Below are positions 1 through 52,500 of a stretch of DNA of 52,500 bases, piece by piece (positions within the stretch are counted from its first letter, which is position 1; the number at the start of each line of letters is the position of its first letter). The stretch comes from Verrucomicrobiota bacterium (GTDB lineage Bacteria; Verrucomicrobiota; Verrucomicrobiia; Chthoniobacterales; Terrimicrobiaceae): contig JAPLTF010000036.1 in the NCBI GenBank assembly GCA_026398275.1, forward strand, positions 1-52,500. Direction: 5' to 3'. Both the position numbers and the translations under genes were made by a program. The notes below the pieces were generated by a model. The model searched no databases, was not told where the DNA came from, and was given only the letters and a program-made list of their open reading frames with translations.

Positions 1-118
1 CATCGGCAACACCGCTGTGGGTATTGCCGCCGCCTTCGTGCCTTGGCCAAGCCAAAAATCCTCAGCAACGCGGCTTTTTCCTAATTATTTCACAGGTTCT
101 CAGCGAATAGCAGTGCTC
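1..118. other. Window edge, no gene recognised
   Basis: I see no coding region with family motifs here on either strand. The stretch lies downstream of trpA (minus strand) and could hold the trpA transcript end, but there is no clear hairpin with a T-run. Confidence 0.4.
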
Positions 119-922
119 CTACCCGGCCTTGACCGCATCCGCAAGCGGGCGCGTGAACGAGGTGATTTTTTCCGCGAGTCCGGGGGCGTTTCCCGCCTCA
201 GCAATCTGACGGACGATCGCGCTGCCAACCACGACCGCATCGGCCTGCCTGGCAACCTCGCGCGCCTGTTCGGGCGTTGAAATCCCGAATCCCACCGCGA
301 TCGGGAGCGACGTGTGTTTGCGGATCTCGGAGACCTGCGAGGAGATGCTTTGCGAGAGCGACGCCTGCTCGCCGGTGACTCCCTCGCGGGAAACATAATA
401 GATAAACCCCTCCGCGGACTTGGCGATCAGCTCCATCCGGTCCGGCGGGGTTGTCGGGGCGATCAGCCGGATCGACAGCAGGCCGTGGCTGCCCGCGAGC
501 TCCGCATTTCTTGATTCCTCGTCCGGGGGAAGGTCCAAAATCAGAAGGCCATCCGCGCCGGCGGAGGACGCGTCCTTGATGAAGCGCTCGTAGCCATAAA
601 CATAGACAGGGTTCAGATAGGTGAAGAGGACGATCGGCAATTCCGATGACTTCCGGATCTGGCGCACAATTTCGAGGACGACGGATACGCTTGTCCCCGC
701 AGCGATCGCCCGTCCGGCCGCAGCCTGGATTGTTGCTCCGTCGGCCAGGGGATCGGAGAATGGAATGCCGAGTTCCAGAATATCGACGCCGGCGGCTTCC
801 ATCGCCACGGCGAGTGAGGCGGTCGCTTCCGGACTCGGGTCCCCGGCGGTGATGTAAGCAATGAAGCCCGCTGTCCGGGATTCGCGGAGTGTCTGAAATC
901 TGGAGTCAATCCGGTTTGGCAT
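119..922 (-). CDS. trpA: Tryptophan synthase alpha chain
   Basis: It cleaves indole-3-glycerol phosphate to indole and glyceraldehyde-3-phosphate, the next-to-last step of tryptophan synthesis, and passes indole to TrpB in the cytoplasmic alpha2beta2 complex. The 267-residue length is normal for the family. The signature LELGIPFSDPLADG (residues 49-62) is intact and carries the catalytic pair Glu50 and Asp61, equivalent to Glu49/Asp60 of Salmonella. The C-terminal phosphate loop (VGFGISTPEQ, then VVGSAIV) is also present. The start is the ATG at 922. trpB is not downstream within the window (only 118 bp remain), nor upstream, where a DUF883 gene lies on the same strand behind a strong terminator. 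trpA therefore probably has its own promoter between about 923 and 980. Confidence 0.97.
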   Translation of the reverse strand: MPNRIDSRFQTLRESRTAGFIAYITAGDPSPEATASLAVAMEAAGVDILELGIPFSDPLADGATIQAAAGRAIAAGTSVSVVLEIVRQIRKSSELPIVLFTYLNPVYVYGYERFIKDASSAGADGLLILDLPPDEESRNAELAGSHGLLSIRLIAPTTPPDRMELIAKSAEGFIYYVSREGVTGEQASLSQSISSQVSEIRKHTSLPIAVGFGISTPEQAREVARQADAVVVGSAIVRQIAEAGNAPGLAEKITSFTRPLADAVKAG

Positions 923-980
923 GGGTCTTGGTTACCTTTCCCAGGCCCCTGAAGCAAGCCTCCGGGCATCAGGCCCGATG

Positions 981-1027
981 GAAATGAAAAACGCGCTGCC
1001 CGGGAAGCGGACGTCCCGGGCAGCGCG
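981..1027 (-). terminator. Strong intrinsic terminator after the DUF883 gene
   Basis: A perfect 14-bp inverted repeat (992-1005 CGCGCTGCCCGGGA, partner 1014-1027) with an 8-nt loop is followed on the minus strand by a T-rich run (plus-strand GAAATGAAAAA at 981-991). It starts 13 nt past the stop of the minus-strand gene at 1041. This is a textbook rho-independent terminator for the histone-like/DUF883 pair and isolates trpA from it. Confidence 0.9.
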
Positions 1028-1040
1028 GTGATATTTCAGG

Positions 1041-1343
1041 TCAGTTTTTCGGAGAGTTTCCTCTCAGCAGGACGATGGCGAGCAAAGCTCCCAGTCCGAG
1101 GGCCACCATGACCGGCACGTAAGGATGGTCCCGAAGCTGGTCATCAGCAGCCCTTGCTGCCGTTGAGGCGCGGTCGGAGATCTTGTCAAAAACCTCCCGG
1201 CTGCTCTCGACCGCATATCCGAGGCGGGCCCGGGCATTCCGGACTTTTTCCTCGGCAGAATCGGTGGTCGCCGCCAGCAGCTCGCGGGCGCTGTCCGCGA
1301 TGTCCCTTGCCACCTGGAGCTCTTTCCTAAGAGTGAAGTTCAT
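1041..1343 (-). CDS. DUF883 (ElaB/YqjD-like) membrane-anchored protein
   Basis: This 100-residue protein has a long charged amphipathic N-terminal helix (about residues 1-70, rich in Ala, Arg, Glu and Asp) and one C-terminal membrane segment (about 76-95, PVMVALGLGALLAIVLL) ending in a few polar residues. This is the layout of the DUF883 family. E. coli YqjD and ElaB of that family are tail-anchored inner-membrane proteins that bind ribosomes in stationary phase. Its ATG overlaps the stop of the upstream histone-like gene (ATGA at 1340-1343), so the two are translationally coupled. A strong terminator follows. Family assignment rests on layout and composition; ribosome binding is known only for relatives. 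Confidence 0.75.
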   Translation of the reverse strand: MNFTLRKELQVARDIADSARELLAATTDSAEEKVRNARARLGYAVESSREVFDKISDRASTAARAADDQLRDHPYVPVMVALGLGALLAIVLLRGNSPKN

Positions 1344-2137
1344 TTAGTTTTTCCCTTGGGTTTCGAAAGCTTGAATGGCTTCTTCACGGGAGTGGCCGGC
1401 TTTTTTGCGGCCTTGGCTGCCTTTTTAGATGCAGGCGCAGGCTTTGCTGCGACCGCAACGGCGGGCTTGCCGCCCTTCACCGCGTAAACCCCCGGCTCGA
1501 CTTTCGAAACGAGATTTTTCCCCGTCGTGCTGATCCAGACGGAAACATTGCCGCCGGGAAGCCCGAGCTTTGCGGCAATATCCTTCACGCGCAAACCCTT
1601 CGGTCCGGCCGCATCAAGCAGCGTGAGGATGCGCCCCTTGAGGGGGGATGGTTTTTTGCCTTTCTTACGGGCTTTGACAACGACCTTGGCTTTGACTGGC
1701 GCAGCCGGTGCCGGAGCGGGCGCGGCTGGAGCGGGCGCCGGCTTTGCTCCCTTGACGGCATAGCGGCCGGGCTCAAGTTTTTGCGTCAGCTTCTTTCCTG
1801 TCGTGCTGAACCAGACGGAGACATTCGGCGCAGGGGATCCCACTTTGGCGGCGATGTCTTTCACCTTCAGTCCGCCGGATCCGGCGCTGGCCAGGACGGC
1901 AAGGATCTTCTCCTTCAGTCCGCCGGATTTGGCTTTTCGGGAGGAGGAGCGCTTCCTGGCCTTGCGGGCAGGGGCGGCCTTTTTTTCCGGGGCTTTTGCC
2001 GCAGGGGCGACAGCTCCGGAGAGGGCTCTGGAGATCTCGGTTTCGATTTCTGCGATGAGTGCGACGAGCTGATCCTTCCGTTCGGTCAGGTTGAGAACGC
2101 GGCGCAATGACTGGCTGGTGATGTGTGATAAATCCAT
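1340..2137 (-). CDS. Histone-like protein with two winged-helix repeats
   Basis: This basic protein (about 265 residues from the ATG at 2137; a TTG at 2155 would add six) has a short N-terminal coil, a Lys/Ala/Pro-rich stretch, a winged-helix-like unit, a Pro/Ala linker, a second copy of that unit, and a Lys/Ala tail. Both copies share the pattern LKxxILxxLxxAGxxGLxVKDIAAKxG, then NVSVWxSTTGK and PGxYAVKG. The tails resemble eukaryotic H1 or bacterial Hc1/HctB-like proteins, and the repeats resemble small helix-turn-helix DNA-binding folds. A nucleoid-associated role is inferred. Neither start has a clear Shine-Dalgarno sequence. It is coupled by a 4-bp overlap to the membrane-anchored DUF883 gene, which is an odd partner. 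Confidence 0.7.
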   Translation of the reverse strand: MDLSHITSQSLRRVLNLTERKDQLVALIAEIETEISRALSGAVAPAAKAPEKKAAPARKARKRSSSRKAKSGGLKEKILAVLASAGSGGLKVKDIAAKVGSPAPNVSVWFSTTGKKLTQKLEPGRYAVKGAKPAPAPAAPAPAPAAPVKAKVVVKARKKGKKPSPLKGRILTLLDAAGPKGLRVKDIAAKLGLPGGNVSVWISTTGKNLVSKVEPGVYAVKGGKPAVAVAAKPAPASKKAAKAAKKPATPVKKPFKLSKPKGKTK

Positions 2138-2277
2138 ACGTGAGGTGACAGCCAAACATTAACGCTAACAGCTTGGCAAGCGAAAAGGCTAAGACGGTTC
2201 CGGTCACATAGCCGGCTTTCCGCAGCCATGCGGGCGTGCATGCCTAACTTTTGCCCGATTGATCGCCCGCGGGCCGT

Positions 2278-3444
2278 CTATTTCAAAAAGCGGCCAATGG
2301 TCTCGAAGACGCTGTTAAATCCTTCATTAACCTCGTTTGAGATCCCGGGAGGAGAAGGGAAGGGGTCCTCATGTTTGTATCGGTAGGGGAAATCAAAAAC
2401 CTCAACCCGGATGGGGATATCGCGATTCCGGCCATTGAGCGTATTTTCCACCTCATAAGGCGGAATGACCTCGTCTCCGGCCAGGGCGAGCGATGAGATC
2501 CGGTGATGCATGGCTCTAAACCTTTCCTCGCGGAATGCGGCCATGGATTTGTAGCTAAGCATGCTTCGGAAGGCGATGCCGGACTTGTCGAGCAAATGGG
2601 CGAGCAGCTTCGGGTCATGCTTGAGGTGGCTTTCCAGATGCTCGACGAGGAAGGAATAGAGATGCACGTTCGCCTCGCTGTCCAGGATGAACTTCGAGAC
2701 AGGTGAGATCCGGTTGAAGACCGGCCCGCCGCAGAACATGAACAGCCTGGTCTCCGAGAACAGGCTGTCCGGATTGCTGAGCAGCAGCACCTGCGAAAGA
2801 AAACATCCGATCGAGTAGGCGAGGATATCGAGCGAGAAGTCCTTCTCGAACAGCGGGTGTTCGCCGCGCTTGCAGCCCTCCACAAAATCTATGACATCAT
2901 GGTAGGTCTGCAGGCCGGACCAGATGAACCTCTGCGGATTTCTTTGGAGCCGGCTGCTGATGGCGGCGTTGAGGAGCGACGAGTTCAGGAGGTCCGGAAA
3001 TTCCTCCTTGCGGCGCTTGCTGACCTGGTGCATCAGCCGCGGATCGCTCCATGCGGACGGGGCGCGGTTCATGTGGAACGCAATCGGGAAAAGGACGACC
3101 GCCTTTCCTGTCGCCTCGAGAATCCTGGCTGCCCAGGGCAGATACTTATGCCAGTGCTTCTCGTTGAAGCCGTGGAACAGCAGGATCATGCCATCGGACT
3201 TGAGCTGGTTGTCGGGTTTGAAGATGTGATACCGGAAGGACGCATTTTCCGAGACCAACGTGTCCGCCACATCCAGGATATCGCCCTTGGGTTCCCCCGA
3301 TCCATGTCCCTCGGGCAGCAGCGCGGTATGTCGGGACTGGAATGTGAAATTATGGACGCTCATCCCGCCGTCGAGTTCAACGCGGTCCACGTCGAGCGAT
3401 ACCCGGCTTTTCAGGTGCTCGTAGAGTTCATGGTATTTCATCAA
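2278..3444 (-). CDS. Alpha/beta-hydrolase-fold protein, function unknown
   Basis: The 388-residue cytoplasmic protein has no signal peptide. The fold is suggested by LLFHGFNEKHW (oxyanion-like HG motif, about residue 88), a strand followed by LAYSIGCFLSQ around residue 208 (nucleophile elbow of the S-x-G type, with Ser in place of the first Gly) and a late VFDFPYRYKHEDPF region that may supply the His. It may belong to the uncharacterised DUF6051 group; that name is from memory. Its start overlaps the stop of the preA-like gene (ATGA, 3441-3444), so it is the second gene of that operon. A hydrolytic step linked to pyrimidine catabolism is possible, but it does not resemble a dihydropyrimidinase. 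Confidence 0.6.
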   Translation of the reverse strand: MMKYHELYEHLKSRVSLDVDRVELDGGMSVHNFTFQSRHTALLPEGHGSGEPKGDILDVADTLVSENASFRYHIFKPDNQLKSDGMILLFHGFNEKHWHKYLPWAARILEATGKAVVLFPIAFHMNRAPSAWSDPRLMHQVSKRRKEEFPDLLNSSLLNAAISSRLQRNPQRFIWSGLQTYHDVIDFVEGCKRGEHPLFEKDFSLDILAYSIGCFLSQVLLLSNPDSLFSETRLFMFCGGPVFNRISPVSKFILDSEANVHLYSFLVEHLESHLKHDPKLLAHLLDKSGIAFRSMLSYKSMAAFREERFRAMHHRISSLALAGDEVIPPYEVENTLNGRNRDIPIRVEVFDFPYRYKHEDPFPSPPGISNEVNEGFNSVFETIGRFLK

Positions 3445-4556
3445 CTGGAGAGCGCCTGGGATTGTTCGACAAATTCATCGCCGCTCCATTCGCCGTCCGC
3501 GTGGACAACATTCCCGGCCTTCCGGGCATCCTTCCGCTCCTTTTGCCGCCGGACGAGATCGGCATGGGTCGTGAAGTAGCCGAGGCTGCGGCCCTTGAAG
3601 TCGGCGAGTGTTTCGAATTTATGTTTTTCCATGAAGGCGAGCAGTCCATCCTGGAGCGGCTTCACCAGCCCGTAGCCGAACTTCATCACGCCCGTGCAAA
3701 CCTGGACGGTATCGCACCCGAGGAGAATGAACTGCGCGGCATCCTCGCCGGTTTCGATTCCGCCGATCCCCGAGAGCGACCGGCCGGGGAATTCCTGGCG
3801 GATCACTGTTGCGATCTCCATGCACATCCTCAGCGCGATCGGCTTGATGGCCTTGGAGGAATAACCCCCGGGGGTCGTGTAGCCTTCAACGCTTGGCTCC
3901 GGGCGAAGGGTGTCCAGGTTAACGCCCATGACGCTCCGGATCGTGTTGATCGCGCTAATCCCATGGCAGCCGGCTTTCAACGCGGCGCGCGACGGATCTT
4001 CGATGTGCGTGATGTTCGGCGTCATTTTTGCCCAGACGGGTTTCTTCGCGGCGGGCATCACCCATCCGCAAACTTCTTCCAAAATCTCCGGATCCTGTCC
4101 CATGGCCGCGCCCATCTTGCGTTCGGGGAGCCCGTGCGGGCAGGAAAAGTTGAGTTCGAACCCATCGACGCCCGCGTCCTGGCAACGCTCGACAATTTCC
4201 ACCCACGCGTCCTTGTTGCACTCCTCCATGATCGAGGCGATCAGCACGCCCTCCGGGTGCAGGTCTTTGCATTTTTTGAATTCCTCGATCCAGATCGAAA
4301 GCGGCCGGTCGCTGATCAGCTCGATATTTTCCCATCCGATGACCTCCTTGCCGTCGGCCGCATGGAGCTTGGCATAGCGCGGCGTGACATTGACGACCTT
4401 CGAGGCATCGAGGCTGACGGTCTTGGCGATGACCGCCCCCCATCCCTCGCGGAACGCCCGCGAGATGACGTTAAGGTTCGTTCCCGGAGGGCCGGAGGCA
4501 ATGACGAAAGGGTTCGGCAATTTCAGTCCGTCAACGGTGCAGTCAAGAGTGGGCAT
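3441..4556 (-). CDS. preA: Dihydropyrimidine dehydrogenase catalytic subunit, PreA-like, without ferredoxin domain
   Basis: This TIM-barrel flavoenzyme of the dihydroorotate dehydrogenase superfamily should reduce uracil/thymine to the dihydro form, or run in reverse. Family signatures are IASGPPGTN near the N-terminus (FMN phosphate side), NFSCPHGLPERKMGAAMGQ at about residues 134-152 with the proposed catalytic Cys, AKMTPNITHI, and the C-terminal FMN loop SGIGGIETGEDA. It is 371 residues against about 411 for E. coli PreA. The missing part is the C-terminal double [4Fe-4S] ferredoxin; no Cx2Cx2C cluster follows the barrel. No preT-type partner is in the window. It heads a coupled pair with the hydrolase-fold gene, and an N-carbamoyl amidohydrolase gene lies 0.7 kb upstream on the same strand. 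Confidence 0.85.
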   Translation of the reverse strand: MPTLDCTVDGLKLPNPFVIASGPPGTNLNVISRAFREGWGAVIAKTVSLDASKVVNVTPRYAKLHAADGKEVIGWENIELISDRPLSIWIEEFKKCKDLHPEGVLIASIMEECNKDAWVEIVERCQDAGVDGFELNFSCPHGLPERKMGAAMGQDPEILEEVCGWVMPAAKKPVWAKMTPNITHIEDPSRAALKAGCHGISAINTIRSVMGVNLDTLRPEPSVEGYTTPGGYSSKAIKPIALRMCMEIATVIRQEFPGRSLSGIGGIETGEDAAQFILLGCDTVQVCTGVMKFGYGLVKPLQDGLLAFMEKHKFETLADFKGRSLGYFTTHADLVRRQKERKDARKAGNVVHADGEWSGDEFVEQSQALSS

Positions 4557-4611
4557 AATTTAGAGCAGTTTTGGAGCCAGTATCGCTATAGTCAGAGAGG
4601 GTAATATCAAT

Positions 4612-4920
4612 TCACGGACTCGCAACATCCTTTGGTCGCGGGCCATGCCCTTCATCAATTCCCCACATCTTCCGCCGGTAGGCGCGGGGCGGATGGCCGA
4701 AGTGCTTCCTGAGCATGCGCGAAAAATGGAACGGGGATTGGAACCCGCACTGGTAGGCCACCTCGGAGATGGCGAGTCCGGTTTCCCGGAGCAGTTGTGC
4801 TCCGGCTTCGACCCGCCGCTTCCAGACGCTTTGCATGGGGGTCGTTCCAAGATGCTGGCGGAAGAGCCTGATCAGGTGCGCGCCGGTCATGCGGGATGGT
4901 CGTGATGAAGATCGTCTGCC
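4612..4920 (-). pseudogene. AraC-family DNA-binding domain fragment
   Basis: The frame encodes a recognisable AraC/XylS double helix-turn-helix: GAHLIRLFRQHLGTTPMQSV for the first HTH, then ISEVAYQCGFQSPFHFSRML and the closing FGHPPRAYRR. Only about the last 85 residues of a normal 270-300 residue regulator are present. Upstream, the plausible continuation (FDISEFTL, then HHWADDLHHDH) is in another frame and ends in a stop, so the gene is frameshifted and truncated. It lies upstream of preA on the same strand and may once have controlled it. It is called broken because the ligand-binding part is absent and the local sequence is AT-richer. Confidence 0.6.
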
Positions 4921-5026
4921 CAATGGTGAGGTGCCTCCGGCTGGAGGGTGAACTCTGAGATGTCGAAGAAATTGCTGTCATTACGTGACAATAGTATAAA
5001 TGCTATTAACATAAACAGCCAATACT

Positions 5027-5230
5027 GTGGGCCATCAAATCAAAATCCAGCGGGTCGAGAGAGGGGCGACGAAGTCCTACTACGTCAATTTCCCGGCGGC
5101 ATTGGCCGAGGCGGCACAGATCGAGAAGGGCGAGGAGTTGCAATGGCTCGTCGAGGACAGAAACTCATTCCTCCTGCGACGGGTGAAACCCAAAAAATCC
5201 ATTTTGAAAGACCGTGTCCCACTAACTTGA
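5027..5230 (+). CDS. AbrB/SpoVT-like small DNA-binding protein (orphan)
   Basis: This 67-residue protein starts at GTG 5027. The swapped-hairpin AbrB pattern is visible: IKIQRVERGATKSYYVNFPA, ALAEAAQIEKGEELQW, then EDRNSFLLRRVKPKK. Such proteins are either antitoxins or small passengers placed before transposase genes in Verrucomicrobia and Planctomycetes (the second point is from memory). No toxin and no transposase follows; a minus-strand hydrolase ends 55 bp away. The upstream 100 bp is unusually AT-rich, with a palindrome (ATAGTATAAATGCTAT, 4991-5006) that could be an operator or promoter. It may be a mobile-element remnant. Confidence 0.6.
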   Translation: MGHQIKIQRVERGATKSYYVNFPAALAEAAQIEKGEELQWLVEDRNSFLLRRVKPKKSILKDRVPLT

Positions 5231-5284
5231 CGCGCATGCCCTGCGGGGCTTTAAAGCTCCATACGGGCCTGATCCCCTGCTTCC

Positions 5285-6520
5285 TCAGGGCTCGCGCGCA
5301 ATCCAATCCATGGTCTTGGTGGCCAGGCGGTCGAAGGCGAGGAAGGCGGCTTCGAGATGCTCTTCCTTTGTATCTTCGATCTTATTGTGGCTGATGCCGT
5401 GCAGGCTCTGGACAAACATCATCACCGTGGGGATGCCTGAGCGGGAAACCTCGGCGGCATCATGCAGCGGGCCTGACGGCATGCGGTGGGAAATTCCACA
5501 GACTTCTTCCGTTGACTCGTCGCACAGGCCGACAAGCTCCGGATGGAAAAGGATCGGCTCGATCTGCCAGAGCCGTTCCCATTCGACCTGGACCCCGCCC
5601 TCCCCGGCAAACCTTTCCGCTGCCTCGTGCGCATCCCCGAGCATGGACGCGAGGGCAGTGGCATCGAGGTGGCGCTGGTCCAGCGTGATCCGGCAGTCGG
5701 CCACGACGCTCGTGACGATTCCGGGCTCCGTCGTGCAGGAGCCGATGGTGCAGACCCCGCCATGGCGTTCCGCGATTTTGTAAATCTCCGGGCTCATTTT
5801 GGCGGCGGCGAGAAAGGCGTCGCGGCGGCGGTTCATCGGGGTGCTGCCGGAATGGGCGGCCTGACCGTGGAAGGTGATGGTATGGCGTTCGACGCCAAAT
5901 GTTCCGAGCACGGTCCCGAGGACAAGCCCCTTGTCCAGAAGCACCGGCCCCTGCTCGATGTGAAGCTCCAGATACGCCGCTGCATTTGCGCGCTCGATGC
6001 ACGAGGCTTGGACATTTTCAAAGTTGATTCCGACCGCCCGGAGCGCATCCGGCAGGGCGATGCCGTCGCGGCCCCGCAGGTTCCGGGCCTCCTGCATGTC
6101 GAGCGTTCCCGCGCAGGCCGAGGAGCCGAACAGGCTCTTGCCAAAACGGGCGCCTTCCTCATCCGCCCAGTCCACCAGCCGAACGGTGACCGGCGGGCAC
6201 CCGTCGAATTCTTCGACCAGCCGCCGGAGGATTTCCACGCCGGCGAGGGTGTTCAGGCAGCCGTCGAGCCAGCCGCCATTCGGCACCGAGTCAATATGTC
6301 CGCCGATCAGCAGGGCCTTTTCGGAGCGGCCCGGCAGGGTGGCCCAGAAATTTCCGGCAGCATCGTCGTGCATCTCCACGGGCAGGCCGGACAACTTCTC
6401 TTTGAGAAATTCCCGGGCCTTCGACCACGTCGGGGTGAATGCCACGCGCTGGGCGCCATTTTCATCGCCGGTGAGCGCGCGCAGTTCCTTCAACTCGGCG
6501 ATCGTTCTCGATGGGTCCAT
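5285..6520 (-). CDS. Zn-dependent M20 amidohydrolase (beta-ureidopropionase / N-carbamoyl-L-amino-acid hydrolase type)
   Basis: It should hydrolyse an N-carbamoyl group (N-carbamoyl-beta-alanine or N-carbamoyl amino acids) to the amine, CO2 and ammonia. The 411-residue protein from ATG 6520 has the dinuclear-metal residues of the HyuC/AmaB/allantoate amidohydrolase family: GGHIDSVPNGGWLDG, then WADEEGARFG, ELHIEQGP and the C-terminal SLHGISHN. The dimerisation-domain segment HSGSTPMNRRRDA is also normal. The frame is open further upstream, but the extra residues (Arg/Ser/Pro-rich) do not look like the family and overlap a radical SAM remnant, so the inner ATG is chosen. Near a PreA-like dehydrogenase, the third step of the reductive pyrimidine pathway is the most natural role. 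Allantoate or hydantoin breakdown cannot be excluded. Confidence 0.85.
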   Translation of the reverse strand: MDPSRTIAELKELRALTGDENGAQRVAFTPTWSKAREFLKEKLSGLPVEMHDDAAGNFWATLPGRSEKALLIGGHIDSVPNGGWLDGCLNTLAGVEILRRLVEEFDGCPPVTVRLVDWADEEGARFGKSLFGSSACAGTLDMQEARNLRGRDGIALPDALRAVGINFENVQASCIERANAAAYLELHIEQGPVLLDKGLVLGTVLGTFGVERHTITFHGQAAHSGSTPMNRRRDAFLAAAKMSPEIYKIAERHGGVCTIGSCTTEPGIVTSVVADCRITLDQRHLDATALASMLGDAHEAAERFAGEGGVQVEWERLWQIEPILFHPELVGLCDESTEEVCGISHRMPSGPLHDAAEVSRSGIPTVMMFVQSLHGISHNKIEDTKEEHLEAAFLAFDRLATKTMDWIAREP

Positions 6521-7041
6521 GGCTCGGGAGTAAACGACATTCGCGTCCGTCAGGCAAAGGGAGATTCGCAGTCGCTTCCCGGAGCCGGTCTTCGGCAGCG
6601 GGCGCGGGACGCTGAGCGGACAGGTCCGCCTGAACACGGCGGATATCATTCTCAACACGGTCTCACAAAGCGGCGGGCAGCTCCGGTTCGAGGATTTCAC
6701 CCCGCTGCCCTGCGGGGATCCGAATTGCGCGACGATCGGCTACCTGCTCCGGACGCCGGACGGGGTCCGCTCGGTGAGCGATTTTCTGGATTTTCAAAGC
6801 GTGCAGGGATTTCTGCGCGACCGGGTCCGGTACGCTCGAGGCAGATTTCGTTCAATTCCCTTTTGATGACGCTATAAAGTTCACCCGTCCGTCGAGTCTG
6901 ACCATTTCCCAGTCGAAGGCGTTCGGATATCCGATGCGGAGGGAGAGGCGATACAGGCTGTTTGGGTTGAGCCATTCGATCTTGTCGTGTCGCGCACCAA
7001 TTGACCCGGGGGCGGCGGGCTGATAGAGGTGGAGGTTTTCC
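6521..7041. other. Gene-poor stretch before ileS
   Basis: Apart from the radical SAM remnant, no gene can be supported. A minus-strand frame covering 6852-7091 (79 codons) has an unremarkable composition and runs into the ileS start, so I do not call it. The ileS ribosome binding site (GGTGGAGG, about 7027-7034) lies at the right end. The promoters of both divergent genes must be here. No T-box-like leader was recognised. Confidence 0.5.
6600..6866 (+). pseudogene. C-terminal remnant of a radical SAM protein
   Basis: In the + frame that ends at TGA 6864-6866, the translation from about 6618 reads VRLNTADIILNTVSQSGG, then RFEDFTPLPCGDPNCATIGY and a short tail. This matches the C-terminal end of MoaA-like radical SAM proteins related to MJ0619/tetraether synthase, where a (P/L)PCxxPxC motif followed by a tyrosine is typical. 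There is no start codon and no radical SAM CxxxCxxC core. The fragment is cut by the divergent M20 gene, so it is the tail of a lost gene. Assignment is from motif memory only. Confidence 0.5.
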
Positions 7042-9768
7042 ATGAGCGGATACAAACACACCATCAAGCTGCCGAAGACGGATTTTCCCATGAAGGCGGG
7101 GCTGGCCCAGCGCGAGCCGGAGATGCTCGCGAAGTGGGAGGGCGACGGGCTTTACCGGAAAATCCAGGAGGCCCGGAAGGATCGGCCGCTCTATGTCCTG
7201 CACGACGGGCCGCCGTTCGCGAACGGCGATGTCCACATGGGGACGGCGCTGAACAAGATCCTGAAGGATTTTGTGGTGAAGTCGCGCTCGATGGCCGGGT
7301 TCCGGGCCCCGTTCATCCCGGGCTGGGATTGCCACGGGCTGCCGATCGAGTTCCGCGTGGTGAAATCCTCCGCCGGGCTGACGCCCGTCGAGGTCCGCCG
7401 CCGGTCCGAGGAATACGCGCGCAAATTCATCGACATCCAGCGCGCGCAGTTCCGGCGGCTCGGGGTGCTTGGAGATTGGGACCACCCGTATCTCACGCTC
7501 GATCCCGCATACGAGGCCGACATCATCCGCTCGTTCGGGCGTTTCGTGGAGGCGGGGCTCGTCTATCGCAAGAAGAAGCCCGTGCTTTGGAGCACGGGAG
7601 CACAGACCGCGCTGGCCGAGGCGGAGGTCGAATACCAGGACAAAACCTCTCCGGCGATTTTTGTTTTGTTCCCGCTCGCGAGCGGGGAGCTTGCCGGCAA
7701 GGCATCGGTTGTGATCTGGACGACGACGCCATGGACGCTGCCCGCCAACCTGGCGATTGCGATCCATGCGAAGCACACGTATTCCGCCGTGCGGGTCAGG
7801 CTCAACGGCTCGGAGCAAACGCTCGTGATGGCCGGGGCGCTCGTGGAAGGGTTCTGCTCGGCGACCGGGGCCGAAAAGATTGCGATCGAAAAAACATTTC
7901 CGGGAACCGAACTGGAAGGCCACCTTGCGCGGCACCCGTTCCTGGACCGCGCCGCGACGATCTACGCGGCGGACTTCGTGACCCTCGATGCCGGCACCGG
8001 CTGCGTCCATATCGCGCCCGGGCACGGGGAGGACGACTACAAGCTCGGGCTCGAGCACAGCCTTCCGCTGCTATCGCCGGTTGATGACAACGGCCGGTTT
8101 ACCGAGGAGTGCGGGCTGCCGGATTTTGTCGGCAAAAATGTTTTTGAGGCGAACGAGGGAATCATCGCGCTGCTCCAGGAAAAGGGAGCGCTCGCGGGGC
8201 GCGAATCTTATCAGCACAGCTATCCGCATTGCTGGCGGTCCAAGACGCCGGTCATCTTCCGCGCAGTCGAGCAATTTTTTATCCGGATCGATTCCATCCG
8301 CGCGGAGGCGCTCGCGGAGATCGACTCGGCGAAATGGCTTCCACACTGGGGCCGCAACCGGATCCGTGGGACCGTCGAGTCGCGCCCCGACTGGTGCATC
8401 TCGCGCCAGCGGACCTGGGGGGTTCCGCTGCCGGTCTTCTACGATGGGAACGGCGATCCGGTCCTTGATCCGGAGACGATCGCGAAGGTCGCGGATATTT
8501 TTGCGGAGCGCGGCACGAATTCGTGGTTCGAACTCGGCGACGAGGAATGGGCGAAGCTCGTCGGGCTGCCGGCTGGCGTGACCCGCCGGCACGACACGCT
8601 CGACGTGTGGATCGACTCCGGGCTCAGCCATGAGGCGGTCCTGCGCCGCCGGCCCGAGCTCGCGTTCCCGGCCGACCTTTACCTCGAGGCGACCGACCAG
8701 CATCGCGGGTGGTTCCAGAGCTCGCTCATGACCTCGGTGGCGATGAATAAAGTGGCGCCGTATCGCGCGGTGCTCACGCATGGGTTCGTCGTCGACATGG
8801 ACACGAGGAAGAAAATCTCGAAGTCGGCGCAGGGCGGATACCAGAAGCCGACGGAGGCGGATCACTATGTTGGAAAATACGGAGCCGACCTCCTTCGCCT
8901 GTGGGTCAGCAGCGTGAACTTCACCGACGACGTGCCATTTTCCGAAGAGATCTTCACGCGGCTCTCCGACGCCTACCGCAGGATCAGGAACACGCTGCGC
9001 ATCCTGCTCGCGAACCTGCACGACTACGACGCGTCCCGCCCGCCCGCTCCGGAGGACCTGACATTTGTGGACCGCTGGATTCTGGCGCGCCTGCAGGAGG
9101 TCGTCGGGACGTGCGCCGAGGGCTACGAGAGCCTGGAGTTCCACCGCGTTTACCACACGATCAACCAGTTCTGCGCGGTCGATCTGAGCAGCCTGTATGT
9201 GGATATCACCAAGGACCGGCTGTATTGCGACAAGGGGGATTCCGCGCGCCGCCGCGCCACCCAGTTTGCGATGCACAAGGTGCTGGATGCCTTGATCCGC
9301 CTGCTCGCGCCGATCCTGGCCTTCACCGCGGAGGAGGCCTGGGGGTATTTCCAAAAGGATTCGTCCGTCCACCTGCAGCTGTTTCCGGAGCCCGATCCCG
9401 CGTGGACAAACGCCGATGCGCTCCGGGAGATGGGCCGGCTGCTCGAGATTCGCGGGCTGATTTCCCAGACGGTCGAGAAGATCCAGAAGGCCGGAGAGAT
9501 CGGGAGCGCGCTGGAGGCGAGGATCTCCCTCACCGTGCCGGCGGCGGATCTGGCTTTGCTGGACCCGCTCGGCGGGGAGTTGGAGGAGCTGTTCATCCTG
9601 AGCAACCTTGGCGTCGCTTCCGGCGGAGAAGCCGGGGTGACGGCGACAAAAACCTCCGCCGTCCGCTGCGAGCGATGCTGGCGCCACCGGGATGAAGTCG
9701 GTTCGAGCGCGGCGCACCCGACGTTGTGTTCGCGGTGCGAGGAGGCTGTTGCGGACATGCCTGCATGA
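7042..9768 (+). CDS. ileS: Isoleucine-tRNA ligase
   Basis: This class I aminoacyl-tRNA synthetase charges tRNA-Ile and edits valine. The 908 residues show, in order, the HIGH-type motif PPFANGDVHMGTALN (about 54-68), the editing domain (TTTPWTLPANLAIAI near residue 229), the KMSKS-type loop RKKISKSAQG (about 592-601), the anticodon-binding helical domain, and a C-terminal zinc finger with CERCWRHR and CSRCEEAV. The length is typical of bacterial IleRS. The start ATG is preceded by GGTGGAGG. Its stop overlaps the lspA start (ATGA), the common ileS-lspA pairing. Confidence 0.98.
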   Translation: MSGYKHTIKLPKTDFPMKAGLAQREPEMLAKWEGDGLYRKIQEARKDRPLYVLHDGPPFANGDVHMGTALNKILKDFVVKSRSMAGFRAPFIPGWDCHGLPIEFRVVKSSAGLTPVEVRRRSEEYARKFIDIQRAQFRRLGVLGDWDHPYLTLDPAYEADIIRSFGRFVEAGLVYRKKKPVLWSTGAQTALAEAEVEYQDKTSPAIFVLFPLASGELAGKASVVIWTTTPWTLPANLAIAIHAKHTYSAVRVRLNGSEQTLVMAGALVEGFCSATGAEKIAIEKTFPGTELEGHLARHPFLDRAATIYAADFVTLDAGTGCVHIAPGHGEDDYKLGLEHSLPLLSPVDDNGRFTEECGLPDFVGKNVFEANEGIIALLQEKGALAGRESYQHSYPHCWRSKTPVIFRAVEQFFIRIDSIRAEALAEIDSAKWLPHWGRNRIRGTVESRPDWCISRQRTWGVPLPVFYDGNGDPVLDPETIAKVADIFAERGTNSWFELGDEEWAKLVGLPAGVTRRHDTLDVWIDSGLSHEAVLRRRPELAFPADLYLEATDQHRGWFQSSLMTSVAMNKVAPYRAVLTHGFVVDMDTRKKISKSAQGGYQKPTEADHYVGKYGADLLRLWVSSVNFTDDVPFSEEIFTRLSDAYRRIRNTLRILLANLHDYDASRPPAPEDLTFVDRWILARLQEVVGTCAEGYESLEFHRVYHTINQFCAVDLSSLYVDITKDRLYCDKGDSARRRATQFAMHKVLDALIRLLAPILAFTAEEAWGYFQKDSSVHLQLFPEPDPAWTNADALREMGRLLEIRGLISQTVEKIQKAGEIGSALEARISLTVPAADLALLDPLGGELEELFILSNLGVASGGEAGVTATKTSAVRCERCWRHRDEVGSSAAHPTLCSRCEEAVADMPA

Positions 9769-10241
9769 AATCCGCCCTTCGATACCTGCTGCTGCTGACG
9801 CTTCCGCTCTACATCGCGGACCAGGTGACAAAATGGCTGGTGCTCCAAAATATTGGGACGGACGAAGTCGTCCAGGTCGTTCCCCGTGTTTTGGATTTTG
9901 TGCAGGTCCACAATACGGGAGCCGCCTTTGGAATGCTGAAGGACAGCAATCTCTTTTTTATCCTGCTGGCCGCCGCCGCCCTGATCGTTGTCGGCGTGCT
10001 CGCATGGAAGGGGGCATTTGCAGGGGCGCCCACGAGGATCGGCGCCGCACTTCTTGTCTCGGGGATTCTGGGGAATCTCACCGACCGCCTGCTCCACGGG
10101 TTTGTTGTGGATTTTCTCGATGTGATCCTGCCGTGGTATGGCCACTGGCCGGCGTTTAATATTGCGGATTCCTGCATCTGCATCGCTGCGGGGCTTTTTA
10201 TTTTTGATGGGTTTCTGCCAGGCAAAGCGCCGGGGCGCTGA
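9765..10241 (+). CDS. lspA: Lipoprotein signal peptidase (signal peptidase II)
   Basis: This inner-membrane aspartic protease removes signal peptides from diacylglyceryl-modified prolipoproteins. The 158-residue protein has four predicted membrane segments. The two catalytic aspartates sit in GNLTDRLLHG (Asp107) and FNIADSCI (Asp135), and the VHNTGAAFG motif is intact. The ATG at 9765 is chosen because it overlaps the ileS stop by 4 bp and gives a normal N-terminal membrane helix; an earlier in-frame start at 9726 would add 13 residues inside ileS. Confidence 0.96.
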   Translation: MKSALRYLLLLTLPLYIADQVTKWLVLQNIGTDEVVQVVPRVLDFVQVHNTGAAFGMLKDSNLFFILLAAAALIVVGVLAWKGAFAGAPTRIGAALLVSGILGNLTDRLLHGFVVDFLDVILPWYGHWPAFNIADSCICIAAGLFIFDGFLPGKAPGR

Positions 10242-10242
10242 T

Positions 10243-10731
10243 ATGAGAAAAAATGAGAGTGATGGGAAGTATGGGAGGGATGACAGCCAGGCGGAGCATT
10301 TCTCCCATAAATCCCAGTCTTCTCATCCCTCCCATGACCCGATTGCCCTCGGCCTCCCGCATCGAAAGCCCTTCTTGTTTGTGGACCGCGTGACCCATTT
10401 TGAACCGGGCATCAGCGCAGAGGGGGAAAAAACATTCGCCGTGGACGACCCGATGTTTGCGGGACATTTTCCCGGAAATCCGGTCGTTCCCGGGGTGATC
10501 CTGACCGAGGCGCTGGCGCAGGTGGCCGGGATCGCCGGAGCCTCGAAAACGGGGTTCCTTCTCTCCGCGATCCGGGCGATGAAATTTCCCTCCCCGGCGA
10601 GGCCCGGAGAAAAAATCCTGCTGCGGGCGATGAAGGCCGGGTCGCTTGGCGGGCTCATTCAATTTTCCGTTTCCGCACAAGTCAACGGGCAGATCGTCGC
10701 CGACGGCCAGGTCGTGTTGAACGAGCTATAG
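10243..10731 (+). CDS. fabZ: FabZ-like 3-hydroxyacyl-ACP dehydratase
   Basis: This hot-dog-fold enzyme of type II fatty acid synthesis dehydrates 3-hydroxyacyl-ACP. The catalytic pair is His40 in LPHRKPFLFVDRV and Glu89 in VVPGVILTEALAQVAG, with GHFPGNP between them. From the ATG at 10243 (2 nt after lspA) it has 162 residues. The first ~32 (Ser/His/Lys-rich, ending HPSHDP) are not family-like and are encoded by an inverted repeat (see 10271-10335). No later in-frame start is available before the first conserved motif, so the extension is probably translated. It ends by overlapping a convergent gene by 6 bp. Confidence 0.88.
   Translation: MRKNESDGKYGRDDSQAEHFSHKSQSSHPSHDPIALGLPHRKPFLFVDRVTHFEPGISAEGEKTFAVDDPMFAGHFPGNPVVPGVILTEALAQVAGIAGASKTGFLLSAIRAMKFPSPARPGEKILLRAMKAGSLGGLIQFSVSAQVNGQIVADGQVVLNEL
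10271..10335. repeat. 13-bp perfect inverted repeat inside the fabZ 5' end
   Basis: ATGGGAGGGATGA at 10271-10283 is exactly complementary to 10323-10335, with a 39-nt loop. Further ATGGGA-like units (10262-10267, and TCTCCCAT in reverse in the loop) make it look like a multi-copy intergenic palindrome that has been read into the fabZ frame. Confidence 0.8.
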
Positions 10732-11538
10732 CCCGACGGTTTCCGAGTCCTCCCGCGGCGGCTTTCCGAGCAGAAACAACCGGGCCGGGATGACCTGGTT
10801 TAGCCAGTCGAGATGAGGGGGGAGAACCCTCCGGCGGTTCCGCCATTCCGCTTCGACGATCAAAAAATCCGGCGCGGCTTCCTGCACGATGTCGCAAAGC
10901 ATGAACCCGGTGTTCGACTCGACGGTGCGCAGATCGACGTCCGGGGCGATTTCTTCAAGCGCCTCGCGGAGGTGTTCGATCTCCGAGTGGTCCTCCTCAT
11001 GCCCGAGCGCTGCATCGCGCGCATGGGCAAACGGACTGTCCGCCGCAAGGATTGAAATGCTGGCCGGTTCAATCGAGACGAGGGCAGTTCGTGCGAGCTG
11101 CCAGCGGGGCCGGTGGGCTTCGATCATGAGGCAGGCTGTGGCCTGCTCGCCGGGATCCGTCTCGACCGGAGCGGGGATCAGGAGAAGGTCGCATGGCGCG
11201 CGCTGGAGAAGTTCGCGCACCACGTCGCCCGTGAAATTCCGGATTTCGCTCCGATGGTCAACCGCCCCCGCGATGAGGAGATCAAAATACTCGCTCGCGG
11301 CCGCATCGACGAGCGCCTCCGCGGGCGTGTCGCCTTCGCACCAGTAAATATCGACTTCTCCGCGGCCGAGCTCCCCGAACGCATCATGGAATTTTGACAC
11401 CTTCTCATCGGACCGTTCCCCGGCGTGAAGGACGCTGAGACGGGCACCAAATTTGAGCGCAATGCGGTCGGCTTCCGCAATCACCGCCCGAAAGCGGGGA
11501 GAGAAGGTTGCGGCGACGGCAAAATGCGGTTCAGACAT
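10726..11538 (-). CDS. Tandem universal stress protein (UspA-like)
   Basis: The 270 residues comprise two Usp-like halves. The first half carries the Rossmann-like pattern with FDLLIAGAVDHRSEIRNFTG and DVVRELLQRAPCDLLLIPAP, the expected G-x2-G-x9-G(S/T)-like region with a degraded nucleotide loop. The second half (about 140-270) is more divergent and ends PDFLIVEAEWRNRR and ARLFLLGKPP. No membrane segment is present. Usp proteins help cells survive starvation or envelope stress; whether this one binds ATP is uncertain because the glycine-rich loop is weak. It ends convergently with fabZ (6-bp overlap). The dehydrogenase gene lies 113 bp upstream on the same strand. Confidence 0.75.
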   Translation of the reverse strand: MSEPHFAVAATFSPRFRAVIAEADRIALKFGARLSVLHAGERSDEKVSKFHDAFGELGRGEVDIYWCEGDTPAEALVDAAASEYFDLLIAGAVDHRSEIRNFTGDVVRELLQRAPCDLLLIPAPVETDPGEQATACLMIEAHRPRWQLARTALVSIEPASISILAADSPFAHARDAALGHEEDHSEIEHLREALEEIAPDVDLRTVESNTGFMLCDIVQEAAPDFLIVEAEWRNRRRVLPPHLDWLNQVIPARLFLLGKPPREDSETVGL

Positions 11539-11651
11539 CGGGATGTAACTTCGTGCGAACCCTCCACGGCTTCCAGCGGAAAATCAAGCTTTCGCGAGAT
11601 TTATGATGGCCTGGAAATACGTCGTGGGTTCCTGCTTCACGAGCCAGTGGT

Positions 11652-12695
11652 TCATGGGTTTTGTGCGAAGTGGTTGAGAATATTTTCCGAGGTGGTTTTG
11701 CTGATGAACTCCCGCGACTCGGTGCTGTTGTAGGCATTGTGCGGGGTGAAGACCACCTGCGGCCTGCGGAGGAGCGCGTTGCTGGCGATGTAGCGCGAAA
11801 TTTCTTTCATGCGGCCTGCGGGGAGGGCGATGCGGTCGTTGTCCATCCCCGCCCCGCGCACCCTGTCGGCAATCTGCGCGCCCAGCAGGGCGGTGGCTCC
11901 GCCGTGGAAGACGCCCTCCTCCTCGATGACATCGAGGCCGGCCCCGCCTACCTGCCCGCTGTCGAGCGCCTCGATCAGCGCCTCGGAATCGATGAGCCGC
12001 CCGCGCGCGGTGTTCACGATCAGCACGCCCGCCCGGCAGCGGGACAGCGTCTCCCGGTTGAGGATGTGGTGGGTTTCCTGGTTGAGCGGGATGTGGAGGG
12101 TGATGACGTGGGATTCGCGGATGAGGTGCTCGAAGGACGTGTATTTGAAATCCAGCAGCTCGGTGTGGAGCGGGTTGGGGTGCGAGTCGTAGGCGATCAC
12201 CTTCATGCCGAATGCCGCGGCGATCCGGATCACATGCAGCCCGACCCGCCCCGCGCCGACGACGCCCAGAGTGCTTCCGCGCAGGTCCATGCCGCGGAAT
12301 TTCTCATGGGTGAACTTTCCGGCGAGCGCGGCCTCGGTCGACTCGCGGAGCCTCCGCGAAAGCGCGAGCATGAGGGCGAACGTGTGCTCGGCGACCGTGT
12401 TTTCCCCGTAGCCGCTGACGTGGGTGATCGCGACCCGCCGCTTCGCGCAGGCCTCCAGGTCGAGGTGGTCGAATCCCATCGAGCGGGTGGCGATCATCCG
12501 CAGGGCGGGATGGCCGTCGAGAAAGCGCTCATCGATCCGGTCGTTGATGAAGATGGAGATGACCTCGACGTCCTCCGGGACGTCGCGCAGCGCGGGCTGG
12601 AAGGAGACATCGAACTTCTCGAACTTCTCCGAGAAAAATTCCTCCTCCTCCGGCTCGGTCGCCACGAAACAAATTTTCCTGCTTTCCATGGACAT
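11652..12695 (-). CDS. D-isomer-specific 2-hydroxyacid dehydrogenase (D-lactate dehydrogenase-like)
   Basis: This NAD-dependent enzyme would interconvert a 2-keto acid and a D-2-hydroxy acid. Of the 347 residues, the N- and C-terminal parts form the flavodoxin-like catalytic domain and the middle forms the NAD domain, with LGVVGAGRVG as dinucleotide loop. The catalytic triad is visible as Arg in NTARGRLIDS, Glu in LDVIEEEG and His in FTPHNAYNS. The MGFDHLDLEAC motif resembles D-lactate dehydrogenases of the LdhA/VanH group more than SerA, and there is no ACT domain. The start is ATG 12695 (MSMES); ATG 12689 is equally possible. The frame extends further upstream, but that part is antisense to tmk and is not real. 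It is divergent to tmk with a 15-bp gap. Confidence 0.88.
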   Translation of the reverse strand: MSMESRKICFVATEPEEEEFFSEKFEKFDVSFQPALRDVPEDVEVISIFINDRIDERFLDGHPALRMIATRSMGFDHLDLEACAKRRVAITHVSGYGENTVAEHTFALMLALSRRLRESTEAALAGKFTHEKFRGMDLRGSTLGVVGAGRVGLHVIRIAAAFGMKVIAYDSHPNPLHTELLDFKYTSFEHLIRESHVITLHIPLNQETHHILNRETLSRCRAGVLIVNTARGRLIDSEALIEALDSGQVGGAGLDVIEEEGVFHGGATALLGAQIADRVRGAGMDNDRIALPAGRMKEISRYIASNALLRRPQVVFTPHNAYNSTESREFISKTTSENILNHFAQNP

Positions 12696-12710
12696 GAATG
12701 AGGGCCCAGT

Positions 12711-13370
12711 ATGAACGGTCTCCCGATGGAAACAAGCACGGCCAGCAAAGGACTTTTTCTCACATTCGAAGGATCGGAGGGATGCGGAAAATCCACCCAG
12801 ATCCACCTGCTCGCAGAGGCGCTGCGATCCCTTGGGCAGGATCCGCTGCTCGTGCGCGAGCCCGGGGGGACGCCCTCCGGCGAGGTGATCCGGCACCTGC
12901 TCCAGCACGCGCCCGAGGGGGCGGCGCTCACCGCGGAATCCGAGCTCCTGCTTTTCGCCGCCAGCCGCGCCCAACTCGTCCGCGAGGTGATCCGCCCCGC
13001 TCTCCTGGCGGGCCGCACCGTGATCTCCGACCGGTTTTTCGATTCGACCACGGTCTACCAGGGGGTTGCGCGGAAGATCCCGCCGGAAGTGACCGCCAGG
13101 ATCAACGCCTTTGCTGTCGGCGTCTGCCTCCCCGACCTGACCTTCCTGATCGATCTCGACCGCGCCACCGCCATCGAGCGCATGGGGGGCAGGAACCGGG
13201 ATCCGGACCGGATCGAGCGTGAATCCGAAGCATTTTTTGAAGCCGTCAGGCACGGATATCTCGAGCTCGCCGCCCGCGAAACCCAACGCATCCGCGTCCT
13301 CGATGGGGCGCGGCCACCGGAGGAGATCGCGGCGCTGATCCGGGCGCATCTCACTAGTGGGTATTTATAA
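12711..13370 (+). CDS. tmk: Thymidylate kinase
   Basis: It phosphorylates dTMP to dTDP with ATP. The 219 residues carry the P-loop FEGSEGCGKST (about 19-29), the REPGGTPSGE dTMP-binding segment, the DRFFDSTTVYQG motif (DRY/H equivalent) and the lid region GGRNRDPDRIE. All are normal for bacterial Tmk. The ATG at 12711 follows GAGGG; a second Met at residue 6 is possible. The start region is shared with the divergent dehydrogenase gene, so the two promoters overlap. Confidence 0.96.
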   Translation: MNGLPMETSTASKGLFLTFEGSEGCGKSTQIHLLAEALRSLGQDPLLVREPGGTPSGEVIRHLLQHAPEGAALTAESELLLFAASRAQLVREVIRPALLAGRTVISDRFFDSTTVYQGVARKIPPEVTARINAFAVGVCLPDLTFLIDLDRATAIERMGGRNRDPDRIERESEAFFEAVRHGYLELAARETQRIRVLDGARPPEEIAALIRAHLTSGYL

Positions 13371-13436
13371 TGCGTTTGCCCTGGGGGGCGCGGAGGTGTT
13401 GCGCATTTTGCTTCGGCATCGTAGGCTGACTGACCC

Positions 13437-14180
13437 ATGCGAAGATGGCATTTCTGGATCGCACTTCTCTGTTTGCTGCCGGTGCTGGCTGCGGTTCCGC
13501 AGCCGGAGCAGGTCCGGACGCGGGTGGCTGACGGATTTGATCAGCCGGTTGGAAAGCCGGAAGCGGAGGGGTATTATACCTCGCGCGGGTTTCTTTCCTA
13601 CCATCCGGGAGAAGATTGGAACGGGCTGAAGGGCGGCAACAGCGATTTGGGAGCTCCAGTTTTTGCGATCGGGCACGGGTATGTGACATTTGCCAGGGAC
13701 GCCCGCATGGGGTGGGGAAATGTCGTGTTGATCCGGCACATCTTCATGGAGAACGGGCAGCTGCAGACGGTGGACTCGATGTATGCGCACCTGGATAAAA
13801 TTCTGGTCCGCGAGGGGCAGCAGATCACGCGCGGGCAGCAGGTCGGGACGATCGGGACAAACCGCGGGATGTATGTCGCGCACCTGCATTTCGAAATCCG
13901 CAAGAACCTAAACATCGGGATCAACCGTTCCGCCTTCAAGCGGGACCTCACAAATTATTATCGCCCCGGCCAGTTCATTACCGCCCGGAGGACTCTCCCG
14001 GGCGGAGGGCGCAGCGCGATGATAGCAATCAACACCTACAGTATCGGGAACATCGCAGCCCCCCCGACTGATGAATCGAAGCTGCGCAGCAACGCCAGGG
14101 CCGAGGCAAAGCCAAGCCCGTTGAAGCCCGCAGCGGAGCGGAAGAGCACCTTCCGGGTGAACCGGTTCGAGGATCTGTGA
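13437..14180 (+). CDS. Exported M23-family metallopeptidase (LytM-like)
   Basis: The 247-residue protein begins with a signal peptide (basic RR, hydrophobic core ALLCLLPVLAAV, cleavage near residue 20). The zinc site of the LytM/M23 fold is present: His56 and Asp60 in HPGEDWN and the HLHFE motif with His149 and His151. A low-complexity basic tail (about 200-247) follows. It would act in the periplasm on peptidoglycan cross-bridges, as an endopeptidase or as an EnvC-like amidase activator. The intact zinc ligands favour an active enzyme. It is 66 bp after tmk and converges on avtA with 20 bp between stops. Confidence 0.88.
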   Translation: MRRWHFWIALLCLLPVLAAVPQPEQVRTRVADGFDQPVGKPEAEGYYTSRGFLSYHPGEDWNGLKGGNSDLGAPVFAIGHGYVTFARDARMGWGNVVLIRHIFMENGQLQTVDSMYAHLDKILVREGQQITRGQQVGTIGTNRGMYVAHLHFEIRKNLNIGINRSAFKRDLTNYYRPGQFITARRTLPGGGRSAMIAINTYSIGNIAAPPTDESKLRSNARAEAKPSPLKPAAERKSTFRVNRFEDL

Positions 14181-14200
14181 AATTCCAGAGTCGGCGCGCG

Positions 14201-15457
14201 TCACTGCCCGCGTGCAATCTCCTCCGCGATGATCCGCAGCCCGGCGCGGACTTCCTCATCGGGCATGGCGAAGGAAACCCGCAGGCACTCGTGGCGGTGC
14301 ATCCATCCATCCTCCGGCAATCCGAAGAAGAAGTATTCCCCGGGGACGACCAGCACGCCGCGTTTTTTGAGACATTCGTAGAGTTCGCGGGAGGAGCGGC
14401 GGGAGTTTTCGATCCAAATCCAAAGGAACATGGCACCCTCGCTCTGGTGGAGAAAGCAGGGTGCGTCGCGGGGAAAAAACTCTTCGATGTCCGCGAGGGC
14501 CGCGTTGCGTTTCCGGAGGTAGAACGGCCGGATGACCTCGCGGCTCAGGTCGAGAATCTGCCGGCTCTGGAGGAGCGGCCCGGCGATCGACTGGCCAAAG
14601 TTTCCGTTCGCGAGCCCGGTGACCGCCATCATTGAGGAGATCGCCGAGGCGATTTCCGGCGGACCGACGACGAAGGCGGTTCTTGTTCCGGGAAGCCCGA
14701 ATTTGGAGAGGCTCATCACATGGACGGTGTGATCCGTCCAAAGCGGTTTCCCCTCGCCGAAGACGATTCCCGGGAACGGCCATCCATAGGCGTTGTCGAT
14801 GATCAGGGGGATATCCAGATTTCCGGCGAGCGCGGCGAGGCGTCCCAGTTCCGCGTCCGAAATCAGATTTCCACTGGGATTGGTTGGCCGCGAAACGCAG
14901 ATCCCTCCGATCTCCGGGCCCGGGTCCAGGCTCTGAAAATCGATATGGTATTTGAACGAATGCGCGCCGGTTTTTTCGATGAGCGGGCGCTGGGACTCGA
15001 ACATCCCGGGTTCGAGGGCCTGGTTTGCGTAGCCGATGTATTCCGGCATGAGCGGGAAAAGGATTTTTCCCTGCGATCCATCCGGGCGCACCCCGCCGAG
15101 GAGGTTGAACAGAAAGAAGAACGCGGTTTGTCCCCCGGGGGTGACGGCGATATTTTCCGGTCCGACCGGCCAGCCGTATTCTGTGCTGAGGAGCTCCGCC
15201 AGCCACCGGATGCAGTCGGGGTTTCCGCGCGGCGGGTCGTAGATTGCGAGTGTGCGGCGGAGCGTTTCCGGATCGCGGGTGATCTCCTGCATGCGCCGGC
15301 GCCAGACTTCCTCCATGGCCGGAATGTGAGCAGGATTTCCCCCGCCGAGCATGTGTGGGGAAGGCCCCGAAGCGCCGAGCGCATGGCCAAGATCGTCCAT
15401 CAATTGCTCGATGCCGCTTCCCCCGGCCAGCATCTGCCCGCGCGAGGAGAATTTCAC
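14201..15457 (-). CDS. avtA: Valine-pyruvate aminotransferase
   Basis: This PLP enzyme exchanges the amino group between valine and pyruvate (valine/alanine balance). The sequence closely follows E. coli AvtA in motifs: MLGGGNPAHIPAMEEVWR, LFPLMPEYIGYANQALEP, ICVSRPTNPSGNLISDAEL, the PLP lysine in VMSLSKFGLPGTRT, and SEGAMFLWIWIE near the end. The start is GTG 15457, which overlaps the TGA of the HIT gene (GTGA), giving 418 residues, the expected length. The open frame that continues to 15700 is antisense-like, Arg/Pro-rich sequence within the HIT gene and is not part of the protein. The overlap implies co-transcription with the HIT gene. Confidence 0.95.
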   Translation of the reverse strand: MKFSSRGQMLAGGSGIEQLMDDLGHALGASGPSPHMLGGGNPAHIPAMEEVWRRRMQEITRDPETLRRTLAIYDPPRGNPDCIRWLAELLSTEYGWPVGPENIAVTPGGQTAFFFLFNLLGGVRPDGSQGKILFPLMPEYIGYANQALEPGMFESQRPLIEKTGAHSFKYHIDFQSLDPGPEIGGICVSRPTNPSGNLISDAELGRLAALAGNLDIPLIIDNAYGWPFPGIVFGEGKPLWTDHTVHVMSLSKFGLPGTRTAFVVGPPEIASAISSMMAVTGLANGNFGQSIAGPLLQSRQILDLSREVIRPFYLRKRNAALADIEEFFPRDAPCFLHQSEGAMFLWIWIENSRRSSRELYECLKKRGVLVVPGEYFFFGLPEDGWMHRHECLRVSFAMPDEEVRAGLRIIAEEIARGQ

Positions 15458-15969
15458 CGGAGGTTGCTCTGGATTTTCATCAGCCGCTCGTAAAGCGGCT
15501 GGAGGGCTTCCGGGACGATCCGGGTGCCGCCGATGACTGCGATGAAGTTCGAGTCGCCCACCCAGCGGGGGACGATGTGAATGTGCAGGTGGTCGTCCAC
15601 TCCCGCGCCGGCGACTTTGCCGAGGTTCCAGCCGATGTTGAACCCCTGCGCCTTCACTGCCTGCTCCAGCAACTTCTGCGCGTGAATGGCCAGCTCCCAC
15701 AGCTCCAGGACCTCACCTTCGGCGAGGTCTTCCATGCGGTGAACCTTCCGATAAGGAACGGCCATGAGATGCCCCGCCGAGTAGGGGTATTTGTTCATGA
15801 TGAGGAAGGCGGATTTTCTTCTCGTGACGACGAGATGGGCGGCATCGTCGTCCGACTGCGCGGCCTCGCCGAGGAAATCCCGCCCCGTCCGGTGCTCTGC
15901 CTGAAAATACTCGACGCGCCAGGGGGCCCAGAGCGATTCGAGGTGGCGCTTGGGGAATTCTTCGTTCAT
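15454..15969 (-). CDS. HIT-family nucleotide hydrolase/phosphorylase
   Basis: The 171-residue protein has the N-terminal LWAPWRVEYF signature typical of the Ap4A phosphorylase-like HIT branch of actinobacteria and relatives, and the catalytic triad HLHIHIVPRW (His127, His129, His131). It probably splits dinucleoside polyphosphates or adenylated compounds. The start ATG at 15969 gives normal length. It is the first gene of a coupled pair with avtA. The substrate is not deducible. Confidence 0.9.
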   Translation of the reverse strand: MNEEFPKRHLESLWAPWRVEYFQAEHRTGRDFLGEAAQSDDDAAHLVVTRRKSAFLIMNKYPYSAGHLMAVPYRKVHRMEDLAEGEVLELWELAIHAQKLLEQAVKAQGFNIGWNLGKVAGAGVDDHLHIHIVPRWVGDSNFIAVIGGTRIVPEALQPLYERLMKIQSNLR

Positions 15970-16027
15970 CGGGGCGAGTATGGACGATGGGCCCGCTCGT
16001 TGCGAATCGAAAACGCTTTCAGTGGTG

Positions 16028-18196
16028 TCAGGGGCGGTCGAGGCCGAGGTCGGTGCGGAGGAGTCCGTTCCGCGGCTCGAAGAAGTAGCGCACGTAGAGC
16101 CCGATCGAGCCCTCGTTGTAATCCGCCGTGACCGCGTAGCCGAGCTGTCCGCCGATCAGCCAGTTCGGCGAGATCATGTAGGCGCCCTGCGCGCCGATCA
16201 GGCCGATGACCGTGCTGGATTCCTCGGCGGCATACATCTGGCCGTCCTCATTCAGCGGGAAATACGGGCTGGAGGCCTGGCGGTTGTTTTGAACGCCGAG
16301 ACCGAGCGTTCCGGCGGCGATCCACTTCCGGCCTTCGGTGGTCAGGAACTGGCCCTGGATGAGGACCTGCGCGAGGTATTCCGGGCTGAAGTAGCCGCCG
16401 TTTCCATACGTGAAATGGTTCTGGTTGTTGTCGTAGCTTTCGTAGGAGGCGGCGAGTCCGACGGTGACGTATTCAAAATTTTTGACCTCGAATTCATAGG
16501 CGAGCGCGGCGGTGCCGGAGAGGTGGGTGTTGCTCTTGACGTTGGTTCCGTCAAGAATCCCGTAGCTTCCATTCACGTAGATCGTCCATTTCGGAGCGAT
16601 GGACCGGAAGAGCGAGACCCGGCCGCCGGCCTCGGTGACTCCTCCCCAGTTTTTTCCGGTATAGGGATCCTCCATCCCGATGTAGGAGAGAATGCTTTCC
16701 TTGACCGCCTTGGAGTAGAGTTCGGCCTGGAAATAACCTTTTTCGTCGCGGTAGATCATCCCGATATCCCCGACCGGCTTCGCGTTGAGCGGGCCGCCCG
16801 AGGGGGTGATGCCGAACGTGACATACCACGTGATCCAGTCCTGATATTCGAAGTGGACCGAGAAGTCGTAGAGGTTGCCGTAGGAAGTGACCGGCGTCTT
16901 GAGGTAGGGCGTATAGGTTTTTGGATACTGGCCTACGACGGCTCCGTTGGGGAGGTCGCCGGAGTTCAGGGTGATGCGCGAGATCTGCGCGGTCAGCATG
17001 GTTTTGTTGGAGGGATAGATGCGGCCGGAGATGACCGGGATGGCCGCCATGTTCAGCTTGCCCTCGCCTTCGGTGCCGGACTTGCTGGAGAAGATGAATC
17101 CGGCCGCCACGCTCGGGCTCGTGTAGTTTTCGAGGACGCGGTAAATCTTTTCGCCGCCGGCGCCCGCCGATGCCACGTAGAGGTTGGCCTTGAAATACCG
17201 TTTGGCTTCCGAGGTCCCATACATGCCCTTGAGCGGGCCTTTGACCGTTTCGCCGATGGTGTCGACCTTTTCGTAGTTTCCCGTTTTGGCCAGGGAGGCA
17301 TAAAGGCCCTGTGCGGCATTTTCGTTTGGCGAGGAGCGGTAGAGCTTTTCGAAGAGCTCGGAGGATTTCGCGTAATCCTTCGTGTAATAATAATCCCAGG
17401 CGAGAACCGTCTGCTCGTTGCGGCTGAGCGGGCGGGCCTGCGATGCCGTGAGCATGAGGTCGCGGCTCCGTGGATAATTTTTCGCCTCGTAGGCCTCCAC
17501 CGCGCGGCGCGATGCGATGTCGCCTTTGAGGACGCGCATCTTCGGGTAGCTGTCCCCGCGGAAGTTCACGATGGCCTCGGCGCTGCTCAGGTCGCCCTCG
17601 CGGAATTTTGAAAAGGCCAGCCCGTAGGCGGCTTCGCCTGTGCCCGGGCTCCATTCGAGAGCCTGGTTGAACCACATGCCTGCGGAGGAATATTCTCCGC
17701 GGTTAAAGTATGCCCAGGCCGCCTTTGTGGCGAGCGCGGCATCCTGCTTTTCGGTCGCCTGAGTGACCCATGCGCTGATCTGGGCCTGGCTGACCGCAGG
17801 CTGCTGCGGCTCCGAGGTGACGACTGTGGCGGGGCGAGCCGGGGTGGCTTTCCTGGCGACCGGGGTTGCCATCTGGAAGGGGGTCGGCGTCGGTTGAGCG
17901 AGCAGGGCGGCATCCGAGGGGAGCACGTCCGTCGTGGTCGGCGTGGATTGGATGGCCGGGGCCGGAATGTCCGGGGGGAGGAAAACCGGAGACCGGGGTG
18001 TCGAGGCACCAGCCGGCTTCGGCATGCCGGGGACCACTGGCGTGAAGAGGGATGGCGTCGGCGTGGGCTTGGACTCCTCGTCCGTGGGGAGTGCGATGGA
18101 CTCGGGCTGTTCCGAGGACATGATATCCTGGGACTTCAGGGGCAGAAGACCGCAGAAACCCGCAACGAAAATGGATAAGCTTCCTTTGATGCTCAC
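16028..18196 (-). CDS. bcsC: BcsC-like outer-membrane cellulose export protein (short form)
   Basis: BcsC is the periplasmic TPR scaffold plus outer-membrane beta-barrel through which cellulose leaves the cell. This 722-residue version starts at GTG 18196, preceded by GGAGG and overlapping the bcsZ stop (GTGA). It has a signal peptide (IFVAGFCGLLPL), a Pro/Thr-rich stretch to about residue 115, a few TPR-like repeats (about 130-320, e.g. YFNRGEYSSAGMWFNQALEW) and then the BCSC_C barrel (about 350-722), with many alternating aromatic strands, VTFGITPSGGP and terminal YVRYFFEP. E. coli BcsC is about 1150 residues with 19 TPRs, so the scaffold here is much shorter. The frame upstream of 18196 is antisense to bcsZ and is not included. 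Confidence 0.88.
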   Translation of the reverse strand: MSIKGSLSIFVAGFCGLLPLKSQDIMSSEQPESIALPTDEESKPTPTPSLFTPVVPGMPKPAGASTPRSPVFLPPDIPAPAIQSTPTTTDVLPSDAALLAQPTPTPFQMATPVARKATPARPATVVTSEPQQPAVSQAQISAWVTQATEKQDAALATKAAWAYFNRGEYSSAGMWFNQALEWSPGTGEAAYGLAFSKFREGDLSSAEAIVNFRGDSYPKMRVLKGDIASRRAVEAYEAKNYPRSRDLMLTASQARPLSRNEQTVLAWDYYYTKDYAKSSELFEKLYRSSPNENAAQGLYASLAKTGNYEKVDTIGETVKGPLKGMYGTSEAKRYFKANLYVASAGAGGEKIYRVLENYTSPSVAAGFIFSSKSGTEGEGKLNMAAIPVISGRIYPSNKTMLTAQISRITLNSGDLPNGAVVGQYPKTYTPYLKTPVTSYGNLYDFSVHFEYQDWITWYVTFGITPSGGPLNAKPVGDIGMIYRDEKGYFQAELYSKAVKESILSYIGMEDPYTGKNWGGVTEAGGRVSLFRSIAPKWTIYVNGSYGILDGTNVKSNTHLSGTAALAYEFEVKNFEYVTVGLAASYESYDNNQNHFTYGNGGYFSPEYLAQVLIQGQFLTTEGRKWIAAGTLGLGVQNNRQASSPYFPLNEDGQMYAAEESSTVIGLIGAQGAYMISPNWLIGGQLGYAVTADYNEGSIGLYVRYFFEPRNGLLRTDLGLDRP

Positions 18197-19272
18197 CGCT
18201 TTCCTCCCATGGATTCCCTCACTGCCAGCTTTGTCAGCAGTTTGAGGCTCGCGGAAAAATATGATTCGTCGGGCATCACGGGAGGAATATCCCGGACAGT
18301 TAAGCGGTTTCCGGATTCGCAGGCTAGGACAAAACGTGCAATTGCTTGCATGCCCGGGAGGGAGGGATCGGTGCCAAAAGTGTTCGTCTCCAGATTCACG
18401 GTGGAGGGGATCCTGGACAATTCCGGAAATGGTTTCCAGAAATTTGCGCAGGGCTGGAGGAGCGGGGATTTCGGATTTTCCCAGGCCAGGTGCAACGGGA
18501 CGCGGATGGCATTGTATCCGAAGTCCGGGGGGAACTTTGTCTTCAGGCTGAAGGTCTCTCCGTCCAGCACCCAGTCCGGAGTCAGCAGCCACTTGCCGAA
18601 GCGGGCCTCGCCGAGCATTTTGAGCCCGTTTAGCGAGAGCGCATCCCACCCGCTGCCCGGAAACGCTTTTGAGAAGGCCGCGAAGGCGGGAAGGATATAG
18701 TAGGAGGGATTGAGGAGAATGCCTTTGTCGTCGACGAAGCCTTCGACTCCCGGCAGAAGAACCGGTCCCTGTCCGGTGTCCCTGACGCATGTCCGCCGCA
18801 GGTCCACGAGGATCTCTGCGGCGGCCTGCTGGTAGGCGTAGACTCCCCAGCGCTTCGCCGCGCGGACCAGCGCCCAGGCCACCAGGATCTCCGCGTCGCT
18901 GGCATTGTTGGCATCCGCAACGCTCCCTCCGCCGTCCGGCCCCGGCTGCCAGAGCCAGGAAAGCAATTTGTCCTCCTTGCGGGTCTGGAGGTTTTCTTTG
19001 GTCCACTTCCAGATTTTGTCGAATGTGGATCTGTCCCCGTAGGCCTCGGCCAGGAGCATGCCGTATCCCTGCCCCTCGCTGTGGGTGATGCCGCCGTTCC
19101 CGTTGTCGATTACCCGGCCCTCGGGCGAGACAAACTGCCTTTTGAAGAGCGCCCAGTCATGCCGGGGCAGACGCCAGGGATCGGACATCACAAACAGCCA
19201 GTAACAAAGGCCGAGAAGAGCCAGAGCCGCCAAGGCGATTCCCGCAAGTTGCCGGCCGCGTTTTTTTCCCAT
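18193..19272 (-). CDS. bcsZ: Periplasmic endoglucanase, GH8
   Basis: This family 8 glycoside hydrolase trims beta-1,4-glucan during cellulose export. The 359 residues start with a membrane anchor or uncleaved signal (LAGIALAALALLGLCYWLFV). The catalytic acid is Glu66 in ITHSEGQGYGM, and the second conserved acidic segment is GSVADANNASDAEI (Asp120, Asp126). Other GH8 features are GYNAIRVPLHLAW and the WLLTPDWVL strand. Its ATG directly abuts the bcsB stop (0 bp), and its TGA overlaps the bcsC GTG, matching the bcsB-bcsZ-bcsC order of classical operons. Confidence 0.93.
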   Translation of the reverse strand: MGKKRGRQLAGIALAALALLGLCYWLFVMSDPWRLPRHDWALFKRQFVSPEGRVIDNGNGGITHSEGQGYGMLLAEAYGDRSTFDKIWKWTKENLQTRKEDKLLSWLWQPGPDGGGSVADANNASDAEILVAWALVRAAKRWGVYAYQQAAAEILVDLRRTCVRDTGQGPVLLPGVEGFVDDKGILLNPSYYILPAFAAFSKAFPGSGWDALSLNGLKMLGEARFGKWLLTPDWVLDGETFSLKTKFPPDFGYNAIRVPLHLAWENPKSPLLQPCANFWKPFPELSRIPSTVNLETNTFGTDPSLPGMQAIARFVLACESGNRLTVRDIPPVMPDESYFSASLKLLTKLAVRESMGGKR

Positions 19273-21636
19273 CTACTCCGGATGTTCACGCTTCCGCAGG
19301 GCCGCGCGGGCGCCGAGGGCGAGCAGGACGATCAGCACGATGACAAGCACCGCAAAGAACCACGGTTGCTGGTCGAAACGGCTCGAGACCCTCGTGACCA
19401 GGTTGGTGGCCTTGTAGATGAAGTCATTTCCGACCTTCGCGACGGCGAGCGAGTTCGGCCGCGTGCTCCAGACCGCGAGATCTCCGGCAAGCGAGTCCCA
19501 GAATTCCCGCTCCTGGAGCATGTTGACCCCGGCGAGAAGGTTGTCCGCATCCCAGGCCGTGACGACCGTGACCGGGTAGCCGGTGTGGAACGGGGACTCG
19601 AATTGCGCGGCGACGATGTCGTCGATCAGGTCGGCCGTCATGTTCAGGTTTGCAGTCGAGGGCGGCTCGGGCTCGTTCTTGTCGCCGGACTCGCCTTTCA
19701 CTTTTTGAACGAATTCCTCGATCGGGGAGGTGGCATATTTTTCCGGCTTCGGGCTGGTGCTCACGATGTAGCGCATCTTGCCGACCTGGAGCGGCGAGAC
19801 CGGGGCCTTGGCCAGGATTTCCGGCGGGATCTCATCGCGCGGCCCGACCACCAGAAGGCTCTTCCTGCTGTGCGGGAGCTTTGACGAAATTTCCGTATTC
19901 GAGAGGAGCGCGCCGGAGATCTGGGCCATCTTTCCCATGAGTGTCCATGCGGCGCTGGCGGTTTCGGGAGCGCGGCCTCCGACGAACACCGCGGTCTCGA
20001 TCCCGTCCGGCGGGGACGAGTAGGGGAAGGCCGTCTGGGAAAAGAGTCCGAGGTTCGGCAGGCGGGCCTTTCTCAGCGCCTTCGGAAACACGAAATCCGA
20101 ATCATCAAAGAGCGTGAACTGGAGGTTCTCATCCTGCAGGATTTCGCACTGGTTCGAGACGAGCGGCACCATTTTCGGGGTCAGCAGGAGCTCGTTGAGC
20201 CCCGGTTGGAACGCCTGCATCGGCAGGTAGAGCCGGTGGTCGGAGTGCATCGAGCCCTCCACATCCTTCAGCCGGATGGCGGTCTGAAATTGATTATTGA
20301 TGAAAACGTTGAAGACGGAATCCTTCCGGAACCCGGCGCCGTAAACAAAGTGCAGGCGCAGCTCGGCGTTGCTCTGATCCTCGCGCGAGACGTCGCCGGG
20401 CATGTAGAGCTTCAGGGTGTAGGTGCCGGTGTTCCAGCCCTTGATCGTGGTGGTTTTGAATCCGAGCTGGCGGAAGCTGTAGAGCCCGGGCAGGCGGAGC
20501 GGCGCGTTGCGCACGTAGGCGTTCTCCGGCATCGTCATCTGGTCCACGATGGCGTATTTCGAGTCCGGCAGCGGGAAGTTGACCATGCCGAGAGCCAGCG
20601 CGGTCTGCTTGACCTCCTGGGCGCTCCGGCCGCTGACGATGATCATGCAGTGGGTCGCGTCCCCGGGGAGCGTCTTGATGGCCAGAAAACTTCCGTTGAT
20701 CGTTCCCACCTCGGTGGCCGTGAGGAAGGGGGAAAGCTCGTTCATGGTCCCGATGACGATGTTGTCCATGCCGGGGCGGAGCGCCGTGGCGGTGGAAACC
20801 CTGAACGGCTGGTTGTTAACCGCGAGGGCGATGCCCTGCGTCACGATGGCTCCCAGGGAGAGATGCTCATCGGTCATCGATCCCGAGGAGGGCATGCAGA
20901 CGTTGAACTGGTAGGGAATCCAGAGCTTTTCATCCACCCACCAGCGGAGGAACGAAAGGCGCTCGGTCACGGGCTTCCACTCGCCCGTGGTGGTGAGGTA
21001 GGACTGGTCGGGATTGATTTCGGTGTAGAGCTCGGGAGCAGCGGGGTCCTCGCACTTGTAGGTGTAGTGCTGCGCCACGATGAACTGCAGGCGGTTGAAA
21101 CCGGTCTGCACCAGATTCACGGGGATCTCGATGTCGACGTCGTTGAACGGCTTTGTCCGGTCGAGGTAGAACTGGGCGACGATCACGTCGTTCATCACCA
21201 CCCGCAGCACCGAGCGCTCGCTCAGCAGGGCGATCGAGTTGGTGAACTTGAGGCGCATGCCGTAGCTCTTGGCCTGGAAGCGCGCGCTCTGCGGAACGAA
21301 CACCGTGTAGATGCTGCTCGCGTTGCGGAGCATCATCGGGGAGTCCAGCGGGATCAGTCTCCGCAGGGGGAGGCGAAACGATTGGATCCTGTCCTTGGGG
21401 TTGGGAGCATCCGCCTGAGCGCCCAGCGGCGTGATGGCGGTGACCGGTGAGGCCGGAGCCATCGGCACGGCCAGGCCGGTCGGAACAGAAGGCGCAGCGG
21501 GGGGGATCACCGGCACGCGGGCCTGCTGTGCGGATAACGGGAGCAGGGTGGCCAGCAGCAGCGCCAGGACGGCGTGAGCTGCGAGCAGCCGGAGGCTTCG
21601 GGTGGGATTTGTTGTCATGTTCATGGTGTGTTTCAA
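19273..21636 (-). CDS. bcsB: Cellulose synthase regulatory subunit BcsB
   Basis: BcsB is the periplasmic partner of BcsA, anchored by one C-terminal helix and required for synthesis and translocation. The 787 residues have a signal peptide (LLAAHAVLALLLATLLPLSA), a large periplasmic region with alternating carbohydrate-binding-like and flavodoxin-like domains (motifs RLPLRRLIPLDSPMMLR, YTYKCEDPAAPELYT, SSGSMTDEHLSLGA) and a final membrane helix (WFFAVLVIVLIVLLALGARA, about 757-776). Length and order are typical. It overlaps bcsA by 4 bp (21633-21636), as expected for a fixed stoichiometry with BcsA. Confidence 0.95.
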   Translation of the reverse strand: MKHTMNMTTNPTRSLRLLAAHAVLALLLATLLPLSAQQARVPVIPPAAPSVPTGLAVPMAPASPVTAITPLGAQADAPNPKDRIQSFRLPLRRLIPLDSPMMLRNASSIYTVFVPQSARFQAKSYGMRLKFTNSIALLSERSVLRVVMNDVIVAQFYLDRTKPFNDVDIEIPVNLVQTGFNRLQFIVAQHYTYKCEDPAAPELYTEINPDQSYLTTTGEWKPVTERLSFLRWWVDEKLWIPYQFNVCMPSSGSMTDEHLSLGAIVTQGIALAVNNQPFRVSTATALRPGMDNIVIGTMNELSPFLTATEVGTINGSFLAIKTLPGDATHCMIIVSGRSAQEVKQTALALGMVNFPLPDSKYAIVDQMTMPENAYVRNAPLRLPGLYSFRQLGFKTTTIKGWNTGTYTLKLYMPGDVSREDQSNAELRLHFVYGAGFRKDSVFNVFINNQFQTAIRLKDVEGSMHSDHRLYLPMQAFQPGLNELLLTPKMVPLVSNQCEILQDENLQFTLFDDSDFVFPKALRKARLPNLGLFSQTAFPYSSPPDGIETAVFVGGRAPETASAAWTLMGKMAQISGALLSNTEISSKLPHSRKSLLVVGPRDEIPPEILAKAPVSPLQVGKMRYIVSTSPKPEKYATSPIEEFVQKVKGESGDKNEPEPPSTANLNMTADLIDDIVAAQFESPFHTGYPVTVVTAWDADNLLAGVNMLQEREFWDSLAGDLAVWSTRPNSLAVAKVGNDFIYKATNLVTRVSSRFDQQPWFFAVLVIVLIVLLALGARAALRKREHPE

Positions 21637-23864
21637 ACGGATTGCGGCGAGGTTTTAAAGGATTTTCCGGCGCGCCTGGTGTTGGCGACAAGCATGACGT
21701 GGCCGAAATGCTGCAGGGAAAACCGCACGCCCAGTGCCAGGAGGAAGATCGCGCTGCGCACGACCCCGATCCTCCGCTCGCGCGTGGTTTGGAAATCCAC
21801 CCAGCGCTGGCTGCTGCCGTTGACCAGGAAAACCTTGAGCCTCATCTCCTCGAGCGACGTGTGCTCAAATTGTCCTCCCACAAAAAGCGCCCCGGGCTCG
21901 CGCCTGGCATTCCGGATCACGATGTGGATCGGCGTGTCCGCGAACTTGGGATTGTCCGGAATCGTCATCTCCAGCGCCGAGCCCTCCACAAACAGCGACT
22001 CAAACGCCGGATCCAGCACGAGCCCGCAGCCCTGGATTGAGAAATCGCGGATCTCCGCGGTGTAAAACTTTTTTCCCAGCTTGATGCGCGCGGTCATCGC
22101 GACCGGCATGCGCGGGGTCGCCCGCCTTTGCCGCCGCTCGAACAGCGTTCCCATGGCCGCGAGCAGGATGAACACGTTGAATGTCGCCCAGAGCATCGTG
22201 ATGCCGGTCGGGAAGCTCTCGGCCGGCGTGACCACAAGCCGCGCCACGCCGAAGATCAGGGCGATGGTGTTGAAGATCAGAAAAAAGTAAAACGGCCTGG
22301 CCAGCGGGCTGATATAATCCTCCCCGAGCGTCTCGCCCTTGGCGGTCACCTTGAATGTGGGGGCGCGGGGATTGAGGAAGACCTTCAGGATCGCGGGCAG
22401 CGTGTAGACCGACTGGATCAGCTCGTAGAGCTCGGACACGAACGACCAGCGCACCTTGCCGAACAGGAAATCGGAAACCATGAAGACGGCGAGAAGGTGC
22501 GGCGCGGCAAAGGCGGCGAAGTCGATGAAGTTGGCGTCGTAGATTTTCAGGCCGAAAATCAGGAAGCAGAGCGGCGCGAGCATGAACACGACCCTCGCGT
22601 AGGCGAAGAACCAGAAAAAGCAGCTGCTGAAGTAGCAGAGCCGCTGCGGCAGCGTCAGGCCGGGGATCAGGAGCGGGTTCTTGAGCAGGAAGATCTGCAC
22701 CATCCCCTGCGCCCACCGGATCCGCTGCCCGATGAAGCTGGTGAGGGTTTCCGGCGAGAGGCCGGCGATCATGGGGATGCCGATGTAGGCGCTGTTGTAG
22801 CCGCGCGCATGGAGCGCCAGGGCGGTCTCGGCGTCCTCCGTGATCGTGTCCCCCGAGATGCCGCCGGTTTCCATGAGGCACTTTCTGCGCAGCACCGCCG
22901 CCGACCCGCAGAAGAACGCGGAATTCCAGTAGTCCAGGCCCTTCTGGATGACCTTGTAGAACATCTCGTTTTCGCCCGGCATCGTGGAAAATGTCTGAAG
23001 GTTTTTTTCGATCGGGTCCGGGTTGACGAAGAAGTGCGGGGTCTGGACGAGGAAGAGCTTGGGGTCGTGCCGGAACCACCCCACCGTATTCTGCAGGAAG
23101 TCGCTGGTCGGCGCATGGTCGGCATCGAAGACCACGACGAGCTCGCCGCTGCTGAACTGCAGGCCGTTGTTGATGTTGCCGGCCTTGGATCCGATGTTCT
23201 TGTCGCGGGTGATGTATTGGGCGCCCCAGCGGCTGCAGAGCGCCTGCAGCTCCAGCCGCCGGTGCTTTGCGGCGGCGGCGAGTTCGGGATCCTCGGACCT
23301 GCAGCGCTGGTCGGTGCCGCCGTCGTCCAGGAGGTAGACCTTGAGCTTGCTTTTGGGATACTCCATGTCGAGGGCCGAGAGCAGGGTGACCTCGAGCAGG
23401 TCCGGCTCCTCGTTGTAGGTGGGGATCATCACGTCCACCGTGGGGAGCAGATCCTCGTCTTTGGGGAGCGGGAGCGGCTTTCGCTCCAGCGGATCCACAT
23501 TCACAAAGATGCTCAGCAGATAGACGATGAACCCGTAGAGCTCCGCGAAATACAGCAGCATCGCGAAGAGAAAGCTGACCGGATCGTGGTAGGTCAGCGT
23601 GGTGAACGTCCGCCAGTAGAAGTAGTCGACCGAGAGGAACGCCGCCAGGATCAGGAACACCACGCGCACGGTCTCCTGCTCGTTGAAATAGCGCAGGATC
23701 AGGAACGCCATCATCGCGACGACGGCGACCGAGATCTGGGTCCGCGTCGTGATGCTGGACGCGGCGGACACCATCACCAGAAGGAAAACCGCCGACAGCC
23801 CCACGGGCAGCCATCCGCGCAGCTGGCTGCCTGCCGGGAGGTGGAATGTTTTCGGAAATGTCAT
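21633..23864 (-). CDS. bcsA: Cellulose synthase catalytic subunit BcsA with PilZ domain
   Basis: This inner-membrane GT2 enzyme polymerises UDP-glucose into beta-1,4-glucan and threads it through its own channel. The 743 residues show N-terminal membrane helices (about 17-121), the GT domain with DDG (180-182), DAD (247-249), TED (342-344) and QRIRW (380-384), further membrane helices (about 395-560) and a C-terminal PilZ domain. The PilZ region carries the arginine-rich c-di-GMP motif (ERRQRRATPR) and DFSIQGCG, so activation by c-di-GMP is expected. It lies between a small tail-anchored protein gene and bcsB. The bcsA start is 62 bp after that gene, the only real gap in the operon. Confidence 0.97.
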   Translation of the reverse strand: MTFPKTFHLPAGSQLRGWLPVGLSAVFLLVMVSAASSITTRTQISVAVVAMMAFLILRYFNEQETVRVVFLILAAFLSVDYFYWRTFTTLTYHDPVSFLFAMLLYFAELYGFIVYLLSIFVNVDPLERKPLPLPKDEDLLPTVDVMIPTYNEEPDLLEVTLLSALDMEYPKSKLKVYLLDDGGTDQRCRSEDPELAAAAKHRRLELQALCSRWGAQYITRDKNIGSKAGNINNGLQFSSGELVVVFDADHAPTSDFLQNTVGWFRHDPKLFLVQTPHFFVNPDPIEKNLQTFSTMPGENEMFYKVIQKGLDYWNSAFFCGSAAVLRRKCLMETGGISGDTITEDAETALALHARGYNSAYIGIPMIAGLSPETLTSFIGQRIRWAQGMVQIFLLKNPLLIPGLTLPQRLCYFSSCFFWFFAYARVVFMLAPLCFLIFGLKIYDANFIDFAAFAAPHLLAVFMVSDFLFGKVRWSFVSELYELIQSVYTLPAILKVFLNPRAPTFKVTAKGETLGEDYISPLARPFYFFLIFNTIALIFGVARLVVTPAESFPTGITMLWATFNVFILLAAMGTLFERRQRRATPRMPVAMTARIKLGKKFYTAEIRDFSIQGCGLVLDPAFESLFVEGSALEMTIPDNPKFADTPIHIVIRNARREPGALFVGGQFEHTSLEEMRLKVFLVNGSSQRWVDFQTTRERRIGVVRSAIFLLALGVRFSLQHFGHVMLVANTRRAGKSFKTSPQSV

Positions 23865-23925
23865 GGCGGAGAGAATCGTTCCGCGCCCGTGATGGAGCGT
23901 TCCAGAGGCTTCTGGAAGGGCCTCT

Positions 23926-24630
23926 TCACCGCAAAATGTTTGCCAGGACGTAGCCGATGACGGCGGCCATGAGGATGAGCATCATCACCGCCCCGCGCGT
24001 GATCGGCTTGATCTCCGCGCTGGCTTTTTCCAGCTTCACAATCAGCGCCTCGGATTCCTTTTTCACGACATCGAGCTTCTTGGTGCAGTAGTCGATGTTC
24101 TCGTGGTAGGCCTCGATTTTTTTCAGCGTCTCCTCGACGTCGGTGACCTCGAGCTTTTTCTGGAGCTCCTGAAATTGGAGTGTGATCCGGTCGAGCGAGG
24201 GGAGAAGCGAAATCCGGATCGCATCCGAGAGGACCTCCGCGCTGATCGGTGGGGCGGTCGCGGCCGGGGTTTCCTGGAGCTTGGCCAGCACCTTTTCCAA
24301 CTCGGGCTGAATGGACTGCCGGATGGAATTTGCCAGGGCTTCCGCGTTGACGGGAGCCGCCGGTCCTCCGCTCCTGGGGATCTCCTGCACCTGCGCGACC
24401 AGGCGGTCGATCGAGGGCTGGAGCGTCGAGCGCACGGCATCCGAAAGCGCCTCGGGGCTGATGAGCGGCTGGGCCGGACGCCCGTCCGCGGCGGGGGCAT
24501 GGACGACCACCGGCTGGCGGTAGTAGATGTCCAGCAGGTCAATCAGCGCGAGCGCGGGATCGTTGTCTTGGATGTTGTGGCGTCGCTGCCACTCGAGGAC
24601 TCTGGCGCGGATCTCGGGATTGTCGTTCAT
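23926..24630 (-). CDS. Tail-anchored coiled-coil protein with three internal repeats, cellulose operon
   Basis: This 234-residue protein is not a family I recognise. From ATG 24630, residues 1-45 form a small helical N-terminus, followed by three near-repeats of about 30 residues with ~36-residue spacing (57-85, 94-122, 128-156). Each fits the pattern I-x-x-E-x-L-x-(D/N)-(A/S)-(V/I)-R-x-(S/T)-(L/I)-x-P-x-(I/L)-(D/E)-(R/K). A coiled coil (about 156-208) and one C-terminal membrane helix (213-233) complete it. It should sit on the cytoplasmic face of the inner membrane. Its start overlaps the stop of the second ParA-like gene (ATGA) and it precedes bcsA, so a link between those ATPases and the synthase is inferred. 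Confidence 0.75.
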   Translation of the reverse strand: MNDNPEIRARVLEWQRRHNIQDNDPALALIDLLDIYYRQPVVVHAPAADGRPAQPLISPEALSDAVRSTLQPSIDRLVAQVQEIPRSGGPAAPVNAEALANSIRQSIQPELEKVLAKLQETPAATAPPISAEVLSDAIRISLLPSLDRITLQFQELQKKLEVTDVEETLKKIEAYHENIDYCTKKLDVVKKESEALIVKLEKASAEIKPITRGAVMMLILMAAVIGYVLANILR

Positions 24631-25367
24631 GGAAGCAGGATGGATTGGACGTCGAACAGTTGGTTGTTCAGCTCCCGTGTATATTCCACCAGACGCTGGC
24701 GGTCGAGAAGGTTCAGCGTGTTGGAAGCGAGCGCCTGGGGGATCGTCCAGGAGTTGAGCTGCAGGATGGTTGTGAGATGTTCGGAGAGTTTCCGCAGGTC
24801 GATTTCTTTGGCCCCGATGCGGAGCAGGTCCTCCCTGGCCCGGCTGTTCTGGTAGATCCTCAGCGACTGGCTCTGCTTGTAATTTTTCACGACCAGCCAC
24901 TCGGCCTGGTTGCCGACCCGCCTCGCGACCTCGCCCGCCTGGAAGACCGTGTCCTTGTCCTCCTCGATGATCAGAACGAGGGTCACCGACAGCCCGAGGC
25001 TGTCCTTCACCTTCAGCAGGTCCGTCTCCTCCATCCAGTCCATGAAGATCCGCTGCTGGGCGCCGACGCCGTCCACCAGGACCACGTCGGTGGAATCGAG
25101 CGCCTCCACGATGAGGTCGAGGTTTTCGCTGTGGCCGATGTTCAGGAACTGGGCCTCGGGATAAAACCTGGTCAGCGTGCTGTTGTTGAAATCCGGATCA
25201 AACGCGATGAACGACCGGTGCGCCTCGCGCAGCCACTCGATCAGGCGCACGCAAAAAAACGATTTTCCGACCCCGCCCTTGTCGATCGCCGTGAGGATCA
25301 GCCGCTTGTTCTGCAAGGCCTGAGCCTGCGGGGCATGGGGTGAGGGGTGGGTGGTGAACGACGTCAT
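24627..25367 (-). CDS. ParA/MinD-type P-loop ATPase 2 of the cellulose operon (BcsQ-like)
   Basis: This 246-residue cytoplasmic protein carries the deviant Walker A IDKGGVGKSFF (Lys30 is the signature lysine), a switch I region FDPDFNNSTLTRF and a switch II VVLVDGVGAQ. The first line of its family resembles TraL-like and BcsQ-like SIMIBI ATPases. Unlike BcsQ of E. coli it keeps Ser rather than Thr after GK. It is paralogous to the gene just upstream, sharing DKDTVFQAGE and the R(Q/E)(E/D)LLR(I/L)GA(G/K)EI segment. It overlaps both neighbours by 4 bp. BcsQ-type ATPases localise or assemble the Bcs machinery at the pole in enterobacteria, and a similar role is inferred here. Confidence 0.8.
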   Translation of the reverse strand: MTSFTTHPSPHAPQAQALQNKRLILTAIDKGGVGKSFFCVRLIEWLREAHRSFIAFDPDFNNSTLTRFYPEAQFLNIGHSENLDLIVEALDSTDVVLVDGVGAQQRIFMDWMEETDLLKVKDSLGLSVTLVLIIEEDKDTVFQAGEVARRVGNQAEWLVVKNYKQSQSLRIYQNSRAREDLLRIGAKEIDLRKLSEHLTTILQLNSWTIPQALASNTLNLLDRQRLVEYTRELNNQLFDVQSILLP

Positions 25368-26308
25368 ACTTCCTCGGGGGCAATCCGCGGGCGGACAGAA
25401 CCTTTCCCGGGTCCGGCATGCGTTCCGGCTCCGGCATGGGGATTCACCCGCGGGAGAAGCACGGCTTCCATCGCGGCGAATTGTTCAAACAGGCGCTCCT
25501 GGTAGGACCGCAGGCGGTGCCGCTCGAGAAGCGACAGGGATTTGTCCTGCATCAATCCGGAGAGCGACTTGCTCGTGCGCTGCATGATGCTGAGAAGGTT
25601 CCATGGCAGGCGGGCGATCGTGATCTCGCCCGCGCCGAGGCGGAGCAGCTCCTGGCGGGTTTTGCTGTTGTCGTAGATCTCCGTGGCGGGGCTGGTCTTG
25701 AGGCTCCGGACGACCAGCCAGTCCACGCTTGCTCCCAGCCGCCTGCAGAGCTCTCCGGCCTGAAAAACCGTGTCCTTGTCCTCCTCGACAAGGCAGACAA
25801 ATGTCACGCCGACCTCGCCGAGGGATTTGTCTCCGGACACTCCGTTGTTGCCGATCCAGTCCACGAGTTCAGGGATCGCCGCCGCCGATCCATCCACCAG
25901 GATCAAATCCGCCTCCTCCATCCCGTGAAGGATCTCCTGAAAGCCATCCCCGTCGGTCGTTGTGAGAAACCGCGTCTCCGGCTGAAATCGCGTCAGCGTC
26001 CCGCTCGACCAGTCGGTGTCAAACGCCAGGGCGCGAAGGTTCTTCTCGACAAGCCAGTCCGCAAGATTGATGAGGAAGAACGATTTTCCGACCCCGCCCT
26101 TCGGCGTCGCGGCGATGATGATCCGCCGGCTGACCGGGCGCTCCGTGAAAGCGGTTCTCGCCGTGGAGGAGGGCAGGATCGGGGGATACTCGCCTTGGTG
26201 ACGCGCGGATTCCCGGGACCCAAACCGCCCCAAGGGCGACTGCCCGGCACGACGGAACGTTTCGCTCCGCAAGGGATCGCTCATCGAAAATCCAGTTTCA
26301 AAATTCAT
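25364..26308 (-). CDS. ParA/MinD-type P-loop ATPase 1 of the cellulose operon (BcsQ-like)
   Basis: This is the first gene of the operon, preceded by a strong ribosome binding site (GGGGAGGAGGAATATACG before the ATG at 26308). The 314 residues have a ~60-residue unstructured N-terminus, then the deviant Walker A ATPKGGVGKSFF (Lys70), switch I FDTDWSSGTLTRF, switch II LILVDGSAAAIPE, and a Pro/Gly/His-rich tail. It is clearly related to the next gene over the ATPase core but longer at both ends. The pair could form a heterodimer or have diverged tasks. No ParB-like gene is nearby, so a role in plasmid or chromosome partition is unlikely. Confidence 0.8.
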   Translation of the reverse strand: MNFETGFSMSDPLRSETFRRAGQSPLGRFGSRESARHQGEYPPILPSSTARTAFTERPVSRRIIIAATPKGGVGKSFFLINLADWLVEKNLRALAFDTDWSSGTLTRFQPETRFLTTTDGDGFQEILHGMEEADLILVDGSAAAIPELVDWIGNNGVSGDKSLGEVGVTFVCLVEEDKDTVFQAGELCRRLGASVDWLVVRSLKTSPATEIYDNSKTRQELLRLGAGEITIARLPWNLLSIMQRTSKSLSGLMQDKSLSLLERHRLRSYQERLFEQFAAMEAVLLPRVNPHAGAGTHAGPGKGSVRPRIAPEEV

Positions 26309-26644
26309 CGTATATTCCTCCTCCCCGGGTCATGCAGGCATCCACAGAAATTGTAACCCAATGTCATTGATCATTCCAAACAAAACACCCCGGGGTCCTG
26401 AAGCCAACCATCCTCAGGAACCGCGAGCTTGGATAATAAACACCGATCACCATCCTCTTATCCGCATCTTGCGACCGGTTGCAAGTCCGAATATGAGAAA
26501 TTGAAAAACAAAACGGGCGGGAATTTTCAGGTTCCCGCCCGGTTCCGTCAGGGGATTTCTCGGGAGAAATCATCCGGACACCAGCCGACTGGCGTCGGCT
26601 GGAGCAGTGGGCCGCAGACCATTTCTGGAAAGCGGCCGGAATTT
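26309..26644. other. Intergenic region between rplQ and the cellulose operon
   Basis: No gene is supported. It holds the ribosome binding site of the first cellulose gene, presumably its promoter, and the terminator of rplQ (26500-26541). A second hairpin without a T-run lies at 26581-26602 (CCAGCCGAC / GTCGGCTGG). A minus-strand TTATTATCC around 26430-26440 could be a -10-like element for the cellulose operon, but no convincing -35 accompanies it. Confidence 0.5.
26500..26541 (-). terminator. Intrinsic terminator of the rpoA-rplQ operon
   Basis: A perfect 10-bp stem (26514-26523 CGGGCGGGAA with 26532-26541) and an 8-nt loop are followed on the minus strand by a T-rich run (plus-strand AAAAACAAAA, 26504-26513). 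It lies ~100 bp beyond the rplQ stop. Confidence 0.9.
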
Positions 26645-27124
26645 TCAGCTTTCCTTCTTTTTCGAGTCGGACGGCTTTTCGGCTTTTTCGGCCTTGTCCG
26701 CCGCAGGTTTTTTAGGCTGCTTTTTGGCGGGTTTTTTGGGTTCCGGCTCCGGGGTGGCTTCGATGACGATATTATCCACCCATTCGATGTAGGCCATGGG
26801 AGCCGAGTCGCTTTGACGCGGCCCGAGCTTGATGATGCGGGTGTATCCGCCCTGGCGGCCGGCGGCGCGCGGTGCGATTTCCGCGAAGAGCTTCTTCACG
26901 GCATCCTTCTGGCCGAGCTCGCCCGCGGCGAGGCGCCGGGCATGGAGGTCGCCCCGCTTGCCGAGGGTGACCATCTTTTCCGCGAGCGGGCGGACGGCCT
27001 TGGCTTTGGCGAGCGTGGTTTTGATGCGTTGATGTTCGATCAGGCTGCACACTTGATTCGCGAGGAGCGAATTGCGGTGGGCGCTGGTGCGGCCGAGTTT
27101 GACGGTTTTTTTGCGGTGGCGCAT
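26645..27124 (-). CDS. rplQ: 50S ribosomal protein L17 with charged C-terminal tail
   Basis: L17 sits near the exit side of the 50S subunit. The core (about residues 1-125) is normal: [43 protein letters not shown] in segments, and [15 protein letters not shown]. After the core there is a low-complexity tail of about 35 residues rich in Lys, Pro, Glu and Ala, giving 159 residues against about 120-130 in most bacteria. It is 9 bp downstream of rpoA and is followed by a strong terminator. Confidence 0.97.
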
Positions 27125-27133
27125 GGGTGATCC

Positions 27134-28144
27134 TTATTTGGCGGCCGGTTCGGGCGGGAGCTCCACCATGCCGGGTTCGAATTTCATTCCGAGGCCGAGG
27201 CCGAGCTGCTGGAGCTTGTCCTTGATTTCGTTGAGCGACTTCTTGCCGAAGTTGCGGTATTTGAGCATCTCGGACTCGGTCTTCATGGCGAGCTGGCCGA
27301 CGCTGGTGATGTTCGCGTTGTTAAGGCAGTTGGCCGCGCGGACGGAGAGCTCGATTTCGTTCACGCTCATGTTGAGGAGCTTCTTCATCCGCGTGTTCTC
27401 CTGGCTGACTTCCTGCGGGGTCTCGTCGAACTCGACCTGGTCGTCATTGAACCCGACGAACACGTCGAGGTGATGGCGGAGGATGGCCGAGGACTGGAGG
27501 AGGGCGTCGTCGGGGGTGATGCGGCCGTCGGTCCAGATCTCGAGGATGAGCTTGTCGTAGTCGGTGCGCTGGCCGACGCGGGTGGCCTCGACGGAATACT
27601 TTACGCGGGTGACCGGCGAGAAGATCGAGTCGATGGCGATGACTCCGATCGGCTGGTCGGCGTGCTTGTTCTCGTCGCCGGTGGCGAACCCGCGTCCGAC
27701 CTGGATCTCGAATTCCGCCTCGAACTTTGTCTTTTTGTCGAGCGTGCAGATGAGCTGCTCCGGATTTAGGACCTCGCACTGCGCGGTGCCTTCGATGTCC
27801 CCGGCGGTGACGGCGCCTTCCTTGTGGACGGCGAGCTTCAGGTTGCGGACCTCGTGGTCGTGGGCTTTGAACTTGACCTTTTTGAGGTTGAGAATGATGT
27901 CCACCACATCTTCCACGACGCCGGGAAGGCTGGTGAATTCGTGCGGGGCACCCTCGATCTTCACCGAGGTGATGGCCGCGCCCTCGAGCGAGCTCAGGAG
28001 CACGCGGCGCAGGGAGTTGCCCATGGTGTGGCCGTAGCCCGCTTCAAACGGCTCGGCGACGAACTTGGCGTAAATATCTGTTGCGGTGGACTCGTCTTTG
28101 ACGAGCGTTTTCGGCATTTCAAACCGACCAAGACGGACTGGCAT
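27134..28144 (-). CDS. rpoA: RNA polymerase alpha subunit
   Basis: The 336 residues comprise the N-terminal assembly domain (EAGYGHTMGNSLRRVLLSSL, about 35-54) and the C-terminal domain (about 255-315, SVNEIELSVRAANCLNNANI) that contacts UP elements and activators; its Arg in SVRAANCL corresponds to the DNA-contacting Arg265. The ATG at 28144 is used; an inner Met at residue 10 is possible. Normally rpoA follows rpsM-rpsK-rpsD, but here the upstream 314 bp hold no ribosomal gene and the next gene is a histidine kinase. It must therefore have its own promoter. Confidence 0.98.
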   Translation of the reverse strand: MPVRLGRFEMPKTLVKDESTATDIYAKFVAEPFEAGYGHTMGNSLRRVLLSSLEGAAITSVKIEGAPHEFTSLPGVVEDVVDIILNLKKVKFKAHDHEVRNLKLAVHKEGAVTAGDIEGTAQCEVLNPEQLICTLDKKTKFEAEFEIQVGRGFATGDENKHADQPIGVIAIDSIFSPVTRVKYSVEATRVGQRTDYDKLILEIWTDGRITPDDALLQSSAILRHHLDVFVGFNDDQVEFDETPQEVSQENTRMKKLLNMSVNEIELSVRAANCLNNANITSVGQLAMKTESEMLKYRNFGKKSLNEIKDKLQQLGLGLGMKFEPGMVELPPEPAAK

Positions 28145-28251
28145 GTGATTATATCTTTCGTTTTCTGCCGGGTTTCCCTGCTCGCGTTCGGCAGCGCATC
28201 GATGACGGCTGCCAGCAGGACCAACGGCAAAATGGATTTTGCGCGAACGCG

Positions 28252-28280
28252 TAGAATCTCATGTGCTCACGGATTGTCAA
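28252..28280 (-). promoter_or_regulatory. Possible sigma-70 promoter for rpoA-rplQ
   Basis: On the minus strand a consensus -35 TTGACA (28275-28280) is followed after 16-17 nt by a weak -10 (GATTCT/ATTCTA, about 28252-28258). It lies ~110 bp before the rpoA start, in a region without genes. The -35 match is exact and the -10 poor, so this is tentative. Confidence 0.35.
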
Positions 28281-28355
28281 GGCCTGACGGGGGAAAATGT
28301 TTTTGGGCGCGTGTGATCAAATGAGGGTGTGCATTCCTTGGTGCGCGAAAGGTAG

Positions 28356-28376
28356 GGTCAGACCTCCGGGCTGACC
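28356..28376. repeat. Small REP-like hairpin
   Basis: GGTCAG (28356-28361) and CTGACC (28371-28376) form a 6-bp stem around ACCTCCGGG. There is no T-run, so it is a weak terminator at best. It lies 80-100 bp downstream of the kinase stop. Confidence 0.4.
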
Positions 28377-28458
28377 GTTCCCCACGCGGCGGGCCGGGGA
28401 CGTCCCTCCCTGGCATTGCGTCCAACCACCCCCAGCTTTGATCCCTTCCTTCTCGGGC

Positions 28459-30921
28459 TCACAGCGGCGCGACGCCCGCGAGCCTGGCCGCCAGCGCGTC
28501 CCTTGTGAATGGCTTGGTGAGGAAGTCGTCCATTCCTGCGGCGAGGCAGCGGTCGCGGTCGCCGGGCATCACGTTTGCGGTGAGCGCGATGATGGGCACA
28601 TGGGATCCGGCGCCAGCCTCCGCTGCACGGAGCTTTTGAGTGGCCTCAAGCCCGTCCATCACCGGCATCGCCATGTCCATGAGGATGGCGAAGAATTTTC
28701 CCGGCACGAACGCCTTGACCGCCTCGGCTCCATCGGTTGCAAACTCGGTGAGGTAGCCGAGGCTCTCGAGCATTTTTCCGGCGAGGATCCTGCTGGTCTC
28801 CTCGTCATCCGCCACGAGCACGATGGCTTTGGCAGATGGGCCGTGCGCCCCGGCACCCCGGCGGGCGGGCGATGCGCCGCCGGCGGCCGCCAACAGAGGG
28901 AGCGGCACGGAGCCCACCCCCCCGGCAGAGGCACCCCCGGCGGGGGAATCCAGCGGCAGCCTGAAGGTGAACGTGCTGCCTTTGCCCGGGGTGGAGGTGA
29001 CGGTAAGGGTGCCGCCCATGGCTTCGGCGAGGCGCTTCGAGATCGCCAGCCCGAGCCCGGTGCCCCCGAAGCGGCGGCTCGTCGTCGAGTTGGCCTGCGC
29101 GAATGGCTTGAACAGGCGTCCGAGCGTCTCGGAGGAAATCCCGATGCCCGTGTCCTCAATCGAGAAATCCAGAAAGGGGCGGCCCTCAGAATCCCCGGGC
29201 AAAATGCGGAACACAACCGATCCGCTCTGTGTGAATTTGAGCGCGTTTCCGAGCAGGTTGATGAGGATCTGGCGGATCCGGCGGGCGTCGCCGGTGATTT
29301 GCTCCGGGACGCCGGCAGCGATTTCGCAGCGGAATTCGATTCCCTTGTCGGCGGCGGCCTGCCGGATCGCGGCGTCCGACGACTCCACGAGAGCTGCGAC
29401 GTTGCACGGTGCGGGCTGGATCGCCAGCGATCCGTGCTCGATACTGGAGAAATCGAGGATGTCGTTGACGATGGCGAGCAGATGCTCGCCGCTGTTGCTG
29501 ATCGTTTTGGCGAAGGATTTCTGTTCGTCGTTGAGCGGTGTGTCGGCGAGGAGTTCCGTGAACCCGAGCACGCCGTTGAGCGGGGTGCGCAGCTCGTGGC
29601 TCATCACGCCGAGGAACTCGCTCTTTGCGGCGGCGGCGGCCTCGGCGCGGCGGAGCGCCTCGTTCCGTTCGTCTTCCGTCTTCTTGCGCAGGAGAGCCTC
29701 TCCGATGTGCCATGCGACCCCTTCGAGGATCTCCACGGTTTCGAGGGTGAAGCATCCTTCGCGGCGGTCGTTGAGTTGGATCAGGCCGGCGATCCGGTTC
29801 TGCATCCGGATCGGGACCAATGCGACCGAGGCGTAGCCGAAGTGGATGCACTGGTTGCGGGGATGGTGCCGGGGATCCTCGCCGGGCGGGACGTCCAGCA
29901 GCGCGCGCGAGTCGTTTGTCCAGCAGCTCCCGCCCTTTGTGAAGAGCGGATTCGTCGGGTCGGTAAGTCCGGAAAGGACCAGCCCGCAGGTGCATTCCAG
30001 GCAGGCACTTCCGTCCTTGTCCCGGCACAGCCCTCCATCTGCGGCGCGGTCCACCAGCGAGTTTTCCGTCCGCAAGAACTCCTCGGAGAAGCCCTCTTGA
30101 ACGAAATACGGAAAGTCCTCGCCGTCCTGCAGCCGGATGCCCACGGCATCGAACCCGGTCCGCGCCTTCAGGGTGGCGAGCACGCGGCTGATAAAATCCT
30201 GCCGGTCTCCCGACTCGTTGAGGATTCGCAGGACTTCGCGATCCATGCCGCGGTATGCTTCCTTCCGCTTGCGCGCGCTGATGTCGCTGAGCGCGATGCG
30301 GCACGATGGGGCGCCGGTTTCGTCGGTAGCGACCGTGGCTTCGAGGCAGCTCCAGAAGGGCGGGCCGTCCGGCCTCACCAGGCGCAGCTCGCACTCCTGC
30401 GGCTTGCCGGTGTCCATGAGCCGCTTCCGGCACGTGTAGTAAACATCCTGATCTTCCTTGAGGACGAACCGGGAGAACTGCTGTTGGACCAGCGCGCTGC
30501 GGGCGACGCCGAGGAGGGAGGTGGCGGTGAGGTTCCCCTCGGTGATCAGCCCCTTCTCGCTGACCGTGCAGTAGCCGACCGGAGCCAGGTCGTAGAGGTC
30601 GAAATACCTTGCCCGCGAGGCATCCAGCTCCGCTTGCGCCTGCCGCAGCTCCTCGTTCTGCATCTCCAGCTCGATCTGGTGGACGCGCAGCTCGTGGAGG
30701 ATCGTGCGCAGGGTTTCCGGCGAGAGCGCATCGATGTGCTCCTGGGACTGGGCGATCATTTCCCGCAGAGCCTCCTCGGCTTGCAGGCGGAGCAGCGGAT
30801 TGGAGCCTTTCCGGGCAGGGACCATCGGCGAAAGATCGGCGGGGTCGGAAGAAAAATTGGCGAGGCTGTAGAACTCCGCTGCAGCAGGAATCTCCGGCTC
30901 GCTATTTTTCTTGGTGTTCAT
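28459..30921 (-). CDS. Hybrid sensor histidine kinase (PAS-GAF-HisKA-HATPase-REC)
   Basis: This 820-residue, apparently soluble protein starts at ATG 30921. Order: N-terminal helical segment (about 45-105, HELRVHQIELEMQNEELR), PAS domain (about 105-215, YDLAPVGYCTVSEKGLI), a GAF-like domain (about 230-410) with six cysteines (299, 307, 310, 312, 333, 358; CLECTCG and RNQCIHFGY), HisKA with His442 in MSHELRTPLNG, HATPase_c (GNALKFTQSG, EDTGIGIS, GGTGLGLAIS), a Pro/Gly linker, and a receiver with Asp749 in ILMDMAMPVMDG. The output partner is unknown because there is no HPt or regulator gene nearby. It is downstream of the CheB-CheR-PAS gene on the same strand. A longer frame to 30996 starts inside a repeat and is rejected. 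Confidence 0.92.
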   Translation of the reverse strand: MNTKKNSEPEIPAAAEFYSLANFSSDPADLSPMVPARKGSNPLLRLQAEEALREMIAQSQEHIDALSPETLRTILHELRVHQIELEMQNEELRQAQAELDASRARYFDLYDLAPVGYCTVSEKGLITEGNLTATSLLGVARSALVQQQFSRFVLKEDQDVYYTCRKRLMDTGKPQECELRLVRPDGPPFWSCLEATVATDETGAPSCRIALSDISARKRKEAYRGMDREVLRILNESGDRQDFISRVLATLKARTGFDAVGIRLQDGEDFPYFVQEGFSEEFLRTENSLVDRAADGGLCRDKDGSACLECTCGLVLSGLTDPTNPLFTKGGSCWTNDSRALLDVPPGEDPRHHPRNQCIHFGYASVALVPIRMQNRIAGLIQLNDRREGCFTLETVEILEGVAWHIGEALLRKKTEDERNEALRRAEAAAAAKSEFLGVMSHELRTPLNGVLGFTELLADTPLNDEQKSFAKTISNSGEHLLAIVNDILDFSSIEHGSLAIQPAPCNVAALVESSDAAIRQAAADKGIEFRCEIAAGVPEQITGDARRIRQILINLLGNALKFTQSGSVVFRILPGDSEGRPFLDFSIEDTGIGISSETLGRLFKPFAQANSTTSRRFGGTGLGLAISKRLAEAMGGTLTVTSTPGKGSTFTFRLPLDSPAGGASAGGVGSVPLPLLAAAGGASPARRGAGAHGPSAKAIVLVADDEETSRILAGKMLESLGYLTEFATDGAEAVKAFVPGKFFAILMDMAMPVMDGLEATQKLRAAEAGAGSHVPIIALTANVMPGDRDRCLAAGMDDFLTKPFTRDALAARLAGVAPL

Positions 30922-31033
30922 GGATGGTGGGTGTGATGGGATTTCCAACCGCAGAAACAGAATATCCAAGCCGTATGATGCGAACTGAAAAGTCAATGAG
31001 ACGATCCTGCAAATCGAACTTTCTGTCCTTCAT
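30902..31033 (-). pseudogene. Truncated copy of the four-helix-bundle gene 5' end
   Basis: The first 21 codons (MKDRKFDLQDRLIDFSVRII and R) are identical to those of the intact gene at 31152-31523, because they lie in the 89-bp direct repeat. The frame then leaves the repeat into unrelated residues and stops at 30902, just inside the kinase gene. It may be a fossil, or may still be translated and couple to the kinase start. Confidence 0.7.
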
Positions 31034-31060
31034 GATTGGATATTCCTTGTTGGTTATTGG
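30972..31060. repeat. 89-bp direct repeat, copy 1
   Basis: Identical to 31462-31550 except at one position (G at 31016, A at 31506). The offset is 490 bp. It holds the 5' end and upstream leader of a four-helix-bundle gene. Its inner end (31043-31060) is also inverted at 31088-31105 with 17 of 18 positions matching. Confidence 0.95.
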
Positions 31061-31151
31061 AAATTGAGATGGTTGGAAGAGGAAGGTCCAATATCCAACA
31101 AGGAACTCCCAATGTCCAAGGGAGGGATCGCGCGGGTGGCAGCCAGTGGTC

Positions 31152-31523
31152 TCATGTTCGTTTCTTGGAGTTTTTGGCCGTCTCAACGCTCTTGAATAAG
31201 ATCGCGATCAACTCGTCTGTTTCTTTAAGAAGCGGGGTTAGATGTTCCGGCGGTTTGATAAGTTTTGCCCGGAGAATGACTTTTAGCCAGATCTCGGTTT
31301 CGCGCAGCTCTTTCAGCGCTATCTTGAGCTTGTGAATGAAATCCGCATTGGATTCCGCGCTCTGTGCCTCCCCGTAGTTTGGGGCGGGGGATGTTCCGCT
31401 GCGCAGCAACTGCAGGCAGATATGCTTTCCCGCCTTGCTTTCTGGAATGGCCTCGGAAAGGCGTATGATGCGAACTGAAAAGTCAATGAGACGATCCTGC
31501 AAATCAAACTTTCTGTCCTTCAT
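31152..31523 (-). CDS. Four-helix-bundle protein (23S rRNA IVS-type family)
   Basis: The 123-residue all-helical protein belongs to the four-helix-bundle/S23 family known from intervening sequences of 23S rRNA genes and as scattered single genes. Typical pattern: LIDFSVRIIRLSEAIPESKA, then LQLLRSGTSPAPNYGEAQSA, ADFIHKLKIALKELRETEIW. The leader (ATTGGATATTCCTTGTTGG and onward on the plus strand) is also characteristic of such loci, from memory. The gene sits between two 89-bp direct repeats that include its own 5' end, between a CheB-CheR-PAS gene and a histidine kinase gene, all on the minus strand. Its biochemical role is unknown. Confidence 0.88.
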   Translation of the reverse strand: MKDRKFDLQDRLIDFSVRIIRLSEAIPESKAGKHICLQLLRSGTSPAPNYGEAQSAESNADFIHKLKIALKELRETEIWLKVILRAKLIKPPEHLTPLLKETDELIAILFKSVETAKNSKKRT

Positions 31524-31543
31524 GATTGGATATTCCTTGTTGG

Positions 31544-31550
<7 letters not shown>
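31462..31550. repeat. 89-bp direct repeat, copy 2
   Basis: The partner of 30972-31060. It includes the start of the intact four-helix-bundle gene and its leader. The stop codon of the CheB-CheR-PAS gene (31544-31546) lies in its last bases. Confidence 0.95.
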
Positions 31551-34510
<2,960 letters not shown>

Positions 34511-34903
34511 GATGGGCGTGCGACCTGCCGCATGTGGATGGGAAAATTGTCAGTGAGAAGCTGCGCTTATTCTGAGCCCGCCGGGGCCACCCTGGCAAGG
34601 GCCGAATGCAGGGCAAACGTATCCCGATGGATTTCCTCCATTCAAAGGACATTCAGAAACGAGCCCGGAGAAAAGGGGGAGGACGGGTGCTCTGAATGAA
34701 GAGGGGTTCATTATTAATCCAGGATCGCTTCTTTCTACCCCCCGCGCACATGCGGAACAATCCCCACAAATACGCATCTTTAGTCCCTGCGCATATTGCC
34801 CGGCCTCGAAAAATGCCGCCTCGTCGGGAAGGAGCCGACTCCTAAGCCGACCGTCGGCGCTTGCTCCGCTTGCATGCGGCGAAAAACCGGCGATACATAC
34901 TCC
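34511..34903. other. Intergenic region between divergent genes
   Basis: No gene supported. A TTG-started extension of the DUF2237 frame (from 34796) is possible but not family-like. A short hairpin GCCGA-CCG-TCGGC lies at 34846-34858. The region must hold the promoters of the CheB-CheR fusion (minus) and DUF2237 (plus) genes. Confidence 0.5.
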
Positions 34904-35266
34904 ATGGCCAGAAATGTCTTGGGCGGGGAGCTGGAGCCTTGTTGCTTCGAGCCGAAAACCGGATTCTATCGCGACGGATACTGCCACACCGGGCAGGGGG
35001 ACGACGGCGTGCACACGGTATGCGTGGTGATGACGGACGAGTTCCTTGCGTATTCGATGGCGCGGGGGAACGACCTGTCGACTCCGCGGCCGGAGTTTCA
35101 CTTTCCCGGGCTCATTCCGGGCGACCGCTGGTGCCTGTGTGCGCCGAGGTGGAAGGAGGCCTTTGATGAGGGGATGGCTCCCGGGGTGGTCCTCGAGGCG
35201 ACGCATGCCTCCACGCTCGAGTTCGCCTCGCTCGACGAACTGAAATCCTGCGCGGTCACATTTTAG
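34904..35266 (+). CDS. DUF2237 family protein
   Basis: This 120-residue cytoplasmic protein of unknown function starts at ATG 34904 (ARNVLGGELEPCC). The DUF2237 signature is complete: ELEPCCFEPKTGFYRDGYC, HTVCVVMTDEFLAYS, SRGNDL-like RGNDLSTPRPEFHFPGL, PGDRWCLCAPRWKEA and VVLEATHASTLEF. Conserved cysteines and acidic residues hint at metal or redox chemistry, but nothing is proven for the family. An upstream TTG at 34796 would add 36 residues, which lack family similarity. Confidence 0.92.
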   Translation: MARNVLGGELEPCCFEPKTGFYRDGYCHTGQGDDGVHTVCVVMTDEFLAYSMARGNDLSTPRPEFHFPGLIPGDRWCLCAPRWKEAFDEGMAPGVVLEATHASTLEFASLDELKSCAVTF

Positions 35267-35331
35267 CGCGGACCAGGGCTGGCCGGTTTGTCCTTGAACA
35301 AGCGCCGCCAGCCGCGCCATGCTGGGTCCCG

Positions 35332-35946
35332 ATGAGGAGGAATATTCTGGCTGCGATTATGGGGCTCTGCGGCGCCGTGGTTGCGCATGCGGGTCCGGAG
35401 CCGGTCATTCTCAACAACGCGGAGAACAGATACAAGTGGGCGGTGTCGCTGGAGTCGGCACAGATGTTCAACATCGACAACAACCCGAACAGGTATTTTT
35501 TTCTGACCCAGATGCTGTCGCTCGACTACGAGCCTTTCCGCGCGCTCTCCCTCGGACCGGTGCGCGTGCGCACCCAGGTCCGCTCGACATTTTTTGCCGC
35601 CGCGATTTTCAACGGGCCCGAGAGCTTCTACCTGGGCTGGGGACCGCAGCTTCGCTTCCTCATTCCGATCGGCGATTCTCCGTGGTCGTTCTTCATGGGC
35701 GGCGGCGGAGGCATCGGCTATGCCGACGCCCATCCGTCCGACAAACAAGACCGGGGGCTCGGCCAGTGCCTCACGTTCATCGTGCTCGCCTCCGGGGGCA
35801 TCCGCTACGACATCTCCGAGCGGTGGTCGGTCTGGACCGGCATCATGTGGCACCATCTCTCGAACGCAAATCTCTCCGAACCGAACAAGCAGAACATCGG
35901 GCCGGACGAGCTGGGGATTGTCAGCGGCGCAGCACTCTCGTTCTAG
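35332..35946 (+). CDS. PagL-like lipid A 3-O-deacylase (outer membrane)
   Basis: The 204 residues begin with a signal peptide (NILAAIMGLCGAVVAHA, cleavage near residue 20). The mature part has alternating beta-strands and the PagL/acyloxyacyl hydrolase C-terminal signature WHHLSNANLSEPN, holding the catalytic His and Ser, followed by the acidic NIGPDELG. It ends in a strand with terminal Phe, as for outer-membrane barrels. It would remove the 3-linked acyl chain of lipid A. An earlier GTG-like extension is rejected because the ATG gives a clean signal peptide. It is 65 bp after DUF2237. Confidence 0.82.
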   Translation: MRRNILAAIMGLCGAVVAHAGPEPVILNNAENRYKWAVSLESAQMFNIDNNPNRYFFLTQMLSLDYEPFRALSLGPVRVRTQVRSTFFAAAIFNGPESFYLGWGPQLRFLIPIGDSPWSFFMGGGGGIGYADAHPSDKQDRGLGQCLTFIVLASGGIRYDISERWSVWTGIMWHHLSNANLSEPNKQNIGPDELGIVSGAALSF

Positions 35947-36054
35947 CGGCGGGGGCCGGGTCCGCAATGCGCTGCGCATCCGCTGCATCGCTGCAAGAAA
36001 GGTGGCAAGTTCCTGAAAACCTGACTAATCTTCGCCAGAAGGAAGGTTCTCCCC

Positions 36055-38172
36055 GTGAAGCTCCGAATCCGCTCCAAGTTCATCGGCATTCTCGTCATCG
36101 CGGTATTGCTTCCTCTCGGGATCGCCCTGATGGCCTTCAATTGGTTCGGCGAGGAATACTACCGGAGGTCGCAGGGGACCATCTGCCAGACAGCCGCCTC
36201 GCAGCTCGCGCTCTCGATCAGCACCTCCCTGCGGCATGAGATCGACTTGCTCGACGAGTGGATCGGGTTCACAAACGTCGGCGCGCAGGTGCTGGCGCTG
36301 GATGACCACCAGCCCGCCGGGACCAGCCTGCAGGCTGACATCGATGCGATCGACGCCCGCTGGCCCTCGCTTCCGGTGGACGCCCCCGAGGTGGCGGCCT
36401 GCCTGCAAAACGGCCTTGCCCGGCAGCTGAGGGAGTTCCAAAAGCGCAATCCGGGTTTTGCGGAGCTGCTGGTCACCGACCGCCTGGGCCGGCTCGTTGC
36501 GGCCACAAACAAGACAAGCGACTACTGGCAGGCCGATGAGCCATGGTGGCAGGAGGCGGACCGCGCCAAGGTCGGCGACGCATATGTTGAGGGATTGGCT
36601 TTCGACGAGAGCTCGGCCTCGCATTCCATCGACCTCGCCATTCCGCTCTACAGCCCGGCTGCCCCCGGCGGGAAGCCGGCGGGAGTCCTGAAGGGCATCC
36701 TGAATGTCATGCCGTTCTTCAAAAAGATCCCGCACACGATCGGCTACGTCAGGACCGTTCACGAGGTGGTGCTGGAGTCCGGCGAAATCATCAGCCGCCT
36801 GGGAGATCCGGAGTTTGTTCCGTTCCAGGAAACAATCCCCGCGTCCGTCACGCGGAAATTCCAGACGTTCAAGCCGGGTTCTATGGTCGAGGACATTCCC
36901 GGCACAGGCCCCGTGATCCTGGGTTTCGCGCCCATCGGAATTGCGGCCGCAGGCAGCGAGGACCTGCGGATCCAGGGGCTGAAGCCGATGTGGGCCGTGG
37001 CCTACCGCGATGAGCGGGCTGCCATGGCCCCCCTGCGGGAGCACATGCGGATCATTTCCCTCATCGGAATCGGGCTGGCGGGAGGGCTTGTTCTACTGGG
37101 CTACTTCATCGCGTCGAGAAAGATCATCGCCCCGATCAACAGTCTGCGGCACGCGGCGCGCGCGATCTCGCAGACGGTCAAGCTGGGCGAGAGCCCGTCC
37201 GCGCCTTCCGGACAAATTCCGTCCCCGCGCCAGACGGCGGGACTGCTTCAGGATGTCGAAAACATCAGGACCGGAGATGAGATCGAGGACCTCGCCAGCG
37301 AGTTTTCGTTCATGGGGCAGCGCATCCTCAGCTACCATCAGAAATTGGAATCGGAGATCGCGGAGAAGACCCGGGAGATCCGCCGCGACCTCGATTTTGC
37401 CAGGCAATTCCAGGCCAACCTGATGCCGCGCAAATATCCCGATGTCCCCTCCCTGGACCAGAAGCCGGCGCTCGGGCTGAAGTTCCACCACATCTACCGT
37501 CCGGCCAGCACGGTGGGCGGAGATTTTTTCAACGTGCTGAAGCTGGGGGATTCGAAGGCCGGGATCTTTATCGCCGACGTGATGGGCCATGGCGCCCGCT
37601 CCGCCCTGGTCACCGCGATCATCGCGACGCTGCTGCAGGATGCCGAGGGGATTGCGGGCGATCCGGCGGAGGTCTTGAGGATGCTCAACCAGCATTTTTT
37701 CAAGGTGGTGCACAACACCGGCGACGTGGTCTTCGTCTCCGCATTTTATCTCGTCCTCGACCTCGCGGCCATGACCGCCACCTACGCCTCCGCCGGGCAT
37801 CCCTCTCCGCTGGTCCTCGACCGGAGCTCCGGGCAGGTGATCGAGCTGACCCCTCACCTCAGCAACAATCCGGCGCTCGGACTTTTTGAGAGCTGCACCT
37901 ACGGGGTCTTTCAGCGTCCGATCAAGGAACGGGATGTGTTCCTGCTTTTTACCGACGGGCTTTTCGAGTGCATGAATGGCAGGGGCGAGGAGTTCGGCCG
38001 GGAGCGGTTGATGCGCGCGGTGGAGGAGCACCTGGGGGCCGACCTGAACGATCTGGCGGAATCCATGGTCGGTGCCGCCGGAACTTTTGCGGGGCAGGAT
38101 GGCGGGGCGGCGGATGACGTCTGCCTGGTCGGTGTGGAAATCTGCAACAAGGACCTGGGGCGAAAAGCCTGA
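36055..38172 (+). CDS. Membrane-bound SpoIIE/PP2C-type serine phosphatase (RsbU-like)
   Basis: The 705 residues start at GTG 36055 behind AGAAGGAAGG. Layout: membrane helix (about 8-26), large periplasmic sensor region of Cache type (about 27-325, with FAELLVTDRLGRLVAATNKT), second helix (about 335-352), HAMP-like segment (SRKIIAPINSLRHAARAISQ), a coil, and a SpoIIE phosphatase (about 455-700) with metal-binding aspartates in GGDFFNVLK, FIADVMGHGARS and LLFTDGLFECM. It should dephosphorylate an anti-anti-sigma factor in response to an external signal. No STAS or anti-sigma gene is adjacent. It is followed after 35 bp by the ABC exporter. Confidence 0.92.
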   Translation: MKLRIRSKFIGILVIAVLLPLGIALMAFNWFGEEYYRRSQGTICQTAASQLALSISTSLRHEIDLLDEWIGFTNVGAQVLALDDHQPAGTSLQADIDAIDARWPSLPVDAPEVAACLQNGLARQLREFQKRNPGFAELLVTDRLGRLVAATNKTSDYWQADEPWWQEADRAKVGDAYVEGLAFDESSASHSIDLAIPLYSPAAPGGKPAGVLKGILNVMPFFKKIPHTIGYVRTVHEVVLESGEIISRLGDPEFVPFQETIPASVTRKFQTFKPGSMVEDIPGTGPVILGFAPIGIAAAGSEDLRIQGLKPMWAVAYRDERAAMAPLREHMRIISLIGIGLAGGLVLLGYFIASRKIIAPINSLRHAARAISQTVKLGESPSAPSGQIPSPRQTAGLLQDVENIRTGDEIEDLASEFSFMGQRILSYHQKLESEIAEKTREIRRDLDFARQFQANLMPRKYPDVPSLDQKPALGLKFHHIYRPASTVGGDFFNVLKLGDSKAGIFIADVMGHGARSALVTAIIATLLQDAEGIAGDPAEVLRMLNQHFFKVVHNTGDVVFVSAFYLVLDLAAMTATYASAGHPSPLVLDRSSGQVIELTPHLSNNPALGLFESCTYGVFQRPIKERDVFLLFTDGLFECMNGRGEEFGRERLMRAVEEHLGADLNDLAESMVGAAGTFAGQDGGAADDVCLVGVEICNKDLGRKA

Positions 38173-38207
38173 TTGCGAAGCGCCTCCGGTTGGCATAGCA
38201 CGGACTG

Positions 38208-39989
38208 GTGAATATCTACGCGCGCGCCCTCCGGTATTTCCGGCCGTTCCTCTGGCCGACCCTTGGCGGCGTCCTTCTGACGTTCGCCTCGATCGCGCTG
38301 AATCTTCTGAAGCCGTGGCCGTTCAAGTATATCGTCGACGGGATTCTCGACACGGCGAAGGGGACATCCGACGCGAGGGCCTTTGTGCACCAGTGGTTCG
38401 GGGACAACAATCCGGCCGGCGCGGTGCTCGGTCTCTCGCTGGTGCTGGTCGCCATCAGCCTGCTGGCCGGGCTGGTGAACATGGTTTCCAGCTACCTCTT
38501 CATCCGCGTCGGTCTGCGGGCGCTCCTGCAGCTGCGCACCGACCTCTACGCGACGCTGCAATCCCTCCCGCTCAAGTTCCACGATTCAAGGCGCAGCGCG
38601 GATTCGAGCTTCCGGGTGGCCTACGATTCGCAGAGCATTCAGACGATCTACAACAAGGGCTTCGCGACGATCCTATCCTCGGTGGTCATGCTGGTCTCGG
38701 CGCTGGTCGTGATGTTCCGGATGAACTGGCCGCTGACCCTGGCGTCGCTGCTGATCCTTCCGTTCATGGTCCTCGCGATCCGCCACTATGCGGAAAGGGT
38801 GCGGAAGCAATCGACGACGATCCAGGAGCGCGAGAGCGATCTGCTGACGCTGGCGCAGGAGGGGCTGAGCCAGATCCGGATGGTGCACGCGTTCGGGAGG
38901 GAGGCGTTTGAGGTCAGCCAGTTCCACCGCAGGGCGGCGCAAAGCCTCGAGGCCAACATGCGCCTGAACATGACATCCGTCGCGAGCGCGCTGGTTGTGG
39001 GAACGCTGATGGCGATCGGAACGGCTCTCATGTATTACATCGGGTCGCTGCAGGTGCTGAAGCCGGGGTCGGGATTCACGCTCGGCGATCTCTGGGTGTT
39101 CTCCGCCTACCTCGTCATGCTTTACCAGCCGCTCGAGCAGCTGACCTACACGGCCTGGGCGCTGGAGGGCGCAACCGCCGGAGCGGCCAGGTGCTTCGAG
39201 GTTCTGGACCGCGACAACGATGTGCCGGATGCCCCGGACGCGAAGGTCATGGAGTCGGTCAAGGGGCGGATCGAATTCCGCGGGGTCTCCTTCGGCTACA
39301 CCGACGAGCGGATGATCTTGAAAGACATCGGCTTCACGGTCGAGCCCGGGCAGACGGTGGCATTTGTCGGCGGAACCGGCACCGGCAAGAGCACGCTTTT
39401 GAGCCTGGTGCCGAGGTTTTATGATCCCGTGACCGGCGCTGTTTCGCTCGACGGGCACGACCTGCGGAGCATCACGAAGAAGAGCCTGCGCTCGCACATC
39501 GGGATGGTGTTGCAGGATACCCTGCTCTTCTCGACCACGATCAAGGAGAACATCGCCTACGGGAAGTCCGGGGCGACCGACGCGGAAATCATCGAGGCGG
39601 CCCGGCGGGCGCAGGCGTATGACTTTATCATGCAGATGCCCCACGGGTTCGACAGCCCGGTCGGCGAGCGCGGCGGCCACCTGAGCGTTGGCCAGCGGCA
39701 GAGAATCGGGGTCGCGCGGGCGTTTCTCAAGGACGCACCGATCCTCCTCCTCGACGAGCCGACGAGCGCGCTCGACCCCACGACCGAGCACGCGATCATG
39801 GGCACGATTTCCGAGCTGATGCGCGGGCGCACGACCTTGATCGTCACCCACCGGCTGGCAACCGTCCACGGGATCGGGCGGATCATCGTCATGAAGGAAG
39901 GCCGCATCGTCGAGGACGGGACGGGCGCAGCGCTCGTCGCAAAAAACGGCATCTACGCCGCGCTCTACCGCGACGCGCAGGCCGAGTAG
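38208..39989 (+). CDS. ABC exporter, fused permease and ATPase (MsbA-like)
   Basis: The 593 residues combine six membrane helices (about 1-310) and a nucleotide-binding domain (about 340-590): Walker A GGTGTGKST (about 385-393), Q-loop VLQDTLLFS, signature LSVGQRQRIG, Walker B ILLLDEPTSALD and H-loop VTHRLATVHG. It works as a homodimer in the inner membrane. The sequence fits the MsbA/multidrug group, so lipid or drug export is likely but the substrate cannot be read. The start is GTG 38208 (next residues NIYARALRYF). Confidence 0.93.
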   Translation: MNIYARALRYFRPFLWPTLGGVLLTFASIALNLLKPWPFKYIVDGILDTAKGTSDARAFVHQWFGDNNPAGAVLGLSLVLVAISLLAGLVNMVSSYLFIRVGLRALLQLRTDLYATLQSLPLKFHDSRRSADSSFRVAYDSQSIQTIYNKGFATILSSVVMLVSALVVMFRMNWPLTLASLLILPFMVLAIRHYAERVRKQSTTIQERESDLLTLAQEGLSQIRMVHAFGREAFEVSQFHRRAAQSLEANMRLNMTSVASALVVGTLMAIGTALMYYIGSLQVLKPGSGFTLGDLWVFSAYLVMLYQPLEQLTYTAWALEGATAGAARCFEVLDRDNDVPDAPDAKVMESVKGRIEFRGVSFGYTDERMILKDIGFTVEPGQTVAFVGGTGTGKSTLLSLVPRFYDPVTGAVSLDGHDLRSITKKSLRSHIGMVLQDTLLFSTTIKENIAYGKSGATDAEIIEAARRAQAYDFIMQMPHGFDSPVGERGGHLSVGQRQRIGVARAFLKDAPILLLDEPTSALDPTTEHAIMGTISELMRGRTTLIVTHRLATVHGIGRIIVMKEGRIVEDGTGAALVAKNGIYAALYRDAQAE

Positions 39990-40197
39990 TTAGCCAGCTG
40001 GGGCGAGGTCGCTTTTGGCATTGTTTTTCATGGGAAGTTCCTGCCAAATGCAGGCCGTGAGTTTCCGCCACCGCAGTCTGTTCCCTGCCCGCTTGTTTTT
40101 AGGGGAAATTCCACCGCCCTTTTTCCCAAAGGAACCAGGGATACCCCTGCAAATGTCCTACCTGCTAATGTAGAAGAGGCAAATCAAACTCAAGCCC

Positions 40198-40797
40198 ATG
40201 CCCACCAGCCCATCAGGAATTCGCGATAACCACACCAGGGGAACCGTCGCGGACTTTCTGCGAGAAAAATGCCAGGAGGGTTCCCAGCTCTCCATAGTCT
40301 CGGCTTACTTCACGATCTACGCCTACGACGCTCTAAAAGCCGAACTCGAACGGATCGAACACCTCAATTTCCTCTTCGGGGAGCCCTCATTCGTCAACCG
40401 CCTCGATCCAAGCAAAACCGAAAAGAAGGCGTTCATTATTGATGCGGCCGGCTTGGAGCTATCCAACAAACTTCAACAGAAGCGCGTGGCCAAGGAGTGC
40501 GCGGATTGGATTGATCGCAAAGTGGACATCAGGACCATCAGGCAAGCCAATCTCCTTCACGGGAAAATGTATCACGTTGCCACTGCCGGCGTGGAGGATG
40601 CCATCCTCGGAAGCTCGAACTTCACCGTGCGCGGTCTCGGCTTGGGAAACTCAGGAAACAACATTGAGTTGAACCTCATTGTAGACGGCAACCGCGATCG
40701 TCAGGAACTGAAACAGTGGTTCGAGGAGCTTTGGGGTAACGAGACGCTCGTCAAGGATGTGAAGCAGGACGTCCTCAACTACCTCCAACGGCATTGA
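40198..40797 (+). pseudogene. Truncated N-terminal PLD-like domain of a helicase-type defence protein
   Basis: The 199-residue frame encodes a phospholipase-D-like domain with a single HxK half-motif: LLHGKMYHVA, followed by AILGSSNFTVRGLGLG and NNIELNLIV. In databases such domains normally head large (~1000 residue) proteins that continue with a helicase, in restriction-like systems (from memory). Here the frame ends at VLNYLQRH, where the homologous proteins would run on into the helicase part. I therefore read it as the stump of a larger gene. A short-form standalone PLD nuclease dimer is the alternative. It is the first gene of the lower-GC island. Confidence 0.6.
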
Positions 40798-40801
40798 ATG
40801 C

Positions 40802-40861
40802 ATGACTCCCGCTTGGTGGGAGCGAATCGTCAATGACCTTCCCATATTGAAAGAATCATGA
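40802..40861 (+). other. 19-codon ORF overlapping dinD (possible remnant gene tail)
   Basis: The ORF (MTPAWWERIVNDLPILKES) starts 4 nt after the PLD stop and its TGA overlaps the dinD ATG (ATGA). It is in a different frame from the PLD stump. It reads like the C-terminal end of a larger protein lost by deletion, or a leader for translational coupling. Confidence 0.35.
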
Positions 40862-41673
40862 GCCAAGAAATCACCCCATTCGAGCAAATCCGCCGGTTCA
40901 ATCCGGCGGGCAATGAATTCTGGTCCAGCCGCGACTTCGCCAAGGTGCTGGGCTACGCCGATTACCGCAATTTTCAGTCCGTCATCGAATCCGCCCGAAC
41001 TGCCTGTTTCAACAGCGGCCAACGCGTGGACGACCATTTCGTTGAGGTCACCGAAATGGTCGGGATCGGCAGCGGCGCGCAGCGCCCGCTCAAGACCGTG
41101 ATGATGTCCCGCTACGCCTGCTACCTCGTCATCCAGAACGCGGACCCAGCCAAGGAGATCGTGGCCCAAGGCCAGACCTACTTTGCCATCCAAACCCGGC
41201 GGCAGGAGTTGAGCGACGAGGAAGTGGAAGAACAACGCCGCCTCGCCATCCGTGGAGAGCTGCGCCAGCACAACAGCCAGCTCGCCGATGCCGCGAAGGA
41301 TGCCGGAGTCATCGAATCCCGCGACTACGCCATCTTCCAAAACCACGGATACATGGGTCTCTACGGTGGACTCGGCGCTCAGGAAATCCACCGCCGGAAA
41401 GGCCTGAAGAAGAGCGAGCAAATCCTCGATCACATGGGCAGCACAGAACTCGCCGCCAACCTCTTCCGCGCCACGCAAGCCGAGGACAAACTGCGTCGGG
41501 AAAAGATCACCGGCAAACACAAAGCCAACCGCGCCCACCACGAAGTCGGAGCCAAGGTCCGCCAGACCATCAAAGAACTCGGCGGCACCATGCCCGAGGA
41601 ACTGCCAACTGCTGAGAGCATCAAGAAACTGGAGTTCAAAGCCCAGAAGGCGCTCAAGAAGCCGAAGCCATGA
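40858..41673 (+). CDS. dinD: DNA-damage-inducible protein D
   Basis: The 271-residue protein matches DinD over its full length: N-terminal Bro-N-like part (EFWSSRDFAKVLGYADYRNF, VTEMVGIGSGAQR), MMSRYACYLVIQNADPAKEI, and the helical C-terminal half (NYG-type block GYMGLYGGLGAQEIHRRKGL, AANLFRATQAEDKLR). E. coli DinD inhibits RecA strand exchange in vitro and is induced by SOS. The gene is often carried inside type I restriction or other defence loci (from memory). No LexA box was recognised upstream. It is 28 bp before the AAA/TOPRIM gene on the same strand, so the two are probably co-transcribed. Confidence 0.93.
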   Translation: MSQEITPFEQIRRFNPAGNEFWSSRDFAKVLGYADYRNFQSVIESARTACFNSGQRVDDHFVEVTEMVGIGSGAQRPLKTVMMSRYACYLVIQNADPAKEIVAQGQTYFAIQTRRQELSDEEVEEQRRLAIRGELRQHNSQLADAAKDAGVIESRDYAIFQNHGYMGLYGGLGAQEIHRRKGLKKSEQILDHMGSTELAANLFRATQAEDKLRREKITGKHKANRAHHEVGAKVRQTIKELGGTMPEELPTAESIKKLEFKAQKALKKPKP

Positions 41674-41701
41674 GACAATCCCACAAAGAGCTGACACGAA
41701 T

Positions 41702-43399
41702 ATGATCACAAAAATCACGACTCAATACTTCAAGCGATTTGAGACGCAGGAGTTTCCGCTGGAGCCACTCACTTTGCTAGCGGGCCCGAACAACAGCGGA
41801 AAATCAACTTTGCTGCAGGCTGCCATGGTTTGGAATCTGGGCATGCAGAAGTGGTGGGAGAAGAAAGGTCCCGGAAGCGGATCAAAGGCCAAGGACCGGC
41901 CCGGCGCGCCCATCACTCGGCAGGAATTCACGGCGTTACCGCTGCCGTCCATGGATCAGCTTTGGACAGATACCCATACCTCTCTCCGTAAAGATGAAGG
42001 CAAGCAGGGGGCTCCCCGCCCCTTGGTCATCACCTTGCACGGTATTGACAAAGACGGGAGCGAATGGAAGCTCGGCTTTGAGTTTCGCTACAGCGGCCCC
42101 GAGCAAATTCATGCGAAACCCGTGGCGGCGGATCTGCCGCACCTCGACTTGGCGCATGAAGAGATCAGCGTGATCTATGTTCCACCATTTTCTGGAATCG
42201 GAGTCAATGAAACCAGGCATGACCGCCCCTATCAGGACATGCTGGTCGGCCAGGGCAAAGCCGGTGACATCCTCCGCAATTTACTGCTCGAAGTGGCAGA
42301 AGCTGACGACGGGAAAGATTGGCAAAGGCTTGTGGAGATCATCTCGGAAGTCTTTGGCTACCGCTTGCTCAGGCCGGCGTATGCTGGTGCGCCCTACATC
42401 ACTTGCCAATATCTGAAAGGCATACCGACGGGCAACGGCTTTGGAGGACTCCCGCCCTTGGATGTTTCAACGACAGGCAGCGGGTTTCATCAGGTGTTGC
42501 TCATTCTGGCTTTCATGTTTGCACGGCCCTCCAGCTTGATCCTGCTGGATGAACCCGATGCGCACCTCCATGTCCTCTTGCAAAAGCAGCTCTACGACAT
42601 CCTCCGACGCTTGTGCCACGAGCGAAAGGGACAGTTGCTTATTGCCACCCACTCCGAGGTCTTGATCGACAATACGAGTCCCGAGCAAATCGTTTCCTTC
42701 TATCGCGAGCCACACCCCTTGGCGTTGGATAGCGATCGCGATCAAGTTCGGGAGGCTCTGAAACGGGTCACTTCTCTGGAATTGCTTCTCGCAGAAAACG
42801 CCAAAGGCATTCTTTATCTGGAGGGGACCACCGACTTCGATCTACTCAAGGCGTGGGCAACGGTTCTGCACCATCCGTTAGAGCAATGGTTCAGCCGCTT
42901 GCCATTCTGGCACAACAACCAGGGCCGCAGCCCGAAAGAAGCCCTCGCGCATTTCTTCGCGCTCAAGGCCATCCAGCCCAATCTGACGGCCGCGCTCTTG
43001 CTCGACGGAGACAACAGGAGTTTGCCCGACCGCGAGATCATAGCTGACGGCCTGACCATTCTTCGATGGGAACGCTACGAGGCGGAAAGCTACCTCCTGC
43101 ATCCCGCAAGCCTGGAGCGGTTCCTGAATGCAGAGAAAGGGCCCCTTTTCGCCAAACCAGCATTGGATTACCTACGCGAACAAATGCCACCAGCATTTTT
43201 CCATTCACCACTCGAAGCCAGCACGTTTCTTCGAGCAGAACCAGCGAGCAAAACCCTGTTGCCGGACCTGCTTGCCAAAGCCGATGTTGCCATTTCGAAA
43301 AGTGATTATTTCCTGCTGGCACGACAGATGAAGCGTGAGGAAATCCCGCATGAAGTCGAAGAAAAGCTGAATGCCATTCAGCATTTGGTGTGCTCATGA
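41702..43399 (+). CDS. OLD-like AAA ATPase with TOPRIM-like C-terminus
   Basis: The 565 residues show an ABC/SMC-type ATPase: Walker A GPNNSGKST (28-36), signature-like STTGSGFHQ (256-264), Walker B LILLDEPDAHLHV (279-291) and H-loop IATHSE (314-319). The second half has the acidic pattern of a TOPRIM/DUF4435-type nuclease: Glu374 in LYLEGTTDFDLL, Asp435 and Asp437 in LLLDGDNRS, and ERYEAESYLL (457-466). OLD-family enzymes (P2 Old, GajA) are nucleases of phage defence. This one is shorter than GajA in its middle part and its partner is not GajB but DinD. It should be a DNA-directed nuclease or sensor; that is inferred. Confidence 0.85.
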   Translation: MITKITTQYFKRFETQEFPLEPLTLLAGPNNSGKSTLLQAAMVWNLGMQKWWEKKGPGSGSKAKDRPGAPITRQEFTALPLPSMDQLWTDTHTSLRKDEGKQGAPRPLVITLHGIDKDGSEWKLGFEFRYSGPEQIHAKPVAADLPHLDLAHEEISVIYVPPFSGIGVNETRHDRPYQDMLVGQGKAGDILRNLLLEVAEADDGKDWQRLVEIISEVFGYRLLRPAYAGAPYITCQYLKGIPTGNGFGGLPPLDVSTTGSGFHQVLLILAFMFARPSSLILLDEPDAHLHVLLQKQLYDILRRLCHERKGQLLIATHSEVLIDNTSPEQIVSFYREPHPLALDSDRDQVREALKRVTSLELLLAENAKGILYLEGTTDFDLLKAWATVLHHPLEQWFSRLPFWHNNQGRSPKEALAHFFALKAIQPNLTAALLLDGDNRSLPDREIIADGLTILRWERYEAESYLLHPASLERFLNAEKGPLFAKPALDYLREQMPPAFFHSPLEASTFLRAEPASKTLLPDLLAKADVAISKSDYFLLARQMKREEIPHEVEEKLNAIQHLVCS

Positions 43400-43406
43400 C
43401 AAAATC

Positions 43407-43523
43407 ATGATTGGAAATTCCTCCCGAAAGCCTCCCATCCAAACCCCCGAATCTATCGCCCGGGAAAAGAGGGCAAAAGACGAAGCCGAAGCAAAACGCA
43501 AGGCCACCATCCCGGCCTTCTGA
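43407..43523 (+). CDS. Small basic ORF (38 residues)
   Basis: Starts 7 nt after the AAA/TOPRIM gene and encodes a basic, helical peptide (SIAREKRAKDEAEAKRKA near the end). No family is recognised. It is close enough to be translated in the same transcript. It may be a real small partner or the stub of a lost gene at the right edge of the island. Confidence 0.35.
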   Translation: MIGNSSRKPPIQTPESIAREKRAKDEAEAKRKATIPAF

Positions 43524-43539
43524 TAAACAGGCGGAGTAG

Positions 43540-44910
43540 TCAGTTTTCCCGGGCGTTCGCGTTCTGCCCCTCGCGGCCGCGGAGGCGCAGCAGGATCGGG
43601 AGGCCCGGGTATTCCCATTTGTCGCGGATCCGCTTGCAGAGGTAGTTCACGTAGCTGTCCATGAGGAGGCGGGGATCGTTGACGAAGAGGATGAACTGCG
43701 GCGGTTTGATTGCCGAGGGCCCGGTGTCGTTGACCTGCGTGATGTAGAGGACTTTGAAGCGCTTGTTGCCTTTTGTGGCCGGAGCCTGGCGCTCGATCGC
43801 CGCGCGGATCACCCGGTTCAGCTCACCGGTGCCGGCGCGCCTTGTGGAATGCTCGCGGACTTTTTCGATCATTGTGAAAAGCCGCCGCACATTGTCGCCG
43901 GTCTTTGCCGAGAGCACGATCACCGGCGCGTAATCGAGAAAGAACAGCTCCCGCTTCACCCGTTCGACATGCTCGCGCACCAGTTCGGGGTCATGCCGGC
44001 CGCTCTCGGCGACGAGGTCCCATTTGTTCAGCACGATCACCGCCGGCTTTTTCGCCTCCTGGATCAGGCCCGCAATTTTTTTGTCCTGGCTGGTGACTCC
44101 GGTGGTGGCGTCGATGACGAGCACGTTCAAATCCGCGCGGAGAATGGTTTTTTCCGAGCGCATCACGCTGAAGACCTCGACCGATGTGTTGTGCTTCGAG
44201 CGGTGGCGGATTCCGGCCGTGTCGCAGAGGATATACGGACGTCCCTCGCGGACGGTCGCGATGTCGACGGCGTCGCGGGTCGTGCCCGGGATCTCGCTGA
44301 CGGTTGATCGCTTGTCCTCGAGGATCGCGTTGACGAGGGAGGATTTGCCGACGTTCGGACGGCCGACGATGGCGAGCTTCGGGGCGACGACCGGCGCCTC
44401 CGGATCCTTCTCCGGAGGAGGAGGGAGAATCGATTCGATGGTCTGCACGAGGTCGGCGATCCCGCGCCCGTGCGCCGCGCTCACGGTCAGGGTATCGGCA
44501 AACCCGAGGCGCGCAAATTCATCCGCACGCGACTCGTGGGCTTCGATATCCACTTTATTGACGACCAGGATGACAGGTGTCGCCGCGGCCCGGATCATCG
44601 AGGCCAGCTCGGCATCCAGCGGGGCGACGCCGTCGTGGGCATCGGTCACGAACAGGATGAGGTCCGCGGATTCGATCGCGATCATCGCGCCCTCGCGCGT
44701 GGACTCCGCGAAATCCGGATCCGGCTCCTCGCCGATGCCGCCGGTATCGACGATTTCAAACGGGGCCGAGCCGAGCTTGCAGACCGAGGCGATGCGGTCG
44801 CGGGTCACCCCCGGCTGGTCGTGGACGATCGAGATCATCCGGCCGGCCAGCCGGTTGAAAAGGGCCGACTTGCCGACATTCGGGCGTCCGACGATGGCGA
44901 TATTGCGCAT
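43540..44910 (-). CDS. der: GTPase Der (EngA), ribosome assembly
   Basis: This tandem GTPase is needed for 50S subunit maturation. Of 456 residues, GTPase domain 1 has GRPNVGKSALFN (about 7-18), DTGGIGE and NKVD; domain 2 has GRPNVGKSSLVN, DTAGIRHRSK and NKWDLV; the C-terminal KH-like domain ends PQFILFVNDPRLL and IPILL-type GLPILLRLRGR. Length and order are standard. It is 6 bp downstream of pgsA on the same strand. Confidence 0.97.
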   Translation of the reverse strand: MRNIAIVGRPNVGKSALFNRLAGRMISIVHDQPGVTRDRIASVCKLGSAPFEIVDTGGIGEEPDPDFAESTREGAMIAIESADLILFVTDAHDGVAPLDAELASMIRAAATPVILVVNKVDIEAHESRADEFARLGFADTLTVSAAHGRGIADLVQTIESILPPPPEKDPEAPVVAPKLAIVGRPNVGKSSLVNAILEDKRSTVSEIPGTTRDAVDIATVREGRPYILCDTAGIRHRSKHNTSVEVFSVMRSEKTILRADLNVLVIDATTGVTSQDKKIAGLIQEAKKPAVIVLNKWDLVAESGRHDPELVREHVERVKRELFFLDYAPVIVLSAKTGDNVRRLFTMIEKVREHSTRRAGTGELNRVIRAAIERQAPATKGNKRFKVLYITQVNDTGPSAIKPPQFILFVNDPRLLMDSYVNYLCKRIRDKWEYPGLPILLRLRGREGQNANAREN

Positions 44911-44916
44911 GAAAAT

Positions 44917-45486
44917 TCAGTGGGTTTGTTCGTGGTGGCGGAGCTGGCGGATCCCGCGCGAGACGTAGATCGCACCGCTGGCCAGCGTGAAGAATCCCGC
45001 GACGTAAACAGATATGAGGTGATCCGGCAACTGCAGCATGATCCACGCGATCGCCACCATCTGCGCGGCCGTCGCCAGTTTTCCCGTAAAGGCAACTCTC
45101 ACCTCCAGCTTTTGGTCGAGGTGAAACAGCACGGCGTAGCCGACCAGAATGATGGCGTCCCGCGCGATGACCAGGACCGCAAACCATATCGGAAACGCAT
45201 ACGTCCACTTGCAAAGGCTGAGCGTGATGATTGCCGTGAGCAGGAGGCCCTTGTCGGCAATCGGGTCAAGAATCGCGCCGAGCCTGCTGCGCTGCTTCCA
45301 ATTCCGCGCGACCCAGCCGTCGATGCCGTCGCTCGCCGAGGCCACAAGGAACGTGAGGATCGCGGCCCACCGCTGCCACTCCTGCGGCTCGCCGGTTTCG
45401 ATGCCCCGCCCGTAGTAAACGGCGAAAAGCACAAAAACCGGAATGAGCAGGATTCTCGTGATGGTGATCTGGTTGGCGAGTGTCAT
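44917..45486 (-). CDS. pgsA: CDP-diacylglycerol-glycerol-3-phosphate 3-phosphatidyltransferase
   Basis: This inner-membrane enzyme makes phosphatidylglycerol phosphate. The CDP-alcohol phosphatidyltransferase motif D-G-x2-A-R-x8-G-x3-D-x3-D is complete in SDGIDGWVARNW plus RLGAILDPIADKG. From ATG 45486 (MTLANQITITRI) it has 189 residues and about five membrane helices. A longer frame to 45615 adds residues without membrane character and is rejected. It probably shares a transcript with der. Confidence 0.9.
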   Translation of the reverse strand: MTLANQITITRILLIPVFVLFAVYYGRGIETGEPQEWQRWAAILTFLVASASDGIDGWVARNWKQRSRLGAILDPIADKGLLLTAIITLSLCKWTYAFPIWFAVLVIARDAIILVGYAVLFHLDQKLEVRVAFTGKLATAAQMVAIAWIMLQLPDHLISVYVAGFFTLASGAIYVSRGIRQLRHHEQTH

Positions 45487-45714
45487 GGCCCGGAGGGATT
45501 CTGGCACAGAATATATTCTGCGTCGATCCTTCGCATGGGTGCCCGATCCGCATGTAAGATCGAGCCTGGAGAGACGCGTTGCTTCGCTCCACTTCGGGTG
45601 TGCTCCCTGCACCAAACTCTCGACTTCCCCTCTTCAGGTAGCGCTATCGCGCTGGTTTTGGGCGGTTTTCTGCCTGCTTGTCGAAGCCCCGGCAGGAAGG
45701 GATAATCGCCGCGA

Positions 45715-47928
45715 ATGATTGTGCGTGTTTTACCGGATCAGGCTGCGGGGCGGCTGCTGGATTACCGCGTGCCGGAATGTTTCGGGGATGCGGTGGCGGT
45801 GGGATCGCGCGTGAAGGTTCCGGTGCGGACGCGCGTGCTGACGGCCACGGTGGTCGAGGTGCTGGACTATTCGGAGGTCCGGGGGCTGCGGGATATCGCG
45901 GAGTTGCTCGACGAGAAGCCGATGATCCGGCCCGCGCTTCTCGACCTGGCGCGATGGATGGCCGACTACTACTGCTGCCCGGTGGAGACTGCGATTTGCA
46001 GCGTGCTGCCTGTGGCGGTGCGGGACGGCAAAGTTTCAGAAAAGCGGCGGAACATGGTGCGGGTCGCAAGGGAAATCCCGGAGGACGAATTGGCGGCGCT
46101 GGAAAAGCGGGCGCCGCGGCAGGCGGATGCCTTGCGGGCATTGATCGAGGCAGGCGAGCCGGTTCTGGTTTCCGAGGCGGCCGCGGAGGCGGGAGTGGCG
46201 GAGGGGGTTTTCCGGATTCTGGAGAAACGCGGGCTCGTGGTGATCGAGTCCGCCGTGGTCGCCCGCGATCCGTATGCGGAAAAATTTCTTTCATCGGCGA
46301 ACCTGGTTCTGAATGCCGAACAGGAGGTCGCCCTGCAGGCGGTCGAGGAGGCGATGGCGGATCCGGCGGCCAAACCGATCCTGCTCTTCGGGGTGACGGG
46401 CTCTGGGAAGACCGAGATCTACCTGCGCGCAATCCGGAAGGCGGTTGAGGACGGGCGCACCGCGCTGGTGCTTGTTCCGGAAATTGCGCTGACTCCGCAG
46501 ACGGTCGAGCGATTCAAGTCCCGCTTCGCGGACATGCAGGAAAAGATCGCCGTGCTGCACAGCCACCTTTCCGACGGCGAGCGCCACGACGAGTGGCACA
46601 AGATCCACAGCGGGGCCGCGCGGATCGTGATCGGCGCCCGGAGCTCGATTTTTGCGCCGCTGGAAAACCTGGGGATCATCATCGTGGATGAGGAACACGA
46701 GAATTCCTACAAGCAGGACGAGGCGCCGCGATATCACGCGCGCGACATGGCCGTGCTGCGCGGGCACCGCGAGCAGGCGGCCGTCCTCCTCGGCAGCGCG
46801 ACCCCCTGCCTCGAGAGCTGGCACAATGCCCAGTCAGGAAAATACCGCCTCGTCCGCCTGGACAACCGGGTCGATGACAGGCGCATGCCGGTCGTCCGGG
46901 TCGTCGATCTCCGGCAGGCGGCACGCCGCTCGCCCGAGGGAGGGATCCTCTCGCTTCCGCTCAAGGAGGCGATCGAGGGGCGCATCGCCAAGGGCGAGCA
47001 GACGATCCTGTTTTTGAACCGGCGCGGATTTTCCACATCGATGCTGTGCGAGGCCTGCGGGCATGTCTGCACGTGTCCGGACTGCAGCGTCTCGCTCACG
47101 TTCCACCGGGCCGCCGAGCGGATGTGCTGCCACATCTGCGGGCATTCGTCCCGCGCGCCAAAGGTCTGCCCGAAATGCAAGGATCCGGGGATCCGGCACT
47201 CCGGGGTCGGCACCCAAAAGGTCGAGGAGGCGGTCAAAAAGATTTTTCCCAAGGCCCGGATTGCGAGGATGGATGCGGATTCGATGACGCGCAAGGACGC
47301 CTACCGGGAGACGCTCGGGGCATTCAAGGAGGGGAAGATCGACATTCTCGTGGGGACGCAGATGATTGCCAAAGGCCTGCATTTTCCAAATGTCACGCTC
47401 GTCGGGATCGTCAACGCCGACCTCGGTCTTCACATGCCCGACTTCCGCGCCGGCGAGCGCACGTTCCAGCTGCTGACGCAGGTTTCCGGACGGGCCGGGC
47501 GCGGGGAGATGGAAGGAGAGGTCCTCGTGCAGACGTTCACGCCCTTCAGTCCATCGATCCAGTTTGCGCGGCACCACGACTACGAGGGGTTTATGGACCA
47601 GGAGATGGAATTTCGCCGCCAGTTCGGGTATCCGCCGTTCGGCCGCATGGTGATGATCACTCTGCGAGGCACAATGCTCGAGCGCGCGCAGTTCTCGGCC
47701 GAGACGCTCTCCCGGAAGCTGAAGGCCGCCGCCCCTGCAGGAGTCGTGATCGGCGATGGCGTTCCCGCTCCGCTGGAAAAAGCCAAAACCTACTTCCGCT
47801 TCCAGGTCTCGCTGCGCGGGCCGTCCTCCGTCCAGCTTGCCCGCCTCGTGCGGACAACGCTCGATTCCCTGCCGATGCCGGAAGATGTCTTTGTGGCGGT
47901 GGACGTCGATCCGCTGCATCTCCTGTAG
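45715..47928 (+). CDS. priA: Primosomal protein N' (PriA helicase)
   Basis: This 3'-5' helicase restarts stalled forks by loading the primosome. The 737 residues show the N-terminal 3'-DNA-binding domain (about 1-105), helicase motif I VTGSGKTEIYLRA (about 225-237), DEEH box IIVDEEHENSYKQD, zinc-binding cysteines (CEACGHVCTCPDC, CCHICGHSSRAPKVCPKC) and the motif GTQMIAKGLHFPNVTLVGI. All eight cysteines are present. It is divergent from pgsA with ~230 bp between starts and converges with dnaB (18 bp). Confidence 0.96.
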   Translation: MIVRVLPDQAAGRLLDYRVPECFGDAVAVGSRVKVPVRTRVLTATVVEVLDYSEVRGLRDIAELLDEKPMIRPALLDLARWMADYYCCPVETAICSVLPVAVRDGKVSEKRRNMVRVAREIPEDELAALEKRAPRQADALRALIEAGEPVLVSEAAAEAGVAEGVFRILEKRGLVVIESAVVARDPYAEKFLSSANLVLNAEQEVALQAVEEAMADPAAKPILLFGVTGSGKTEIYLRAIRKAVEDGRTALVLVPEIALTPQTVERFKSRFADMQEKIAVLHSHLSDGERHDEWHKIHSGAARIVIGARSSIFAPLENLGIIIVDEEHENSYKQDEAPRYHARDMAVLRGHREQAAVLLGSATPCLESWHNAQSGKYRLVRLDNRVDDRRMPVVRVVDLRQAARRSPEGGILSLPLKEAIEGRIAKGEQTILFLNRRGFSTSMLCEACGHVCTCPDCSVSLTFHRAAERMCCHICGHSSRAPKVCPKCKDPGIRHSGVGTQKVEEAVKKIFPKARIARMDADSMTRKDAYRETLGAFKEGKIDILVGTQMIAKGLHFPNVTLVGIVNADLGLHMPDFRAGERTFQLLTQVSGRAGRGEMEGEVLVQTFTPFSPSIQFARHHDYEGFMDQEMEFRRQFGYPPFGRMVMITLRGTMLERAQFSAETLSRKLKAAAPAGVVIGDGVPAPLEKAKTYFRFQVSLRGPSSVQLARLVRTTLDSLPMPEDVFVAVDVDPLHLL

Positions 47929-47946
47929 GATGTCAGAACGGAAGGG

Positions 47947-49425
47947 TTATTCCTCGCGGCGCTCCTCGGCACGGTCTTCGAACCGCGTGTAGTCCTCGAG
48001 AAATGTCAGCGGGACATCGCCGGTCGGACCGTTCCGCTGCTTCGCGATGATGAGCGTCGCCTTGCCTTCGGCTTCCTTGCGGGCTTCCTCATCCTCGGCA
48101 TAGTATTTTTCACGGACGAGGAGGGCGACGACGTCGGCGTCCTGTTCGATGCTTCCGGATTCGCGCAGATCGCTGAGGCGCGGACGGCCTTTGGATTCGC
48201 CGGTGCGGGACTCGGGATTCCGGTTGAGCTGCGCGAGCACGATCACCGGGATCTTCAACTCCTTGGCGAGCGCTTTGACGCCCGAGGAAATTTCCGCGAT
48301 TTCGATCTGGCGGTTATCCTGGGCGCGGCGGGAATTTGATCGGAGGAGCTGGAGGTAGTCGATCACGACGAGCTTGATGCCCTCGCGGTTGTGCAGGCGG
48401 CGGGCCTTGGCGCGGAGCTCCAGAATGCTGAGCCCGGGCGTGTCGTCCACAAACATCTTCGCCTTGGAGAGCAGGCCGGCTGCAGAGCTGATGCTTCCGA
48501 GTTCCTGCTTGCCGATGAATCCGTCGCGGAGCTTTTTGGAATCCACGCGGGCGCGGGAGCAAAGCAGGCGCTGCACGAGCTGTGGGGAACTCATTTCCAG
48601 GCTGAAAACGGCCACCGGCTTCCCGGCATCCAGCGCGACGTGCTCGGCGATGTTCATGGCCAGGGCGGTCTTGCCCATCGACGGGCGCGCGGCGATGACG
48701 AACATTTCGCCGGCATGCAGGCCGCTCGTCATGTTGTCGAGGACGTGGAATCCGGTGGACAGCCCGGTGATGCCGCCCTTGTTGGCGACGAGCTGCTCGA
48801 TGCTGGTGATCGCGTCGTTCACCATCTCCTTCATCGTCGGAATGCTCGAGCTCACCCGCTCCTCGCCGATCTCGAGGATCTTTTTCTCGACCTCATCGAC
48901 CAGGATTTTTACATCCCCCTGTTCGTCGTAGGATCGCGCTGCGTATTCCGTGCAGACGGTGATGACTTTTCGCAGGAGGTATTTCTCGCGAAGGATCTCG
49001 CGGTAGTAGTCGGCGTTCGCTGCCGTGGGGACAAAGGTCAGAAGGTCGGTGACGACCGAGGCTCCGCCCACCTCATCCAGCAGCTTGCGATCCTCAAGGT
49101 GCTGGGTGACCGAGATGAGGTCGATCGGTTTGCCGGCATTCCGCATCTCGACCAGCAACTCATAGATCTTCTGGTGCGCGGGCAGGTGAAAGTGCCCGGC
49201 CTCAATCTGGGAAATGGAATCGTCGAGAACAGTCGACGAAAGAAGAACCGACCCAAGTAGCCCCTTCTCCGCATCAAGGCTCTGGGGGAGGGCCCTGTGA
49301 ACATCCGGCAAATAACTCGCCGGTTTTTGTGAATAATCGCCCCTTTTTCCCCGGCCTTTTCCCGTTTGGGCCCCGTTTCCAGAAACGGGGCTCTCCTCAG
49401 GGCGACCAGGAGATCCGGCGGCCAT
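47947..49425 (-). CDS. dnaB: Replicative DNA helicase DnaB
   Basis: The hexameric helicase of the replisome. The 492 residues have an unstructured N-terminal ~40, the N-terminal collar (about 44-150; SLDAEKGLLGSVLLSS), a linker and the RecA-type domain with Walker A AARPSMGKTALAMN, Walker B LVVIDYLQLL and Arg finger region. There is no intein. Its start is 5 bp downstream of rplI, the usual pairing, but the genes that commonly precede rplI (rpsF-ssb-rpsR) are not here. It converges with priA. Confidence 0.97.
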   Translation of the reverse strand: MAAGSPGRPEESPVSGNGAQTGKGRGKRGDYSQKPASYLPDVHRALPQSLDAEKGLLGSVLLSSTVLDDSISQIEAGHFHLPAHQKIYELLVEMRNAGKPIDLISVTQHLEDRKLLDEVGGASVVTDLLTFVPTAANADYYREILREKYLLRKVITVCTEYAARSYDEQGDVKILVDEVEKKILEIGEERVSSSIPTMKEMVNDAITSIEQLVANKGGITGLSTGFHVLDNMTSGLHAGEMFVIAARPSMGKTALAMNIAEHVALDAGKPVAVFSLEMSSPQLVQRLLCSRARVDSKKLRDGFIGKQELGSISSAAGLLSKAKMFVDDTPGLSILELRAKARRLHNREGIKLVVIDYLQLLRSNSRRAQDNRQIEIAEISSGVKALAKELKIPVIVLAQLNRNPESRTGESKGRPRLSDLRESGSIEQDADVVALLVREKYYAEDEEARKEAEGKATLIIAKQRNGPTGDVPLTFLEDYTRFEDRAEERREE

Positions 49426-49430
49426 TCAAA

Positions 49431-49967
49431 TCAGGATTTTGCAGTGACTCTGCGGCGGGGTTTTCTCTCCCCGTCCTCGTCAGCTTCCTCGGCCTTTGGT
49501 GCCGCCACCACCGGGGCAGTCACTTTGAGGTGCAGGGTCGCCGTGACATCCGGGTGAAGCTTCACGCTCACCTCATGGTCGCCGGTTTCCTTGATCGCCT
49601 TGTCGAGAACGACCGCGTGCTTCGGCAACTCTTCGAGCTTCAACTCGGATGCAATCCGGTCGTGGATATCCTTGGCCGTGACCGAACCGAAAGCTTTTCC
49701 GGTCTCGCCGGTTTCCAGGGTGAAGGAAATTTTGAGCTTGTTGATCTTGCTCGCCAGCTCCTCGGCGGCATTGACCTCGCGCCCCTCGCGCTCGGCGCGC
49801 TTGGCTTTCAAGTGGTTGATCTGCCGAAGCGAGCTTTTCGTGACTTCGAGTCCCTTGCCTTGGGGAAGAAGAAAATTCCGGGCATATCCGCGGCGGACTT
49901 TGACGATATCGGCTTCCGCTCCGAGCGACGGGATGTTGGTGGTAAGAATAATTTCAGTGTGTGCCAT
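49431..49967 (-). CDS. rplI: 50S ribosomal protein L9
   Basis: The 178-residue protein from ATG 49967 has the N-terminal domain signature (LGAEADIVKVRRGYARNFLL), a long connecting helix and the C-terminal domain (FGSVTAKDIHDRI). The last ~25 residues form a charged tail (EEADEDGERKPRRR) beyond the usual ~150. A frame extension to 50021 lacks L9 character. It heads the rplI-dnaB pair; its promoter must lie between 49968 and 50083, downstream of the malic enzyme. Confidence 0.97.
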   Translation of the reverse strand: MAHTEIILTTNIPSLGAEADIVKVRRGYARNFLLPQGKGLEVTKSSLRQINHLKAKRAEREGREVNAAEELASKINKLKISFTLETGETGKAFGSVTAKDIHDRIASELKLEELPKHAVVLDKAIKETGDHEVSVKLHPDVTATLHLKVTAPVVAAPKAEEADEDGERKPRRRVTAKS

Positions 49968-50083
49968 AGAATTAGAGATTTGGCGGGAGGGAGAAGCTAC
50001 CAACTTGCAGGAGCGTGTCAATCCTCCTCATGCAGAAAACCACGCTCTTTTTTCCAGACCGGCCGTCGGGGCCGCCCCGCTGC

Positions 50084-51739
50084 TCAGTAGTTCGGCACAA
50101 ACATCCGCTCCGCCACATGCTGTTCCAGATCGGCCGGGCGGGGGATTTTGGCGTAGCCCAGCGCGTAGGCCCGCTCGGCGACGGCCTTGGCGATTTTTAG
50201 CGAGACGGCCCGGATGCGCGTCAGCGAGGGGTAGACGCTGCCCCTCGACAGGTCTTCCGTCGTCACCTCCGCAGCAAGCGTCCGCGCCGCGGCGAGGAAC
50301 ATCGAATCATCCACCCGCGAAGCCGCGCAGCACAGGGCTCCGAGGCCAACGCCCGGGAAGATGTAAACGTTGTTCCCCTGCCCGGGATGGATGGTTCGCC
50401 CCTGGTATTCCACTCCCTTGAACGGGCTTCCGCTGGCAAATAATCCGCGGCCGTCCGTGTGCAGATACGCCTCTTCCGCTGTGCACTCGGCCTTCGATGT
50501 GGGGTTCGACAGCGCAAAGATGACCGGCCGCTCGTTGATGGCCGCCATGGAACGCAAAACGTCGGCGGTAAACGACCGGCCCACGCCGGAGACTCCGATC
50601 AGGGCTGTCGGGCGGATCTTTTCCACCGCCTCGGCCAGTGACGCGACATGCTCCCCCTCGTGCGCAAACGGGAGTTTGTGCTTCGGCATTTCGTCGCCGC
50701 GGTTTTTGATCAGCAGGCCTTTTGAATCCACAAACCAGCAGCGCAGCCTGGCCTCCGCCTCGCTGACACCCTCCTCGCCCAACGCGCTGACAAAAAGTTC
50801 TCCGATCCCGGTCCCCGCCTCACCCGCGCCCAGGAAAAGCACCCTTTGGTCCCGAAGCGGCACCCCTGTTTCCTTCGTGGCGGCGATCAAACCCGCCAAG
50901 GCGACGGCGGCAGTTCCCTGGATATCGTCATTAAAACAGCAGATCCGATCCCGCCATTTTCCGAGGAGGTCAAAAGCATTGTGATTCCCGAAATCCTCAA
51001 ACTGGATCAGGCTTCCCGGGAATACTTTCTGGGCAGCTGCGACAAATTCCTCCAAAAACTCCTCATATTCAGCGCCTTTCGCCCTCGTGCGCGGCAGGCC
51101 GATGTAAAATGGATCCTCCAGGAGCTTTTCGTTGTTCGTGCCCACATCCAGCGTGATCGGGAGGCAATAATACGGGTGCAAGCCAGCGCAGGCGGTATAA
51201 AGAGCGAGTTTGCCGATGGGGATGCCCATCCCGAGCGCGCCCAGATCTCCCAGACCGAGGATCCGCTCTCCATCCGTCACGACGATCAGTCGGACGCCCT
51301 GATTCGGCCAGTGGCGAAGCACGCTCTCGACGTTGCCCTTGTCCTCAATGCTGATCCAAAGCCCCCGCGGACTGCGGAAAATCCCGCCGTATTCCAGGCA
51401 GGCCTGCCCGACGGTGGGGGTGTAGATGATCGGCATCGTCTCCTCCAGATGATCCAGGAGCAACCGGAAGAAGAGGGTTTCGTTCCGCTGCTGAAGCGCG
51501 GTCAGAAAGATATACCGCTCCAGATCCGACTCCTTCTTGCGGAATTGCTTCAAGGCCCGCTCCACCTGCTCCTCCATGGAAAAAATCCGGGGAGGCAACA
51601 GACCCTTCAAACCAAGCGCGTCGCGCTCCTCCGCGCTGAACGCCGTGCCTTTGTTTCGCAGGGAATCCTTCAGGAGGGAGACGCCCGTGGGGAAGTTGAC
51701 CCCGCCATGGGATTGGATCTCAAGGGACTTGGATATCAT
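50084..51739 (-). CDS. NAD-dependent malic enzyme
   Basis: It decarboxylates malate to pyruvate with NAD(P)H formation. The protein has about 551 residues from ATG 51739 (an ATG at 51757 and a longer frame to 51805 are possible). Signatures of the large malic enzyme class are PIIYTPTVGQACLEYGGIFR (catalytic Tyr), VVTDGERILGLGDLGALGM, IQFEDFGNHNAFDLL, CFNDDIQGTAAVALAGL (metal-binding Asp pair) and FLGAGEAGTGIGE (NAD loop). This is the SfcA/MaeA or eukaryotic-like long form, without a phosphotransacetylase extension. Coenzyme preference is not certain. The intergenic space toward the rRNA operon contains its promoter. Confidence 0.93.
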   Translation of the reverse strand: MISKSLEIQSHGGVNFPTGVSLLKDSLRNKGTAFSAEERDALGLKGLLPPRIFSMEEQVERALKQFRKKESDLERYIFLTALQQRNETLFFRLLLDHLEETMPIIYTPTVGQACLEYGGIFRSPRGLWISIEDKGNVESVLRHWPNQGVRLIVVTDGERILGLGDLGALGMGIPIGKLALYTACAGLHPYYCLPITLDVGTNNEKLLEDPFYIGLPRTRAKGAEYEEFLEEFVAAAQKVFPGSLIQFEDFGNHNAFDLLGKWRDRICCFNDDIQGTAAVALAGLIAATKETGVPLRDQRVLFLGAGEAGTGIGELFVSALGEEGVSEAEARLRCWFVDSKGLLIKNRGDEMPKHKLPFAHEGEHVASLAEAVEKIRPTALIGVSGVGRSFTADVLRSMAAINERPVIFALSNPTSKAECTAEEAYLHTDGRGLFASGSPFKGVEYQGRTIHPGQGNNVYIFPGVGLGALCCAASRVDDSMFLAAARTLAAEVTTEDLSRGSVYPSLTRIRAVSLKIAKAVAERAYALGYAKIPRPADLEQHVAERMFVPNY

Positions 51740-52064
51740 ACCCCGACATGAAGCCATTCCCGGAGACGGGTGTAAACAGCGTTCGCCGCAAATTCCTGAA
51801 TCCATTGATCAAGAGCATGAATGCCCGCGGCACGTCGCCCGGATTTGGCGGGGAATCCGGGAAAAAATTCAGGCGCTTTCCCGCGCTTTTCACCGCCGTT
51901 TTCGAGCAATATTCCGTCCGTTGAATTTTTTTTCATCCCGCGGAAACTTTTTCGTTTTTTTTGTTGACGTCAGAAATCACTGATAACAAAAGGATCCGCG
52001 GTCGTTTGGTCCGGGTGTCTACCCACAGGTATCAGGGCTCGCAAAAAATATTTTTCAAAAACCA
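51740..52064. other. AT-rich region between malic enzyme and rRNA promoter
   Basis: No gene seen. A/T-rich segments at 51925-51962 and 52042-52060 are noticeable; the second sits directly upstream of the rRNA -35 element and could be an UP element. A TTGACG at 51964-51969 has no good -10 partner. Confidence 0.5.
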
Positions 52065-52092
52065 TTGACGTTTTTGCGCGGGTGGATATTCT
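52065..52092 (+). promoter_or_regulatory. Probable rRNA operon promoter
   Basis: TTGACG (52065-52070), 16-nt spacer, TATTCT (52087-52092), with an A/T-rich UP-like tract just upstream. Transcription would begin near 52099, about 310 nt before the 16S start. Confidence 0.65.
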
Positions 52093-52410
52093 GACAATCC
52101 CGCTAGCCAAAAGGTTGGCAGGAAATTGATCTTCCCGAGGGTGACCTCGACACGCCGAACCAGTGGAATAACTTCCCTGCAGGGCGCGTCACCAAACGGG
52201 TTTGTTTTTTGATAGTCTGATTCGAATTTTCGCCGGTCATCGGCAAAATTCAGAACGCAAACACAAATAGACAATCAGCAATATGCTGAATTGTGCGTTT
52301 CCGTCGGTTTTGTAATTTTAATTTGACGGCCCAAATAGTAGCCGAGTCTCACTCGGTAATATATGGATAGTCAGAAAACTTTCCTCCGCTTAGCGGCGGA
52401 GGGCAAACTT
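52093..52410 (+). other. rRNA operon leader with several hairpins
   Basis: Hairpins: 52224-52251 (GAATTTTCGCCG with CGGCAAAATTC), 52272-52293 (CAATCAGCA-ATA-TGCTGAATTG, one bulge), 52342-52356 (CCGAG-TCTCA-CTCGG), and 52383-52402 (CCTCCGC with GCGGAGG) just before the 16S gene. The last could form the upper part of the 16S processing stem. No clear boxA was recognised. A second TTGACG at 52324-52329 lacks a good -10. Confidence 0.6.
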
Positions 52411-52500
52411 TTCACGGAGAGTTTGATTCTGGCTCAGAACGAACGCTGGCGGCGTGGATAAGACATGCAAGTCGAACGGGATTACGTTTGTAGCAATACA
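52411..52500 (+). rRNA. 16S ribosomal RNA, 5' end (partial)
   Basis: The conserved 5' region is present: AGAGTTTGATTCTGGCTCAG (from 52418), GAACGAACGCTGGCGGCGTG and AGACATGCAAGTCGAACG. The gene continues beyond the window. The 5' end near 52411 is placed by alignment with E. coli numbering from memory. Confidence 0.97.

Follow-up and report, generated by a model that had tools for sequence, protein, structure and literature searches.

Two bacterial machineries offer the closest described parallels to the locus analysed here. In the cellulose operon of Escherichia coli, a SIMIBI/ParA-type ATPase, BcsQ, is encoded upstream of bcsA, and the single-pass membrane protein BcsF recruits a BcsE2R2Q2 complex which holds the PilZ domain of BcsA (PMC11470070, PMC7439463). 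The second parallel comes from conjugation. StbB of plasmid R388 is needed for conjugation when StbA is present, and the foci that the plasmid forms near the polar membrane likewise require it (PMC3098194). TraL and MobD are ParA-type ATPases with a KGGxxK[ST] motif, and IncP TraM, whose gene follows that of the ATPase, has an N-terminal xGIxxxDDP motif (GIxxxxDDP), a helical middle and a C-terminal membrane helix; the genes of IncP traK-traL-traM and of mobilizable plasmids are tightly packed or overlapping. Several of these features recur in three genes that precede bcsA in a stretch of 52,500 nucleotides of verrucomicrobial DNA (the window), from a genome that its relatives place with Chthoniobacterales/Terrimicrobiaceae. 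Judged by its sequence relationships, this triad is a pair of ATPase and membrane anchor that conjugation also uses, but with two copies of the ATPase and no DNA-binding partner.

A triad of genes ahead of bcsA-B-Z-C

A block of seven minus-strand genes follows rpoA and rplQ in the window and encodes ATPase 1, ATPase 2, a tail-anchored protein, BcsA, BcsB, BcsZ and BcsC (Table 1). There are 4-bp overlaps between the two ATPase genes (25364-25367) and between ATPase 2 and the tail-anchored gene (24627-24630), and a gap of 61 bp separates the latter from bcsA. This is the layout that a first-pass annotation of the sequence had described, and its coordinates and its view of the two P-loop genes as paralogues agree with our analysis (41% identity). 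BcsA matches the CelA profile TIGR03030 with 866 bits against a cut-off of 699 and BcsB, BcsZ and BcsC are clear matches; the operon of the window holds the set of a c-di-GMP-dependent cellulose synthase, namely BcsA with a PilZ domain, BcsB, BcsZ and BcsC. The true start of bcsC lies further downstream than listed, because the listed reading frame overlaps bcsZ. Among the seven operon proteins there was no Pfam or NCBIfam match to the accessory proteins of named bcs subtypes (BcsD/P, BcsE/F/G, BcsK), and we found no description of the triad, as a named subtype or otherwise, in the open-access literature, to which the principal review of these operon types does not belong.

Table 1. Coordinates of the genes and of the protein features discussed in the text
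Feature	Position in window (strand)	Length or residues	Description
ATPase 1	25364..26308 (-)	314 aa	ParA-type domain (KGGVGKS) preceded by an N-terminal extension and followed by a variable linker and the conserved C-terminal end RPRIAPEEV
ATPase 1, Walker A	26081..26101 (-)	70-76	KGGVGKS
ATPase 1, C-terminal peptide	25367..25393 (-)		RPRIAPEEV, conserved; candidate docking peptide
ATPase 2	24627..25367 (-)	246 aa	ParA-type
ATPase 2, Walker A	25260..25280 (-)	30-36	KGGVGKS
Tail-anchored protein	23926..24630 (-)	234 aa	N-terminal homology to the product of the gene that follows the ATPase in conjugation modules
Tail-anchored protein, N-terminal domain	24511..24630 (-)		EIRARVLEWQRRHNIQDNDPALALIDLL; part common to conjugation modules; presumed ATPase-binding domain
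Tail-anchored protein, repeat 1	24376..24465 (-)	56-85
Tail-anchored protein, repeat 2	24262..24351 (-)	94-123
Tail-anchored protein, repeat 3	24157..24246 (-)	129-158	Copy found in all genera
Tail-anchored protein, juxtamembrane motif	24058..24108 (-)	175-191	YHENIDYCTKKLDVVKK
Tail-anchored protein, membrane helix	23932..23994 (-)	about 213-233	C-terminal
bcsA	21633..23864 (-)		Cellulose synthase catalytic subunit with PilZ domain
bcsB	19273..21636 (-)
bcsZ	18193..19272 (-)		Family-8 endoglucanase (GH8)
bcsC	16028..19006 (-)		TPR and outer-membrane porin; position as listed reading frame

Relationship of the two ATPases to conjugation proteins and to BcsQ

Both ATPases, like the tail-anchored protein, have their nearest relatives in verrucomicrobial MobF conjugation modules. 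In hhalign comparisons ATPase 2 matched the single-copy ATPases of these modules with an E-value of 2.5e-54 and ATPase 1 matched conjugation ATPases with 3e-45. The modules are stereotyped, with genes for a small HTH protein, the ATPase, a small membrane protein and a VirD4-like coupling protein, and with the gene for a MobF relaxase transcribed divergently next to them. This layout resembles both IncP traK-traL-traM and R388, in which relaxase and coupling protein are divergent from stbABC. The modules differ from the triad in having a single ATPase, a DNA adaptor and transfer genes, and a membrane protein of about 118 amino acids. Similarity extends to the TraL/MobD group over the whole domain (both ATPases, 213-221 columns, E 1.8e-16 to 1.8e-21), and the matches of ATPase 2 to cyanobacterial MobD-like proteins (E 1.8e-21) and to TraL proteins (E 1.6e-17) are, like that to the module ATPases, near full length, at 214-227 columns. 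The two ATPases score 25.4 and 24.5 bits with the NCBIfam TraL model, below its cut-off of 360 bits. In the window both carry the classical KGGxxK[T/S] Walker A of StbB-like ATPases (criterion from PMC3098194). StbB of R388 itself matches them at the P-loop only, so the R388 data provide a functional analogy and nothing closer. The first-pass annotation had reported intact signature lysines in both proteins, which holds for the window, where both read KGGVGKS, and for ATPase 2 in all 10 aligned genomes; ATPase 1 of the LR76 genus, in contrast, reads KGGVGRT, the P-loop lysine having been lost.

The predicted fold of ATPase 2 (AlphaFold, pLDDT 83) is nearest to ParF and MipZ, and on this model the ATPases are of the ParA/MinD type. 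With MinD, ParF and MipZ they share fold and signature motifs, but their sequences are closer to TraL/MobD and their link to the membrane is made through a separate tail-anchored protein. A sequence search of solved structures returned weak ParA-like and spurious matches for the ATPases and none for the tail-anchored protein.

The cellulose ATPases come out as a single clade (97/88) in a maximum-likelihood tree, amid relatives that are either of conjugation type or orphans. Within it the ATPase 1 proteins are themselves one clade (100/99), and the ATPase 1 and ATPase 2 sets each hold members from both families that carry the triad; the duplication therefore predates the split of these families. 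The best tree does not recover ATPase 2 as monophyletic, although its monophyly is not rejected by the data. The tree, which has no strongly supported root, would suggest that the direction was from conjugation to cellulose.

Another explanation is that the ATPases are divergent duplicates of BcsQ, with the third gene encoding a lineage-specific accessory protein. They belong to the same superfamily as BcsQ and share its place directly upstream of bcsA, here with the tail-anchored gene in between. A tree that included a single BcsQ, whose very long branch kept it from being placed, did not reject its grouping with the ATPases (AU p 0.36). We rejected this identity and regard it as very improbable. 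The hhalign matches to BcsQ cover 29 columns of ATPase 2 and 49 of ATPase 1 around the P-loop, with a probability of 23-37% (23% for ATPase 2) and no significant similarity past that region, as opposed to near full-length matches to TraL/MobD. Neither ATPase was listed at E-values up to 1 for the BcsQ profile TIGR03371 (cut-off 157.85 bits), and a search of the twins' own genome with this profile at an E-value of 1e-3 listed other ParA-like loci but not the twins. Moreover, the E. coli BcsQ-BcsR-BcsE-BcsF system has one ATPase and no counterpart of the TraM-like tail-anchored protein, whereas such a membrane partner is common to conjugation modules. The contrast implied by the first-pass annotation, between one BcsQ in enterobacterial operons and two in this operon, thus falls away, since the ATPases are not BcsQ.

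The tail-anchored protein and a C-terminal peptide of ATPase 1

The tail-anchored protein combines an N-terminal GIxDxDP domain, a helical middle and a C-terminal membrane helix with a gene position directly after the ATPase, which makes it TraM-like. The helix had been predicted in the first-pass annotation, and its Kyte-Doolittle mean of 2.48 over 19 residues bears this out. Its N-terminal domain has the consensus EWQ[RK][RK]xxIxDxDPxxA, which is common to the membrane proteins of conjugation modules, and profile comparison with these proteins by hhalign gave an E-value of 3e-16 for the proteins as a whole and of 1.9e-17 when only their N-terminal parts were compared; reversed-profile controls were negative. 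An order-wide search with the tail-anchored profile recovered the 11 bcs loci and loci in conjugation-module genomes, nearly all of them just 3' of an ATPase homologue. There was one further match, G062:C298. The direct match of the profile to plasmid TraM was not significant; plasmid TraM matched the verrucomicrobial conjugation membrane proteins weakly (probability 81%, E 1e-5), and we therefore state the link to TraM through the latter. StbC of R388 gave no match to the tail-anchored protein. The domain shared across these proteins presumably binds a shared partner, and the ATPase would be the simplest such partner.

The remainder of the protein differs between the two contexts. The three repeats of about 30 amino acids noticed in the first-pass annotation are real in the window, where every pair scores above all 1000 shuffles, but they are limited to its genus, with one copy in other genera, and are thus a genus-specific spacing. 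A juxtamembrane motif, YHEGIDYCTKKLDVVKK, is nearly invariant in the cellulose-operon members and absent from the conjugation members; it is a candidate site for contact with BcsA or BcsB. Two other results were set aside: an AlphaFold model of the protein was too poor for use (pLDDT 54), and Pfam matches to Snapin/Pallidin and RPW8 were below the curated cut-off and driven by the coiled coil.

A further difference from the TraL-TraM and MobD systems is that ATPase 1 carries a tail peptide of its own. After the variable linker, ATPase 1 ends in RPR[VI][AP]PxxV in ten aligned genomes (also written RPR[VI]xPEEV). In three genomes the peptide is kept without an overlap to the next gene, which argues that it is selected as protein. 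In 19 conjugation modules the product of the equivalent gene slot, the HTH protein, likewise has a linker followed by a C-terminal RGPR[IV]ADP or something very similar; further, more distant modules have RGP[KR][IL]ARD. When scored against 744 background C-termini, drawn from the retrieved loci and including some non-genes, the ATPase 1 tails rank 5th to 36th, with 4 to 35 scoring as high. The resemblance between ATPase 1 and adaptor tails is short, and suggestive rather than proof; ATPase 1 may fill the slot of the DNA adaptor. Since the tail peptide is on ATPase 1, and since the P-loop lysine has been lost from ATPase 1 in one genus and never from ATPase 2, a division into an engine (ATPase 2) and an adaptor (ATPase 1) is suggested. 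We tentatively extend this to a model in which ATPase 1 would be a conjugation-type paralogue in the StbA/TraK position that has acquired or inherited the adaptor peptide (RGPR[IV]ADP to RPR[VI]xPEEV). ATPase 2 and the tail-anchored protein would then be the engine and ATPase 1 an exchangeable cargo adaptor, and a machine for positioning plasmid DNA would have been re-addressed to the synthase. We consider this specific form possible but doubtful.

Linkage to bcsA and a possible membrane-anchored switch

In nine relatives, tblastn searches of the locus contexts showed the triad immediately ahead of bcsA; with one further locus split over two contigs and the window itself, the triad is present in 11 genomes from four genera and two families of one order. 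BcsA scored above the cut-off in 13 of the 213 genomes of the order and one split gene brings the number to 14. The twin ATPases were found in 11 of these 14 and in none of the remaining genomes (approximately 200), which supports the view that the triad is a unit conserved together with this cellulose operon. The question raised in the first-pass annotation, whether the ATPases are widespread without cellulose genes, thus has a divided answer: the family as a single copy with a membrane partner is widespread in conjugation modules without cellulose genes, whereas the twin triad was found only with bcsA. Three BcsA genomes are without the triad. In G038 approximately 1.5 kb of sequence upstream of bcsA is present and the triad is absent; in G007 bcsA is 300 bp from a contig edge and no ATPase was found elsewhere in the genome; and G055, which is divergent and at a contig edge, has no triad. 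The triad is therefore not essential to every such synthase. In a phylum sample of 388 genomes the twin pair was found in the window genome and G033 only. Beyond Verrucomicrobiota, coverage consisted of a close-relative scan of 84,980 species, in which all five matches were verrucomicrobial, and of plasmids.

All three triad genes are under purifying selection comparable to that on bcsA, with dN/dS of 0.04-0.12 within the genus of the window, where dS is near saturation. The cellulose operon adjoins rpoA-rplQ in this genus only, so the block holds together at different chromosomal sites. These data bear on the possibility that the triad is a remnant of chromosome or plasmid partition, or of mobilisation, that lies beside cellulose genes by chance. 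The closest homologues do act with relaxases and coupling proteins. However, the block is kept in four genera at different sites, selection on it is as strong as on bcsA and the twin was never found without bcsA. Nor did any gene homologous to those for the HTH adaptor, the relaxase or the coupling protein of this order lie in the retrieved flanks of the bcs loci; compared with TraL-TraM and MobD, the triad has two ATPases instead of one, is chromosomal and linked to bcsA-B-Z-C, and comes without a DNA-binding TraK/StbA protein, oriT, relaxase or coupling protein. We consider a chance remnant the least probable of the explanations weighed here, and very improbable.

We propose, with a probability of about 0.6, that a conjugation-type pair of ATPase and membrane anchor, with its ATPase duplicated, acts in the cellulose operon as a nucleotide switch, anchored in the membrane, and serves to recruit, cluster or activate BcsA. 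The tail-anchored protein would hold the ATPase at the inner membrane through the shared N-terminal domain, and ATPase 2 would be the conserved nucleotide switch. ATPase 1, in the gene slot of the conjugation DNA adaptor and with a similar tail peptide, would pair with ATPase 2 and adapt it to a new cargo, the BcsA-BcsB synthase in place of plasmid DNA. The ATP-bound complex would then recruit or cluster the synthase, or hold it in an active state, much as BcsQ-BcsR-BcsE-BcsF does in E. coli with unrelated parts. The idea, put forward in the first-pass annotation, that the tail-anchored protein is a platform on which the ATPases dock to serve the synthase is plausible on grounds of homology.

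A static arrangement can also be envisaged, in which an ATP-locked heterodimer of ATPase 1 and ATPase 2, tethered to the membrane, leans on the PilZ domain of BcsA and, in the manner of BcsR2Q2, stabilises the synthase in its active state, with no movement or polar placement. In E. coli a membrane protein tethers BcsQ and so keeps it at the PilZ domain (PMC11470070, PMC7439463), and the juxtamembrane motif YHEGIDYCTKKLD is specific to cellulose members. A structural role would also suit both the loss of the P-loop lysine from ATPase 1 in one genus and the P-loop of BcsQ itself, which reads RGGVGTT. ATPase 2, however, retains every catalytic residue, with KGGVGKS invariant, which suggests that turnover matters, and the conjugation relatives act in localisation. 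We therefore see the static arrangement as a serious but rather unlikely alternative to the nucleotide switch.

To our knowledge, no positioning module shared by exopolysaccharide secretion and DNA conjugation is known. Our data suggest that cellulose synthesis has drawn on ParA-type ATPases at least twice and from different sources, once as BcsQ and once as the TraL-like pair. The little-understood third protein of conjugation operons, in the TraM position, gains a second context, and a candidate docking peptide comes to light that the plasmid adaptor and ATPase 1 each carry. It appears that, in soil-type Verrucomicrobiota, a device for positioning DNA has been taken over for the control of a polysaccharide synthase.

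Adaptors of conjugation modules, and further ATPases

In the MobF conjugation modules of Verrucomicrobiota, the C-terminus of the HTH adaptor is a peptide of striking conservation, RGPR[IV]ADP[RK]NL. A disordered linker precedes this peptide, through which the adaptor probably docks onto the ATPase. TraL-like ATPases with the motif GEKGGVGKS were also found standing alone, without an obvious membrane partner, and an integrase-like gene adjoins one of these (locus L049). A further ATPase, with the P-loop KGNVGKS, is chromosomal in one family (f16) and has a partner protein encoded downstream; homologous matches to this ATPase occur in loci L087, L089, L090 and L100. No relaxase or coupling match was detected near the f16 pair.

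Coordinates of the features discussed (L, fetched locus; C, contig)
Feature	Location	Context
HTH adaptor gene with RGPR[IV]ADP[RK]NL tail	L064-L078, L045, L046, L093, L097	upstream of ATPase
Solitary TraL-like ATPases (GEKGGVGKS)	L049:8631-9323; L091:7907-8596; L092:7284-7988; L094:7109-7918	
KGNVGKS ATPase and downstream partner	L086:6201-6920 and 6917-7744	
Relative	L048:8144-9882	adjoins MobF relaxase
Divergent BcsA-like glycosyltransferase	C77:21589-23286 (L063)	
Large signalling genes	window 28459-30996 and 31544-34510	close to cellulose operon

P-loops of cellulose-linked ATPases

In the LR76 genus the P-loop of ATPase 1 is KGGVGRT (L038, L040, L041). E. coli BcsQ has RGGVGTT at this site. 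P-loop decay seems to be recurrent in cellulose-linked ATPases.

Other genes around and beyond the cellulose operon

The two large signalling genes in the window, as read from their sequence, may encode a histidine kinase with a receiver domain and a CheB–CheR-like fusion. Elsewhere in the same genome, a long ORF encodes a second, divergent BcsA-like glycosyltransferase (~30% identity), around which no triad gene or other bcs gene was detected on contig C77. A verrucomicrobial bcsA-B-Z-C operon with no triad upstream is present at L059 (contig C7 of genome G038), and this triad-less operon provides a useful natural comparison.
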